The notes under the pieces: model-generated
What the model was told of the DNA's origin: nothing
What the model saw: the letters and a program-made list of their open reading frames with translations, nothing else
Databases searched by the model: none
Shown here: positions 1 to 46,375 of the stretch, piece by piece
How positions within the stretch are numbered: the stretch's first letter is position 1
How the letters are laid out: each line of letters begins with the position of its first letter
Translations under genes and position numbers: made by a program
Assembly: GCF_000773685.1 (NCBI RefSeq)
Contig: NZ_JPQO01000189.1
Location: forward strand, 1-46,375
From: Acinetobacter sp. HR7
Lineage (GTDB): Bacteria; Pseudomonadota; Gammaproteobacteria; Pseudomonadales; Moraxellaceae
DNA length: 46,375 bases
Direction: 5' to 3'

Positions 1-53
1 AATTTGGCTCAATTAGGGGCGCTTTGCATTTCAAATCTTTGTGCAACAAAGCC
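1..53. mobile_element. Probable terminal inverted repeat of an insertion sequence
   Basis: Read on the minus strand, bases 53 down to about 31 begin GGCTTTGTTGCACAAAG, which resembles the terminal repeats of IS5-family (IS903 group) elements and, less well, IS6-family ends. The + strand can be read as an open frame into this end (NLAQLGALCISN), as would be expected for the C-terminus of a transposase lying before the window. The body of the element is outside the window, so family and target duplication cannot be confirmed. Confidence 0.4.
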
Positions 54-494
54 TTGAGAAATTAGAGATGAGAATAGTTATTATTAGAGCAGATGCTTGA
101 CGCTTTGGTCTTTTCCCTAGAGTAGGTCAGAAATTAAGACAACACATCCTGAAATGGCCCGTGCCTAACAGCCTGAGAATAATGTTATTTAGTGTTAAAG
201 GGTGATAAGTGAATTATTTTAACTAACCTCTAGCACAGTCAACCCCAGGGATTCAGCAATTTTGAGCAACAACAATCTGTTCAAAAGTATTTCAATCTGC
301 CTTCCCTACACCTCCAGATTTTTTACAGCAGAAATACAAAGCCTTAACCGTATTCCCTCTACAATCAATTGGAAGGAAATGTCCCTGACATCTCCATACA
401 AAGCAGACATACTAAAAAACTGACCAATAGACCTAGCAAAAAGCAGTTACAGTTGTCTTTATGCCAGTCGATCACATTCATTGATGGAATAATT
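54..494. other. Gene-free stretch
   Basis: About 440 bases with no supported gene on either strand; the open frames are short and have no recognisable product. On the minus strand a TTGACT hexamer (237-242) lies 15 bases from TAAAAT (216-221), a promoter-like pair with short spacing that would read toward base 1, where no gene is seen. The stretch looks like decayed DNA beside the insertion-sequence end. Confidence 0.5.
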
Positions 495-911
495 ATGCAA
501 TGTCCTAAATGCGGCTCAACAGAAGTTAAACCACGTAATCATGAACAAAACCTGAAAAAAATCGGTGGCATTTTAATGACCTCTGCCGGAGCGACAGCGG
601 GTACTGTCGGTGGTGCCGCTTCAGGCGCTTCAATCGGTGCTGCCATTGGAACCGTTGCAGGCCCACTGGGAGTGATTGTAGGTGGAACTGTAGGAACTTT
701 TGTTGGTGCCATTAGTGTCGGGATTACTGGCGGTGTGATTGGTAACTTTTTAGGAAAAAAAGCAGGTATAACTGTCGACCGTAACCTGTTTCTTGATTAT
801 CAGTGTTTAAAGTGCAAACACCGTTTTAATGTCAAAGCCTCAGAAATTTCAGCGTCTCCAGAAGATCAAGTAAGCAATAAGAAAGCTAATGACCAGGACA
901 ATAAAGCCTGA
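495..911 (+). CDS. Small membrane protein with split zinc ribbon around a glycine zipper
   Basis: The protein is 138 residues from ATG 495, which starts directly at a CPKC zinc-binding knuckle; the longer in-frame extension upstream looks non-coding. About residues 20-90 are Gly/Ala-rich and hydrophobic, with GxxxG-type spacing throughout, matching glycine-zipper transmembrane hairpins. A second knuckle, CLKC, follows near residue 108. Both Cys pairs would lie on the same side of the membrane and could form one zinc ribbon. The C-terminal tail is polar. The gene is convergent with wrbA. Function is unknown; stress-related membrane association is only a guess from glycine-zipper families. Confidence 0.7.
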   Translation: MQCPKCGSTEVKPRNHEQNLKKIGGILMTSAGATAGTVGGAASGASIGAAIGTVAGPLGVIVGGTVGTFVGAISVGITGGVIGNFLGKKAGITVDRNLFLDYQCLKCKHRFNVKASEISASPEDQVSNKKANDQDNKA

Positions 912-924
912 TTGCTTTATTGTC
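897..924. terminator. Shared hairpin between convergent genes
   Basis: A perfect 11-base-pair stem (GACAATAAAGC / GCTTTATTGTC) with a 6-base loop covers the stop codon of the zinc-ribbon gene and lies just before the stop of wrbA. It has A/T-rich stem ends but no long T tract, so it is a probable weak bidirectional terminator. Confidence 0.5.
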
Positions 925-939
925 TCCCATTATCTGTGT

Positions 940-1536
940 TTAAGCTTGACTTAGCTTCAAAGCTACTTCTGCTAAACGTTTACCTTGTGCTTCACACAGA
1001 ATTTTTTCATCCTGACTAAGTGGCTGGTCATGACGTGCACCACTGACATGACTGGCACCATACGGCGTACCACCAGTTTTGGTGTTTGATAATGCCGGTG
1101 CTGCATTACTCAAGCCCATAATCATCATGCCATGATGGAACAATGGCGGCAGCATCGTCAGCAAGGTACTTTCCTGTCCACCATGCATCGAACCTGAAGC
1201 CGTAAAGACACAAGCCGGTTTGCCATGCAGAGCACCATTCAGCCACAGACTGGTGGTTTGATCCCAGAAGTATTTCATTTCCGAAGCCATATTACCGAAA
1301 CGGGTCGGTGAACCTAGAGCCAATGCCGAACAGTTGGCCAGCTCATCTAAGGTACAGTAAATATCACCTTCCGCCGGTATGCTCGGTTCCGCTTCAGTCA
1401 CCACGGTAGAAATATTCGGCACGGTTCTGATTTTGACTGCCATTCCTGCAGCTTCAACCCCATTGGCAATCAGGTGCGCCATTTCTTTCGTTGAACCATA
1501 TTTGCTGTAATATAAAACAAGAACATAAGGTTGCAT
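940..1536 (-). CDS. wrbA: NAD(P)H:quinone oxidoreductase, WrbA family
   Basis: This 198-residue flavodoxin-like protein reduces quinones by two electrons using NAD(P)H and FMN, protecting against redox cycling. The N-terminal YYSKYGSTKEMA is the FMN phosphate-binding loop. LGSPTRFGNM and the following KYFWDQT are characteristic WrbA segments, and the SGSMHGGQE segment sits in the position of the second flavin-contacting loop. Length matches the family. The ATG at 1536 is chosen because it starts right before the first beta strand; an in-frame TTG lies 15 bases upstream. No clear Shine-Dalgarno is visible. It stands alone between a convergent and a divergent gene. Confidence 0.9.
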   Translation of the reverse strand: MQPYVLVLYYSKYGSTKEMAHLIANGVEAAGMAVKIRTVPNISTVVTEAEPSIPAEGDIYCTLDELANCSALALGSPTRFGNMASEMKYFWDQTTSLWLNGALHGKPACVFTASGSMHGGQESTLLTMLPPLFHHGMMIMGLSNAAPALSNTKTGGTPYGASHVSGARHDQPLSQDEKILCEAQGKRLAEVALKLSQA

Positions 1537-1646
1537 AATGAGGGTGTTCAATATTAAAAAAGAAAACTATACGGTATTTTTCAGTTTTTTTGGCTAAGCT
1601 GAAGCAGAAAATTCATGATGAATAAGAAAATAGAGACAACAAGCGC

Positions 1647-2915
1647 ATGATGGTTAAATATTTAAAGAAATTACCTTTTTACGAGAAACACTGGTTTCAG
1701 TTTATCTTGTTTGTTCTCAGGCGCTTTGAAGCAGATCGTTGTCGCGAGCAGGCCGGCTCACTGACCTATACCACTCTGTTTGCCGTGGTACCGATGCTGA
1801 CCGTTTTCTTGGTGATTATCTCATCGATTAAGGCATTAGAACCGGCACGCCAGCAACTGCAGTCTATGATCTATGCCAATTTTTTACCGAAAACCAGTAT
1901 TGCTTTTGACAAGGCACTGAGTGCATTTACTGACAAATCCAGTAATTTAACCATTATCGGGATTCTATTTTTATTCATCACTACCGTATTGATGCTGTCC
2001 AGTATTGAAACCGTGTTTAACCGGATCTGGAGGGTCACTGAAACCCGTGGTGGTATTATTGGCTTTATGCGCTACTGGACGATTATTTCACTCGGCCCGA
2101 TTTTACTGGGTAGTGCCTTTGCTATTTCTTCAACTGTCGCTTCCATGAGTGTCCTCAGCAATAACTTTGCTGGCTATGAACTCAATGGCGCCTTTATTCT
2201 CTGGTTAATTTCTTTTTCGCTGACTATTCTCGGTTTTTTTATTCTAAACTGGACCATTCCAAATCGTACCGTACCGATTAAATCAGCCCTGATTGGCGGG
2301 GTTTTTAGTGCCGTGGTATTTGAGTTACTGAAAAATCTGTTTGGTTTTATCATGACCAATTTCACCAGTTATGAAATTGTCTATGGTGCCTTTGCTGCAG
2401 TACCGATTTTCCTGCTGTGGATTTATCTGTCCTGGAATATTGTCTTGCTTGGTGTGGAAATCAGTTATGCTATGACGGCGTTTGAATCCGCTCAAGATCA
2501 AAAACGGCATCCGATTATTATGCTGCTGGATCTACTAGAACTGTTCTACCGGAAGCAGAAAACTGGAGAAAGCGTCAGCGAGTCACAGGCACTAGAAGTA
2601 CTGGGACGAGATGAAATTGGCCGTCTACCGAGCTATATCCTGATGTTTGAAAAACAGAATTTGATCAAGCGTACCGATGACAATGAATATGTCCTGGTAC
2701 GTGACCTGGATCAGGTCAATTTCTGGGATTTTTATCTGAAGCTACCATATGCCCTGCCACATGCCAAAGACACTGAAAATGTGCACTGTGATGATCTGTG
2801 GATGCAGCGTCTGGCACCGAAGATTATCGATGCAGACCAGTATCTGGCAGAGAATTTGAGTATTCCTTTGTCGGATCTATTTAAAGATCAAAAAGGACTG
2901 AAACCTACAGCTTAA
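1647..2915 (+). CDS. YihY/BrkB-family inner-membrane protein
   Basis: The 422-residue protein has a membrane domain in about residues 15-280 with six hydrophobic segments and a cytosolic C-terminal part of about 140 residues. The sequence RCREQAGSLTYTTLFAVVP near residue 33 is the hallmark start of YihY/BrkB proteins. A second conserved stretch, AVPIFLLWIYLSW, precedes the last membrane segment. The family was once called ribonuclease BN by mistake; the membrane protein has no proven enzymatic role and its substrate is unknown. The C-terminal region resembles the winged-helix-like tail seen in longer members. It is monocistronic with a terminator immediately downstream. Confidence 0.85.
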   Translation: MMVKYLKKLPFYEKHWFQFILFVLRRFEADRCREQAGSLTYTTLFAVVPMLTVFLVIISSIKALEPARQQLQSMIYANFLPKTSIAFDKALSAFTDKSSNLTIIGILFLFITTVLMLSSIETVFNRIWRVTETRGGIIGFMRYWTIISLGPILLGSAFAISSTVASMSVLSNNFAGYELNGAFILWLISFSLTILGFFILNWTIPNRTVPIKSALIGGVFSAVVFELLKNLFGFIMTNFTSYEIVYGAFAAVPIFLLWIYLSWNIVLLGVEISYAMTAFESAQDQKRHPIIMLLDLLELFYRKQKTGESVSESQALEVLGRDEIGRLPSYILMFEKQNLIKRTDDNEYVLVRDLDQVNFWDFYLKLPYALPHAKDTENVHCDDLWMQRLAPKIIDADQYLAENLSIPLSDLFKDQKGLKPTA

Positions 2916-2924
2916 TTCTATAAT

Positions 2925-2957
2925 CCATCCTGAGGGTAATCAGGATGGGTTTATATT
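2925..2957 (+). terminator. Intrinsic terminator after the yihY-like gene
   Basis: CCATCCTGA and TCAGGATGG form a perfect 9-base-pair stem with a 6-base loop, followed by a T-rich run (GTTTATATTTT). Confidence 0.75.
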
Positions 2958-2993
2958 TTCAGTTTCATAATAAATAAATTTCTCTACTTAAAT

Positions 2994-3308
2994 TTAGACA
3001 TTCATAGCAATTTTCTGGGCAATCCAGTGGTGCAAACTCACTGTCATCACGCCCAGCATGACCAGCGCAGTACCCAAAATAAAATTCAGCTCAATATGTT
3101 CATTCAAAAACACAACACCAAAGATCATACCGAAAATCGGAGTTAGAAATGAGAATACTCCTATCCCATTAGCGAGATAATTTCGCAGTAACCAAAACCA
3201 CATTATCAGGCTAAATACACACATAAGGAATACATGAAAGAGCATGCTTCCAATGGCTATAGCGCTCCAATGAATCTCAGCTTGCCCAGTAAGTATTGCC
3301 ACTGGCAT
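2994..3308 (-). pseudogene. 5'-truncated EamA/DMT transporter remnant
   Basis: The frame encodes only the last 104 residues or so of a drug/metabolite transporter: about four membrane segments, with VFSFLTPIFGMIFGVVFLNE typical of the C-terminal EamA repeat. Full members have two repeats and about 300 residues. The frame stays open a little upstream (SSFFIWLMP before ILTG), but the region immediately upstream is the terminator and 3' end of the fumarylacetoacetate-hydrolase-like gene, so the first half of the transporter is gone. No promoter or ribosome-binding site is seen. It is most likely a deletion remnant; a functional half-size protein cannot be excluded. Confidence 0.7.
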
Positions 3309-3317
3309 TAACCAGAT

Positions 3318-3341
3318 AAAAAAGGAGCTTTTCGCTCCTTT
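3318..3341 (-). terminator. Intrinsic terminator after the FAH-family gene
   Basis: On the minus strand AAAGGAGC / GCTCCTTT forms a stable stem with a GAAA-type loop followed by T residues. It lies 17 bases after the stop codon of the upstream gene and directly abuts the truncated transporter frame. Confidence 0.75.
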
Positions 3342-3357
3342 CTCTACCCATCTGGAA

Positions 3358-3999
3358 TTATTTTACAAAGGTCGTCCAGACATATTCCTGAGTTTTGCCT
3401 TGTAAGGTCATTTTCAGCTGCTCACCAGATTGAAGTGCAGCCACACCTGCAGGCGTACCTGTCATCACTACGTCACCTTCTTCTAGCGTAAACACTTGAC
3501 TGATGTCCGCCAGCAAGGTACCAATATCAAAAATCAGTAAAGCCGTGTCACCCTTCTGACGTAGTTTATCATTGATATGCAAGGTGTAATGCACATCTTT
3601 CCAGTCATTCACCACATCAGCCACTGGTACCCAGTCAGCTAACAGGCAAGCACCATCAAAAGCTTTAGCACGTTCCCATGGCTGACCTTTTTTCTTTAAG
3701 TCATCCTGAAGGTCACGCAAAGTCAGATCCAGACCTAAAGTCACTGCACCTACTGCTTGCAAAGCTTTGGCGGGATCAGTTTCATTTTTCAGGGTACGGT
3801 CGATACGCAGACTGAGTTCGCACTCATAATGACAACTGCCCAGGTCACGGTTCCAGTCAATTCCTGCCTCTAAAGTTCCCAATGCACTTGGCGGCTTAAT
3901 AAACAGCACTGGACGATCAGGAATGGCATTGCCGAGTTCTTTGGCATGATCGGCATAACTACGACCGACACAGACAATCTTGGAAGGACGGGTACTCAT
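3358..3999 (-). CDS. Fumarylacetoacetate hydrolase family protein
   Basis: This 213-residue protein belongs to the compact single-domain FAH family, which includes acylpyruvases and oxaloacetate decarboxylase/tautomerase (FAHD1 and YcgM type). The start VCVGRSYADHAKELGN is the family's lid region. The metal site is visible as HYECELSLRI (two Glu) and the downstream Asp in GLDLTLRDLQ. GDVVMTGTPAGV near the C-terminus is the conserved substrate loop. It probably cleaves or decarboxylates a small 2-oxo acid with Mg or Mn; the exact substrate cannot be told from sequence. It lies 27 bases after the YcxB-like gene on the same strand and may be co-transcribed with it. Confidence 0.85.
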   Translation of the reverse strand: MSTRPSKIVCVGRSYADHAKELGNAIPDRPVLFIKPPSALGTLEAGIDWNRDLGSCHYECELSLRIDRTLKNETDPAKALQAVGAVTLGLDLTLRDLQDDLKKKGQPWERAKAFDGACLLADWVPVADVVNDWKDVHYTLHINDKLRQKGDTALLIFDIGTLLADISQVFTLEEGDVVMTGTPAGVAALQSGEQLKMTLQGKTQEYVWTTFVK

Positions 4000-4026
4000 G
4001 ATGGGAATTTCCTTATCTGGATAGAT

Positions 4027-4524
4027 TTATTTCTTAAAGGTATTTTCAAAAATACTTTGTTCAGCAGCATCGGCAAAGACACGTTTGGGCACAATAATCA
4101 CGGTGCGGTTCTTCAGTTCCAGCATATAAGTCAGCTTGCCTTTAGCAAAGTTCTGAACTTCACTGTAGTGCACCACTTTACTATGACCATTATGGTAAAT
4201 TTCGGCATGATCCTGATACAGGTCGATACCCTGCTCGCTTTTACCAAACTGGTATTTCACAAACTGACGCTTGAACATCATCGGCAGGAACCAGTAACGC
4301 ATGATGCCCTGCATAATCAGGAAAAAGGCACCCAGTGCCACGTAATAACGCCCGACACCACTGAAGCCCATAGAAAAGCCCCAGATGATGATTCCGATAC
4401 TCACCAGCGGGGTCAGAAAACGGCTAATCTGTTTCTTGCCAAAGGTTGCAAGCGCAAAACCATCCTGCGATTCTTCCAAGGTCAGAAAATAGCGGGTCGA
4501 TAAAGTTGGTGCTGACTCAGCCAT
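4027..4524 (-). CDS. YcxB-like two-span membrane protein
   Basis: A 165-residue protein with an N-terminal polar segment, two adjacent hydrophobic spans (about residues 35-75), and a C-terminal globular part. The overall layout (TLEE near the start, a membrane hairpin, then a KVVHYSEVQNFAKGKLTYMLEL core ending in IVPKRVF) matches YcxB-like domain proteins, whose role is not established. It is followed by the FAH-family gene 27 bases downstream, suggesting a two-gene unit. Family assignment is from pattern recognition only. Confidence 0.6.
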   Translation of the reverse strand: MAESAPTLSTRYFLTLEESQDGFALATFGKKQISRFLTPLVSIGIIIWGFSMGFSGVGRYYVALGAFFLIMQGIMRYWFLPMMFKRQFVKYQFGKSEQGIDLYQDHAEIYHNGHSKVVHYSEVQNFAKGKLTYMLELKNRTVIIVPKRVFADAAEQSIFENTFKK

Positions 4525-4695
4525 AGCATCACATCAAAACATAAAGATCATTGTGTCATACTATATCAAATTCGCTGTTAACCCCATTCATAAAATGCAT
4601 TCAAAAATGAATTACATATCTCTGCTTTCGCTTGCGGGAAAAATCATTTTTAATCTAGCACTATCAAAAGAATAAAATGCACAACAGGATGTTGT

Positions 4696-5994
4696 ATGAA
4701 TCCCCTAAAATCAGTTCTGCTACTGGCCATTTTTACTGCCACGATTCCCGCAAGCTGGGCAAAGATTATTACCTGGACACCATCCTTACCCAGCAGTGTT
4801 GATGTCTTTACCAGCCCACAGCAATTGGCAGATCTGGCGGGTGATCGCTTACTGATTTATGCCCATCCTAAACAATCGGTACAGTTACCCACCTTGAAAA
4901 AAGCCTCGACACAAAAAGCCCAGTTTTATAGCAGTGCGGTGGTCTTGCCTGTTCCAGAAGCACAGGTAAAAAAGCTGTTGCTAAATTATCAGGGCTATGT
5001 GGGCCTGTTCCCTGCGCTAAAAAATGCCAAAGTGCTCGAAGCTCAGGGGAATATTCAGCAGGTTCGTTATCAGGTGCATATTCCCACCCCTATTCCGGTG
5101 CTGAATTTTAAGGAAAATGTAGTGATGCAGCATCAGGTCGGTGATCATCATATTGATACCCTGATTATTGATGCACCAATTCCTTATGGGGCTGGTCGGC
5201 TGGAATGGTTTGCACTTGGACCGAATAAAACCCTGGTCACCGTCACCCAATGGGGTGACCTGGATCAGCCCAAAGGTTTTCTGTTTAGCAAAATCCTGAA
5301 TGCCTTACCTGAAGCTAAATTGGGTATTCCTGCCGGTACCAATGCCTTCCTCATGGAAGCGTTACAGCAACGTTTTAAACCACAAAACAGCGCCGTATTG
5401 CCTACAGGTCAAATTCCGCAAGTACAATTGAATACCAGTCAGATTCAGAAAATTAGCCAGCTCAGCCAGCAATCTGGTCAACCGGTCAGTTTTATTCTGC
5501 CTGCTTATCAAGTGAAATTTGGACAGTCACTAGAAAATATGCGTTTTAGCAGCAGTTTTCATTACTACCCGCAACCAGCACAAAAACTACAACCTTGGCT
5601 GGCCGCTGATGCCAGTCAGCAACTGTTCCCACGACAGATCCGTAAAGTTGAATTAAAGCCGGTGAATAGCCAGCAACTAGATGCAAACTATAAGGTATCT
5701 GTTGGACTCGGTGTGATTCAAATTCCCTTTGATTTCAAGCTGCGCTATCAACAGCCAAATCCCTTACAGAGCCAGTTTGATGCGGTCGGTGGAGATTTAA
5801 AATTTGTCAAAGCCGGGATGAAGCTGCTGCCACAAGGACAAGGCACTTTATTCCAGATGATCAGCAGCATGAAGATTCATGATCAGGCCCCGTTTTTATT
5901 ACGTGCCATGCGCAGCCTACCCTATCACGATGTTTTACCAGCCGTTGGTGCAAATACGGTGTATGCACTAAAAGTTCAGAAGAAGCTGAAATAA
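4696..5994 (+). CDS. Secreted protein with two SRPBCC/START-like domains
   Basis: The 432-residue protein begins with a signal peptide (hydrophobic core LLLAIFTATIPASWA, cleavage likely after AWA near residue 22). Two regions, about 75-230 and 285-425, share the order of strands and helices of START-like/SRPBCC folds. The first contains YQGYVGLFPALKNAKVLE followed by a VRYQVHIPTP strand, and the second VELKPVNSQQLDANYKV followed by an FKLRYQQPN strand. Such folds bind hydrophobic ligands. The protein is probably periplasmic. It is monocistronic and no partner is suggested by neighbours. Function is unknown. Confidence 0.65.
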   Translation: MNPLKSVLLLAIFTATIPASWAKIITWTPSLPSSVDVFTSPQQLADLAGDRLLIYAHPKQSVQLPTLKKASTQKAQFYSSAVVLPVPEAQVKKLLLNYQGYVGLFPALKNAKVLEAQGNIQQVRYQVHIPTPIPVLNFKENVVMQHQVGDHHIDTLIIDAPIPYGAGRLEWFALGPNKTLVTVTQWGDLDQPKGFLFSKILNALPEAKLGIPAGTNAFLMEALQQRFKPQNSAVLPTGQIPQVQLNTSQIQKISQLSQQSGQPVSFILPAYQVKFGQSLENMRFSSSFHYYPQPAQKLQPWLAADASQQLFPRQIRKVELKPVNSQQLDANYKVSVGLGVIQIPFDFKLRYQQPNPLQSQFDAVGGDLKFVKAGMKLLPQGQGTLFQMISSMKIHDQAPFLLRAMRSLPYHDVLPAVGANTVYALKVQKKLK

Positions 5995-6047
5995 AAAAAA
6001 ATAGCAGTTATTGTTTTTTTATATCTCTATCCAAAAATTCCAGGCGT

Positions 6048-6077
6048 AAAAAAACCGCATCAATGTGCGGTTTTTTC
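6048..6077 (-). terminator. Terminator after tRNA-Arg copy 1
   Basis: AAAAAACCGCA / TGCGGTTTTTT forms a hairpin with a short loop and runs of A and T on both sides, so it can end the tRNA transcript on the minus strand and also the upstream + strand gene. The same sequence recurs at 7062-7086. Confidence 0.8.
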
Positions 6078-6095
6078 AGAATTCTTTATCAAGAT

Positions 6096-6172
6096 TGGTG
6101 CGCTCAGAGAGATTCGAACTCCCGACCCCTTAGTTCGTAGCCAAGTGCTCTATCCAGCTGAGCTATGAGCGC
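6096..6172 (-). tRNA. tRNA-Arg (anticodon ACG), copy 1
   Basis: The minus strand gives a 77-base cloverleaf including encoded CCA: acceptor GCGCTCA pairs with TGAGCGC, anticodon stem CTTGG/CTAAG encloses loop CTACGAA (anticodon ACG), and the T arm is GGGAG TTCGAAT CTCTC. Bacterial tRNA-Arg(ACG) is normally edited to ICG by TadA. Identical to the copies at 7099 and 7224. Confidence 0.97.
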
Positions 6173-6190
6173 GACGTCTTGATGGGGTGC

Positions 6191-6218
6191 ATTATACGTG
6201 TTTTTTACCAGTTGTTAA
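6191..6218 (-). promoter_or_regulatory. Promoter of tRNA-Arg copy 1
   Basis: On the minus strand TTAACA (6213-6218) and TATAAT (6191-6196) are separated by 16 bases and followed by a GC-rich discriminator (GCACCCC), typical of stringently controlled stable-RNA promoters. Confidence 0.7.
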
Positions 6219-6367
6219 GTGCTTTTTAATAAAATCACAACCAAACGTACAGGAAATAAACGATATCGCCAATTTTCAGCTTTCTTGAGGAAAAATTCCG
6301 TAAATTTAGAGTTAAAAACAATTAATCATTTCAAACCAAAGTGTCGAAATTCTAAAGTATAAGTCTC

Positions 6368-6973
6368 TCAATCTTCAAATGTGCCCGTTTGCACTTCACC
6401 GACTTTCTGATAATGGCTAAACAATACACCATTTGCAGCCACCGCATGATCGACTAGCTGAAAAGATTTCGGCACTGATCTTTCATTAAACAGACGTTTG
6501 CCTTTACCCAAGACAACAGGAAAAGTCAGCAGATAAAGTTCATCGACCAGATCATGCTGGAAAAGGGTCTGTACCAGCGTGGCACTACCATGCACTCGGA
6601 TATCCCCACCCTCTGCTGCTTTTAGATTAATGACATCATTGATGCTATTTAAAAAGACCGTATTTTGCCAATCGGAATGATTCAGACTGGTAGACAGAAC
6701 ATATTTATTGACCTCATTGATGCCCGCCCAATCATCCGCATGTTGCGGCCAGTAAGGTTCAAAAATCTGGAAGGTATTTTTACCCAGCAGAATATCGGTA
6801 GACCGCATCCATTTTTCCATGATGGCGTCAAAGGCAGCGTCAGTTCCAGCAGAGAAATACGGCACGCCCCAGCCGCCATATTCAAAGCCACCGGAAGTAT
6901 CTTCTTCCTGACCGCCGGGCGCCTGCATCACGCCATCTATTGTGATCATTTCCTGGACAATTATTTTTCTCAT
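6368..6973 (-). CDS. Dihydrofolate reductase/RibD C-terminal family protein
   Basis: The 201-residue protein starts MRKIIVQEMITIDGVMQAPGG, the classical start of small RibD-C/DHFR-like reductases (YwjB type). Further marks are LLGKNTFQIFEPYWP and, near residue 125, DIRVHGSATLVQTL, which matches the NADPH-binding strand-helix of the fold, and LLTFPVVLGKGKRLF near residue 150. A reductase using NADPH is expected, but the substrate is not known and it should not be called true dihydrofolate reductase. It sits between tRNA-Arg copies 1 and 2, each followed by the same terminator. Confidence 0.85.
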   Translation of the reverse strand: MRKIIVQEMITIDGVMQAPGGQEEDTSGGFEYGGWGVPYFSAGTDAAFDAIMEKWMRSTDILLGKNTFQIFEPYWPQHADDWAGINEVNKYVLSTSLNHSDWQNTVFLNSINDVINLKAAEGGDIRVHGSATLVQTLFQHDLVDELYLLTFPVVLGKGKRLFNERSVPKSFQLVDHAVAANGVLFSHYQKVGEVQTGTFED

Positions 6974-7061
6974 TGCACATGCCTTTATTCTTATTTACTC
7001 ACCTGAGCATTATTTTTAGCATGGCTTTTATTGGGATGGGGATTTTGTAAATTTTAGGCAC

Positions 7062-7086
7062 AAAAAAACCGCATCAATGTGCGGTT
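7062..7086 (-). terminator. Terminator after the tRNA-Ser/Arg/Arg transcript
   Basis: Contains the same 25 bases as the element after tRNA-Arg copy 1: AACCGCA / TGCGGTT stem with a T run on the minus-strand transcript. Confidence 0.75.
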
Positions 7087-7098
7087 CATTGTTCAAGT

Positions 7099-7175
7099 TG
7101 GTGCGCTCAGAGAGATTCGAACTCCCGACCCCTTAGTTCGTAGCCAAGTGCTCTATCCAGCTGAGCTATGAGCGC
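7099..7175 (-). tRNA. tRNA-Arg (anticodon ACG), copy 2
   Basis: Identical over 77 bases to copy 1, with encoded CCA. It is the last tRNA of the Ser-Arg-Arg transcript. Confidence 0.97.
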
Positions 7176-7223
7176 GTAACTTGTGTCGTCTTAATAGACT
7201 TACGTTTTTTCCGGTTTACTTAT

Positions 7224-7300
7224 TGGTGCGCTCAGAGAGATTCGAACTCCCGACCCCTTAGTTCGTAGCCAAGTGCTCTATCCAGCTGAGCTATGAGCGC
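7224..7300 (-). tRNA. tRNA-Arg (anticodon ACG), copy 3
   Basis: Identical over 77 bases to copies 1 and 2, with encoded CCA. It lies 48 bases upstream of copy 2 and 13 bases downstream of tRNA-Ser. Confidence 0.97.
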
Positions 7301-7313
7301 GACATAAGTAAAG

Positions 7314-7403
7314 TGGCGGTGAGAGAGGGATTCGAACCCTCGATACAGTTGCCCGTATGCGTCCTTAGCAGGGACGTGGTTTCAGCCACTCACCCATCTC
7401 ACC
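7314..7403 (-). tRNA. tRNA-Ser (anticodon GCT)
   Basis: The minus strand gives a 90-base class II tRNA: acceptor GGTGAGA pairs with TCTCACC, anticodon stem CGTCC/GGACG encloses loop CTGCTAA (anticodon GCT, reads AGC/AGU), a long variable arm follows, and CCA is encoded (GCCA end). Confidence 0.96.
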
Positions 7404-7416
7404 GTAACGTGCCGCC

Positions 7417-7445
7417 ATAATACAAATTTCGGCATAGCACTGCAA
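7417..7445 (-). promoter_or_regulatory. Promoter of the tRNA-Ser/Arg/Arg operon
   Basis: On the minus strand TTGCAG (7440-7445) and TATTAT (7417-7422) are spaced by 17 bases and followed by a GC-rich discriminator (GGCGGCAC), 13 bases before the tRNA-Ser 5' end. Confidence 0.7.
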
Positions 7446-7665
7446 GCACAGCTTTAAAAAAAAGTGCAGTTTTTTGCTCGTTTAAATACTTTTTAAGCAA
7501 TTTCTCTATTTTCACCGACTTATCTACAGAAAAGTTCGCCTATTCTTGACCTAGTCGAAAATTATCCGAAAAACGGAAACTTAAACAGATTATTGCAATC
7601 ATTTACGTGCAGTCTGTGCGTACATGACTTATGCTTATTATATCTCCTAGGACATTTGAAAAAAC

Positions 7666-10113
7666 ATGATGAAAAATTGGGTCGATCCTGAAGCAAAAGC
7701 TGAAGCTGAACGTTACGAAAACCCTATCCCAAGTCGCACGCTGATTTTAGAAACTATTGAAAAGAATAATGCCCAGTCGCATGCCGACCTGGTGGAATAT
7801 TTTGAAATTAAAGATCAAAAAAGTATTGATGCCCTGAACCACCGCCTGATTGCCATGGTGCGTGATGGCCAGCTGATGAAAGATGGCTTTAAATTCCAGA
7901 TCGCAGCTGAACAGCCAGAATACGAAGCGACGGTCTATATCAATTCCAAGGGTTTGGGGACGGCCAGTATTGCCGGACAGGATGACCTGTTACTGCCAGA
8001 GCGTGAACTGCGCCAGGTGTTTAATGGTGACCGCGTTAAAGTACGCCAGACTTCAGTTGACCGTAAAGGCAAAGCTTGGGGCTTTATTACCGAAGTCGTA
8101 CAGCACCGCGTCAAACAGATTATTGGCAAGTTGTGTGAATATGAAGGTGAATACTTTGTGCAGCCAGCCAGCCCGAATTCACATCAGCCGATTACACTAG
8201 AAAAAGAACTGATTGACCATGCACAGGTGAAGGTTGGCGATTTTATCCGTGTTGCGATTGATATCTATCCGACCAAGGATGAATTTTCTGCCGGCCATAT
8301 TGTGCAGTCCATGGCAGATAAAGCCGATACCGAAATCATCATTCCACAAACCATTCTGGAATATGGCCTGCCATATGAATTCCCGGAAGAAGTATTACAA
8401 GAAGCAGAAAGCTTTAAAGAACCGGATGAAAAAGACCGTGAAGGCCGCATTGATCTGCGTGACCTGGCTTTGGTCACCATTGATGGTGAAGATGCCCGCG
8501 ACTTTGACGATGCCGTATATGCAGAAAAACGCCCAGGTGGTGGTTACCGTGTAGTAGTCGCAATCGCCGATGTCAGCCACTATGTCCGTGTAGGTCGTCC
8601 GCTAGATGATGAAGCACAGGAACGTGGTACTTCGGTGTATTTCCCGCACTTTGTTTTACCAATGCTGCCTGAAGCGCTATCCAATGGTCTGTGTTCATTG
8701 AATCCACATGTCGACCGTCTGTGTATGGTCTGTGACCTGAAACTGTCGCGTGCTGGCCGCGTGACCGGCTTCGAGTTCTACCCTTCTGTCATGCACTCCA
8801 AAGCACGCCTGACTTATGATCAGGTGGCCAAGTACTTTGAAGGCGACAGTGATGCGATTATAGAAGATCGTGCAGTCCGTAAATCCCTGAATACCCTGTT
8901 CCAGCTATATCAGGTACTGAAGGGTCTACGCGCTGATCGTCATGCTATGGAATTCGAAACTGTTGAAACTTATATGACTTTCGACGAGTTAGGCGGTATT
9001 AAGGAGATTCTGCCACGTACCCGTAATGATGCACACAAGTTGATTGAAGAATGTATGTTACTGGCCAACGTGGCTGCGGCAGAATATGCTCTGGAAAATG
9101 ACATTCCAATGCTGTACCGCGTGCATCAGCCACCTGAATTCTCACGTATCCAGAAAGTCCGTGACTTCGTAAAACAGTTGGGTCTGACCTTCCCGGAACA
9201 GCCGACTCAGAAAGATTATCAGGAAGTCATTGAAGCAACCAAAGACCGGATCGATGCGCCAAGCATTCACGCGGTACTATTACGCTCCATGATGCAGGCT
9301 TACTATGGTGCGAAGAATGACGGTCACTATGGTCTGGCTTATGATGCTTATACGCACTTTACTTCGCCAATCCGTCGTTATCCGGATCTGTTGTTGCACC
9401 GTGCGATCAAGGCTCACTTAAGCAAAAAACCATATCCGATTTCTGGTGCTTCACTGGATGATGCCGGTGATCACTTCTCGGCAACTGAACGTCGTGCTGA
9501 TGAAGCTTCTCGTTCAGTGACTGGTTGGCTCAAAGCACACTATATGCAACAGCATATTGGAGATGAATTTGTCGGCCTTATTAGTGCCACAGCCGAGTTT
9601 GGTCTATTCGTGACATTAAAAGATCTGTATGTCGATGGTATGGTACATGTCAGCCAGCTCGGTGATGACTTCTTTGTCTTTGACCAAACCACACAATCGC
9701 TGGTCGGTCAGAGCCGTGGCCAGATCTTTGGTTTAGGTGATGAAGTGAAGGTCAAAGTGGCTGGCGTGAATCTGGAAGAACGCAAGATCGACTTTGAACT
9801 GATCCAGCAGCTTACCCACGCCGGTCGTCCGGTCCGTGCCCGTGCTCCACGTGTGGCAGAGAAAAAACCTGCGCCACGTCCAGAAGCCACTGAAGAAGTC
9901 TTTGGCAAGCATGAACGCGAATCCAAAGGCAATGGCGGTGCAGATGGAGAACAACCCAGACGACGCAAAAAAGACAAAGGAAAACCCAATTCCTACAGCA
10001 AAAAGTCTGCTAAAAAATCTTCAGGAAAGTCTGAAGCAAAGAATGCAGATAAAATAAAGAAAAAGGCAAAAGCTAAAAAGAAAAAATCTAATGCCAAGCC
10101 TAAGAGTGAATAA
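7666..10113 (+). CDS. rnr: Ribonuclease R
   Basis: The 815-residue protein is a 3'-5' exoribonuclease that degrades structured RNA, matures rRNA and acts in stress and trans-translation quality control. An N-terminal helix-turn-helix-like region (about 20-80) precedes two cold-shock domains (about 80-230), the RNB catalytic domain (about 260-590) and an S1 domain (about 645-730). The catalytic DARDFDDAV acidic cluster is near residue 275, and THFTSPIRRYPDLL is the conserved RNB end motif. The C-terminal 75 residues are Lys-rich and disordered, as in other RNase R proteins. Length matches E. coli RNase R. Two ATGs open the frame; no strong Shine-Dalgarno is seen. Confidence 0.97.
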   Translation: MMKNWVDPEAKAEAERYENPIPSRTLILETIEKNNAQSHADLVEYFEIKDQKSIDALNHRLIAMVRDGQLMKDGFKFQIAAEQPEYEATVYINSKGLGTASIAGQDDLLLPERELRQVFNGDRVKVRQTSVDRKGKAWGFITEVVQHRVKQIIGKLCEYEGEYFVQPASPNSHQPITLEKELIDHAQVKVGDFIRVAIDIYPTKDEFSAGHIVQSMADKADTEIIIPQTILEYGLPYEFPEEVLQEAESFKEPDEKDREGRIDLRDLALVTIDGEDARDFDDAVYAEKRPGGGYRVVVAIADVSHYVRVGRPLDDEAQERGTSVYFPHFVLPMLPEALSNGLCSLNPHVDRLCMVCDLKLSRAGRVTGFEFYPSVMHSKARLTYDQVAKYFEGDSDAIIEDRAVRKSLNTLFQLYQVLKGLRADRHAMEFETVETYMTFDELGGIKEILPRTRNDAHKLIEECMLLANVAAAEYALENDIPMLYRVHQPPEFSRIQKVRDFVKQLGLTFPEQPTQKDYQEVIEATKDRIDAPSIHAVLLRSMMQAYYGAKNDGHYGLAYDAYTHFTSPIRRYPDLLLHRAIKAHLSKKPYPISGASLDDAGDHFSATERRADEASRSVTGWLKAHYMQQHIGDEFVGLISATAEFGLFVTLKDLYVDGMVHVSQLGDDFFVFDQTTQSLVGQSRGQIFGLGDEVKVKVAGVNLEERKIDFELIQQLTHAGRPVRARAPRVAEKKPAPRPEATEEVFGKHERESKGNGGADGEQPRRRKKDKGKPNSYSKKSAKKSSGKSEAKNADKIKKKAKAKKKKSNAKPKSE

Positions 10114-10127
10114 TTTTTGTTGTTAAG

Positions 10128-10155
10128 ATAAAGAGAGCTTCGGCTCTCTTTATCT
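10128..10155 (+). terminator. Terminator after rnr
   Basis: GATAAAGAGAG / CTCTCTTTATC is a perfect 11-base-pair stem capped by CTTCGG, a very stable UUCG-type loop, followed by TTTTT. It separates rnr from the DpnI-like gene. Confidence 0.85.
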
Positions 10156-10168
10156 TTTTGGAAATCAT

Positions 10169-10615
10169 ATGGCATCAGAAAAACAAGTTTTAGGCTCTTG
10201 GGGAGAAAATTTAGTCAAAGATCACTGTCCTTGTCCAAAGTGTAAAAAAACTAAAACGTTTAAATTACTTCCACAAAATTTTAAATGTGCTGATCTTATC
10301 TGTGACTTTTGTGGATTTTTAGCACAAGTTAAATCAACAAGAGTAAAAAATGTAAATATTTTACCTAAAACAATTTTAGGAGCAGCATGGCTTCCACAGA
10401 AAGAACGTATGAATGCTTTTATCTATTTTCCTGTTTATTTAGTTCTTAAATCAGAAGAAGAATATGCTGTTTATTATTTACCAACAGACTTTCAATCTCC
10501 TGAACTTTTTGTACCTCGTAAACCGTTATCTGACCAAGCGAAACGAGCAGGTTGGCAAGGGTTTCTATACGATTTATCCAAAGTTCCTCAAGGGGCTTTC
10601 ATTCGAATCGTTTAA
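10169..10615 (+). CDS. Orphan DpnI-like PD-(D/E)XK nuclease-domain protein
   Basis: A 148-residue protein resembling the N-terminal catalytic half of DpnI and dam-replacing proteins. Two zinc knuckles, CPKC (about 22-25) and CDFC (about 46-49), flank the expected site. An Asp in KCADLICDFC is followed, with the same spacing as in DpnI, by QVK, where DpnI has E-x-K. Near the C-terminus RKPL, AKRAGWQG and DLSKVP match a conserved DpnI segment. The winged-helix methyl-DNA-reading domain of DpnI is absent. The coding DNA is clearly AT-rich (bases 10261-10320 hold 16 G/C in 60), unlike rnr and prlC on either side, which suggests transfer. No methyltransferase is adjacent. Nuclease activity is inferred; the Glu-to-Gln change could mean altered or lost catalysis, though QxK sites exist in Mrr-type enzymes. 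Confidence 0.75.
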   Translation: MASEKQVLGSWGENLVKDHCPCPKCKKTKTFKLLPQNFKCADLICDFCGFLAQVKSTRVKNVNILPKTILGAAWLPQKERMNAFIYFPVYLVLKSEEEYAVYYLPTDFQSPELFVPRKPLSDQAKRAGWQGFLYDLSKVPQGAFIRIV

Positions 10616-10695
10616 CTAAAATGCTGATCGGCTTGATTTCTCTATCAAGAAGCCTTACTTCTATAAACATCACAGGAAATAATCGGCAGACCGAC

Positions 10696-12735
10696 ATGAC
10701 ATTAGAAAAGGCAACTTTGCCTGTTCCACAATTTGACAAAATCACCCTAGCAGAACTGAAAGAAAAAATTGAAAGCTGTATTGCTGAAGGGCAGAAATTT
10801 CTCAACGAACTGACCGAAACCCCACAATCTGCTGAAGAACAGCTCGCCATTCTGGAACATGTCGATACGCTGGAAAATAACATGAGTGAGTCATGGGGCA
10901 TCCTGTCACATCTCAATGCCGTCATGAATAATGCCGAGACCCGTGAAGTCTATCAGAGCCTATTACCCGGTCTCAGCGACTATTACACCCAACTCGGTCA
11001 ACATACGGCGCTGTACCAGACCTATCAGCATGTTCATGATGCTCAGGTCTTTGCCGAACTGCCTGCAGCACAACAAAGTGCGATCAAACTGGCACTACGT
11101 GACTTTAAACTGTCCGGTGTAGCACTAGAAGGTGAAGCGAAAAAACGTTTTGCGGAAATCTCTGCCCGCCTGTCACAACTATCATCAGATTTCTCGAATC
11201 ATGTGCTGGATGCGACTCAAGCTTATTTCAGACCACTGAACGAAGATGAACTAGAAGGCCTGTCTGCCAGCAATATCGAATTACTGAAACAATATGGCCA
11301 ACAGCGTGAGCTGGATCAGCCAGTCGCCACCTTGGAGTTTCCTTCTTATTTGGCAATCATGACGCATTCTGCTAACCGCAGCCTGCGTGAAGAAATCTAC
11401 AAGGCCTATACCACCCGCGCTTCGGATCAGTCAGACAAGTCGGAGTTTGACAATACCCCGATCATGGAAGAAATCCTGAGCCTGCGTGAGGAAATGGCTA
11501 CCCTGCTCGGCTTTAACAACTATGCCGAATATTCACTGGCCAGCAAAATGGCGCCAAGCGTAGAAGCGGTGGATGAATTCCTGCGTGATCTGGCTGAACA
11601 TGCGCGTGAGCCAGCGCAAAAAGAAATTTCCGAACTGAAAGCCATTGCCGCTGAAGATAGCATTACTGAACTACAGCCTTGGGACAGCAGTTACTATTCT
11701 GAAAAGCTGAAAATGCGCCAGTTCAACCTGTCTCAGGAAGCGCTAAAACCGTATTTCCCGACACCAAAAGTGATTCAGGGTCTGTTTAGTATCGTCAATC
11801 GCCTGTATGGCATTCAGGTGGTGGAACGCGAAGCACCGTTATGGCATCCGGATGCACATTATTTTGAACTGGAAGACCAGGGCGAAGTCATTGGTGGCTT
11901 CTACTTTGACCTATATGCGCGTCAAGGTAAACGTGGCGGTGCCTGGATGAGTGGTTTCCGTTCACGTATGCGTGGCAAAGATGGCCTACAAAAACCGATT
12001 TGCTATATGGTCGGTAACTTTACGCCGCCTGTGGGTGACAAACCTGCTCTACTGAGCCATGATGAAGTCACTACACTATTTCACGAATTTGGTCATGGCC
12101 TGCATCATATGCTCACTGAAGTGGACAATATCGCGGTTGCCGGTACCCACGGCGTGGCTTGGGATGCCGTTGAACTGCCAAGCCAGTTTATGGAATTTTG
12201 GGCATGGGATCAGGAAAGTCTGAATCTGCTAAGTGAACATATTGAAACCAAAGAAGTCCTTCCAGCAGACTTGCTAAAAGCTTTACTGGATGCCCGTTTC
12301 TTCCAGTCTGGCATGCAAACCCTACGTCAGCTCGAGTTTGCCCTGTTTGACCTGACCATTCACCGTGCCAACCCCGCACTGAATGCCGAGCAGATTCAGG
12401 CCACGCTGAATGATATCCGCGACAAATATGCGGTTTTGCCAACGACACCATATAACCGCTTCCAGCACAGCTTTAGCCATATCTTTGCAGGTGGTTATGC
12501 AGCCGGTTATTACTCGTATAAGTGGGCAGAAGTTTTGGCTAGCGATGCCTTTGACCGTTTTGAAACCGAGGGCATTTTCAATACTGAAACTGGCAAAGCC
12601 TTCCGTAAAAACATTTTAGCCGTTGGTGGTAAAGACAAGGCACTGGATGCATTTGTAAACTTCCGTGGTCGTGAACCGAAAATTGATGCCCTGCTGCGTC
12701 ATCAAGGTTGGACGAATACGGTAAAAAATGCTTAA
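10696..12735 (+). CDS. prlC: Oligopeptidase A, M3 zinc metallopeptidase
   Basis: The 679-residue protein cleaves short peptides in the cytoplasm, including signal-peptide fragments. The zinc motif HEFGH is at residues 463-467, with the third ligand Glu in DAVELPSQF near 490 and the FSHIFAGGYAAGYYSYKWAE substrate-binding segment near residue 600. Length equals E. coli OpdA (680). The ATG at 10696 is chosen because the downstream sequence aligns with the usual OpdA N-terminus; the frame is open further upstream but that part overlaps the DpnI-like gene. The YheV-type zinc ribbon follows 31 bases after the stop, an arrangement common in gammaproteobacteria. Confidence 0.96.
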   Translation: MTLEKATLPVPQFDKITLAELKEKIESCIAEGQKFLNELTETPQSAEEQLAILEHVDTLENNMSESWGILSHLNAVMNNAETREVYQSLLPGLSDYYTQLGQHTALYQTYQHVHDAQVFAELPAAQQSAIKLALRDFKLSGVALEGEAKKRFAEISARLSQLSSDFSNHVLDATQAYFRPLNEDELEGLSASNIELLKQYGQQRELDQPVATLEFPSYLAIMTHSANRSLREEIYKAYTTRASDQSDKSEFDNTPIMEEILSLREEMATLLGFNNYAEYSLASKMAPSVEAVDEFLRDLAEHAREPAQKEISELKAIAAEDSITELQPWDSSYYSEKLKMRQFNLSQEALKPYFPTPKVIQGLFSIVNRLYGIQVVEREAPLWHPDAHYFELEDQGEVIGGFYFDLYARQGKRGGAWMSGFRSRMRGKDGLQKPICYMVGNFTPPVGDKPALLSHDEVTTLFHEFGHGLHHMLTEVDNIAVAGTHGVAWDAVELPSQFMEFWAWDQESLNLLSEHIETKEVLPADLLKALLDARFFQSGMQTLRQLEFALFDLTIHRANPALNAEQIQATLNDIRDKYAVLPTTPYNRFQHSFSHIFAGGYAAGYYSYKWAEVLASDAFDRFETEGIFNTETGKAFRKNILAVGGKDKALDAFVNFRGREPKIDALLRHQGWTNTVKNA

Positions 12736-12766
12736 ACTAGCCGTTTAAGTAGATTGATAGGTGAGT

Positions 12767-12991
12767 ATGATGACCATTAAACGTCGTTTCATTGCAGGTG
12801 CAAAATGTCCAAAATGTCAGGCAATGGATCGGGTCGTGATGCTCACCTCTGGCGAGAATGAATGGATCGAGTGCATCGACTGCGGTTATGAGGAAAACCG
12901 TCCGACCCACGTTGATGCGCCTGAAATTCCTGCTGTACCTGATGAAGTAGGTGTGATTAAATTCAAGCCTAGAGAATCAAATAAAAAATAG
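12767..12991 (+). CDS. yheV: YheV-family small zinc-ribbon protein
   Basis: A 74-residue protein with CPKC near residue 14 and CIDC near residue 35, forming a four-Cys zinc ribbon, in the pattern KRRFIAGAKCPKC ... WIECIDCGY typical of YheV/DUF2387 proteins. It has no established function. An AGGTGAG Shine-Dalgarno precedes ATG 12767; an in-frame GTG lies six bases upstream. It follows prlC closely and is probably co-transcribed. Confidence 0.85.
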   Translation: MMTIKRRFIAGAKCPKCQAMDRVVMLTSGENEWIECIDCGYEENRPTHVDAPEIPAVPDEVGVIKFKPRESNKK

Positions 12992-13005
12992 CCAAGGTTA
13001 AAGAT

Positions 13006-13449
13006 ATGAGTATAGAACCAAGGGAAAGTTCTAAACTTTTAATGGGGATTATTGGGGGATTAATTGCGGTGGTGGCACTGGTCGTTGCCTACCAGTGGTG
13101 GAATAGCGCTGCGCCACAGGAAACCACTGAACATGACATGGTTCATGTTACACCTCCTCCATCTAAAACTGCAGAACCCAGCAATCCTGCTCCAGTGGCA
13201 GAGCCAACACCTGAAGCAGTTCAAGCCATAGAGGAAAATGCTTTGGTCAAGGAAGAAATTCTAAAAGCTCCAGTACCTGAAAATCCGGCTCTGGCCAAAG
13301 AAGAAGTTTCTCGACTTGAAGACATTCAGGCTCAGTTGTATGAACAGAAATCCACCTTGGCAGCCCAGCACAAAGATGCCGATGAGCTGATCAAGCTCAA
13401 GGAAGAACAGATCAAGCTGCTCGAGGCACAACTCGCAGAAAAGCCATAA
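13006..13449 (+). CDS. Membrane-anchored protein with Pro-rich linker and coiled coil
   Basis: The 147-residue protein has one N-terminal membrane span (about residues 11-30, LLMGIIGGLIAVVALVVAY), then a Pro/Ala/Glu-rich linker (about 45-70), and a C-terminal region from about residue 100 with heptad-like Leu/Ile spacing (SRLEDIQAQLYEQKSTLAAQ) that suggests a coiled coil. It is probably an inner-membrane protein with its bulk in the periplasm. It starts 14 bases after yheV with an AAGG ribosome-binding site, so the prlC-yheV-13006 genes may form an operon. I do not recognise the family. Confidence 0.75.
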   Translation: MSIEPRESSKLLMGIIGGLIAVVALVVAYQWWNSAAPQETTEHDMVHVTPPPSKTAEPSNPAPVAEPTPEAVQAIEENALVKEEILKAPVPENPALAKEEVSRLEDIQAQLYEQKSTLAAQHKDADELIKLKEEQIKLLEAQLAEKP

Positions 13450-13457
13450 TTTCACTG

Positions 13458-13500
13458 AAAATATCGCTAGAATAGGATCAACCTTCTAGCGATATTTTTT
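13458..13500 (+). terminator. Strong terminator abutting the next start codon
   Basis: AAAATATCGCTAGAA and TTCTAGCGATATTTT form a perfect 15-base-pair stem with an 11-base loop, ending in a T run at 13494-13500. The ATG of the next gene follows at the very next base. Confidence 0.8.
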
Positions 13501-14388
13501 ATGTCTGCCGCGCCCCCATCCAACCTGCTGAAAGCCATTCTGTTTCTCACCTGTTCCGCACTGCTATTTTCCCTGATGGGCGTCTGTATTCGTTATGCTT
13601 CGCATACTGTGGACAACGCCACGGTGGTATTTTTCCGTAATGCGGTTGGCATGTTACTGTTCCTACCTTTGCTGCTTAGCAAAGGCATCGGTTTCTTTAA
13701 AACTGAAAAGCTATGGATGCATACCTGGCGTTCGGTGGTTGGTCTAATGGCGATGTATGGCTTTTTCTATGCCATCGCGCATTTAAAACTCTCCAATGCC
13801 ATGGTCTTTACCTACTCCTCCCCGATCTTTATTCCTTTTATCGCCTGGTTATTTCTCAAAGAAAAAATCACCAAACTGATGCTGCTGGCTGCAGGGATTG
13901 GCTTTATCGGGGTACTCTGCGTCACTAAACCGGATGCGGGTCTGTTTAATATCATGTCGGTGATTGGCCTCAGTGCCAGCTTTCTGGCCGCGATGGCTTT
14001 TGTCACCGTGCGTGCCCTGACCAATACTGAACCACCAGAACGGATCGTATTTTATTTCTGCTTTATTGGTACGTTGGTTTCCGTGATTCCAATGTTCTGG
14101 CACTGGCGTCCTTATAACATGAACGAGCTGATGTATCTGGTTGCCGCTGGTGTTCTGGCCAATATCAGCCAGATCTTTATGTCGAATGCCTACAAACTAG
14201 CACCAGCAGGACAGATTGGACCGGTAAATTATGTTGCGATTATTTTTGCCGGGTTCTGGGGTTATTTGTTCTGGAAAGAAATTCCAGATATGTTTAGTCT
14301 GATTGGATTGGCGCTGATTTTCTCTGCGATTCTGATTTGCAGTCCATTATTACAAAACCGTTTAAAGTCAAAGAAATCCAACGTCTAA
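13501..14388 (+). CDS. EamA/DMT-family transporter
   Basis: The 295-residue integral membrane protein has ten predicted spans arranged as two EamA repeats of five. Marks are the first-span segment LFSLMGVCIRYASH with VVFFRNAVG after it, FTYSSPIFIPFIAWLFLKEK at the end of the first repeat, and PVNYVAIIFAGFWGYLFWKE at the corresponding place in the second. These exporters move drugs, metabolites or amino acids; the substrate is not predictable. The start codon lies directly after the U-run of a terminator-type hairpin with no Shine-Dalgarno, which is odd; a later Met would cut into the first span. Confidence 0.88.
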   Translation: MSAAPPSNLLKAILFLTCSALLFSLMGVCIRYASHTVDNATVVFFRNAVGMLLFLPLLLSKGIGFFKTEKLWMHTWRSVVGLMAMYGFFYAIAHLKLSNAMVFTYSSPIFIPFIAWLFLKEKITKLMLLAAGIGFIGVLCVTKPDAGLFNIMSVIGLSASFLAAMAFVTVRALTNTEPPERIVFYFCFIGTLVSVIPMFWHWRPYNMNELMYLVAAGVLANISQIFMSNAYKLAPAGQIGPVNYVAIIFAGFWGYLFWKEIPDMFSLIGLALIFSAILICSPLLQNRLKSKKSNV

Positions 14389-14399
14389 TTTCAAGTAAT

Positions 14400-14428
14400 A
14401 AAAAAAGCACCCGAAGGTGCTTTTTTAT
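14400..14428. terminator. Bidirectional terminator between convergent genes
   Basis: AAAAAAAGCACC / GGTGCTTTTTT with a CGAA loop, A run on one side and T run on the other, between the stops of the DMT transporter and the TRAP permease genes. Confidence 0.85.
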
Positions 14429-14436
14429 TTGCAACT

Positions 14437-16632
14437 TTACTGATACCAGCCAAATAGCTTGAACACATATGGTACATAGGCAATGATCAACATCGCTGGT
14501 AGCAAGACGATCATTGGCAGAATCCAGCGTTCATAACGGTAGTAGAAAGATTGATTTCGCGCTTCTGCATCCGCTTCCGCCACTTCGGCATCCCCAATCG
14601 ATTGCCTTGCCAGCAGATGGTTCAGCGCGACTGGTGGTGTTACATAACCCAGTTCGAAGCCGATCAGGGTAATCATCCAGAAGTGTACCGGATGAATGCC
14701 ATACTGATACGCGACGGGTGCCACGGTTGCCGAGATCAGGATTACGGCGCCGAATGGATCCATAATCATTCCCACAAAGACCATCAAGCCCACAATCATG
14801 GTAATCACCAGAATTGTACTGTTGATATCTGTCGGGAAGGCTTCCATGATTTCCATACGCTCCAGCAAGCCGCCAACACTCACAGAAAGCGCCATCAGGA
14901 TCACCAGCGCACCGATATGGCCAACCGTTTCACTGGTTGAAATATGCATGGATTTCCAGAAACCAACGTGACGTAGGGATGAACCCAATGCTGGTTCAGA
15001 CTGTGCAGTCGCACCACCAATGCCATTCAGGTTCACGTTCAGACTTTCATCCCAATGACCCACTGGCGGGATTGGTGCAGGCTGATGACGCAGTTTGTCA
15101 TAGAGCACAATCATCAGCAGGATCACAGGCATCATCACCGGTGCCGTGAACTCGTTCAGATTGGTTGCCAGCGCGTATTTATAGAACATCCAGATCAGAA
15201 CAAAGATCACCACGTATGGAATTACTGCCAGGAACGCACGACCAGACTGTGGTGCTGCCACGCCTGCTGGTGCAATACGGAACTTGCTTTCAGCAAAGAA
15301 CAGCGAAATTACCAGGAACAGGGTTGAACTGAGCAGAAATACATACACACCATAGTGATACAGCATGTCAGTAGTCACTTCCTTGTTCAGCGAAGCCACA
15401 ACCACGATCAGCAGACATGGACGCAGCACCACACCGAGCGAACCCGACATTGCCGTTGCAGCCAGGGCAAACTGACGGCGACCACCCGCATTCCAGACTT
15501 CCTTATATATAATCGCACCAGCAGCAATCACAAAGATCCCGGATGCACCGGTATAAGCAGTTGGCAAAGCAGCCGCTAACAGGATCAGCCAGGTCAGGGT
15601 TTCAGGTGCCAGATTCCATGGACGCAGGATATTTAGGAACATATCCACGACACGGGTCTGTTTCAGCAGCATACCGGCCCAAATAAACAGCGCCAGATTC
15701 AGGAAGATGCTGGAGAATTCCACCAGCTGACCGAGGTAAATCCCTTGCCCCATTGGATAATCCATGAAGAAGGTAAAGTTCACCCCGGTCGTAATGGCCA
15801 TATAGGCATACAGCGGTACGCTCAGGAAGGCCATACCAATGTTGCCGCCCTCACGGGTTGGCTTCGGCAATTTGATCACCTGGAACAGGCTGATCAGGGT
15901 CAAACCGCCAAATAGGATCATCCATAGCCAGTAGATATATTTCATATCCCCCATGGCCACACCAGAGTTCAGTACAGACTGATACTGGCTATAGGATGAG
16001 AAGGCCAGGAAAGCATTACCAATCAGCATTGCCAGTGTATAGACCCGGAAATCGATCTTGGTCGCTGGACTGCGCAGGCCGATATGGTGAGTTTTCAGGG
16101 TTGCACTAATCGCGGCAAACACCACCATGATCACCAGTAGCAGCGCACGATTCTCCACCCCAAACTTGAACAGGCCAAAGAAACTGGTTTCAAAGGTACG
16201 GTAAGCACGGATACTTGGATGGTCTTCAATATGTTTGACTGCACGATCATAAAAGGCATGCGATTCTTCACAAACCTGCTGTGCCTGCATAATCGCCGCA
16301 CGGACATCGGCTTCAGAACGCACCCCGAAAATATCGGCAAATTCATCAGCTGCATCCGCTTTCATCTGCTGCTGGACACGCGCGTCCACATCGACATTGC
16401 GCTCACATTGTGGCGCTTTCGGTTCAGCACGCAAGAATGAATATTGCATCCCTGTTGCAGGATCACCATAAATGCGTTCACCCATGCGCAGCAACTGCCC
16501 ATGGATCATTTCACCAGTACCAATAATCAGGGTGAGCAACAGCAGGACCAGCACGACAAATGTCGAGATCCACTCTGTCCAGATATAGCGCAACAGACCT
16601 AATCCTGATCTATCTTGAGCATCGTTTTGCAT
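14437..16632 (-). CDS. TRAP transporter large permease with fused N-terminal membrane domain
   Basis: The 731-residue protein carries a DctM-like domain in about residues 290-731. Marks are TAYTGASGIFVIAAGAIIYKE, the discontinuous FGAVILISATVAPVAYQYGIHPVHF segment, and LGYVTPPVALNHLLA near the C-terminus. About 280 residues before it hold four or more membrane spans and a large soluble loop between spans one and two (about residues 45-170, with two Cys), in the position of a fused DctQ-like small subunit. TRAP permeases import organic acids with a Na gradient and need a periplasmic binding protein. No DctP-type protein is in the window; a candidate partner lipoprotein lies upstream at 17449-18492. 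The exact substrate is unknown. Confidence 0.85.
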   Translation of the reverse strand: MQNDAQDRSGLGLLRYIWTEWISTFVVLVLLLLTLIIGTGEMIHGQLLRMGERIYGDPATGMQYSFLRAEPKAPQCERNVDVDARVQQQMKADAADEFADIFGVRSEADVRAAIMQAQQVCEESHAFYDRAVKHIEDHPSIRAYRTFETSFFGLFKFGVENRALLLVIMVVFAAISATLKTHHIGLRSPATKIDFRVYTLAMLIGNAFLAFSSYSQYQSVLNSGVAMGDMKYIYWLWMILFGGLTLISLFQVIKLPKPTREGGNIGMAFLSVPLYAYMAITTGVNFTFFMDYPMGQGIYLGQLVEFSSIFLNLALFIWAGMLLKQTRVVDMFLNILRPWNLAPETLTWLILLAAALPTAYTGASGIFVIAAGAIIYKEVWNAGGRRQFALAATAMSGSLGVVLRPCLLIVVVASLNKEVTTDMLYHYGVYVFLLSSTLFLVISLFFAESKFRIAPAGVAAPQSGRAFLAVIPYVVIFVLIWMFYKYALATNLNEFTAPVMMPVILLMIVLYDKLRHQPAPIPPVGHWDESLNVNLNGIGGATAQSEPALGSSLRHVGFWKSMHISTSETVGHIGALVILMALSVSVGGLLERMEIMEAFPTDINSTILVITMIVGLMVFVGMIMDPFGAVILISATVAPVAYQYGIHPVHFWMITLIGFELGYVTPPVALNHLLARQSIGDAEVAEADAEARNQSFYYRYERWILPMIVLLPAMLIIAYVPYVFKLFGWYQ

Positions 16633-16809
16633 GTGTATTCCTATTGTTATTCTCTGGGAATGTCCACCCTATCCGGCTTCCCTTTCCCTTTAATCCTGCA
16701 CCTTCCAGGTTACAGAATGATCTGATTGTTATTTATCCGACTCTGCCTCAGTTGCTGCCTAATTAAAATGACAATTTGCATTTTCTTTTTGGTTAATTCT
16801 GCCAACCGT

Positions 16810-17388
16810 TTATCGATCCAGCCAGTAATTGGCCAGGATATAGATATTGGCGATGACGATCCCCCAGATCACCCCGAGTAAATGGGCTTCGACCAGTACC
16901 GGACTACCAATCAGCTCTGCCGTGCTGGCACTGCCCATGGTATTTTCCCAGACCAGCTTGGCGAAAATCAGAAACAGTACCAGTGTTGCAAAACCACGTT
17001 CCTTTTTATAAAGCAAGTGTACGCAAGCGACCGCAGCATAGGCGCCATGTAATACCCCAGACAGCCCTGCATAGGCCTCAACATCTGTCAGGAAGAAATA
17101 AAAGCTTAAAGAAATGAGCAGTGGCAGGCAGAGCAAGATCCCGATAAAGTTCCAGACCGAAACGCGCGGAAAAATAAAAGGCAGGCAGATAAAAGCCAGC
17201 ATATTCAAAAAATAATGAATCCAGCCAACATGCACCCAGTGCCCGGTCCACAAGCGCCAGAATTCCTCCAGCAGACTGTCCTGCCAGTAAATAAACTGAT
17301 CCTGAAACACCTGCAGACAGGCACAAAAAGAGACAAAGAATGCCAGAAAGACAATCTTGTCTCGGAAGTGATAATCACTGACCTGCAT
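16810..17388 (-). CDS. rrtA: Rhombosortase, rhomboid-family intramembrane serine protease
   Basis: The 192-residue protein has six or so membrane spans and the rhomboid catalytic pair: Ser in GLSGVLHG (about residue 110) and His in EAHLLGVIWG (about residue 170). The loop WTGHWVHVGWIHYFLNMLAF matches the conserved L1-H region. The short length and weak L1 match rhombosortases, which process proteins carrying a C-terminal GlyGly-CTERM tail rather than typical rhomboid substrates. No such substrate is visible in this window. It lies between the TRAP permease and a lipoprotein gene, all on the minus strand, with gaps of 177 and 60 bases. Confidence 0.8.
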   Translation of the reverse strand: MQVSDYHFRDKIVFLAFFVSFCACLQVFQDQFIYWQDSLLEEFWRLWTGHWVHVGWIHYFLNMLAFICLPFIFPRVSVWNFIGILLCLPLLISLSFYFFLTDVEAYAGLSGVLHGAYAAVACVHLLYKKERGFATLVLFLIFAKLVWENTMGSASTAELIGSPVLVEAHLLGVIWGIVIANIYILANYWLDR

Positions 17389-17448
17389 CGCTGAATCCTC
17401 GGATCAATAGGATTTCAGGCCCATACAATATGTACAGGCCTGATCCAA

Positions 17449-18492
17449 TCACGAATCATCAGAGTTAAACAGATCGTCCAGATCGGATGCAGTATCGTTG
17501 TCATCCCAGAAACGCTGCATCCCATCATCTGCACTGCGGATACCGGTGTTTTCAGTCCAGTAACGGTCCGCAATACCACCGACCATGATCGAAGCCATAC
17601 TGTCGATCAGCTTGAACTGTGGATTCACCGGTTTTTCATCAGTACGTGCTTCTGCAAAGGTTTTCAGTGCATCACGGATCTTGGCATCATCACCGGTAGC
17701 CTGAGCGGCAACCGCATACAGGGCATGAGATAAACGTACACCCTTCTGTTCACCAATCTGGGTCGACTGTTTCAGGGTCTGATATGGATCTGGCTTGCCA
17801 TCTCCTGCACCTGGCAACAAGGTCCAGATCACGGCACGAGTCGCTATTGGCGCACCCCAGAATTTTTCATTGTTCAGGCAGGTCATGCCGCGTTCGACCA
17901 CTGCCGCGATATCTTTTGGTACCTGTACCGCACCGCCGGAGTTAATATCGTTAGTCATCGCCTGCAAGCCACTGAGCATCCCTAACAGATACACGGTCTG
18001 CTCAATATCGCCCTTCATCGTTGGACAAGTCTCACCCAGTGCGACGTTATATTTCTTTTCAAAACGCTTCTGGAACATCTGGTAGCCAGTGTACTGGCGT
18101 TGTGCTGCTAGCGCTGCCCAGCGTTTCTGCTCTACCCGGGCATCCTGAGCTTCACTGACCTGATTAGCTTTCGAAGCGCGCATATAACGTAGTTCAGCAT
18201 CTAGCGCTTTCTGCTCGGCACAGATTCCCGCTGCTGAGTACATCAGTACTGCCACACGGGTTGGATCTGCGCCCATGTCCTTGGTTGACATGATCGCTGG
18301 CGTTAAGGCATTCCCCGAATTACATACCATTTCTGCATCGTCCATCGCCAGAATTGGTGGCACAATATGTTTCTCAGTAAAGCCCAGCGCGACATTGGCA
18401 CCGGTTTTGATCACTTGAGAACAACCTGTTAAAGCCGTTGTTGTTATTGCTATGGCCGCCATACCCTGGCATATTTTTTGGACTTTCGACAT
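17449..18492 (-). CDS. Lipoprotein resembling the TRAP-associated TatT component
   Basis: The 347-residue protein has a lipoprotein signal: positive start (MSKVQK), hydrophobic core and lipobox LTGC at about residues 23-26, so it is anchored to a membrane facing the periplasm. The mature part is Ala-rich and helical, compatible with TPR-like repeats. The order of segments (AMDDAEMVCNSGNALTP, then ADPTRVAVLMYSAAGICAE, then a long helix) resembles TatT, the trimeric TPR lipoprotein that partners TRAP permeases. The last 15 residues are Asp/Ser-rich. ATG 18492 is chosen because a GAGGACCGG ribosome-binding site precedes it. The neighbouring TRAP permease supports the idea, but assignment is inference. 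Confidence 0.55.
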   Translation of the reverse strand: MSKVQKICQGMAAIAITTTALTGCSQVIKTGANVALGFTEKHIVPPILAMDDAEMVCNSGNALTPAIMSTKDMGADPTRVAVLMYSAAGICAEQKALDAELRYMRASKANQVSEAQDARVEQKRWAALAAQRQYTGYQMFQKRFEKKYNVALGETCPTMKGDIEQTVYLLGMLSGLQAMTNDINSGGAVQVPKDIAAVVERGMTCLNNEKFWGAPIATRAVIWTLLPGAGDGKPDPYQTLKQSTQIGEQKGVRLSHALYAVAAQATGDDAKIRDALKTFAEARTDEKPVNPQFKLIDSMASIMVGGIADRYWTENTGIRSADDGMQRFWDDNDTASDLDDLFNSDDS

Positions 18493-18737
18493 TTTCCGGT
18501 CCTCTATAATTGTGATTATGTCCTTGATGCTGCTAAACATAACAGATGAACTATCCGAATTAAAGAGTATTTACTCTAAATTAGACCAATCACTTTGCCA
18601 TTGATTGTGTATGCTGCAATTGACTGGGATGCAATAAATCTTAAATTTTGGGCAAAAAAAAGTAGCATTGCGACGGTTCAGCACATGCTACTTATTAACT
18701 GGGAAAGTGTGAAATCTATATTTTTATTCAACCACGC

Positions 18738-18845
18738 TTAATGGGTGCGAGCAGAAATTTGTTCCTTAACAATTGTACCGAGTCTTCCAATGACCAAAGC
18801 TAAAATGACCGCAATGACAGGAAACATCCACGTTGGAAATTCCAT
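18738..18845 (-). CDS. 35-residue single-span membrane microprotein
   Basis: The frame reads MEFPTWMFPVIAVILALVIG then RLGTIVKEQISARTH and stops: one hydrophobic span (about residues 7-20) followed by a short basic tail. An AGGAGA Shine-Dalgarno lies seven bases before ATG 18845, better than that of many larger genes here. About 70-120 bases upstream two copies of TTGTCNGACAA form a 15-base inverted repeat. The codon pattern and start site make a real gene likely; function is unknown. Confidence 0.65.
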   Translation of the reverse strand: MEFPTWMFPVIAVILALVIGRLGTIVKEQISARTH

Positions 18846-18910
18846 ATCGATCTCCTCTGTTGACTTCGGTGATCTAAATTTAACTGGATAAAATAAAAAC
18901 AGCATAAAAA

Positions 18911-18963
18911 ATTGTCAGACAATTCAAATATTTTCGAAAAAATTATATGAATTGTCTGACAAT
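18911..18963. promoter_or_regulatory. Inverted repeat of two palindromic operator-like sites
   Basis: ATTGTCAGACAATTC (18911-18925) and GAATTGTCTGACAAT (18949-18963) are exact reverse complements. Each contains the palindrome TTGTCNGACAA (18912-18922 and 18952-18962), with centres 40 bases apart, about four helical turns. This fits binding of a dimeric TetR-type repressor, though none is encoded nearby. Confidence 0.55.
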
Positions 18964-19026
18964 ATCAGATTGTAAAAATATAAGTTTTTGAAAAATATAT
19001 CATTATGATTTTGATCAAAATACAGA

Positions 19027-19037
19027 TTGTCCGGCAA
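19027..19037. promoter_or_regulatory. Third operator-like palindrome
   Basis: TTGTCCGGCAA differs by one base from TTGTCNGACAA and lies directly after the stop of the ygfX-like gene, 75 bases from the centre of the previous site. Confidence 0.4.
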
Positions 19038-19424
19038 TCAGAGCATTTTTGTTAAGACTTTCAGGGACTTCCATTGCTGATACGGAAGCTGATCACACCA
19101 GATGAGTAGCGGTCGAACCTTGGCATGCTGGAAGTACACCACCACATAAGCCTGATGATCAATCACATGGCTGATCAGCGCGCGCTGGGTGTGCTGGTCA
19201 TGATGCGTCAATGTCCATTCCCGCCCATCCAGACATTCAAACTGTGCGATATGCGGGCGCTTGCGGTAAAACAATTGATAGATGATCAGTCCTGCCACCA
19301 GACAGATGCCCCATAACCACAGGGGTAACAATTGATACAGCACGAACATCAGTACAGCAAAAATCAAAAGCTGAAACGCAAGTGCAAGCAGGCTGCGTTT
19401 CAGCCGGTAACAGCAATTATCCAT
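19038..19424 (-). CDS. YgfX/CptA-like membrane protein
   Basis: The 128-residue protein has two adjacent hydrophobic spans (about residues 10-45) and a cytosolic beta-rich tail containing LDGREWTLTHHD and VVYFQHAKVRPLLIWCDQLP. This layout, and its position directly after sdhE, match YgfX (CptA). ATG 19424 overlaps the sdhE stop by eight bases, suggesting translational coupling. The toxin role proposed for E. coli CptA is disputed; a role linked to flavinylation or membrane processes is only inferred from the gene pair. Confidence 0.8.
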   Translation of the reverse strand: MDNCCYRLKRSLLALAFQLLIFAVLMFVLYQLLPLWLWGICLVAGLIIYQLFYRKRPHIAQFECLDGREWTLTHHDQHTQRALISHVIDHQAYVVVYFQHAKVRPLLIWCDQLPYQQWKSLKVLTKML

Positions 19425-19677
19425 GTACGTAGTGTTTAAGCTTGTTAATAAACTCACGTAATTCAGGGCGTGGTGGTTCTGAAACTTCCATAAACCAGTC
19501 CAGCAGGTCAGGGTCTTCCTGTGCAACCAGATCAGCGAACATCTGTTTCTCGGCTGGATCTGCCGTCAGGTAATGGTTTTTGACATAGGGATCAAAATAT
19601 ACATCCAACTCTTTTAAACCACGACGTGCGCGGTAAATCACTTTACGCTCTTCCAGGCTGATGTCTTCAGTCATCAT
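19417..19677 (-). CDS. sdhE: Succinate dehydrogenase assembly factor SdhE
   Basis: A small helical protein of about 86 residues that promotes covalent FAD attachment to SdhA and related flavoproteins. RARRGLKELDVYFDPYV contains the conserved RGxxE-type surface used in flavinylation, and DPDLLDWFME is the other family signature. Start is uncertain: ATGs at 19677 and 19674 follow a GGGGA, and a further ATG lies at 19689. The usual family length (85-90) fits 19674-19677. It forms an overlapping pair with the ygfX-like gene. Confidence 0.92.
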   Translation of the reverse strand: MMTEDISLEERKVIYRARRGLKELDVYFDPYVKNHYLTADPAEKQMFADLVAQEDPDLLDWFMEVSEPPRPELREFINKLKHYVHG

Positions 19678-19849
19678 ATTCCCCAACATGTTAAAAACCT
19701 AACTAGTTTACCTAAGCCCTAGCCAATTTTCGAGGGAATTGGCAGGAACGACCAGCATTCTCTGCATTTTGTACATTTCGCACATTGTTCAGTCCTATCT
19801 GCCCCCGTATGTTGAAGCGAACAATAAAGCGAATAAGGAAAATTCAAAC

Positions 19850-21022
19850 ATGCAATCTGCTGCGATCCGTCCTCTGCCACACTTATTGCCTCGTACTTTA
19901 TTTAATGAGGAACATGAGGCCTTCCGCGAAACGGTACGCAAGTTTTATGAGAAGGAAGTGATTCCGCATATCGAACGTTTTGAACAACAACAGCATGTTG
20001 ATCGTGAGTTATGGAACAAGGCAGGAAACCTAGGGCTGCTCTGCCCAACCTTACCGGAGCAATATGGCGGTTCTGGGGTGGATCGTCGCTACAGCATGAT
20101 TCTAATCGAGGAACAGGCCTATGCCGGGGACTCCGCAACGGGCTTTTCCCTGCATTCCGACATCGTCGCGAATTATATTTTAAATTTTGGCAATGAAGAG
20201 CAAAAACTGAAATGGTTGCCGAAAATGGTCAGTGGTGAAATCATCACAGCCATCGCCATGACCGAACCCGGTACTGGCTCAGATCTGCAGGCTATTCGTA
20301 CCAGTACTGTACCCGATGGTGACGACTATGTCATCAATGGCTCAAAAATCTTTATCACCAATGGTTATCTTTGCGACATGGCCATCGTGGTGTGTAAAAC
20401 TGGCGACAGTGATAAAGGATCTGCTAATCTTTCACTGATTATGGTCGAAGCAGATCGACCAGGATTCAGCAAAGGTAAGCCACTGAATAAAATTGGCATG
20501 AAAGGCCAGGATACCTGCGAACTGTTCTTTGATAATGTCCGTGTGCCGAAGGAAAACTTGCTTGGCATACCCGGCATGGGCTTTATAATGCTGATGAAAG
20601 AGCTTGCTTGGGAACGTCTGATTGTCGCGATGATCTGCCAGGCCGGTGCTGAAGCAGCCTTGGCCCATACAGTGAAATACACCAAGGAACGCCAGGCCTT
20701 TGGCAAACCGATTGCAGCCTTTCAGAATACCCGCTTTAAACTGGCGGAACTGCGTACAGAAATTGCCGTCTGCCGTGCCTATCTGGATCAATGTATGCAA
20801 CAGCAATTACAGCAGCAACTCAGTGTCGAAGCCGCTGCAGCCGCCAAATACAAGATTTCAGAGATGTACAGCAAAGTCGTGGATGAATGCCTGCAACTGC
20901 ATGGTGGTTATGGTTATATGCTGGAATACCCGATTGCCCGGGCTTATCTTGACCACCGAGCCAACCAGATTTATGCGGGCACCAATGAGATCATGAAAGA
21001 ACTGATTTCACGTTCACTTTAA
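19850..21022 (+). CDS. Acyl-CoA dehydrogenase
   Basis: The 390-residue FAD enzyme catalyses alpha,beta-dehydrogenation of acyl-CoA. AMTEPGTGSDLQAIRTS is the first acyl-CoA dehydrogenase signature, and LQLHGGYGYMLEYPIARAYLD the second. The position of the usual catalytic Glu near the C-terminus is Ala (QIYAGTNEI), but WERLIVA carries Glu near residue 255, the place of the catalytic base in long-chain and isovaleryl-CoA dehydrogenases. ATG 19850 with an AAGGAA ribosome-binding site is preferred over the longer frame. It converges on the AlmA-like monooxygenase; both fit hydrocarbon or fatty-acid use. Confidence 0.92.
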   Translation: MQSAAIRPLPHLLPRTLFNEEHEAFRETVRKFYEKEVIPHIERFEQQQHVDRELWNKAGNLGLLCPTLPEQYGGSGVDRRYSMILIEEQAYAGDSATGFSLHSDIVANYILNFGNEEQKLKWLPKMVSGEIITAIAMTEPGTGSDLQAIRTSTVPDGDDYVINGSKIFITNGYLCDMAIVVCKTGDSDKGSANLSLIMVEADRPGFSKGKPLNKIGMKGQDTCELFFDNVRVPKENLLGIPGMGFIMLMKELAWERLIVAMICQAGAEAALAHTVKYTKERQAFGKPIAAFQNTRFKLAELRTEIAVCRAYLDQCMQQQLQQQLSVEAAAAAKYKISEMYSKVVDECLQLHGGYGYMLEYPIARAYLDHRANQIYAGTNEIMKELISRSL

Positions 21023-21043
21023 TTCATAGTCAAAGAGAAATGA

Positions 21044-21072
21044 AAAAGGAGCATCGACATGCTCCTTTTTTA
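21044..21072. terminator. Bidirectional terminator
   Basis: AAAAAGGAGCAT / ATGCTCCTTTTTT around a CGAC loop, between the convergent acyl-CoA dehydrogenase and monooxygenase genes. Confidence 0.85.
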
Positions 21073-21084
21073 ATGCATTTAAGA

Positions 21085-22590
21085 TCAAGAGACTAAACGT
21101 GGTTTGACTTTCTTGCTTTGCGGCTTGTCCTGTCCAGCCTTTTTCTTAAACTGCAGGATGTCATCATCAAAGCCCGCCTGCTTCAGATCTTTACGGTCCG
21201 CCAGATAATTATTGCTGACACGCCACACCCCACGTTTACCCTGTTTCGGCATTACATCAGCGGCACGGGCAATATAACCCGAAGTCAGGCTACCCATTAC
21301 GGTGTCTTGCAACATTTCGGAAGCATTACCTTCAGGCACGACCTCGTCATAGCCTTTCTTGTCCATGTAGTTGAGTAAGCGGCAGATATATTCCGCTGCA
21401 ATATCGACTTTCAGTGTCCAAGATGCGTTGATATAGCCAATGAGCAGCGCCATATTTGGAATATCGCTGACCATCACGCCACGATACAGCATGTGATTCG
21501 AGGTATTAATTGGCTTACCGTCAATAGAAGCTTGAATACCACCCAAAATCTGAATATTCAGTCCTGTTGCCGACACGATGACATCAGCATCCAGATGTTT
21601 ACCCGATTTTAGCTGGATACCTTTTTCGGTAAATTTCTCGATCAGATCAGTTTCAACCGAAGCCTTGCCTTCACGTAGAATTTTGAACAGATCGCCATCA
21701 GGCACCACGCACAAACGCTGATCCCATGGTTCATAATTCGGGGTAAAGTGTTTCATATCTACTTTACCTTTTAACTGCAGTTTCACCGCATTCAGCAAGA
21801 TGGTTTTCAGCAATTTTGGATACTTCTGAGCCAAAGCATAGATACCACGCTGCATGCTAATATTCCGTGCACGAGTCAGCTTATAAGCCACTTCTTCAGG
21901 CAGGAATTTACGCATCTTCGCGTAAATCACATCAATCGATGGTACAGACGCAATATAAGTTGGCGAGCGCTGCAACATGGCGACATGCCCTGCTCCACCT
22001 TTCACCATCGCAGGTACCAGGGTAATTGCCGTTGCACCACTGCCGATAATCACCACTTTCTTGCCGCTATAGTCAAAGTTTTCCGGCCAATGCTGTGGAT
22101 GAATAAAAGTGCCTTTAAACGCTTGTTGATTCGGGAATTCCGGCTGGAAGCCCTGGTCATAGTTATAGTAACCGGTACAACCAAGGACAAAATTTGCGAC
22201 CCAGGTTTCTTTTTGACCTTGGTCATTTTCAATCTCGACAGACCATTTATGGGTACTCGAGTCGTAATTCGCGCTTAACACACGATGCTGGAAATGAATT
22301 TTTGATTTTAGTTTAAATTCATCTACAACTTCCGACAGATAATTTTTAATCGCTGGGCCGGTCGCCAATACACTTTCTTGTTTCCACGGCTTGAAGTTAA
22401 AGCCAAAAGTCGACATGTCTGAATCTGAACGGATGCCAGGATATTTAAATAGATCCCAGGTTCCCCCAATGCTGTCGCGACGCTCGATAATTTCAAAGGA
22501 ACGTTGTGGGCAGTGTTTAGAAAGATGTGCCGCAAGACCAATTCCCGAAATACCGGCACCCACAATTAAGATATCAACTTGCTTTTCCAT
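21085..22590 (-). CDS. AlmA-type flavin monooxygenase (Baeyer-Villiger class)
   Basis: The 501-residue protein carries the FAD GxGxxG motif at residues 11-16 (VGAGISGIG), then GGTWDLFKYPGIRSDSD, a typical Baeyer-Villiger segment, the fingerprint FKGTFIHPQHWP (FxGxxxHxxxWP), and a second Rossmann motif VVIIGSGATA around residue 180 for NADPH. Overall sequence and length recall AlmA, the long-chain alkane monooxygenase of Acinetobacter. It likely oxygenates long-chain alkanes or ketones with NADPH and O2. The C-terminal 15 residues are Lys-rich. A TTGTCNGACAA-like palindrome lies 120 bases upstream. Whether the substrate is an alkane cannot be told by sequence. Confidence 0.88.
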   Translation of the reverse strand: MEKQVDILIVGAGISGIGLAAHLSKHCPQRSFEIIERRDSIGGTWDLFKYPGIRSDSDMSTFGFNFKPWKQESVLATGPAIKNYLSEVVDEFKLKSKIHFQHRVLSANYDSSTHKWSVEIENDQGQKETWVANFVLGCTGYYNYDQGFQPEFPNQQAFKGTFIHPQHWPENFDYSGKKVVIIGSGATAITLVPAMVKGGAGHVAMLQRSPTYIASVPSIDVIYAKMRKFLPEEVAYKLTRARNISMQRGIYALAQKYPKLLKTILLNAVKLQLKGKVDMKHFTPNYEPWDQRLCVVPDGDLFKILREGKASVETDLIEKFTEKGIQLKSGKHLDADVIVSATGLNIQILGGIQASIDGKPINTSNHMLYRGVMVSDIPNMALLIGYINASWTLKVDIAAEYICRLLNYMDKKGYDEVVPEGNASEMLQDTVMGSLTSGYIARAADVMPKQGKRGVWRVSNNYLADRKDLKQAGFDDDILQFKKKAGQDKPQSKKVKPRLVS

Positions 22591-22709
22591 GTTCTTCTTT
22601 TGACCTATTTAGTGTGCTTTGTTTTATTAAATCACAAAACTGACAATGCTCCATGTCAATTTTATTTAAATCCCTTACTTTTTTTATCTTTTTAGGACAA
22701 ATTTTTAAA

Positions 22710-22720
22710 CTGTCCGACAA
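22710..22720. promoter_or_regulatory. Operator-like palindrome upstream of the monooxygenase gene
   Basis: CTGTCCGACAA matches TTGTCNGACAA at 10 of 11 positions and lies 120 bases before the monooxygenase start, sharing the motif seen three times at 18912-19037. A TTGACA hexamer follows at 22654-22659 on the minus strand. Confidence 0.4.
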
Positions 22721-22737
22721 TTGGTAAACTGCAGGCA

Positions 22738-22770
22738 ATAAAAAGGCCGGTTTATTCAACCGACCTTTTC
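22738..22770 (-). terminator. Terminator of the ribosomal protein cluster
   Basis: On the minus strand AAGGTCGGTT / AACCGGCCTT with a 5-base loop and flanking A and T runs, 27 bases after the rplQ stop. Confidence 0.85.
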
Positions 22771-22796
22771 GAACAACGTTCGCTGTCTACACGAAA

Positions 22797-23162
22797 TTAT
22801 TTAACTTCGCGATCTACTAGCTCAACGTAAGCCATCGGTGCAGCATCACCTGCACGGAAGCCCGCTTTAAGAACACGTAGATAACCGCCGTTACGTTCTT
22901 TGTAACGAGGGCCAAGAACGGTAAATAATTTACCAACAGTTGCAGCTGAACGAGTACGAGCAAACGCCAAACGACGGTTTGCAACTGTATCGACTTTAGC
23001 TAAAGTGATTAAAGGCTCAGCAACACGACGTAATTCTTTTGCTTTAGGCACAGTTGTTTTGATCAACTCGTGCTCGAACAAAGAGTTAGCCATGTTTTGG
23101 AACATCGCTTTACGATGACTGCTTGTACGGCCTAATTTCACACCACTATTACGATGACGCAT
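22797..23162 (-). CDS. rplQ: 50S ribosomal protein L17
   Basis: The 121-residue protein starts [20 protein letters not shown], the L17 signature, and ends the alpha operon. L17 binds domain structures of 23S rRNA near the exit-tunnel side. Length matches the short gammaproteobacterial form. It starts 18 bases after rpoA and is followed by the cluster's terminator. Confidence 0.98.
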
Positions 23163-23180
23163 GGTGATAGTCCTACTTAA

Positions 23181-24188
23181 TTAACGGCTACGATAGGCGA
23201 AACGATCGTCCATACGGAGACTAGCTGGTGGCCAGTTCTCTAAACGCATGCCGAGTTGTAAGCCTTTGGAAGCCAGAACATCTTTGATCTCAGTAAGCGA
23301 TTTTTTACCCAAGTTAGGAGTTTTAAGCAACTCAACTTCAGTACGCTGTACAAGATCACCAATGTAGTAAATGTTTTCTGCTTTCAAACAGTTAGCAGAA
23401 CGAACAGTTAGCTCTAGATCATCTACTGGACGAAGCAAAATTGGATCAACTTCTTCACGAGGTTCTTGAGCCACAGGAGCTTGATCTTTCTGAAGGTCAA
23501 CGAAGATCGCAATTTGTTGCTGCAGAATAGTTGCAGCTTTGCGGATCGCTTCTTCAGGATCAACTGTACCGTTGGTTTCAAGATCAATGATCAGTTTGTC
23601 AAGGTCAGTACGTTGTTCAACACGAGCGTTTTCCACTGTGTAAGACACACGTTTGATTGGGCTGTAAGAAGCATCTAACTGTAAACGACCCACTGGGCGA
23701 GTTTCGCCTTCTGGGAAACGAGAGTCAGAAGTTTCATAGCCACGGCCTTGAGCCACTTTCAGGCGCATCTTCAGATTGCCTGTAGCACTTAGAGTGCCGA
23801 TCAAGTGTTCAGGGTTAACCACTTCAACATTGTGAGGTAAACGAAGGTCAGCCGCAGTTACGTCGCCTGGACCTTGTTTCTCTAATGTCAAATAAGCTTC
23901 ATTTTGATCGAACAGCTTAATAGACAATCCTTTTAGGTTCAGCAAGAGCTCGACGATGTCCTGCTGCAAGCCTTCCAAAGTACTGTACTCGTGCTCAACA
24001 CCTTCAATCTCTACTTCAACCACAGCTGCGCCAGGTAAAGAAGAAAGAAGGATGCGACGTAAAGCATTGCCCAGAGTATGACCAAAGCCACGCTCTAAGG
24101 GTTCTAGAATAACTTTTGCCGAGGTCCCGCTTGCCGCTTCGACCTTGATCGCTTGCGGAGTTAGAAACTCATTTGCAGTACGCGTCAT
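23181..24188 (-). CDS. rpoA: RNA polymerase alpha subunit
   Basis: The 335-residue protein forms the dimeric scaffold for RNA polymerase assembly. The N-terminal domain carries [20 protein letters not shown] (assembly and dimer contact, near residue 30). After a linker of about 15 residues, the C-terminal domain (about 250-320) holds [17 protein letters not shown] and [15 protein letters not shown], the helix-hairpin-helix surface that binds UP elements and activators. Length is close to the 329 of E. coli. It lies between rpsD and rplQ in the standard alpha-operon order. Confidence 0.98.
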
Positions 24189-24205
24189 TATTGCTACCTC
24201 AAGGA

Positions 24206-24829
24206 TTATTTAGAATACAATTCTACAATCAAGCTTTCGTTGATTTCAGCAGGTAAATCAGAACGATCCGGTGCAGCTTTGAACGTACCTTCAAGTTTAG
24301 AATGGTCTACTTCCATCCAAGAAGGGATGCCACGTTGAGCAGCTAATTCAATTGCGTTTTTGATACGTAATTGTTGTTTAGCGCCTTCGTGAACTGCAAT
24401 CACGTCACCAGCTTTAACTTGGATAGACGCGATGTTAACGCGACGGCCATTTAAAGTGATTGAACGGTGAGATACTAACTGACGAGCTTCCGCACGTGTA
24501 GAACCAAAACCCATGCGATAAACAACGTTATCAAGACGGCTTTCTAGCAGTTTCAACAGGTTCTCACCAGTTGCGCCTTTAACACGAGCAGCTTCTTTGT
24601 AGTAGTTACTAAATTGACGCTCTAAAACACCGTACATACGACGTACTTTTTGTTTTTCACGTAATTGTAGTGAGTACTCAGATTGTTTTGCACGGCTTTG
24701 ACCATGTTGGCCAGGAGCTTTAGCATGTTTTTTAGTCTTAACGTCAAATGGTTTAACGCCAGATTTTAATTGCAGGTCTGTCCCTTCGCGGCGAGAGAGT
24801 TTGCATTTTGGACCAATATAACGAGCCAT
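24206..24829 (-). CDS. rpsD: 30S ribosomal protein S4
   Basis: The 207-residue protein starts [20 protein letters not shown] and holds the S4 RNA-binding motif around residues 95-155 ([10 protein letters not shown], then [16 protein letters not shown]). S4 nucleates assembly of the 16S 5' domain. In E. coli it also represses the alpha operon by binding the mRNA leader before rpsM; a structured leader is present here at 25605-25711, so the same feedback is plausible. Confidence 0.98.
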
Positions 24830-24841
24830 GAATGTTTCTCC

Positions 24842-25228
24842 TTACACGCGACGTTTTTTAGGTGGACGGCAACCGTTGTGAGGGATTGGAGTCACATCGG
24901 TAATGCTGTTAATTTTATAACCCACTGCACCTAATGCACGAACCGCAGACTCACGACCTGGACCAGGACCTTTCACAAGGACGTCTAGGTTTTTCAAACC
25001 GTAATCCAAAGCAGCTTTACCAGCAACTTCAGCAGCTACCTGAGCAGCAAACGGAGTTGATTTACGTGATCCACGGAAGCCTTGTCCACCTGAAGTGGCC
25101 CAAGCCAGTGCATTACCTTGACGATCGGTAATTGTCACAATGGTGTTATTAAAAGAAGCGTGAATGTGTGCAACACCTTCAGAGACGGTACGAGTGACCT
25201 TCTTGCGTGTGCGAGTATCTTTAGCCAT
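24842..25228 (-). CDS. rpsK: 30S ribosomal protein S11
   Basis: The 128-residue protein carries the conserved [18 protein letters not shown] segment and ends in [14 protein letters not shown], the S11 C-terminal signature. S11 sits on the platform of the 30S subunit near the E site. It lies 13 bases before rpsD and 20 after rpsM in the alpha operon. Confidence 0.98.
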
Positions 25229-25247
25229 CTTTTAGCTTCCAGAAATC

Positions 25248-25604
25248 TTATTTCTTAATTGGTTTGCGCGGACCTTTACGGGTACGTGCGTTAGTTTTGG
25301 TGCGTTGACCACGGACAGGCAAGCTGCGACGATGACGAAGGCCGCGGTAGCAGCCTAAATCCATTAAACGTTTAATGTTCATGGAAATTTCGCGACGTAA
25401 GTCACCTTCGGTCGGAACCTTGGCAACTTCTGCACGAATCGCATCAAGCTGAGCGTCATCTAATTCACGGATCTTAGTAGTCGGTGCGATACCTGCAGCA
25501 GCTAAGATGTTCTTAGCAGTGTGGCGACCAATACCAAAGATGTACGTTAGAGAGATAACAGCATGCTTGTTATCCGGAATGTTTACACCGGCAATACGAG
25601 CCAT
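25248..25604 (-). CDS. rpsM: 30S ribosomal protein S13
   Basis: The 118-residue protein starts [20 protein letters not shown], carries [20 protein letters not shown] and ends in the basic tail [19 protein letters not shown]13 is at the head of the 30S subunit and contacts the P-site tRNA and L5. It is the first gene of the alpha operon, preceded by a structured leader after rpmJ. Confidence 0.98.
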
Positions 25605-25711
25605 TCAATTTTCTCCAAAAAGGCAGTAGAGATAATCAACCGCCCCACAAAAATCTTGAGGGGCGGATAATAACCCAATTCGCCTACTGAAATCAACAGG
25701 TCTTGATCAGA
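25605..25711 (-). promoter_or_regulatory. Structured alpha-operon leader, candidate S4-binding site
   Basis: The 107 bases between rpmJ and rpsM hold a perfect 7-base-pair GC-rich stem (CCGCCCC 25640-25646 / GGGGCGG 25660-25666) nested inside pairing CAGTAG / CTACTG. In E. coli the S4 repressor target is an mRNA pseudoknot in the same place. Homology of structure is inference from position; no T run follows, so it is not a simple terminator. Confidence 0.5.
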
Positions 25712-25828
25712 TTAACCTTGACGCTGCTTATGACGAGGTTCTGCGCTACAAATTACGCGGATAACCCCATTACGACGGATAACTTTACAGCTACCACAAA
25801 TTTTCTTTACAGAAGCTTGTACTTTCAT
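25712..25828 (-). CDS. rpmJ: 50S ribosomal protein L36
   Basis: The 38-residue protein reads [20 protein letters not shown] onward and ends PRHKQRQG. It has the CxxC, Cys and His zinc set, so it is the zinc-binding (C+) form. Its place between secY and rpsM is standard for the end of the spc operon. Confidence 0.97.
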
Positions 25829-25848
25829 GATGAAACCTCTAAGTGCGC

Positions 25849-27207
25849 TTATCCCTTAGGATGAGCAGTCGTTTTTCTCATTAACGTTTGATTGTCATAC
25901 TGGTGCGAAGTGAGATGTGCTTGTAGCTGAGCCATAAAGTCCATCACCACCACAACCACGATCAGCAACGATGTACCACCCAACTGGAATGGAATTCCAA
26001 ACGAGCTTTGCAGAATCATCGGCATTAAACAGATCACAGTGATGTAAATCGCGCCAATGAAGGTCAAACGATTGAGAATATGATCTAAGTAACGAGCAGT
26101 TTGCTCACCTGGACGAATACCAGGAACGTAAGCTCCGCTGCGCTTCAAGTTCTCTGAGACTTCTTTTGGACTGAAAACCAGTGCGGTATAGAAGTAACAG
26201 AAAAAGATAATTAACGCACCAAAGAGCACCAAATACAACGGCTGACCAGGCGACAGCACCAATGCTAAATCTTGAAGACTACGCTTGATAATTCCTGCAT
26301 TAGGATCTGCACTGCCCACCCACTGACCTAAGCTCGCAGGGAACAAAAGCAGTGAACTTGCAAAGATCGCAGGAATCACACCAGCCATGTTAATTTTCAG
26401 TGGCAAATGTGTCTGCTGTGCAGTAAATACGCGACGACCCTGTTGCTTCTGAGCGTAGTTTACCGGAATACGACGCTGCGCTTTCTCGATAAATACAATC
26501 GCTGCAAGCACGGCGATAGATAACAGTGCAAAAATAGCCATACCAATCAGGCTAGACTGGCCATTATCTACAGATGTCAGGGACTGCATCACTAAAGTTG
26601 GCAGACCTGCAACAATACCAGCGAAGATGATCATGGAAATACCATTCCCCACCCCACGCTCGGTAATCTGTTCACCTAACCACATCAGGAACATGGTCCC
26701 CGCAACCAATGAGGTTACTGCAGGAACATAAAAAGCCAGACCAGAAGTCAGGGTAATACCCTGGCTGATCAGGCCAGCACACATACCAATCGCTTGCACC
26801 AGTGCAAGGAGCAATGTGCCCTGTCGTGTGTATTGATTTATTTTACGTTTGCCTTGCTCGCCTTCTTTTTTCAAAGCTTCGAGCGATGGAACGACTGTTG
26901 ACATCAGCTGCACGATAATCGAAGCAGAGATGTATGGCATGATCCCAAGAGCAAGAATAGACATTCGTTCTAATGCACCGCCCGAGAACATGTTAAACAA
27001 ACCAAGGATAGTACCTTGGTTTGCATTAAACAGATTCTCTAGCGCAGCATTGTTAATGCCCGGTACTGGAATATGTGCTCCCAGTCGAAACACCAACAAC
27101 GCACCGATGAGAAACATCATACGACGAATAATTTCACGGTATTTCACATGAAACGGTTGGCCTTTCATCATGTTGACATGACCTGAAGAACTAGGAGACA
27201 TAGACAC
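25849..27207 (-). CDS. secY: Protein translocase subunit SecY
   Basis: The 452-residue protein is the ten-span channel of the Sec translocon. [11 protein letters not shown] is the conserved end of span 1, [20 protein letters not shown] the plug-region signature, and [31 protein letters not shown] the cytoplasmic loop into span 7 that contacts SecA and the ribosome. The start may be GTG 27207 (nine bases after a GAGGAG) or ATG 27201. It ends the spc operon together with rpmJ. Confidence 0.97.
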
Positions 27208-27213
27208 TGGAGA

Positions 27214-27654
27214 TTACTCCTCGACTTTACCGCCAGCAGCTTCAAGAGCAGCTTTAGCGCCTTTAGTCACAGCAACACCTTGGATAGTGAATGCGCGAGT
27301 AACTTCACCAGAAAGTACGATACGAGCACGTAACATATCTTTACGTACAACGTTCGCAGCTTTTAAAGTTTCTAGAGACACGATGTCGCCTTCAACTTTG
27401 TTAAGCTCAGATAAACGTACTTCAGCAGTTTTCAAAGCCTGTTGGCTAGTGAAACCGAATTTAGGTAAACGACGGTAGATCGCAGTTTGACCACCTTCGA
27501 AACCTGGACGAGTACCACCGCTCTTACGTGAGTTTTGACCTTTGATACCACGACCACCAGTCTTACCAACGCCAGAACCGATACCACGACCCACGCGAAG
27601 GTTTTCACGTTTAGCACCTTCTGCAGGTGCAATTGTATTTAAACGCAGAGTCAT
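27214..27654 (-). CDS. rplO: 50S ribosomal protein L15
   Basis: The 146-residue protein has the Gly/Arg-rich N-terminal extension [20 protein letters not shown] and [20 protein letters not shown], which thread into 23S rRNA. L15 is a late-assembly 50S protein. It lies between rpmD and secY, whose start is six bases after the rplO stop. Confidence 0.98.
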
Positions 27655-27657
27655 GGC

Positions 27658-27834
27658 TTATTCCTCTACACTAACCATATAGTAGACTTGGTTGATCATA
27701 CCACGGTTAGATGGAGTGTCTAACACTTCAACAGTATGACCAATACGACGCAGACCTAAACCCTTCAGGCTCAGCTTGTGATTTTTCAAGCGGTGCGATG
27801 CAGATTTAGTCTGGGTAACTTTAATCGTTTTCAT
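27658..27834 (-). CDS. rpmD: 50S ribosomal protein L30
   Basis: The 58-residue protein starts [20 protein letters not shown] and continues [20 protein letters not shown], the L30 signature. It fits exactly between rpsE and rplO, with six bases to the rpsE stop and three to the rplO start. Confidence 0.97.
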
Positions 27835-27840
27835 GATTGA

Positions 27841-28338
27841 TTACCCTTGAATTTGTTCTACTGAAAGACCACGTTTCGCAGCAACTTTCTCAGGAGAAGT
27901 CATATCACGCAGACCTTTGAAAGTCGCGTTTACTACGTTCGCAGCGTTAGTAGAACCATAACATTTAGTTAATACGTTACGTACACCAACAGCTTCTAGA
28001 ACTGCACGCATAGCGCCACCAGCAATTACACCAGTACCTTCAGAAGCAGGTTGCATGTAAACGCGGCTTGCACCGTGACGAGCGTTAATAGGGTGTTGTA
28101 CAGTACCGTTAACGAGTTCAACAGTAATCATGTTGCGACGAGCAGCTTCAAGTGCTTTAGAAATAGCAGCTGGAACTTCACGTGCTTTACCACGACCAAA
28201 ACCTACACGACCATTACCGTCACCTACCACAGTCAATGCTGTGAAAGAGAAGATACGACCACCCTTAACAACTTTGGCAACACGATCAACGGCTACCAGC
28301 TTTTCAACAAGACCTTCGTTTTGTTCAACTTTAGCCAT
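27841..28338 (-). CDS. rpsE: 30S ribosomal protein S5
   Basis: The 165-residue protein has the S5 double-stranded RNA-binding domain with [19 protein letters not shown] and [17 protein letters not shown] in the first 60 residues, the loop linked to translational fidelity and spectinomycin binding. The C-terminal domain holds [19 protein letters not shown]. It lies in the spc operon, two bases after rplR. Confidence 0.98.
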
Positions 28339-28340
28339 GA

Positions 28341-28691
28341 TTAGAACTCCAAGCCGTTTTCACGAGCAGCATCAGCCAAGGCTTTGATACGACCATGATA
28401 TTTGAAACCAGAACGGTCAAACGCAACTTTAGTTACACCAGCTGCTTTAGCGCGTTCTGCGATTAAAGCACCTACTTTCTTAGCTGCTTCAACATTACCA
28501 GTTGTACCAGCACGTAAAGTAGCGTCTAGAGTAGAAGCTTGCGCTAATACTTTGCCACCATCTGCTGAGATAACTTGAGCATAGATGTGACGCGGAGTGC
28601 GGTTTACACACAAACGAGTCGCACCCAGTGCACGAATGTGCAAGCGTGTGCTTTTCGCACGACGCAAACGGGATTGTTTCTTTTCGTTCAT
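28341..28691 (-). CDS. rplR: 50S ribosomal protein L18
   Basis: The 116-residue protein starts with the basic [20 protein letters not shown] and ends [20 protein letters not shown], typical of L18, which binds 5S rRNA with L5 and L25. It lies in spc order between rplF and rpsE. Confidence 0.98.
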
Positions 28692-28705
28692 AAGAACCTC
28701 GCGCC

Positions 28706-29239
28706 TTATTTCTTCTTAGCTTCTTTACGAAGTACAACTTCGTCAGAATAACGAACACCTTTACCTTTATATGGCTCTGGTGGACGGTAACCACGGATCT
28801 CAGCAGCAACCTGACCTAAAAGTGCTTTATCAGCAGATTTAAGTACGATTTCAGTTGCAGATGGAGTTTCAGCAGTTACACCTTCAGGAAGGTTGTAGTC
28901 GATTGGGTGAGAGAAACCAAGGTTAAGATTAACAACGTTACCTTTAACCGCAGCTTTATAACCGACACCAATCAGTTGTAACTTGCGTTCGAAACCTTCG
29001 CTAACACCTTTTACAAGGTTGTTAAGCACAGCGCGAGCAGTACCAGCCTGCATCCAAGCGTCTTTAGATTCAGCTTTAGGAGCAATAACTAGAGTACCGT
29101 CTTCCTGTTTTAGCTCGACCAGCGCATGCAGGTTGAAAGACAATGAACCTTTAGTGCCTTTCACTTCGACCTGCCGGCCGTTCTGAGTAACTGTTACACC
29201 GTTAGGTACAGTTACTGGGGCTTTAGCCACACGAGACAT
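28706..29239 (-). CDS. rplF: 50S ribosomal protein L6
   Basis: The 177-residue protein starts [17 protein letters not shown] and ends in the conserved [20 protein letters not shown] segment of the second L6 repeat. L6 lies near the GTPase-associated centre of the 50S subunit. It sits between rpsH and rplR. Confidence 0.98.
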
Positions 29240-29252
29240 GAGGAATCACCTA

Positions 29253-29651
29253 TTAAGAAACAAAAGCAATAACTTCACCACCGATACCTGCAGCACGTGC
29301 AGCGCGATCAGTCATGATGCCTTTGCTTGTAGAAACAATTGCAATACCTAAACCTTGCTTAACGCTTGGAAGTGCATCTTTACCGCGATACTGACGTAGA
29401 CCTGGACGGCTTACGCGTTTCACAGTTTCGATAACTGGTTTGCCTTCGAAATATTTTAAAGTCAAAGTAAGCGTTGCTTTATTGCCTTCAGCTTCAGCAA
29501 CTGCTACGTCAGCGATATAACCTTCTTGTTTAAGAACGTTAGCGATCGCAACTTTTAACTTAGAGTTAGGCATAGAAACAGTTTGTTTCTTTGCCATTTG
29601 CGCGTTACGAACACGTGTTAGCATGTCGGCAACGGTATCTTGCATACTCAT
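29253..29651 (-). CDS. rpsH: 30S ribosomal protein S8
   Basis: The 132-residue protein starts [20 protein letters not shown] and ends with the S8 signature [21 protein letters not shown]8 binds the central domain of 16S rRNA. In E. coli it represses the spc operon by binding mRNA near the start of rplE; I did not identify that structure with confidence here. Confidence 0.98.
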
Positions 29652-29663
29652 TTATAGTGCTCC

Positions 29664-29969
29664 TTACCAGCTTGCCTTAACAACGCCAGGTACATCACCT
29701 TGCATTACTGTTTCGCGTAATTTGTTACGGCTTAAACCGAACTTACGGAAGTAACCATGAGGACGACCAGTCAAACCACAACGGTTACGTAGACGTACTG
29801 GAGATGCATTACGTGGTAATGCTTGTAATTTCATCATCGCTTCGAAACGTTCTTCGTCTGATGCATTTACGTTTGCAATGATTGCTTTTAATTCAGCACG
29901 TTTTGCAGCGTATTTAGCAACAGTAGCTTCGCGTTTCAATTCGCGATTAATCATACCTTTCTTAGCCAT
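29664..29969 (-). CDS. rpsN: 30S ribosomal protein S14
   Basis: The 101-residue protein is the long form without the four zinc cysteines (C- type), containing [20 protein letters not shown] and [19 protein letters not shown]. It is at the head of the 30S subunit near the A site. Position between rplE and rpsH is standard. Confidence 0.98.
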
Positions 29970-29978
29970 ATCGACCTC

Positions 29979-30515
29979 TTATTTGAACGGGAAGCCGAAT
30001 GCACGCATAAGCGCACGGCCTTCGTCATCGGTGCGAGCAGTCGTAGTGATGGTAATATCCATACCACGAATACGATCAATCTTATCGAAATCGATTTCAG
30101 GGAAAACGATTTGTTCTTTAAGACCCATTGAGTAGTTACCACGACCATCGAATGATTTCGCAGAGAAACCACGGAAGTCACGGATACGAGGAATCGCAAT
30201 CGAGATCAGACGGTCTAAGAATTCGTACATGCGTTCGCCACGCAGAGTAACTTTACAACCGATCGGCCAACCATCACGGATTTTGAAACCAGCGATAGAT
30301 TTACGAGCGAGTGTAAGTACTGGTTTTTGACCAGCGATCGCTTGCATGTCAGCTAGAGCACCATCAAGGAGTTTTTTGTCAGCAGCAGCTGCACCAACAC
30401 CCATGTTTAGTGTAATTTTTGTGATGCGTGGAATTTCCATCACATTCTTGATGCCAAGTTCTTCTTTTAACTTAGCACGAAGTTCGTCGTTGTAACGTGT
30501 TTTAAGTCTGGCCAT
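29979..30515 (-). CDS. rplE: 50S ribosomal protein L5
   Basis: The 178-residue protein starts [20 protein letters not shown] and carries [13 protein letters not shown] and [19 protein letters not shown], the L5 marks. It binds 5S rRNA and bridges to S13 in the head of the small subunit. It ends [14 protein letters not shown] as expected. Confidence 0.98.
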
Positions 30516-30531
30516 TGCCTATTTCAACCTA

Positions 30532-30849
30532 TTACTTCGCTACCGCCACTGGTTCACCATTAGATTTGTAAACGCGAGTTTTCACACCGTCTACTACTTG
30601 GTAACCAACACGGTCAGCCTTTTGGGTTGTAGCATTTAAAATTGCCACGTTTGAAATGTGAAGAGAAGCTTCTTGAGTTACAACGCCGCCTTCAGCGCCA
30701 GTAACACGGTTAGGCTTCTGGTGTTTCTTAACTAGGTTAAGACCTTCTACCTTCACACGGTCATGAGAAACTGACAATACAGTACCCTGTTTGCCTTTTT
30801 CTTTACCTGCGATCACGATTACTTGATCGCCTTTTTTAATCTTAGCCAT
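30532..30849 (-). CDS. rplX: 50S ribosomal protein L24
   Basis: The 105-residue protein starts MAKIKKGDQVIVIAGKEKGK, the KOW motif of L24, followed by VKVEGLNLVKKHQKPN. L24 initiates 50S assembly and lies at the exit tunnel. It is nine bases after rplN. Confidence 0.98.
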   Translation of the reverse strand: MAKIKKGDQVIVIAGKEKGKQGTVLSVSHDRVKVEGLNLVKKHQKPNRVTGAEGGVVTQEASLHISNVAILNATTQKADRVGYQVVDGVKTRVYKSNGEPVAVAK

Positions 30850-30858
30850 GATTGCCTC

Positions 30859-31227
30859 TTATAGAACTTCAGGAGCCAATGAAATAATTTTCATGAACTG
30901 TTCAGTACGAAGTTCACGAGTCACTGGTCCGAAAATACGAGTTGCAATCGGCGCTTTGTTGTTGTTCAAAATAACAGCAGCGTTATCGTCGAAACGAATC
31001 ACTGAACCGTCTGGACGACGGATGCCGAATTTAGTACGTACAACAACTGCATTCATCACGTCACCTTTTTTAACACGTGCGCGTGGAATTGCTTCTTTTA
31101 CAGTAACTTTAATAATGTCGCCAACAGAAGCATAACGACGATGTGAACCACCAAGTACTTTAATACATTGTACGCGGCGAGCACCACTGTTGTCTGCTAC
31201 GTCGAGCATAGTTTCGGTCTGAATCAT
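30859..31227 (-). CDS. rplN: 50S ribosomal protein L14
   Basis: The 122-residue protein starts [20 protein letters not shown] and carries the L14 signature around residues 60-85 ([20 protein letters not shown]). ATG 31227 gives the usual family length; the frame open upstream is non-coding. It is the first spc-operon gene, preceded by a long hairpin. Confidence 0.98.
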
Positions 31228-31246
31228 TGCCCTACTCCAAAACCGA

Positions 31247-31304
31247 GCATCACCGGTCACAATTTCGAAAGGCTCAAAGAGTACTCGAAATTGACCGATG
31301 ATGC
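31247..31304 (-). promoter_or_regulatory. Long hairpin between rpsQ and rplN
   Basis: Arms 31247-31268 and 31285-31304 are almost fully complementary: 20 pairs with one G-U mismatch-type position and a 2-base bulge, around a 16-base loop. It lies exactly at the S10/spc boundary, has no T run, and so looks like an RNA-processing or regulatory hairpin rather than a terminator. Confidence 0.7.
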
Positions 31305-31318
31305 AACAAGAACGTTAA

Positions 31319-31576
31319 TTACTCAGCAGCTGCTTCAACAACTTCAACTAGAGTCCAAGACTTAGTTTTAGAAATTGGGCGGCTTTCTTTGATTGTTACA
31401 ACGTCGCCTAATTTAGCTGTGTTGTTCTCATCATGAGCATGTAATTTTGTTGAACGGCGGATTGATTTGCCATACAACGGGTGTTGAACGCGGCGTTCGA
31501 TAAGTACAACAATAGACTTGTCCATTTTGTCGCTTACAACTTTGCCGGTTAACGTGCGGACTGTTTTTTCACTCAT
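31319..31576 (-). CDS. rpsQ: 30S ribosomal protein S17
   Basis: The 85-residue protein starts [20 protein letters not shown] and holds [20 protein letters not shown], the S17 signature. Its ATG overlaps the rpmC stop by four bases (ATGA), suggesting translational coupling. It is the last S10-operon gene before the long hairpin. Confidence 0.98.
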
Positions 31577-31770
31577 TGTCCGTTCCCCTGTTTTTCGGTA
31601 AGTAGGGTCTTGATACGAGCAATAGTCTTACGAGTCAATTGCACTTCGTGCGATTTACCCAATTGACCAGTTGCTTTCGCCATACGAAGACGGAATTGGT
31701 TAAGCTGTTGCTCATCAAGCAAAGCTGTCAACTCTTCTACCGACTTTTCACGTAGATCTTTAGTTTTCAT
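31573..31770 (-). CDS. rpmC: 50S ribosomal protein L29
   Basis: The 65-residue two-helix protein starts [20 protein letters not shown] and carries [20 protein letters not shown], typical of L29 at the tunnel exit, where it helps dock SRP and trigger factor. It overlaps rplP by one base and rpsQ by four. Confidence 0.98.
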
Positions 31771-32183
31771 TACATTACCGTCCGAGTCACGATAGTGGTT
31801 TTAAACGGAAGTTTAGCGGCAGCAAGCGTGAACGCTTCGCGAGCCAGTTCTTCGTTAACACCATCAATTTCGTACAAGACTTTACCTGGTTTGATTTGGC
31901 AAACCCAGTATTCCACAGAACCTTTACCTTTACCCATACGAACTTCAAGAGGTTTAGAAGTAATAGGTTTGTCTGGGAAGACACGGATAAAGATCTTACC
32001 ACCACGTTTGATACGACGGCTGATTGTACGACGCGCTGCTTCAATTTGACGCGCAGTCATTTGACCACGTTCAATTGATTTAAGTGCGATTGTACCGAAA
32101 GATACTGTACTACCGCGGTGCGCCAGACCAGTGTTACGGCCTTTTTGCACCTTACGGAATTTCATACGTTTTGGTTGCAACAT
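31770..32183 (-). CDS. rplP: 50S ribosomal protein L16
   Basis: The 137-residue protein starts [20 protein letters not shown] and carries [19 protein letters not shown] and [20 protein letters not shown], the two L16 signatures. L16 is near the A site and peptidyl transferase centre. It starts three bases after the rpsC stop. Confidence 0.98.
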
Positions 32184-32186
32184 GGA

Positions 32187-32939
32187 TTATTCTCCTTTTT
32201 CAGCAGAACGATCATTGCGACGACCACGACGCTCTTGACCTTCACCACGACCGCGACCACGTTTAGCTGGACGTTCTTCAGCTGGAGCTGGGTTCATGAC
32301 TTGTTTCATGCCGCCCAAGATCTCGCCACGGAAGATCCAAACTTTAACACCAATCGTACCGTAAGTAGTTTCAGCACGCATAGTTGCATAGTCGATGTCG
32401 GCACGAAGAGTATGAAGAGGTACACGACCTTCACGATACCATTCAGTACGAGCGATCTCAGCACCACCTAAACGGCCTGAAACTTCAACTTTGATACCTT
32501 TAGCGCCAGCACGCATAGTGTTTTGAACCGCACGTTTCATAGCACGACGGAACATTACACGTTTTTCTAATTGAGAAGCGATAGCTTCAGCAACTAGACG
32601 CGCGTCTAAGTCTGGACGATCAATTTCGTTGATGCTTACTTGCGCTGGAACACCCATGATAGATGTTAATTCGCGCTGTAATTTCTCAATGTCTTCGCCT
32701 TTTTTACCGATCACGATACCAGGGCGCGCAGTGCTGATAGTCACTTTCGCAGCGCCTGTAGGGCGTTCGATAAGAATATTGCTTACCATTGCATTCTTAA
32801 GTTTTTTAGTCAAAAACTCGCGAACTTGCAAATCTTTCAGCAAGTATTCAGCGTATTGTTTCGGATTCGCATACCAGTTAGCGTTATGACGTTTCACAAC
32901 ACCTAGGCGGATACCGATTGGATGAACCTTCTGACCCAT
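32187..32939 (-). CDS. rpsC: 30S ribosomal protein S3
   Basis: The 250-residue protein starts [20 protein letters not shown], has the KH domain motif [12 protein letters not shown] near residue 75, and the C-terminal domain [18 protein letters not shown]. The last 35 residues are an Arg/Glu-rich tail, a bit longer than the 233-residue E. coli protein. S3 forms the mRNA entry helicase site with S4 and S5. Confidence 0.98.
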
Positions 32940-32940
32940 A

Positions 32941-33273
32941 TCAAACCCCTACCTTAACGGTAATGTGACAAGTACGCTTAGTAATACGATCGGCACGGCC
33001 TTTAGCACGTGGCATAATACGTTTCAGGCTCATGCCTTCATCAACGTAGATCGTAGAAACTTTAAGGTCGTCTACATCTAAACTGTTATTGTGTTCAGCG
33101 TTCGCAATCGCAGATTCCAACGCTTTCTTAACTAGAACTGCAGCTTTTTTGTTGCTGAAGTTAAGGATGTTAAGAGCGTGCGCAACAGATTTGCCGCGGA
33201 TCAGGTCTGCAACCAAACGTGCCTTTTGTGCCGAGATAGCGGCACCGCGTAATTTAGCAGTTACTTCCATCAT
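32941..33273 (-). CDS. rplV: 50S ribosomal protein L22
   Basis: The 110-residue protein has [20 protein letters not shown] and ends [20 protein letters not shown], the hairpin of which reaches into the exit tunnel where macrolide-resistance changes occur. Two ATGs open the frame (33273 and 33270); either is possible. Position between rpsS and rpsC is standard. Confidence 0.98.
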
Positions 33274-33281
33274 AGCACCTA

Positions 33282-33557
33282 TTAACGTTTAGATTTCTTG
33301 TCAACACCGTGACCACGGTAGGTACGAGTCGGTGCAAATTCACCAAGCTTGTGACCAACCATATGTTCAGTAACGATTACTGGAACATGGTTACGACCAT
33401 TGTGTACAGAAATTGTTAAACCAACAAAATCCGGTAGGATCATCGAACGACGCGACCAAGTTTTGATCGGCTTACGAGAGTTACTCGCTACAGCCGCTTC
33501 AACCTTAGCGAACAAGTGCGCATCGACGAATGGGCCTTTTTTCAGAGAACGAGGCAT
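33282..33557 (-). CDS. rpsS: 30S ribosomal protein S19
   Basis: The 91-residue protein starts [20 protein letters not shown] and carries [20 protein letters not shown], typical of S19, which pairs with S13 in the 30S head. It lies between rplB and rplV. Confidence 0.98.
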
Positions 33558-33576
33558 TGTCAGATTCCTTTACTTG

Positions 33577-34401
33577 TTACTTAACGCGACGGTCGCGAAT
33601 AATCATCTTAGTCGTACGCTTGTTGGTACGTGTCTTGTACCCTTTAGCTTTTTGACCCCATGGGCTTACAGGTTGAATACCTTTGTTACGCCCTTCACCA
33701 CCACCGTGCGGGTGATCGATTGGGTTCATCGCCATACCACGAACGGTAGGACGAACGCCACGCCAGCGAGATGCACCAGCTTTACCCAATGAACGAAGGT
33801 TGCTTTCTGAGTTAGATACTTCACCTAACACAGCGCGACATTCAACGTGTACTTTACGCATTTCACCTGAACGAAGACGAATGATTGCGTATGAACCGTC
33901 ACGACCCAACAATTGAGCAGAAGCACCAGCAGAACGTACTAATTGTGCGCCTTTACCGATTTTAAGCTCGATGTTGTGAAGAGTAGAACCGATAGGCATG
34001 TTACGAAGTGGTAAGCAGTTACCTGGACGGATTGGAGCATCGTTACCAGATTGAACTGAATCACCAGCACGTAAACCTTTAGGCGCGATGATGTAGCGAC
34101 GTTCACCGTCAGCATACTTCAACAGCGCGATGTGCGCAGTACGGTTTGGATCGTATTCGATACGCTCAACTACAGCTGGGATGCCGTCTTTGTTACGTTT
34201 GAAGTCTACGATACGGTAGTGTTGTTTGTGACCGCCACCAACGTGACGAGTTGTAATGTGACCGTTGTTATTACGGCCGCCAGTACGTTTTTTAGCTTCA
34301 ACTAGTGGAGCATAAGGAGCGCCTTTGTGAAGGTGATCATGAACCACTTTCTCTACAAAGCGACGTCCTGGAGACGTTGGCTTACATTTTTGAATAGGCA
34401 T
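33577..34401 (-). CDS. rplB: 50S ribosomal protein L2
   Basis: The 274-residue protein carries the OB and SH3-like RNA-binding folds, with [20 protein letters not shown] near residue 40 and the universally conserved [18 protein letters not shown]-type loop (here [18 protein letters not shown]) near residue 225, whose His supports the peptidyl transferase centre. It ends [13 protein letters not shown]. Confidence 0.98.
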
Positions 34402-34412
34402 AGTTTTCGTCC

Positions 34413-34733
34413 TTATTCCGCTGCGCTTTCAGCGGCATCGCCCAAGTCAGCCATTTCTACATCTTGGCCAGCTTTCAGGGTGACGTATGCTTTTTTAACA
34501 TCAGAACGACGTCCTAATGTCTTACCAAAGCGTTTAGTTTTACCTTTAGTGATCGTAGTGTTAACTTTAACAACTTGAACACCAAACAATTGTTCAACTG
34601 CTTTTTTGATTTCAAGTTTAGTTGCATCAGTAGCAACTTTAAAAACTTGAACACCAGCAGTTTCACCTAAAACTTGTGCTTTTTCTGAGAAAACAGGTCC
34701 TTTGAGGACTTGATATAAACGTTCGTTGTTCAT
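34413..34733 (-). CDS. rplW: 50S ribosomal protein L23
   Basis: The 106-residue protein starts [20 protein letters not shown] and carries [16 protein letters not shown] and [20 protein letters not shown]23 is at the exit tunnel and docks trigger factor and SRP. Its ATG overlaps the rplD stop by four bases. Confidence 0.98.
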
Positions 34734-35332
34734 CCGAGTTCTACCTCAATTTTCTTAGCAGCAGCTACAGACATAACAACTTTATCGAACGCGATCAAGC
34801 TAACTGGATCGATAGCTGTAGCATCAACCACATCAACGTGTGGAAGGTTACGTGCAGCTAGATACAAGTTCTCATCAACAGCATCAGTAACGATTAATGC
34901 ACGAGTTGCATTCAAGTCGTTAAGTTTTGCAAGCAATTCTTTAGTTTTAGGAGCTGCAACTGCAAACTCTTCAACTAGTACAAGGCGATCTTGACGAACA
35001 AGTTCAGCCAGGATGCATTGCATAGCACCGCGGTACATTTTACGGTTTACTTTTTGAGACCAGTCTTGTGGACGAGCAGCAAAAGTTTTACCACCGCCAA
35101 CCCAGATTGGGCTACGAATAGAACCAGCACGAGCGCGGCCAGTACCTTTTTGACGGAAAGGTTTTTTACCACCGCCAGAAACGTCTGCGCGTGATTTTTG
35201 AGCACGAGAACCTTGACGACCACCAGCTAAGTAAGCTGTTACAACTTGGTGTACAAGTGCTTCATTAAATTCACGACCGAACGCAACTTCTGATAATTCA
35301 ACAGCAGAGCCGGAAACAGTATTTAAATTCAC
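34730..35332 (-). CDS. rplD: 50S ribosomal protein L4
   Basis: The 200-residue protein carries [20 protein letters not shown] and the long internal loop [20 protein letters not shown] that enters the exit tunnel. In E. coli L4 represses the S10 operon through its leader. The start is GTG 35332, supported by GAGGGGA eight bases upstream and by N-terminal alignment. It overlaps rplW by four bases. Confidence 0.97.
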
Positions 35333-35343
35333 GTTATTTCCCC

Positions 35344-35982
35344 TCAGGCCTTGATCGTAGGACGAACAGTTACGTCGCCACCAGTAGCGCCAGGAATCGC
35401 ACCTTTAACTACTAGAACTGAACGTTCTGTGTCGATAGATACAATTTCAAGACCCTGAACAGTTACGCGTTCTGCACCAAGGTGACCAGGCATTTTTTTG
35501 CCTTTGAACACGCGACCAGGAGTCTGGTTTTGACCTGTAGAACCTAGAACACGGTGAGAAACAGAGTTACCGTGAGTAGCGTCTTGAGTACGGAAGTTCC
35601 AACGTTTAACACCACCTTGGAAACCTTTACCTTTAGACTGACCAGTTACGTCAACGATTTGACCAACTGTGAACAGATCTACACCGATAGTAGCGCCAAC
35701 TTCACGACCTTCAAGCTCAGCTTCTGAAACGCGGAATTCTTGAACCAGACGACCAGCAGCAACACCAGCTTTCGCAAAGTGACCTTTCTGAGCGTTAGTT
35801 ACGCGTGATTCGCGACGTTCACCAGTAGTGATTTGAATCGCTTGATAACCATCAGTTTCAAGCGTTTTGATTTGAGTGATGCGGTTAGGATCAACCTCAA
35901 TCACTGTAACAGGCACAGAAACACCAGCATCTGTGAAGATGCGTGTCATACCGCACTTGCGACCGACTAAACCAATAGCCAT
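35344..35982 (-). CDS. rplC: 50S ribosomal protein L3
   Basis: The 212-residue protein starts [20 protein letters not shown] and carries [20 protein letters not shown], then [20 protein letters not shown], the L3 marks near the peptidyl transferase centre. ATG 35982 sits nine bases from an AGAGG; another ATG two codons upstream (35988) is too close to it. Confidence 0.98.
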
Positions 35983-36042
35983 GTGCATAAACCTCTAAAA
36001 AAGCGGCCTAATTAACTCAGAGTGTTAATTAACCCGAAAGCC

Positions 36043-36354
36043 TTAACCCAATGCGATCTGAACATCAACACCAGCTGCAAGATCTAACTTCATCAATGCA
36101 TCAACAGTTTTGTCTGTTGGTTGAACGATGTCGATCAGACGTTTGTAAGTGCGGATCTCGTATTGGTCACGCGCATCTTTGTTAACGTGTGGTGATGTTA
36201 AAACGTTAAAACGTTCAATGCGTGTAGGCATTGGAATTGGACCGCAAACTTGTGCGCCAGTACGTTTTGCTGTTTCTACGATTTCTTGAGCTGATTGATC
36301 AATAAGACGGTGATCAAAAGACTTAAGACGGATACGAATTCTCTGGTTAGACAT
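36043..36354 (-). CDS. rpsJ: 30S ribosomal protein S10 (NusE)
   Basis: The 103-residue protein starts [20 protein letters not shown] and carries [21 protein letters not shown]10 is in the 30S head and also joins NusB in transcription antitermination. ATG 36354 gives the family length; the frame upstream lies in the leader. It is the first gene of the S10 operon. Confidence 0.98.
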
Positions 36355-36531
36355 ACCAGTAAACTCCAAGCCAAATATATAAAGAATCACTCTTGACGCA
36401 TCTCACCCCACTATTCCAAGGTAAGTGTCAAGAGCAGTGAATTATCACTAAGGTCATGATCGATGCCACGACTGTAACGATAGTTAACTACTTTCTTCGC
36501 AGTTAACCCCCTTCCTATTGAAGGGTGGCCT
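36355..36531 (-). promoter_or_regulatory. S10-operon leader with hairpin
   Basis: The leader, about 170 bases from the predicted transcription start to rpsJ, contains an 8-base-pair stem CTCTTGAC (36390-36397) / GTCAAGAG (36427-36434) around a long loop. In E. coli L4 acts on the S10 leader; whether this hairpin does so is not known. Confidence 0.45.
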
Positions 36532-36560
36532 ATTATAGCCATTGTTTAATGCATAAGCAA
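36532..36560 (-). promoter_or_regulatory. Promoter of the S10-spc-alpha cluster
   Basis: On the minus strand TTGCTT (36555-36560) and a consensus TATAAT (36532-36537) are spaced by 17 bases. No other similarly good promoter is seen upstream of rpsJ. Confidence 0.75.
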
Positions 36561-36626
36561 ATCCCTTTTATAGCTTTAGGCTTATTTTCATTTTATCCAC
36601 CAAATCAATAGCTTGTTTTTCATGCA

Positions 36627-37361
36627 CTAGGCGGTTTTTTCTACCACATATTCAATGGCACGATTTAATAATTGATTTCCTTCAATAAAATTGCTTTTTG
36701 GGCTTTTTCGTAACTCATGCGCAGACTGTACATATTTCCCCTTAAAGTGAGCCAATTCATCATCATCCTCCAAAAAGAGCTGCAAGGTTTCCGGAGTAAT
36801 TTCCGGATGGAACTGGAAACCCAAAACATTCTTGCCCAATTGATACATTTGATTCCGACAGGCTTCATTTTCCGCCAGATGAATCGCGCCTTTTGGAATT
36901 TCAAAAGTCTCGCTATGCCACTGCAGAATCCTGAATTGTTCAGGCAAGCTAAAGCATTCTTCCGGCACATTCTTGACTTTGCTGACTGACATCCAGCCCA
37001 GTTCCTGTTCTGAATTACGACTGACTGCTGCCCCCAAAGCATTGGCAATCAGTTGTCCCCCCAGACACAAGCCAATCGCAGGTTTACCTTGTGCCAGATA
37101 GCGCCTTAACCAGCGTTTTTCGATTTTCAGCCAAGGATAATTTGCCTCATCATTCACGCTCATGGTACCCCCCATAATGATAAGCAAATCAACCTCTTCT
37201 ACATCAGGCAATGCCTCAATATCCAGCGGACGATCCACCGGTAAAGCAAAAAATTCAGTCGCTGTAATGCGCGCCTGATGCTGCTTTAAAAAATCAACAC
37301 AACTACCGTATCCTTCACCAGCAATATGCTGAAAATAATGTACTCGTAAATGCGACTTCAT
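36627..37361 (-). CDS. Class I glutamine amidotransferase-like protein
   Basis: The 244-residue protein has a class I GATase fold: LLIIMGGTMSVNDE near residue 62, the nucleophile Cys in IGLCLGGQLIANALG near residue 99, and the His-x-Glu pair in GFQFHPEITPE near residue 180. It stands alone rather than fused to a synthase domain, as in the GuaA-like YfeJ/GATase family whose substrates are uncertain. It is divergent from metC and lies just upstream of the ribosomal promoter on the same strand, in the place where tufA or fusA would lie in E. coli. Confidence 0.85.
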   Translation of the reverse strand: MKSHLRVHYFQHIAGEGYGSCVDFLKQHQARITATEFFALPVDRPLDIEALPDVEEVDLLIIMGGTMSVNDEANYPWLKIEKRWLRRYLAQGKPAIGLCLGGQLIANALGAAVSRNSEQELGWMSVSKVKNVPEECFSLPEQFRILQWHSETFEIPKGAIHLAENEACRNQMYQLGKNVLGFQFHPEITPETLQLFLEDDDELAHFKGKYVQSAHELRKSPKSNFIEGNQLLNRAIEYVVEKTA

Positions 37362-37514
37362 GCGCTACAACCTATTCTTGTATCTATATGTATGTGCTTG
37401 GTTTTGCAAAAATGAAGCCAACTTTTATTTTGTATAAGCTTTTTAAACAATTCATAACCTTAGTAGCGTGAAATCGCATATTCTCTTAAGCTAAAACTGT
37501 TTTTGACTCCAGAG

Positions 37515-38729
37515 ATGAGCAATAGCGTGAAAAAAAATCCACAAACCGCCTTGATTCATGCACCACGAAAGGCCCCTCAATACGTTTCTACGGTTCAACC
37601 TCCCCTCTATCGTGCATCCACGATTATTTTCCAGAATACGGATGCCCTATTTAATCGCCACTGGACTGATGACTATGACTATAGTTATGGCACGCATGGC
37701 ACACCGACAACCTTTACCTTGGGCGACAACGTTGCCCAGATTGAAGGTGGCCTGTATCACCTGCTGGCACCAAGCGGTTTATCCGCGATTAATCTCGTGA
37801 ATTCTTGCTTTTTAAGCCATGGTGATGAGGTCTGGGTGCCGGACAATATTTATGGCCCGAATATGGAGCATCTGCGCAATCTGGAAACCCATTACGGTAT
37901 TCAGGTGGAAGTCTATAACCCGCTACATGTCGACAGCTTTAGCCCATCAAAAAAAGCCAAGCTGCTGTGGCTGGAAGCTGCTGGTTCAGTCACCCTGGAA
38001 TTCCCAGATCTGAATGGTTTGGTAAAAAAAGCTAAAGAACACAACATCCTGACTGCCCTGGACAATACTTGGGGTGCGGGACTGGCCTTTAATGCCTTTG
38101 ACTTCGGTGATGAACACCTGAGTGTCGACATTTCCGTACATGCTCTGACCAAGTATCCAAGTGGTGGCGGTGACATCCTGATGGGTTCAGTGGTAACCCG
38201 TGACAAGGATCTGCATCACAAACTGTTCCGTGCACATGCGATCCAAGGTATTTCTGTATCCGGTGATGATGTCGCACAAGTGCAACGCAGCCTTCCATCC
38301 ATGCAGCTGCGTTATGAACATCAGTCCAGCAGCGCAATCAAAGTACTAGCCTGGCTGAAACAGCAGCAGGAATTTGTCCAGGTATTGCATCCAGCTGATC
38401 CACACAGCGCCGGTCATGAATACTGGAAAGAAATTTGCAAGCAAGGTCATAGTGCCGGGCTGGTCAGCGTGATTTTTGACAGCAAATACCAGCTGCAGGA
38501 TATCCGTAACTTCTGTGATGCTTTACAGTTATTTAAGTTAGGTTTTAGTTGGGGTGGCCCTGTCAGCCTAGTCATGCTATATAACTTAAAAGAAATGCGT
38601 GTGCTGGAACATTCACATTTAAAAGAGGGTTTCTTGGTGCGGTTCTGTATCGGTCTGGAACATCCGGAAGATCTGATTCAGGATATTCAACATGCATTAC
38701 AACAGATGAAAAAAGTGAAAAACGAATAA
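37515..38729 (+). CDS. metC: Cystathionine beta-lyase
   Basis: The 404-residue PLP enzyme of the Cys/Met metabolism family splits cystathionine to homocysteine, pyruvate and ammonia. STIIFQNTDALFNRH and YSYGTHGTPTTFTLG are N-terminal marks, WGAGLAFNAFDFGD holds the phosphate-site region, and the Schiff-base Lys is in SVHALTKYPSGGGDILMGS near residue 210. Fold and order match MetC of proteobacteria; other gamma-family lyases cannot be excluded. ATG 37515 is preferred over an upstream in-frame TTG. The YjgR-like gene follows 18 bases after the stop. Confidence 0.88.
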   Translation: MSNSVKKNPQTALIHAPRKAPQYVSTVQPPLYRASTIIFQNTDALFNRHWTDDYDYSYGTHGTPTTFTLGDNVAQIEGGLYHLLAPSGLSAINLVNSCFLSHGDEVWVPDNIYGPNMEHLRNLETHYGIQVEVYNPLHVDSFSPSKKAKLLWLEAAGSVTLEFPDLNGLVKKAKEHNILTALDNTWGAGLAFNAFDFGDEHLSVDISVHALTKYPSGGGDILMGSVVTRDKDLHHKLFRAHAIQGISVSGDDVAQVQRSLPSMQLRYEHQSSSAIKVLAWLKQQQEFVQVLHPADPHSAGHEYWKEICKQGHSAGLVSVIFDSKYQLQDIRNFCDALQLFKLGFSWGGPVSLVMLYNLKEMRVLEHSHLKEGFLVRFCIGLEHPEDLIQDIQHALQQMKKVKNE

Positions 38730-38747
38730 ATAACAACAGGAAAATAT

Positions 38748-40298
38748 ATGGGTACACCAATTGTCATTGCAAAAAAAACCAGTGATACCACGCAAGAAAT
38801 TGTGCTGCATTCACAGCTCGCTAACCGTCATGGACTGATTGCCGGCGCCACCGGAACGGGAAAAACCGTGACCTTGAAAGTGTTGGCAGAAAACTTTTCC
38901 CGGATTGGTGTACCCGTATTCCTTGCTGATGCCAAGGGCGATGTCTCCAGCTTGGCCAAGCCGGGCGAAAATAATCCTAAATTTAATGAACGGGTTAAAA
39001 GCCTGAATATCGATTCGGTTCCTTTTGAAGCATCTCCTGTCGTATTCTGGGATCTGTTTGGCGAACAAGGCCATCCGATCCGCACCACCATTTCCGAAAT
39101 TGGGCCGCTTCTGCTTGCCCGTATCTTGAACCTGAATGACACCCAGGAAGGCGTACTTTCCGCCGTGTTCCGGATTGCTGATGATCAGGGCTTGTTGCTG
39201 ATCGACTTTAAAGACCTGAAAGCCATGCTGAGTTATGTCAGCGAACATGCGGCAGACTTTAAAGCGGAATATGGCAATCTCTCTCCTGCCAGTCTCGGTG
39301 CCATTCAACGCAACCTGCTCGCGCTTGCTGATCAGGGTGGCGATAAATTCTTTGGCGAACCAGCCTTGGACTTAATGGATTTCCTGCAAACGGATAGCCA
39401 AGGCCGCGGTAACATTAACCTGCTCGCTGCCGACAAGCTGATGAATACACCAAAACTCTATGCCACTTTCCTGCTGTGGATGCTGTCGGAACTGTTTGAG
39501 CAATTGCCAGAAGTCGGTGATGTGGACAAACCGAAACTGGTGTTCTTCTTTGATGAAGCCCACCTACTCTTTGATAATGCCAGCCCTGCCCTGCAGGACA
39601 AAATTGAACAGGTGGTGCGTCTGATCCGCTCCAAAGGTGTCGGGGTTTACTTTGTTACCCAGAATCCGCTGGATCTACCGGAAAGTGTCTTAGGACAACT
39701 CGGCAACCGTATTCAGCATGCCTTACGCGCCTTTACCCCAAAAGACCAGAAAGCGGTCAAAACGGCAGCAGATACTTTCCGAGCTAATCCGGAGTTTAAA
39801 GTGCAGGAAGCCATCACTGAACTTGCTGTGGGTGAAGCCCTGATTAGCTGTCTGGATGAGAAAGGTACTCCACAAATTGTGGAACGTGGTTGGATCATGC
39901 CACCGCATTCCTCTTTTAGCCCGATTACACCTGAAGAACGTAAAGCTTTAATGCAGCAAAGCATCGTGGCGGGCATTTATGAGCAGCAGGTCGACCGGGA
40001 TAGTGCGTACGAAATGCTGCAGAATAAGGTTGCTGAACGTCAGCAACAGGCACAAGCCGCTGAGCTTGCCAAGCAACAAGCCAAAGAACAGGAAGCCCTA
40101 GTTAAACAGCAAGCCAAGGAACAGGAACGTCTGGCGCGTGAACAGCAAAAAGAAGCCGAACGTGCAGCCAAGCAGCGTGAAAAGCTAACTCAGGACATTG
40201 TCGGGACTTTTGCCAAAAGTGCAGCGCGCAGTCTGGGTAGCAACACTGGGCAGAAAATTGTCCGTGGCTTATTAGGTTCCCTCTTCGGCCGTAAATAA
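38748..40298 (+). CDS. yjgR: HerA-like ATPase, YjgR/DUF853 family
   Basis: The 516-residue protein has a Walker A GATGTGKT near residue 34, followed by [14 protein letters not shown], and a Walker [13 protein letters not shown] near residue 265. [29 protein letters not shown] is the DUF853 signature. The C-terminal 95 residues hold a Lys/Gln/Glu/Ala-rich coiled coil ending in a Gly-rich tail, similar to E. coli YjgR. HerA/FtsK-type ATPases move DNA or protein, but the role of YjgR is unknown. An ACAGGA ribosome-binding site precedes ATG 38748; it is probably co-transcribed with metC. Confidence 0.9.
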
Positions 40299-40329
40299 CC
40301 TCTCCTTTCTCCGATCAAAAGCATCATTT

Positions 40330-40361
40330 TTATGGGATATTTTTATATCCCATAATTTTTT
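40330..40361 (+). terminator. Terminator after the yjgR-like gene
   Basis: TTATGGGATAT / ATATCCCATAA is a perfect 11-base-pair stem with a TTTT loop, followed by a run of T. Confidence 0.85.
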
Positions 40362-40376
40362 CATGGTTTTAATTTA

Positions 40377-40424
40377 AAGATGTATTGTAAATACATCTTT
40401 AAAGATGTATTGTAAATACATCTT
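40377..40424. promoter_or_regulatory. Two tandem NsrR-type operators before hmpA
   Basis: Two identical 23-base palindromes (40377-40399 and 40402-40424), each made of AAGATGTATT, GTA and AATACATCTT, are separated by two bases. They match the AAGATGYATTT-N-AAATRCATCTT consensus of NsrR. They lie 27 bases before the hmpA start codon, fitting nitric-oxide-released repression of hmpA. Confidence 0.85.
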
Positions 40425-40451
40425 ATAAATAACAGCCATGAGAGATCAGCT

Positions 40452-41660
40452 ATGACTCCACAGCAAATTGAACTTGTAAAAGCCACTGTTCCTGTTCTTC
40501 GTGAAAACGGCGTTGCGTTAACTGGTTATTTCTATAACCGCATGCTGGGCAATAACCCGGACCTGAAAGAAACTTTTAATATGGGTCATCAGCGTAGTGG
40601 TGCGCAGGCACAAGCCCTAGCCGGTGCGGTACTAGCATACGCAGAAAATATTGAAGATCCTTCTGTGCTGTTACCTGTGGTTGAGCTGATCGCACACAAA
40701 CACGTGAGCCTGAACATCAAGGCACCGGATTACAGCATTGTTGGGGAAAACTTGCTGCATTCCATCAGTGAAGTGCTCAACATTTCAATGGATGATCCAC
40801 TGATTGAGGCGTGGGCTGCAGCCTATGGTCAACTGGCGGATCTGTTCATCGCGACTGAAAAAGCGATTTACGACCAGCATGAACAAACTAAAGGTAGCTG
40901 GTTAGGCTGGCGCAACTTCAAGATTGCCAAGAAAGTGGTGGAAAGTGACGAAATCACTTCCTTCTACCTGGCTCCAGTCGACGGTGGTCCTTTACCAAAA
41001 TATGAAGCGGGCCAATACATTTCAGTACGTGTATTCATACCTGAACTCAACCTGAGACAGCCACGTCAATATACGCTTTCAACTTGCCCACAAGCAGATT
41101 ACCTGCGTATTTCAGTAAAACGTGAAGACCAGAAAGGTGACATGGTACCAGGCTGGGTATCTAATACTTTGCACAGCCTGCCAGAAGGTTCGGAAATTGA
41201 AGTATCTGCACCAACAGGTAACTTCTACCTGATCGATCCAAACAAACGTAATGTGTTTATCAGTGGTGGTGTAGGTCTGACTCCTATGGTCGCCATGCTG
41301 AACCAGCTGGTGACTCTGGATATGCCACAACCTGTAACTTTCATTCATGCCTGCCGTAGCAAACAGGTACATGCGATGAAACAGCACATTCATGAGCTAA
41401 AAGCAAAATATCCACGCCTGCATACAGTAACTGCCTACGAATTCCCACATGCCAGTGACAAGCTGGGTGAGGATTATGATTTTGCTGGCCGTCTGGATCT
41501 GAGCATAATTGACCGTGCACTACTTCCAGAAAATGCCGACTATTACCTGTGTGGTCCAATGCCATTTATGGCGGCACAGCATAAAGCCCTGGTTGCTCGA
41601 GGCATCCCTGCCGAGAATATTCACAGTGAAGCCTTCGGTACTGGTGGTGTTCGCCACTAA
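40452..41660 (+). CDS. hmp: Flavohemoglobin, nitric oxide dioxygenase
   Basis: The 402-residue protein oxidises NO to nitrate with O2 and NAD(P)H. The globin domain (about 1-140) has the proximal His in HKHVSLNIKAPDY near residue 85 and VALTGYFYNRML near residue 20. The FAD domain (about 155-260) holds RQYTLSTC, and the NAD domain begins VFISGGVGLTPMVAML near residue 270 and ends DYYLCGPMPFM. Length equals that of E. coli Hmp (396) within a few residues. It is preceded by two NsrR-type operators and followed by a terminator and the nsrR-like gene. Confidence 0.97.
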   Translation: MTPQQIELVKATVPVLRENGVALTGYFYNRMLGNNPDLKETFNMGHQRSGAQAQALAGAVLAYAENIEDPSVLLPVVELIAHKHVSLNIKAPDYSIVGENLLHSISEVLNISMDDPLIEAWAAAYGQLADLFIATEKAIYDQHEQTKGSWLGWRNFKIAKKVVESDEITSFYLAPVDGGPLPKYEAGQYISVRVFIPELNLRQPRQYTLSTCPQADYLRISVKREDQKGDMVPGWVSNTLHSLPEGSEIEVSAPTGNFYLIDPNKRNVFISGGVGLTPMVAMLNQLVTLDMPQPVTFIHACRSKQVHAMKQHIHELKAKYPRLHTVTAYEFPHASDKLGEDYDFAGRLDLSIIDRALLPENADYYLCGPMPFMAAQHKALVARGIPAENIHSEAFGTGGVRH

Positions 41661-41688
41661 GCAGTCAGCTTAAACTGAAAGCATACAA

Positions 41689-41717
41689 GGGCTAGTCTGG
41701 CTGTGTTAGACTAGCCC
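41689..41717 (+). terminator. Terminator after hmpA
   Basis: GGGCTAGTCT / AGACTAGCCC forms a perfect 10-base-pair stem with a 9-base loop; a short T run follows. Confidence 0.75.
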
Positions 41718-41745
41718 TGACTTTTATGAAAACTCCTGTTTTATA

Positions 41746-42186
41746 ATGCAGTTAAATAAATTTACCGATTACGCTTTACGGATTCTTATGTACATCGCCC
41801 AGCCGAAAGAAGTGCCGTACAACATTGCGGAACTGGCAAATGAGCTGCAGGTGTCGGAGAATCATGCCATGAAAATTGTACATTTTATGGCGAAGCAGGA
41901 CTGGCTGATTACCACTCGCGGCCGTGGCGGCGGCATTCGTCTGAATCCGCTCACCCTGAAAATTCCCCTAGGTCAAATCGTACGAGTCCTGCAACAGGAC
42001 AGCCAAGTGGTGGAATGTAATACCCCACCCTGCGTGCTGCGGAGTAACTGTGGTCTGAAAGGTATTCTTGATAATGCTGTGGAACAGTTTTATGCCAGTT
42101 TAGATCAATATAGCTTGAGTGATGTCGTGACTCCATTGCAGGGGCACTACAGCACCCAATCACCGATCAGTCTGATCAATCTTTAA
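41746..42186 (+). CDS. nsrR: Rrf2-family nitric-oxide-sensing repressor
   Basis: The 146-residue protein has a winged helix-turn-helix starting MQLNKFTDYALRILMYIA, typical of Rrf2 regulators, with RGRGGGIRLNP as the wing. Three Cys in ECNTPPCVLRSNC (spacing C-x4-C-x5-C, near residues 90-101) match the iron-sulfur ligands of NsrR. NO destroys the cluster and relieves repression. Placement directly after hmpA, whose promoter has two NsrR-type sites, supports the assignment. RirA or IscR-like regulators are less likely because of the operators. Confidence 0.92.
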   Translation: MQLNKFTDYALRILMYIAQPKEVPYNIAELANELQVSENHAMKIVHFMAKQDWLITTRGRGGGIRLNPLTLKIPLGQIVRVLQQDSQVVECNTPPCVLRSNCGLKGILDNAVEQFYASLDQYSLSDVVTPLQGHYSTQSPISLINL

Positions 42187-42288
42187 TTTTCCTTTCATTT
42201 CTCCCTATATGACTTTTGCGGAAAGTTCGCTTGCCCGGATGACTTCCTTTATAATGGCTGCTTGTAAATTTAAGTTTGAAGTTGAGCC

Positions 42289-43215
42289 ATGCACCACAGC
42301 AGAGGAAAGTCGAAAAACAGTAAGGCAGCCAATGCCCCAAAGCAAAAGATTAGCTATGCCAAAAAAGTTGATCCGGCCATTACTGAATATTCGCGGCACG
42401 CCCTCAACTGGCTGCGCAAAGCTGAATTTTTAATGAGTGCACCAAAGCTGAGTCTTTGTGTGGAAGATACCGGTTATGAAGTGGCATTTGCCGGCCGCTC
42501 TAACGCAGGTAAATCCAGTGCCATCAATGCCCTGACCAACCAGAAACAGCTGGCGCGTGCGTCGAAAAAGCCTGGCCGTACCCAGATGATCAACTTCTTT
42601 AGTTTGGGCAATCCGGATCAGCGTCTAGTCGATTTGCCGGGTTATGGTTATGCTGCGGTACCGGAAGCGATGAAAATCGTCTGGCAGAAAGAGCTAGAAA
42701 ATTACCTGGTTCACCGTAAGAGTCTGCAAGGCTTGGTGTTGCTGATGGATATCCGCCATCCACTGCAACACTTTGACGTGATGATGCTGGAATGGGCCTA
42801 TTCGCGTCACCTGTTCGTGCATGTGTTGCTAACCAAGTCGGATAAACTGAACCGTGGTCCTGCTTCCAAAGCCTTACAGGAAGTTAAAGCCCAGCTGAAG
42901 AAAATGAAGCTGGATTTCTCGATTCAGCTATTCTCCTCTCTAAATAAAGAGGGACTGGAAGAACTGGCAAGCGTCATGGCCGGTCGTCTGAACTATACGC
43001 TGGATCAGTCCAATGACTTTGATCTGGATGCTATTCCGGAAGCGTCATTGCATGATCTGAACCAGACGGATGCACCTATTGAATCTGTTGAGCTAGAAGA
43101 TGAAGAAGCAGACGCAGAGCAAGCCGATGAAGTTACTCCTAGCGAATTAAATGCCCTGGACGAGCCAATCGAAGCTGATAAATCAGAGATTGTAGAACAG
43201 GATCCACAAAAATAA
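42289..43215 (+). CDS. engB: Ribosome biogenesis GTPase EngB (YihA)
   Basis: The 308-residue protein contains an EngB GTPase domain in about residues 45-235: G1 GRSNAGKSS at 69-77, G2 and switch region around PGRTQMINFF, G3 DLPGYGYA, and G4 TKSDK. EngB acts in 50S assembly. Its first 40 residues are basic. The last 70 residues are rich in Asp and Glu and predicted disordered, an extension beyond the usual 200-220 residues. It starts at ATG 42289, 102 bases after the nsrR-like stop. Confidence 0.93.
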   Translation: MHHSRGKSKNSKAANAPKQKISYAKKVDPAITEYSRHALNWLRKAEFLMSAPKLSLCVEDTGYEVAFAGRSNAGKSSAINALTNQKQLARASKKPGRTQMINFFSLGNPDQRLVDLPGYGYAAVPEAMKIVWQKELENYLVHRKSLQGLVLLMDIRHPLQHFDVMMLEWAYSRHLFVHVLLTKSDKLNRGPASKALQEVKAQLKKMKLDFSIQLFSSLNKEGLEELASVMAGRLNYTLDQSNDFDLDAIPEASLHDLNQTDAPIESVELEDEEADAEQADEVTPSELNALDEPIEADKSEIVEQDPQK

Positions 43216-43242
43216 CCCGAATGTGTTCCATCGGATAAAAGA

Positions 43243-44265
43243 ATGTCCCATATTGCCTACAGCCGTACGGGATATTTTTTTCATACTGACTTTCTACAAG
43301 CAGTGATGGATACACCGCCATGTCTTTACTTTCCCCGCTTCAAAACAAAAAAAATTGGCTCTTCAATCGCCTATTTCATCCAGCCACGCAAAGTCAGATT
43401 TGAATGGCAAGACACGCCGATAGACTGGATTCCAGATCAGCCTTTTGCCAGCTACTTTGTGAATGAAATTAATAATATTCTGCCAGCTGGTGAATTCTGG
43501 TTCTGCCGACTATATAACAAAGTGCTGCCACAGATTACGGATGAAAAACTACGAGCTGATGTGCAAGCCTTTATCCGCCAGGAAGCTATGCATGCGCAGG
43601 CACATAACTCCGCAAACAAGAAATATCTGACTGAGCGTCAGATTGATATCCAGCGCAATCTGGAGATCATGAATTTCCTGTTTAACAAGCTGCTGGCAGA
43701 CCAACCACTTGGACTAAAAATTCCAAATATCGCAGCCCATCAATGGGACCTGTTCCGACTCGGCATTATTGCCACAGTCGAACACATGACCTGTGTCCTT
43801 GGAAAATATGCGCTCTACAATACTGAATGGGAGCGGCTCGGTGCCGACCCGAATATGCTAGATCTAGTCAAATGGCATGGCGCAGAAGAAATCGAGCATC
43901 ACAGTGTCGCCTTTGACCTTTACCGGCATCTCGGTGGCAGTTATTTGGCCCGCTATTATCTTAGTATCGTCGTGATTATTGGGGTGATTGGACTATGGGT
44001 CGATGGTGCCGCGCATCTGTTGTCACAAGATCCACGTTTTAAACAATACAAACCTGCGGTGTATAAACCATGGATCTGGAAAGAATGGTGGCGCATTTCC
44101 CAGCAGGACAATCGCCTGTTGCCAAATCCTCTGTGGCTGGTGTCTCAACAGTTGGGTTATATGATGCCGTGGTATGACCCAGTGCATGAGGCCAATACCG
44201 AGGATGCGCTACATTATCTGCAACATTCCGCTGCAGCAAAACGCGCTGGCCTCAAAGTCGCCTAA
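43243..44265 (+). CDS. Predicted metal-dependent hydrolase (PF10118-type)
   Basis: The protein is 340 residues from ATG 43243, or 319 from ATG 43306. Helical segments carry conserved metal-ligand candidates: RQEAMHAQAHN near residue 115, TVEHMT near residue 183, and GAEEIEHHSVAFDLY near residue 215, as in the ferritin-like predicted metal-dependent hydrolases. One or two hydrophobic segments (about 240-265) suggest a membrane-bound part. The substrate is unknown. A terminator follows at 44293. Confidence 0.75.
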   Translation: MSHIAYSRTGYFFHTDFLQAVMDTPPCLYFPRFKTKKIGSSIAYFIQPRKVRFEWQDTPIDWIPDQPFASYFVNEINNILPAGEFWFCRLYNKVLPQITDEKLRADVQAFIRQEAMHAQAHNSANKKYLTERQIDIQRNLEIMNFLFNKLLADQPLGLKIPNIAAHQWDLFRLGIIATVEHMTCVLGKYALYNTEWERLGADPNMLDLVKWHGAEEIEHHSVAFDLYRHLGGSYLARYYLSIVVIIGVIGLWVDGAAHLLSQDPRFKQYKPAVYKPWIWKEWWRISQQDNRLLPNPLWLVSQQLGYMMPWYDPVHEANTEDALHYLQHSAAAKRAGLKVA

Positions 44266-44292
44266 GCCCTTTCCTTTATTACAATTTCGAAC

Positions 44293-44320
44293 AGCAGGGA
44301 TATTTCCCTGCTTTTTATTT
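44293..44320 (+). terminator. Terminator after the metal-dependent hydrolase gene
   Basis: AGCAGGGA / TCCCTGCT forms an 8-base-pair stem with a TATT loop, followed by TTTTATTT. Confidence 0.8.
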
Positions 44321-44362
44321 GTCCTAAGATAGAACGATAACAATCATCATCAGGATAGAGCT

Positions 44363-44782
44363 ATGCAAGCCCGGATTTCAGTGATTACCCTGGGAGTCAG
44401 CAACCTGCAAACATCGCTGCATTTCTACCGGGATGGCTTGGGCTTTCCCAGCGAAGGAATTATCGGTCAGGAATTTGAATACGGCGCCGTGGCTTTTATC
44501 GACCTGTAGTCAGGGCTCAGACTGGCACTCTGGCCACAAAACAGTATTGCGCATGATACTGGACTGGAACTTACACCGATGTGCCCAACACAAATGACCA
44601 TCGGTCATAATGTCTATAGTCCACTGGAAGTCGATCAGGTGATAGCACAAGCTGAACGTGCTGGCGCCAAAATAATCAAGCCTGCACAAACGACTTTTTA
44701 TGGCGGCTATGCAGGCTATTTTCAGGACCCCGATGGGCACTTATGGGAAGTGGTGTTTAACCCAAGTCTAGAAATGGATTAA
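44363..44782 (+). pseudogene. Glyoxalase/bleomycin-resistance family gene with one amber stop
   Basis: From ATG 44363 the frame reads a VOC-superfamily protein: ISVITLGVSNLQTSLHFYRD, then a TAG at codon 49 (44507-44509), and continues in the same frame with SGLRLALWPQ and GGYAGYFQDPDGHLWEVVFNP to the stop at 44782. Without the TAG it would be 139 residues. Related proteins have a Gln-like residue in this place, so a CAG-to-TAG change is likely. The remaining frame is intact, so the change is recent or the stop is read through. It converges with the symporter gene, sharing the stop region ATTAAT. Confidence 0.85.
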
Positions 44783-46014
44783 TCCAGCTGTGGTTCGCGG
44801 GTATGCCGATCCACCACTACACTAATCATCATATCCCCTTGCACATTCACCACCGTGCGCACGGTATCTAGCAGACGGTCAATCGGCAGCAGAATAGCAA
44901 TCGCTTCAGCAGGTAACCCCACCGATTGCAGTACCATGATCATGGTCACCATGCCTGCACTTGGAATTCCCGGTGCGCCTAAGGAAGCAATCATCGCAGT
45001 AGCACAAACTACCAACTGCTGACCTAAAGTCAGATCCAGCCCCATCAGATTAGCAATAAACAAGGCTGCAGCTGCTTCATACAATGCTGTACCATCCATG
45101 TTCAGCTGAGTACCGAGTGGAATCACAAAACCTGCAGTATGTGGACGTACACCGAGATTTTCCTGTGCACATTTCATCGACAGCGGCATGGTGGCGGAAC
45201 TGGAACTGGTGGCAAAAGCCGTAATCAGCGCAGCACGAGTCCCTCTAAAGAATGTGATCGGATCCATCTTGCCGAAAATCCACAGCAATAATGGCAGCAC
45301 CACGGCACCATGGAAAATCGTGGTACCGGTGACCACAGCGGCAAACTCAGCCAGGCGACTCAATACGGTAATGTCTTCCGTCGCGATCAGCTTGGCCAGC
45401 AAGGCAAAAATCCCGAACGGTGCCAGTTTCATCACCCAGCCAATCATCAGCATCATGATGTCAAAGAACTGAATACTCAGCTTGCGTACGGTACGGAACT
45501 TGTCCCCGCCTGCGACCAGTGCCACCCCCAAAAAGAGTGCAAATACCACCACCGCTAGCACATTGCCATCAGCAAAAGCCTTAAACGGATTAATCAGGGT
45601 ATTCTGGATAAAGTTGGTAAAGAACGATGACGGCGTTAAGGTATCCGGTGTTTGATGCTGAGCCATCGCTTCCTGGAACATCAGTACATCCACGCCCTTG
45701 CCGACATTAAACAGATGGGCACAGGTCAGTCCCAGAATCAGTGCCAGTGTAGTTGTCGTGACACAACAAGCTAGCGTGATTTTCCAGGTCCGGCTCAGCT
45801 GACCACCCGCTTGTAAATTAGAGACCCCAACTACAATCGAGCTAAAAATCAGCGGAATTAGCAGCATTTTCAGCAAGCCGATAAAGATACTGCTGATAAT
45901 ACCAAGACCATACAGGCTGGTGCCTCCAAAGCCAGTTTGTGGAAAAAGTGTCAGTAAAAAACCAAATAGAACACCCAATACAGCGGCAATTAAAATCTGT
46001 GTATTTAAGCTCAT
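44779..46014 (-). CDS. Dicarboxylate/amino acid:cation symporter (DAACS family)
   Basis: The 411-residue membrane protein belongs to the GltP/DctA family, which imports dicarboxylates or acidic amino acids with protons or Na. Marks are the Ser-rich re-entrant loop ATSSSSATMPLSMKCAQ, the LNMDGTALYEA motif of span 7, and GAPGIPSAGMVTMIMVL in the second re-entrant loop. ATG 46014 gives a start right before the first span. Its stop overlaps the last bases of the converging glyoxalase frame. Glutamate/aspartate versus C4-dicarboxylate cannot be decided. Confidence 0.93.
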   Translation of the reverse strand: MSLNTQILIAAVLGVLFGFLLTLFPQTGFGGTSLYGLGIISSIFIGLLKMLLIPLIFSSIVVGVSNLQAGGQLSRTWKITLACCVTTTTLALILGLTCAHLFNVGKGVDVLMFQEAMAQHQTPDTLTPSSFFTNFIQNTLINPFKAFADGNVLAVVVFALFLGVALVAGGDKFRTVRKLSIQFFDIMMLMIGWVMKLAPFGIFALLAKLIATEDITVLSRLAEFAAVVTGTTIFHGAVVLPLLLWIFGKMDPITFFRGTRAALITAFATSSSSATMPLSMKCAQENLGVRPHTAGFVIPLGTQLNMDGTALYEAAAALFIANLMGLDLTLGQQLVVCATAMIASLGAPGIPSAGMVTMIMVLQSVGLPAEAIAILLPIDRLLDTVRTVVNVQGDMMISVVVDRHTREPQLD

Positions 46015-46213
46015 CTTGATCGACGTTTTAATATTGAACTTAAGCGGCACTATGCCATGCAAGTGCTGGATAATCGAGTAAAATTTTATAAATGCTTCGC
46101 AGTAAAACCGCTTTGATTATGCATTTAAGACATATCGCAATGCGCTGATTTTTGGCATGCAATGTGCTTTATAAGTGCAATAAGTTTGCGTTTAGAAAAG
46201 GAAAGAAGTGTTC

Positions 46214-46342
46214 ATGAAAAAAATGATGATTGCTGTTGCACTGATTTGCAGCATTGGGCAGGTTTTTGCACATTCTTCGGGCAATAAAGATCAGCAAGGT
46301 TGTCACAAGCATTCAACGAGTGATGTGCCACATTGCCACTAA
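46214..46342 (+). CDS. 42-residue secreted Cys/His-rich protein (YHYH-like)
   Basis: The protein starts with a signal peptide (MKKMMIAVALICSIGQVFA, cleavage likely after VFA) and leaves a mature part of about 23 residues, HSSGNKDQQGCHKHSTSDVP ending HCH. The GCH...HCH ends match small YHYH-type periplasmic proteins, though the central Tyr-x-Tyr is lost. Cys and His could bind metal. A GGAAAG ribosome-binding site precedes the ATG. The function is unknown. Confidence 0.65.
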   Translation: MKKMMIAVALICSIGQVFAHSSGNKDQQGCHKHSTSDVPHCH

Positions 46343-46353
46343 GCGTGTGAGAT

Positions 46354-46375
46354 GCTCTTGACATCCTCTCCGACC
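46354..46375. mobile_element. Probable end of an IS200/IS605-type element
   Basis: The window ends with TTGACATCCTCTCCGACC, the form seen at the terminal hairpin of IS605/IS1341-type (TnpB) elements, where it is followed by a pairing GGTCGG arm and GATTC. The hairpin partner and the transposon genes would lie beyond the window. Confidence 0.4.

What the first reader, a model, noticed from the sequence alone, without database searches (positions are those of the whole stretch)
10169..10615. Orphan, single-domain DpnI-like nuclease with Gln in the active site
Seen: two zinc knuckles, an Asp-to-QVK spacing identical to the Asp-to-E-x-K of DpnI, and a C-terminal RKPL / RAGW / DLS-VP series. Known: DpnI is a PD-(D/E)XK nuclease that cuts methylated GATC and needs a winged-helix domain, absent here. 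Inference: a stripped DpnI relative may have a different target or be regulated differently. The AT-rich coding DNA, a terminator in front and no adjacent methyltransferase suggest a horizontally gained orphan defence gene inserted between rnr and prlC.
Basis: partly seen in the sequence, partly recalled or inferred. Interest (0 to 1): 0.8.

Follow-up and report, generated by a model that had tools for sequence, protein, structure and literature searches.

The report
Minimal one-domain DpnI-type methyl-DNA nuclease
A small, horizontally moving bacterial gene encodes just the cutting half of the enzyme DpnI, with the residues that recognise methylated GATC kept and one catalytic glutamate replaced by glutamine, and the same minimal form turns up in many distantly related bacteria.

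Summary
The ORF at 10169-10615 is real: 148 aa, 33% GC, between rnr and prlC. It is a true DpnI relative (Pfam DpnI 8.6e-20; AlphaFold2 model pLDDT 94, on DpnI 4kyw at Z 16.5, 2.0 A over 143 of 148 residues). DpnI's C-terminal winged helix is absent. It is not a lone stripped copy: one scan found 59 related loci in genome contigs from many phyla, and three viral contigs and one plasmid carry it too. In 53 aligned short proteins, catalytic Asp and Lys are invariant, Gln replaces Glu in 52, and the residues with which DpnI's catalytic domain reads Gm6ATC (Q18, N48, R126, L129, R135, W138, G140) are kept in 51-53. The short forms stand apart from 8 homologues of the main DpnI group (100/100). I therefore read it as a minimal methyl-GATC-dependent nuclease, most likely defensive, rather than an enzyme with a new target. 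No partner gene recurs, gene GC is often below its locus, and the rnr-prlC interval exchanges cargo in this genus; in a same-species genome an IS30-type insertion splits the gene. Cleavage, specificity and defence are untested. New variant of a known kind.

The parts
10169..10615 (+). ORF of the short DpnI-like protein, 148 aa plus stop
   Evidence: AlphaFold2 model; fold match
10184..10186 (+). codon of Q6, matching DpnI Q18 (minor-groove contact)
   Evidence: 52 of 53; correspondence from the offset of the structural alignment (inference)
10232..10243 (+). first CxxC pair (C22, C25)
   Evidence: 53 of 53
10277..10279 (+). codon of N37, matching DpnI N48 (guanine contact)
   Evidence: 53 of 53; alignment
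10292..10294 (+). codon of catalytic D42 (DpnI D53)
   Evidence: 53 of 53; alignment
10301..10312 (+). second CxxC pair (C45, C48)
   Evidence: 53 of 53
10325..10333 (+). Q53-V54-K55, in the place of DpnI E64-L65-K66
   Evidence: Q in 52 of 53 (Arg in L073), K in 53 of 53
10517..10561 (+). loop R117-G131 (RKPL ... RAGWQG), in the place of DpnI R126-G140, which reads guanines and both methyl groups
   Evidence: R117, L120, W129, G131 53 of 53; R126 51 of 53; DpnI roles from PMC4117772
10125..10159 (+). rnr terminator hairpin and T-run, ending 9 bases before the ATG
   Evidence: sequence; folding; not listed by the scan
10632..10665 (+). block in front of prlC that recurs in relatives, probably the prlC promoter
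   Evidence: by eye in the 19 of 27 intervals printed; promoter role inferred (no promoter listed there)

Best explanation
The protein is a one-domain, DpnI-type, N6-methyladenine-dependent endonuclease that moves between genomes as a single cargo gene. Its N-terminal helix would lie in the minor groove and its R117-G131 loop in the major groove of Gm6ATC; W129 with L120 and R126 would hold the two methyl groups, and R117, R126 and N37 would read the guanines. D42, Q53 and K55 would bind Mg2+ and cut within the site. In a host with unmethylated GATC it needs no partner methyltransferase and would cut phage or plasmid DNA that comes from Dam-positive cells. Because it lacks the winged-helix effector domain that goes with DpnI's type IIE behaviour, I expect single-site action without stimulation by a second site. 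Shown here: homology, predicted fold, missing domain, conserved residues, separate grouping, patchy spread. Inferred: cleavage, Gm6ATC specificity, single-site action, defence.
For: PF06044 8.6e-20; model on DpnI 4kyw at Z 16.5, rmsd 2.0 A, 143 of 148 residues, next family Z 10.6. D42 and K55 53 of 53, Q53 52 of 53; DpnI base- and methyl-reading residues kept in 51-53 of 53. Low dN/dS: 0.016-0.149 in 9 of 11 close pairs. Gln also stands in this place in a full-length homologue of the same genus that keeps RAGW and DpnI_C, and PD-QXK is the motif given for the Mrr catalytic domain (PMC11037411, passages and section 14). No recurring partner. PADLOC's methyl-directed nuclease model matches 51 of 52. 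Dam over the cut-off in 1 of 38 Pseudomonadota hosts against 48 of 299 in the phylum.
Against: No activity was tested. The metal-binding Glu64 of DpnI is replaced by Gln in 52 of 53, which could weaken or stop catalysis. S17, a DpnI contact to the site, is Lys or Arg in 53 of 53. In DpnI, winged-helix mutants impair DNA binding by the catalytic domain (PMC4117772, passage). One host (L019) has a Dam-family gene over the cut-off, and the window's own genome has a Dam-family gene below it. The Dam comparison was not lineage-matched and gives only p 0.16 for the Gammaproteobacteria. Of the 11 pairs, one had dN/dS 0.62 (3 changes in all) and one was saturated. The start codon lies 9 bases after a terminator, so expression here is uncertain.
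Confidence: 0.65

Rival explanations
1. A catalytically weak or dead reader: Gln53 disables the metal site, and the protein binds Gm6ATC without cutting, as a sensor or competitor.
For: Gln instead of Glu in 52 of 53 and Arg in one; 9 of the 10 DpnI-group homologues with a readable motif have Glu there.
Against: Catalytic D42 and K55 are invariant in 53 of 53, which a pure reader would not need; one full-length DpnI homologue and the Mrr domain have Gln there.
Confidence: 0.15
2. An active nuclease with another target: adenine methylation in a different context, or relaxed specificity because the second reader domain is missing.
For: S17 is replaced by Lys or Arg in 53 of 53; R126 is Lys in L014 and L019.
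Against: The other DpnI contacts to the site are kept in 51-53 of 53.
Confidence: 0.14
3. In this strain the gene is a passing, silent or decaying passenger without function.
For: A same-species genome has it split by an IS30-type insertion; the start codon sits 9 bases after a terminator.
Against: The copy here is intact and keeps every residue checked; close pairs elsewhere in the family show purifying selection, though the window's own copy was not tested in that way.
Confidence: 0.06

Closest known systems
R.DpnI (PDB 4kyw, 4esj; Pfam PF06044 + PF17726), type IIM
   Same: Catalytic-domain fold (Z 16.5), catalytic Asp and Lys, CxxC pairs, methyl pocket and guanine readers
   Different: Winged helix absent; Gln in place of the metal-binding Glu; 148 aa against 254; about 27-29% identity
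Drg, the dam-replacing gene product of Neisseria (GmeATC endonuclease; PMC4269198, abstract as listed)
   Same: GC-poor inserted gene of the DpnI kind, without a Dam partner
   Different: By tblastn the Neisseria gonorrhoeae homologue matches a full-length DpnI relative over 96% of its length, winged-helix part included; that this place is drg is my inference. The short form sits at another locus
Full-length DpnI homologues in the same genus (L009, L010)
   Same: PF06044; L009 also has Gln at the Glu place and RAGW
   Different: Both carry DpnI_C; L010 lacks RAGW; the tree puts them with the full-length group (as L006 and L002)
NhoI / Eco15I (BisI family)
   Same: Next-best fold match (Z 10.6); modification-dependent nuclease
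   Different: Reads modified cytosines in GCNGC (PMC11347163, abstract as listed); 13-20% identity
Mrr-type PD-QXK nuclease domains
   Same: Gln at the corresponding place of the motif (PMC11037411, passages)
   Different: Other modification-reading domains and mostly other targets; no Mrr family matched here

Membership tests
DpnI catalytic domain (PF06044) | Profile score over the curated cut-off | tested here: met
   71.6 bits against 26.7; 52 of 52 short forms match at E 0.01
DpnI catalytic domain (PF06044) | DpnI-like PD-(D/E)XK fold | tested here: met
   4kyw Z 16.5, rmsd 2.0 A, 143 of 148 residues; predicted model
R.DpnI-type enzyme (type IIM/IIE, two domains) | C-terminal winged helix (PF17726) | tested here: not met
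   0 of 52 short forms, 4 of 4 full-length controls
R.DpnI-type enzyme (type IIM/IIE, two domains) | Catalytic D-E-K triad | tested here: not met
   Asp and Lys kept in 53 of 53, Glu replaced by Gln in 52 and Arg in 1
R.DpnI-type enzyme (type IIM/IIE, two domains) | Residues that read Gm6ATC in the catalytic domain | tested here: met
   7 of the 8 side-chain positions compared are kept in 51-53 of 53; S17 is not
R.DpnI-type enzyme (type IIM/IIE, two domains) | Cleavage of Gm6ATC, stimulated by a second site | not testable with these tools
   needs purified protein
Methyl-directed defence gene | No Dam methylation in the host | tested here: inconclusive
   1 of 50 hosts over the cut-off, 8 of 50 with any match; not lineage-matched, completeness unknown; own genome has a Dam-family gene below the cut-off
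Methyl-directed defence gene | Defence-island or mobile context | tested here: inconclusive
   scattered defence, integrase and terminase hits among 148 neighbouring ORFs, no recurring partner, no background count

The most novel reading that the evidence does not exclude
A phylum-spanning family of minimal, partner-free Gm6ATC nucleases with a D-x10-QxK site that act on single sites without an effector domain: the smallest adenine-methylation-dependent restriction genes, also present in streamlined ocean bacteria (SAR11, SAR86, Actinomarina, Marinimicrobia).
Probability: 0.45. Interest if true: 0.65.

Novelty: new variant of a known kind. Interest (0 to 1): 0.5.

Why it matters
DpnI is the model for reading two adenine methyl groups at once, and both of its domains read them. 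A natural form with only the catalytic domain makes it testable what that domain can do alone, whether the winged helix causes the two-site behaviour, and how Gln serves at this metal site. It would also show how a single small gene can spread protection against Dam-methylated DNA, and might give a smaller methyl-GATC tool enzyme.

Tried and rejected
Chance match: rejected. Frame-shifted remnant of a two-domain dpnI: rejected; the ORF ends where other short forms end, and the short forms group apart. Conserved partner gene: none found within 6 kb or less; the two commonest neighbour clusters are in 4 loci each, one made of three SAR11 near-copies and L016, the other of proteins of 360-434 aa that I read as integrases. 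NCBIfam gave no family; PHROGs only weak matches; phage records none. The first scan of genome contigs, with the single protein, found nothing; the scan with a 3-row alignment found 59. A full-length homologue found no relative in viral contigs and two Neisseria records in the plasmid collection. Promoter scan: 2 sites, both on the - strand, 1.8 expected. Rows dropped before the 53-row alignment: 11 of 63 loci (six near-copies L027, L029, L034, L049, L056, L067; two cut by a contig end, L038 and L068; two with broken frames, L069 and L071; L070 with a divergent end). Literature: the searches listed no title on a DpnI relative without a winged helix; only open-licence PMC papers are searched, and Siwek 2012 was not held.

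Full report
What is there. The window holds an intact 148-residue ORF at 10169-10615 between rnr (7666-10113) and prlC (start taken as 10696; stop at 12735). The gene has 33% GC and 16% at third positions, against 47-48% and 44-46% for its neighbours. It scores over the Pfam cut-off for DpnI (8.6e-20), and DpnI is the best solved structure by sequence (5.5e-9).

Fold. An AlphaFold2 model from a 52-row alignment has mean pLDDT 94.3 and pTM 0.87. VIA-align puts it on DpnI 4kyw at Z 16.5, rmsd 2.0 A, with 143 of 148 residues aligned; the next family is NhoI at Z 10.6. Foldseek gives 4kyw E 2.1e-11 and TM 0.86 over the query. The aligned part is residues 13-157 of DpnI; its catalytic domain is residues 1-182 and its winged helix 183-254 (PMC4117772, introduction read).

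A family, not an orphan truncation. A scan with three rows (window, L003, L011) found 59 loci in genome contigs; three viral contigs and one Azospirillum plasmid carry it too. By record titles the 59 include Gamma-, Beta- and Alphaproteobacteria, SAR11, SAR86, Marinimicrobia, Actinomarina, Corynebacterium, Chloroflexi, Acidobacteria, Phycisphaerales, Verrucomicrobia, Rhodothermales and a Marine Group III archaeal MAG. Many are MAGs or single-cell genomes, so single assignments may be contamination. The scan used the words LP[PQ]NFKCA and D[LV]ICDFCG, so the set leans towards members that keep them; QVK was not in a pattern. I aligned 53 proteins (11 of 63 loci dropped, listed in Tried and rejected); they are 52-70% identical to the window protein. 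DpnI_C matches 0 of the 52 scanned (the plasmid row was left out there), while 4 of 4 full-length homologues carry it. A tree of these 53 with 8 homologues of the main DpnI group (six of 245-273 aa; L117 with 217 aa and L122 with 177 aa end early, so lack of the winged helix is not quite confined to the short group) puts the short forms on one side of a branch at 100/100 (bootstrap not settled, root unknown). Distant phyla mix inside the short group: SAR86, Actinomarina, Marinimicrobia and a Chloroflexi MAG fall together at 100/94.

Residues. DpnI roles are from PMC4117772 (sections 3 and 18 and part 1 of section 11 read; passages). Catalytic D53, E64 and K66 correspond to D42 (53 of 53), Q53 (52 of 53; Arg in L073) and K55 (53 of 53). 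Methyl-pocket L129, R135 and W138, and G140 that supports W138, correspond to L120 (53), R126 (51; Lys in L014 and L019), W129 (53) and G131 (53). Guanine readers R126 and N48 correspond to R117 (53) and N37 (53). Minor-groove Q18 corresponds to Q6 (52; His in L064), by the offset of the structural alignment. S17 is Lys or Arg in 53 of 53. This argues against a wholly new target. Gln at the Glu place is not unique to short forms: a full-length homogue of the same genus (L006/L009) has it and keeps RAGW and DpnI_C. Of the 10 distinct main-group homologues with a readable motif, 9 have Glu and this one Gln. Another full-length homologue in the genus (L002/L010) lacks RAGW.

Selection. In 11 close pairs of short-form genes, dN/dS was 0.016-0.149 in 9, 0.62 in one (3 changes in all) and undefined in one (synonymous sites saturated) (pairs compared without gaps). 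This is purifying selection in the family; the window's own copy had no suitable pair.

Spread. PF06044 over the cut-off is in 2 of 99 genomes of the genus, own included, 4 of 274 of the class and 9 of 398 of the phylum. In the class set one more short form appears (L076). With the protein as query, 3 of 175 genomes of the genus match, own included: one is the full-length homologue L006, and the other is a same-species genome where an insertion of about 1.1 kb with a 3-base repeat splits the gene. The insert carries a long open frame that I recognise from memory as an IS30-type transposase. Gene GC is at least 0.05 below its locus in 29 of 63 loci and at least 0.05 above it in 0 of 63.

The site. 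All 60 genomes of the genus searched have prlC; I held the 30 best loci, own included. In 28 of the 30, rnr lies within 1.5 kb upstream. Of the 27 others among these, 9 have an interval of 135-193 bp, one has 274 bp and 17 have 471-991 bp, many with unrelated small ORFs; I saw this gene in none. The window's interval without the gene would be 135 bp. A hairpin after rnr and a block before prlC recur in the 19 intervals that I printed (by eye). So the stretch between the rnr terminator and the likely prlC promoter takes different cargo. The start codon is 9 bases after the T-run of the terminator, so transcription must come by read-through or from a promoter at or above the hairpin; expression may be low.

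Dam. TIGR00571 over the cut-off is in 1 of 50 host genomes examined (50 of 59; 8 of 50 at E 0.001). Of the 38 that I class as Pseudomonadota by titles and tree labels, 1 has it, against 48 of 299 drawn from the phylum: one-sided Fisher 0.015. For the 10 that I class as Gammaproteobacteria (Betaproteobacteria included), 1 of 10 against 55 of 185 gives 0.16. Host completeness is unknown and lineages were not matched, so this only leans towards Dam-negative hosts. The one host over the cut-off, L019, is one of the two with Lys for R126. The window's own genome has a Dam-family gene below the cut-off (81.5 bits) beside a DnaC-like helicase-loader gene, and a second D12 methyltransferase between genes that I read as ribD and ribE. 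If either methylates GATC, an active enzyme would be harmful there; I could not test this.

Neighbours. I scanned 148 of 261 neighbouring ORFs of at least 110 aa, the nearest ones. PADLOC at 1e-8 matched 77 families (first 25 shown): mad2 in 4 ORFs, the others shown in 1 or 2, among them type IIG enzymes, methyltransferases, SspH and DrmMI. Pfam matched 106 families (first 25 shown): two integrases, one phage terminase and one AspBHI-type nuclease among ordinary metabolic genes. No background was run. PADLOC's methyl-directed nuclease model matches 51 of 52 short forms, so a defence scan may already flag them.

Reading. Conserved catalytic and methyl-reading residues, purifying selection, patchy single-gene spread and a lean towards Dam-negative hosts fit a minimal Gm6ATC-dependent nuclease used against foreign DNA, as DpnI is (PMC4117772, introduction). 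Drg of Neisseria has the same specificity and a low-GC locus (PMC4269198, abstract in the listing). In DpnI the winged helix plays the part of an effector domain, as in type IIE enzymes (PMC11037411, passages); its absence predicts single-site action. Cutting, specificity and biological role remain to be tested. My searches, which cover open-licence PMC papers only, listed no paper on such a short form.

Noticed in passing
window 10114-10695; L088-L116: The interval between the rnr terminator and prlC holds different small genes in different genomes of the genus, like a small cargo spot.
   Followed up: partly
window 10125-10171: The rnr terminator hairpin ends 9 bases before the start codon of the nuclease gene, which leaves no room for a promoter of its own between them.
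   Followed up: partly
window 6096-7403: Three tRNA-Arg(acg) genes and a tRNA-Ser lie on the - strand, with a 201-aa ORF at 6368-6973 (dihydrofolate-reductase/RibD-like by my recognition) between two of the tRNA-Arg copies.
   Followed up: no
L012 1072-2361 (-): In the window's own genome a 430-aa D12-type DNA methyltransferase lies between genes that I read as ribD and ribE.
   Followed up: no
L010 5999-6799: A full-length DpnI homologue in the same genus, between genes that I read as panB and panC, lacks the RAGW motif that holds the methyl groups in DpnI, yet keeps DpnI_C.
   Followed up: no
L073 6001-6468: A short form on a viral contig has Arg in place of the active-site Gln.
   Followed up: no
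L048 4521-5972; L058 6556-7986; a 189-aa piece in L032: Three alphaproteobacterial loci share an unknown neighbour of about 480 aa, directly upstream of the nuclease in L048 and just downstream in L058.
   Followed up: no
L122 1471-2001: A Glu-type homologue of the main DpnI group ends at 177 aa, so loss of the winged helix may have happened outside the short group too, or the frame is broken.
   Followed up: no
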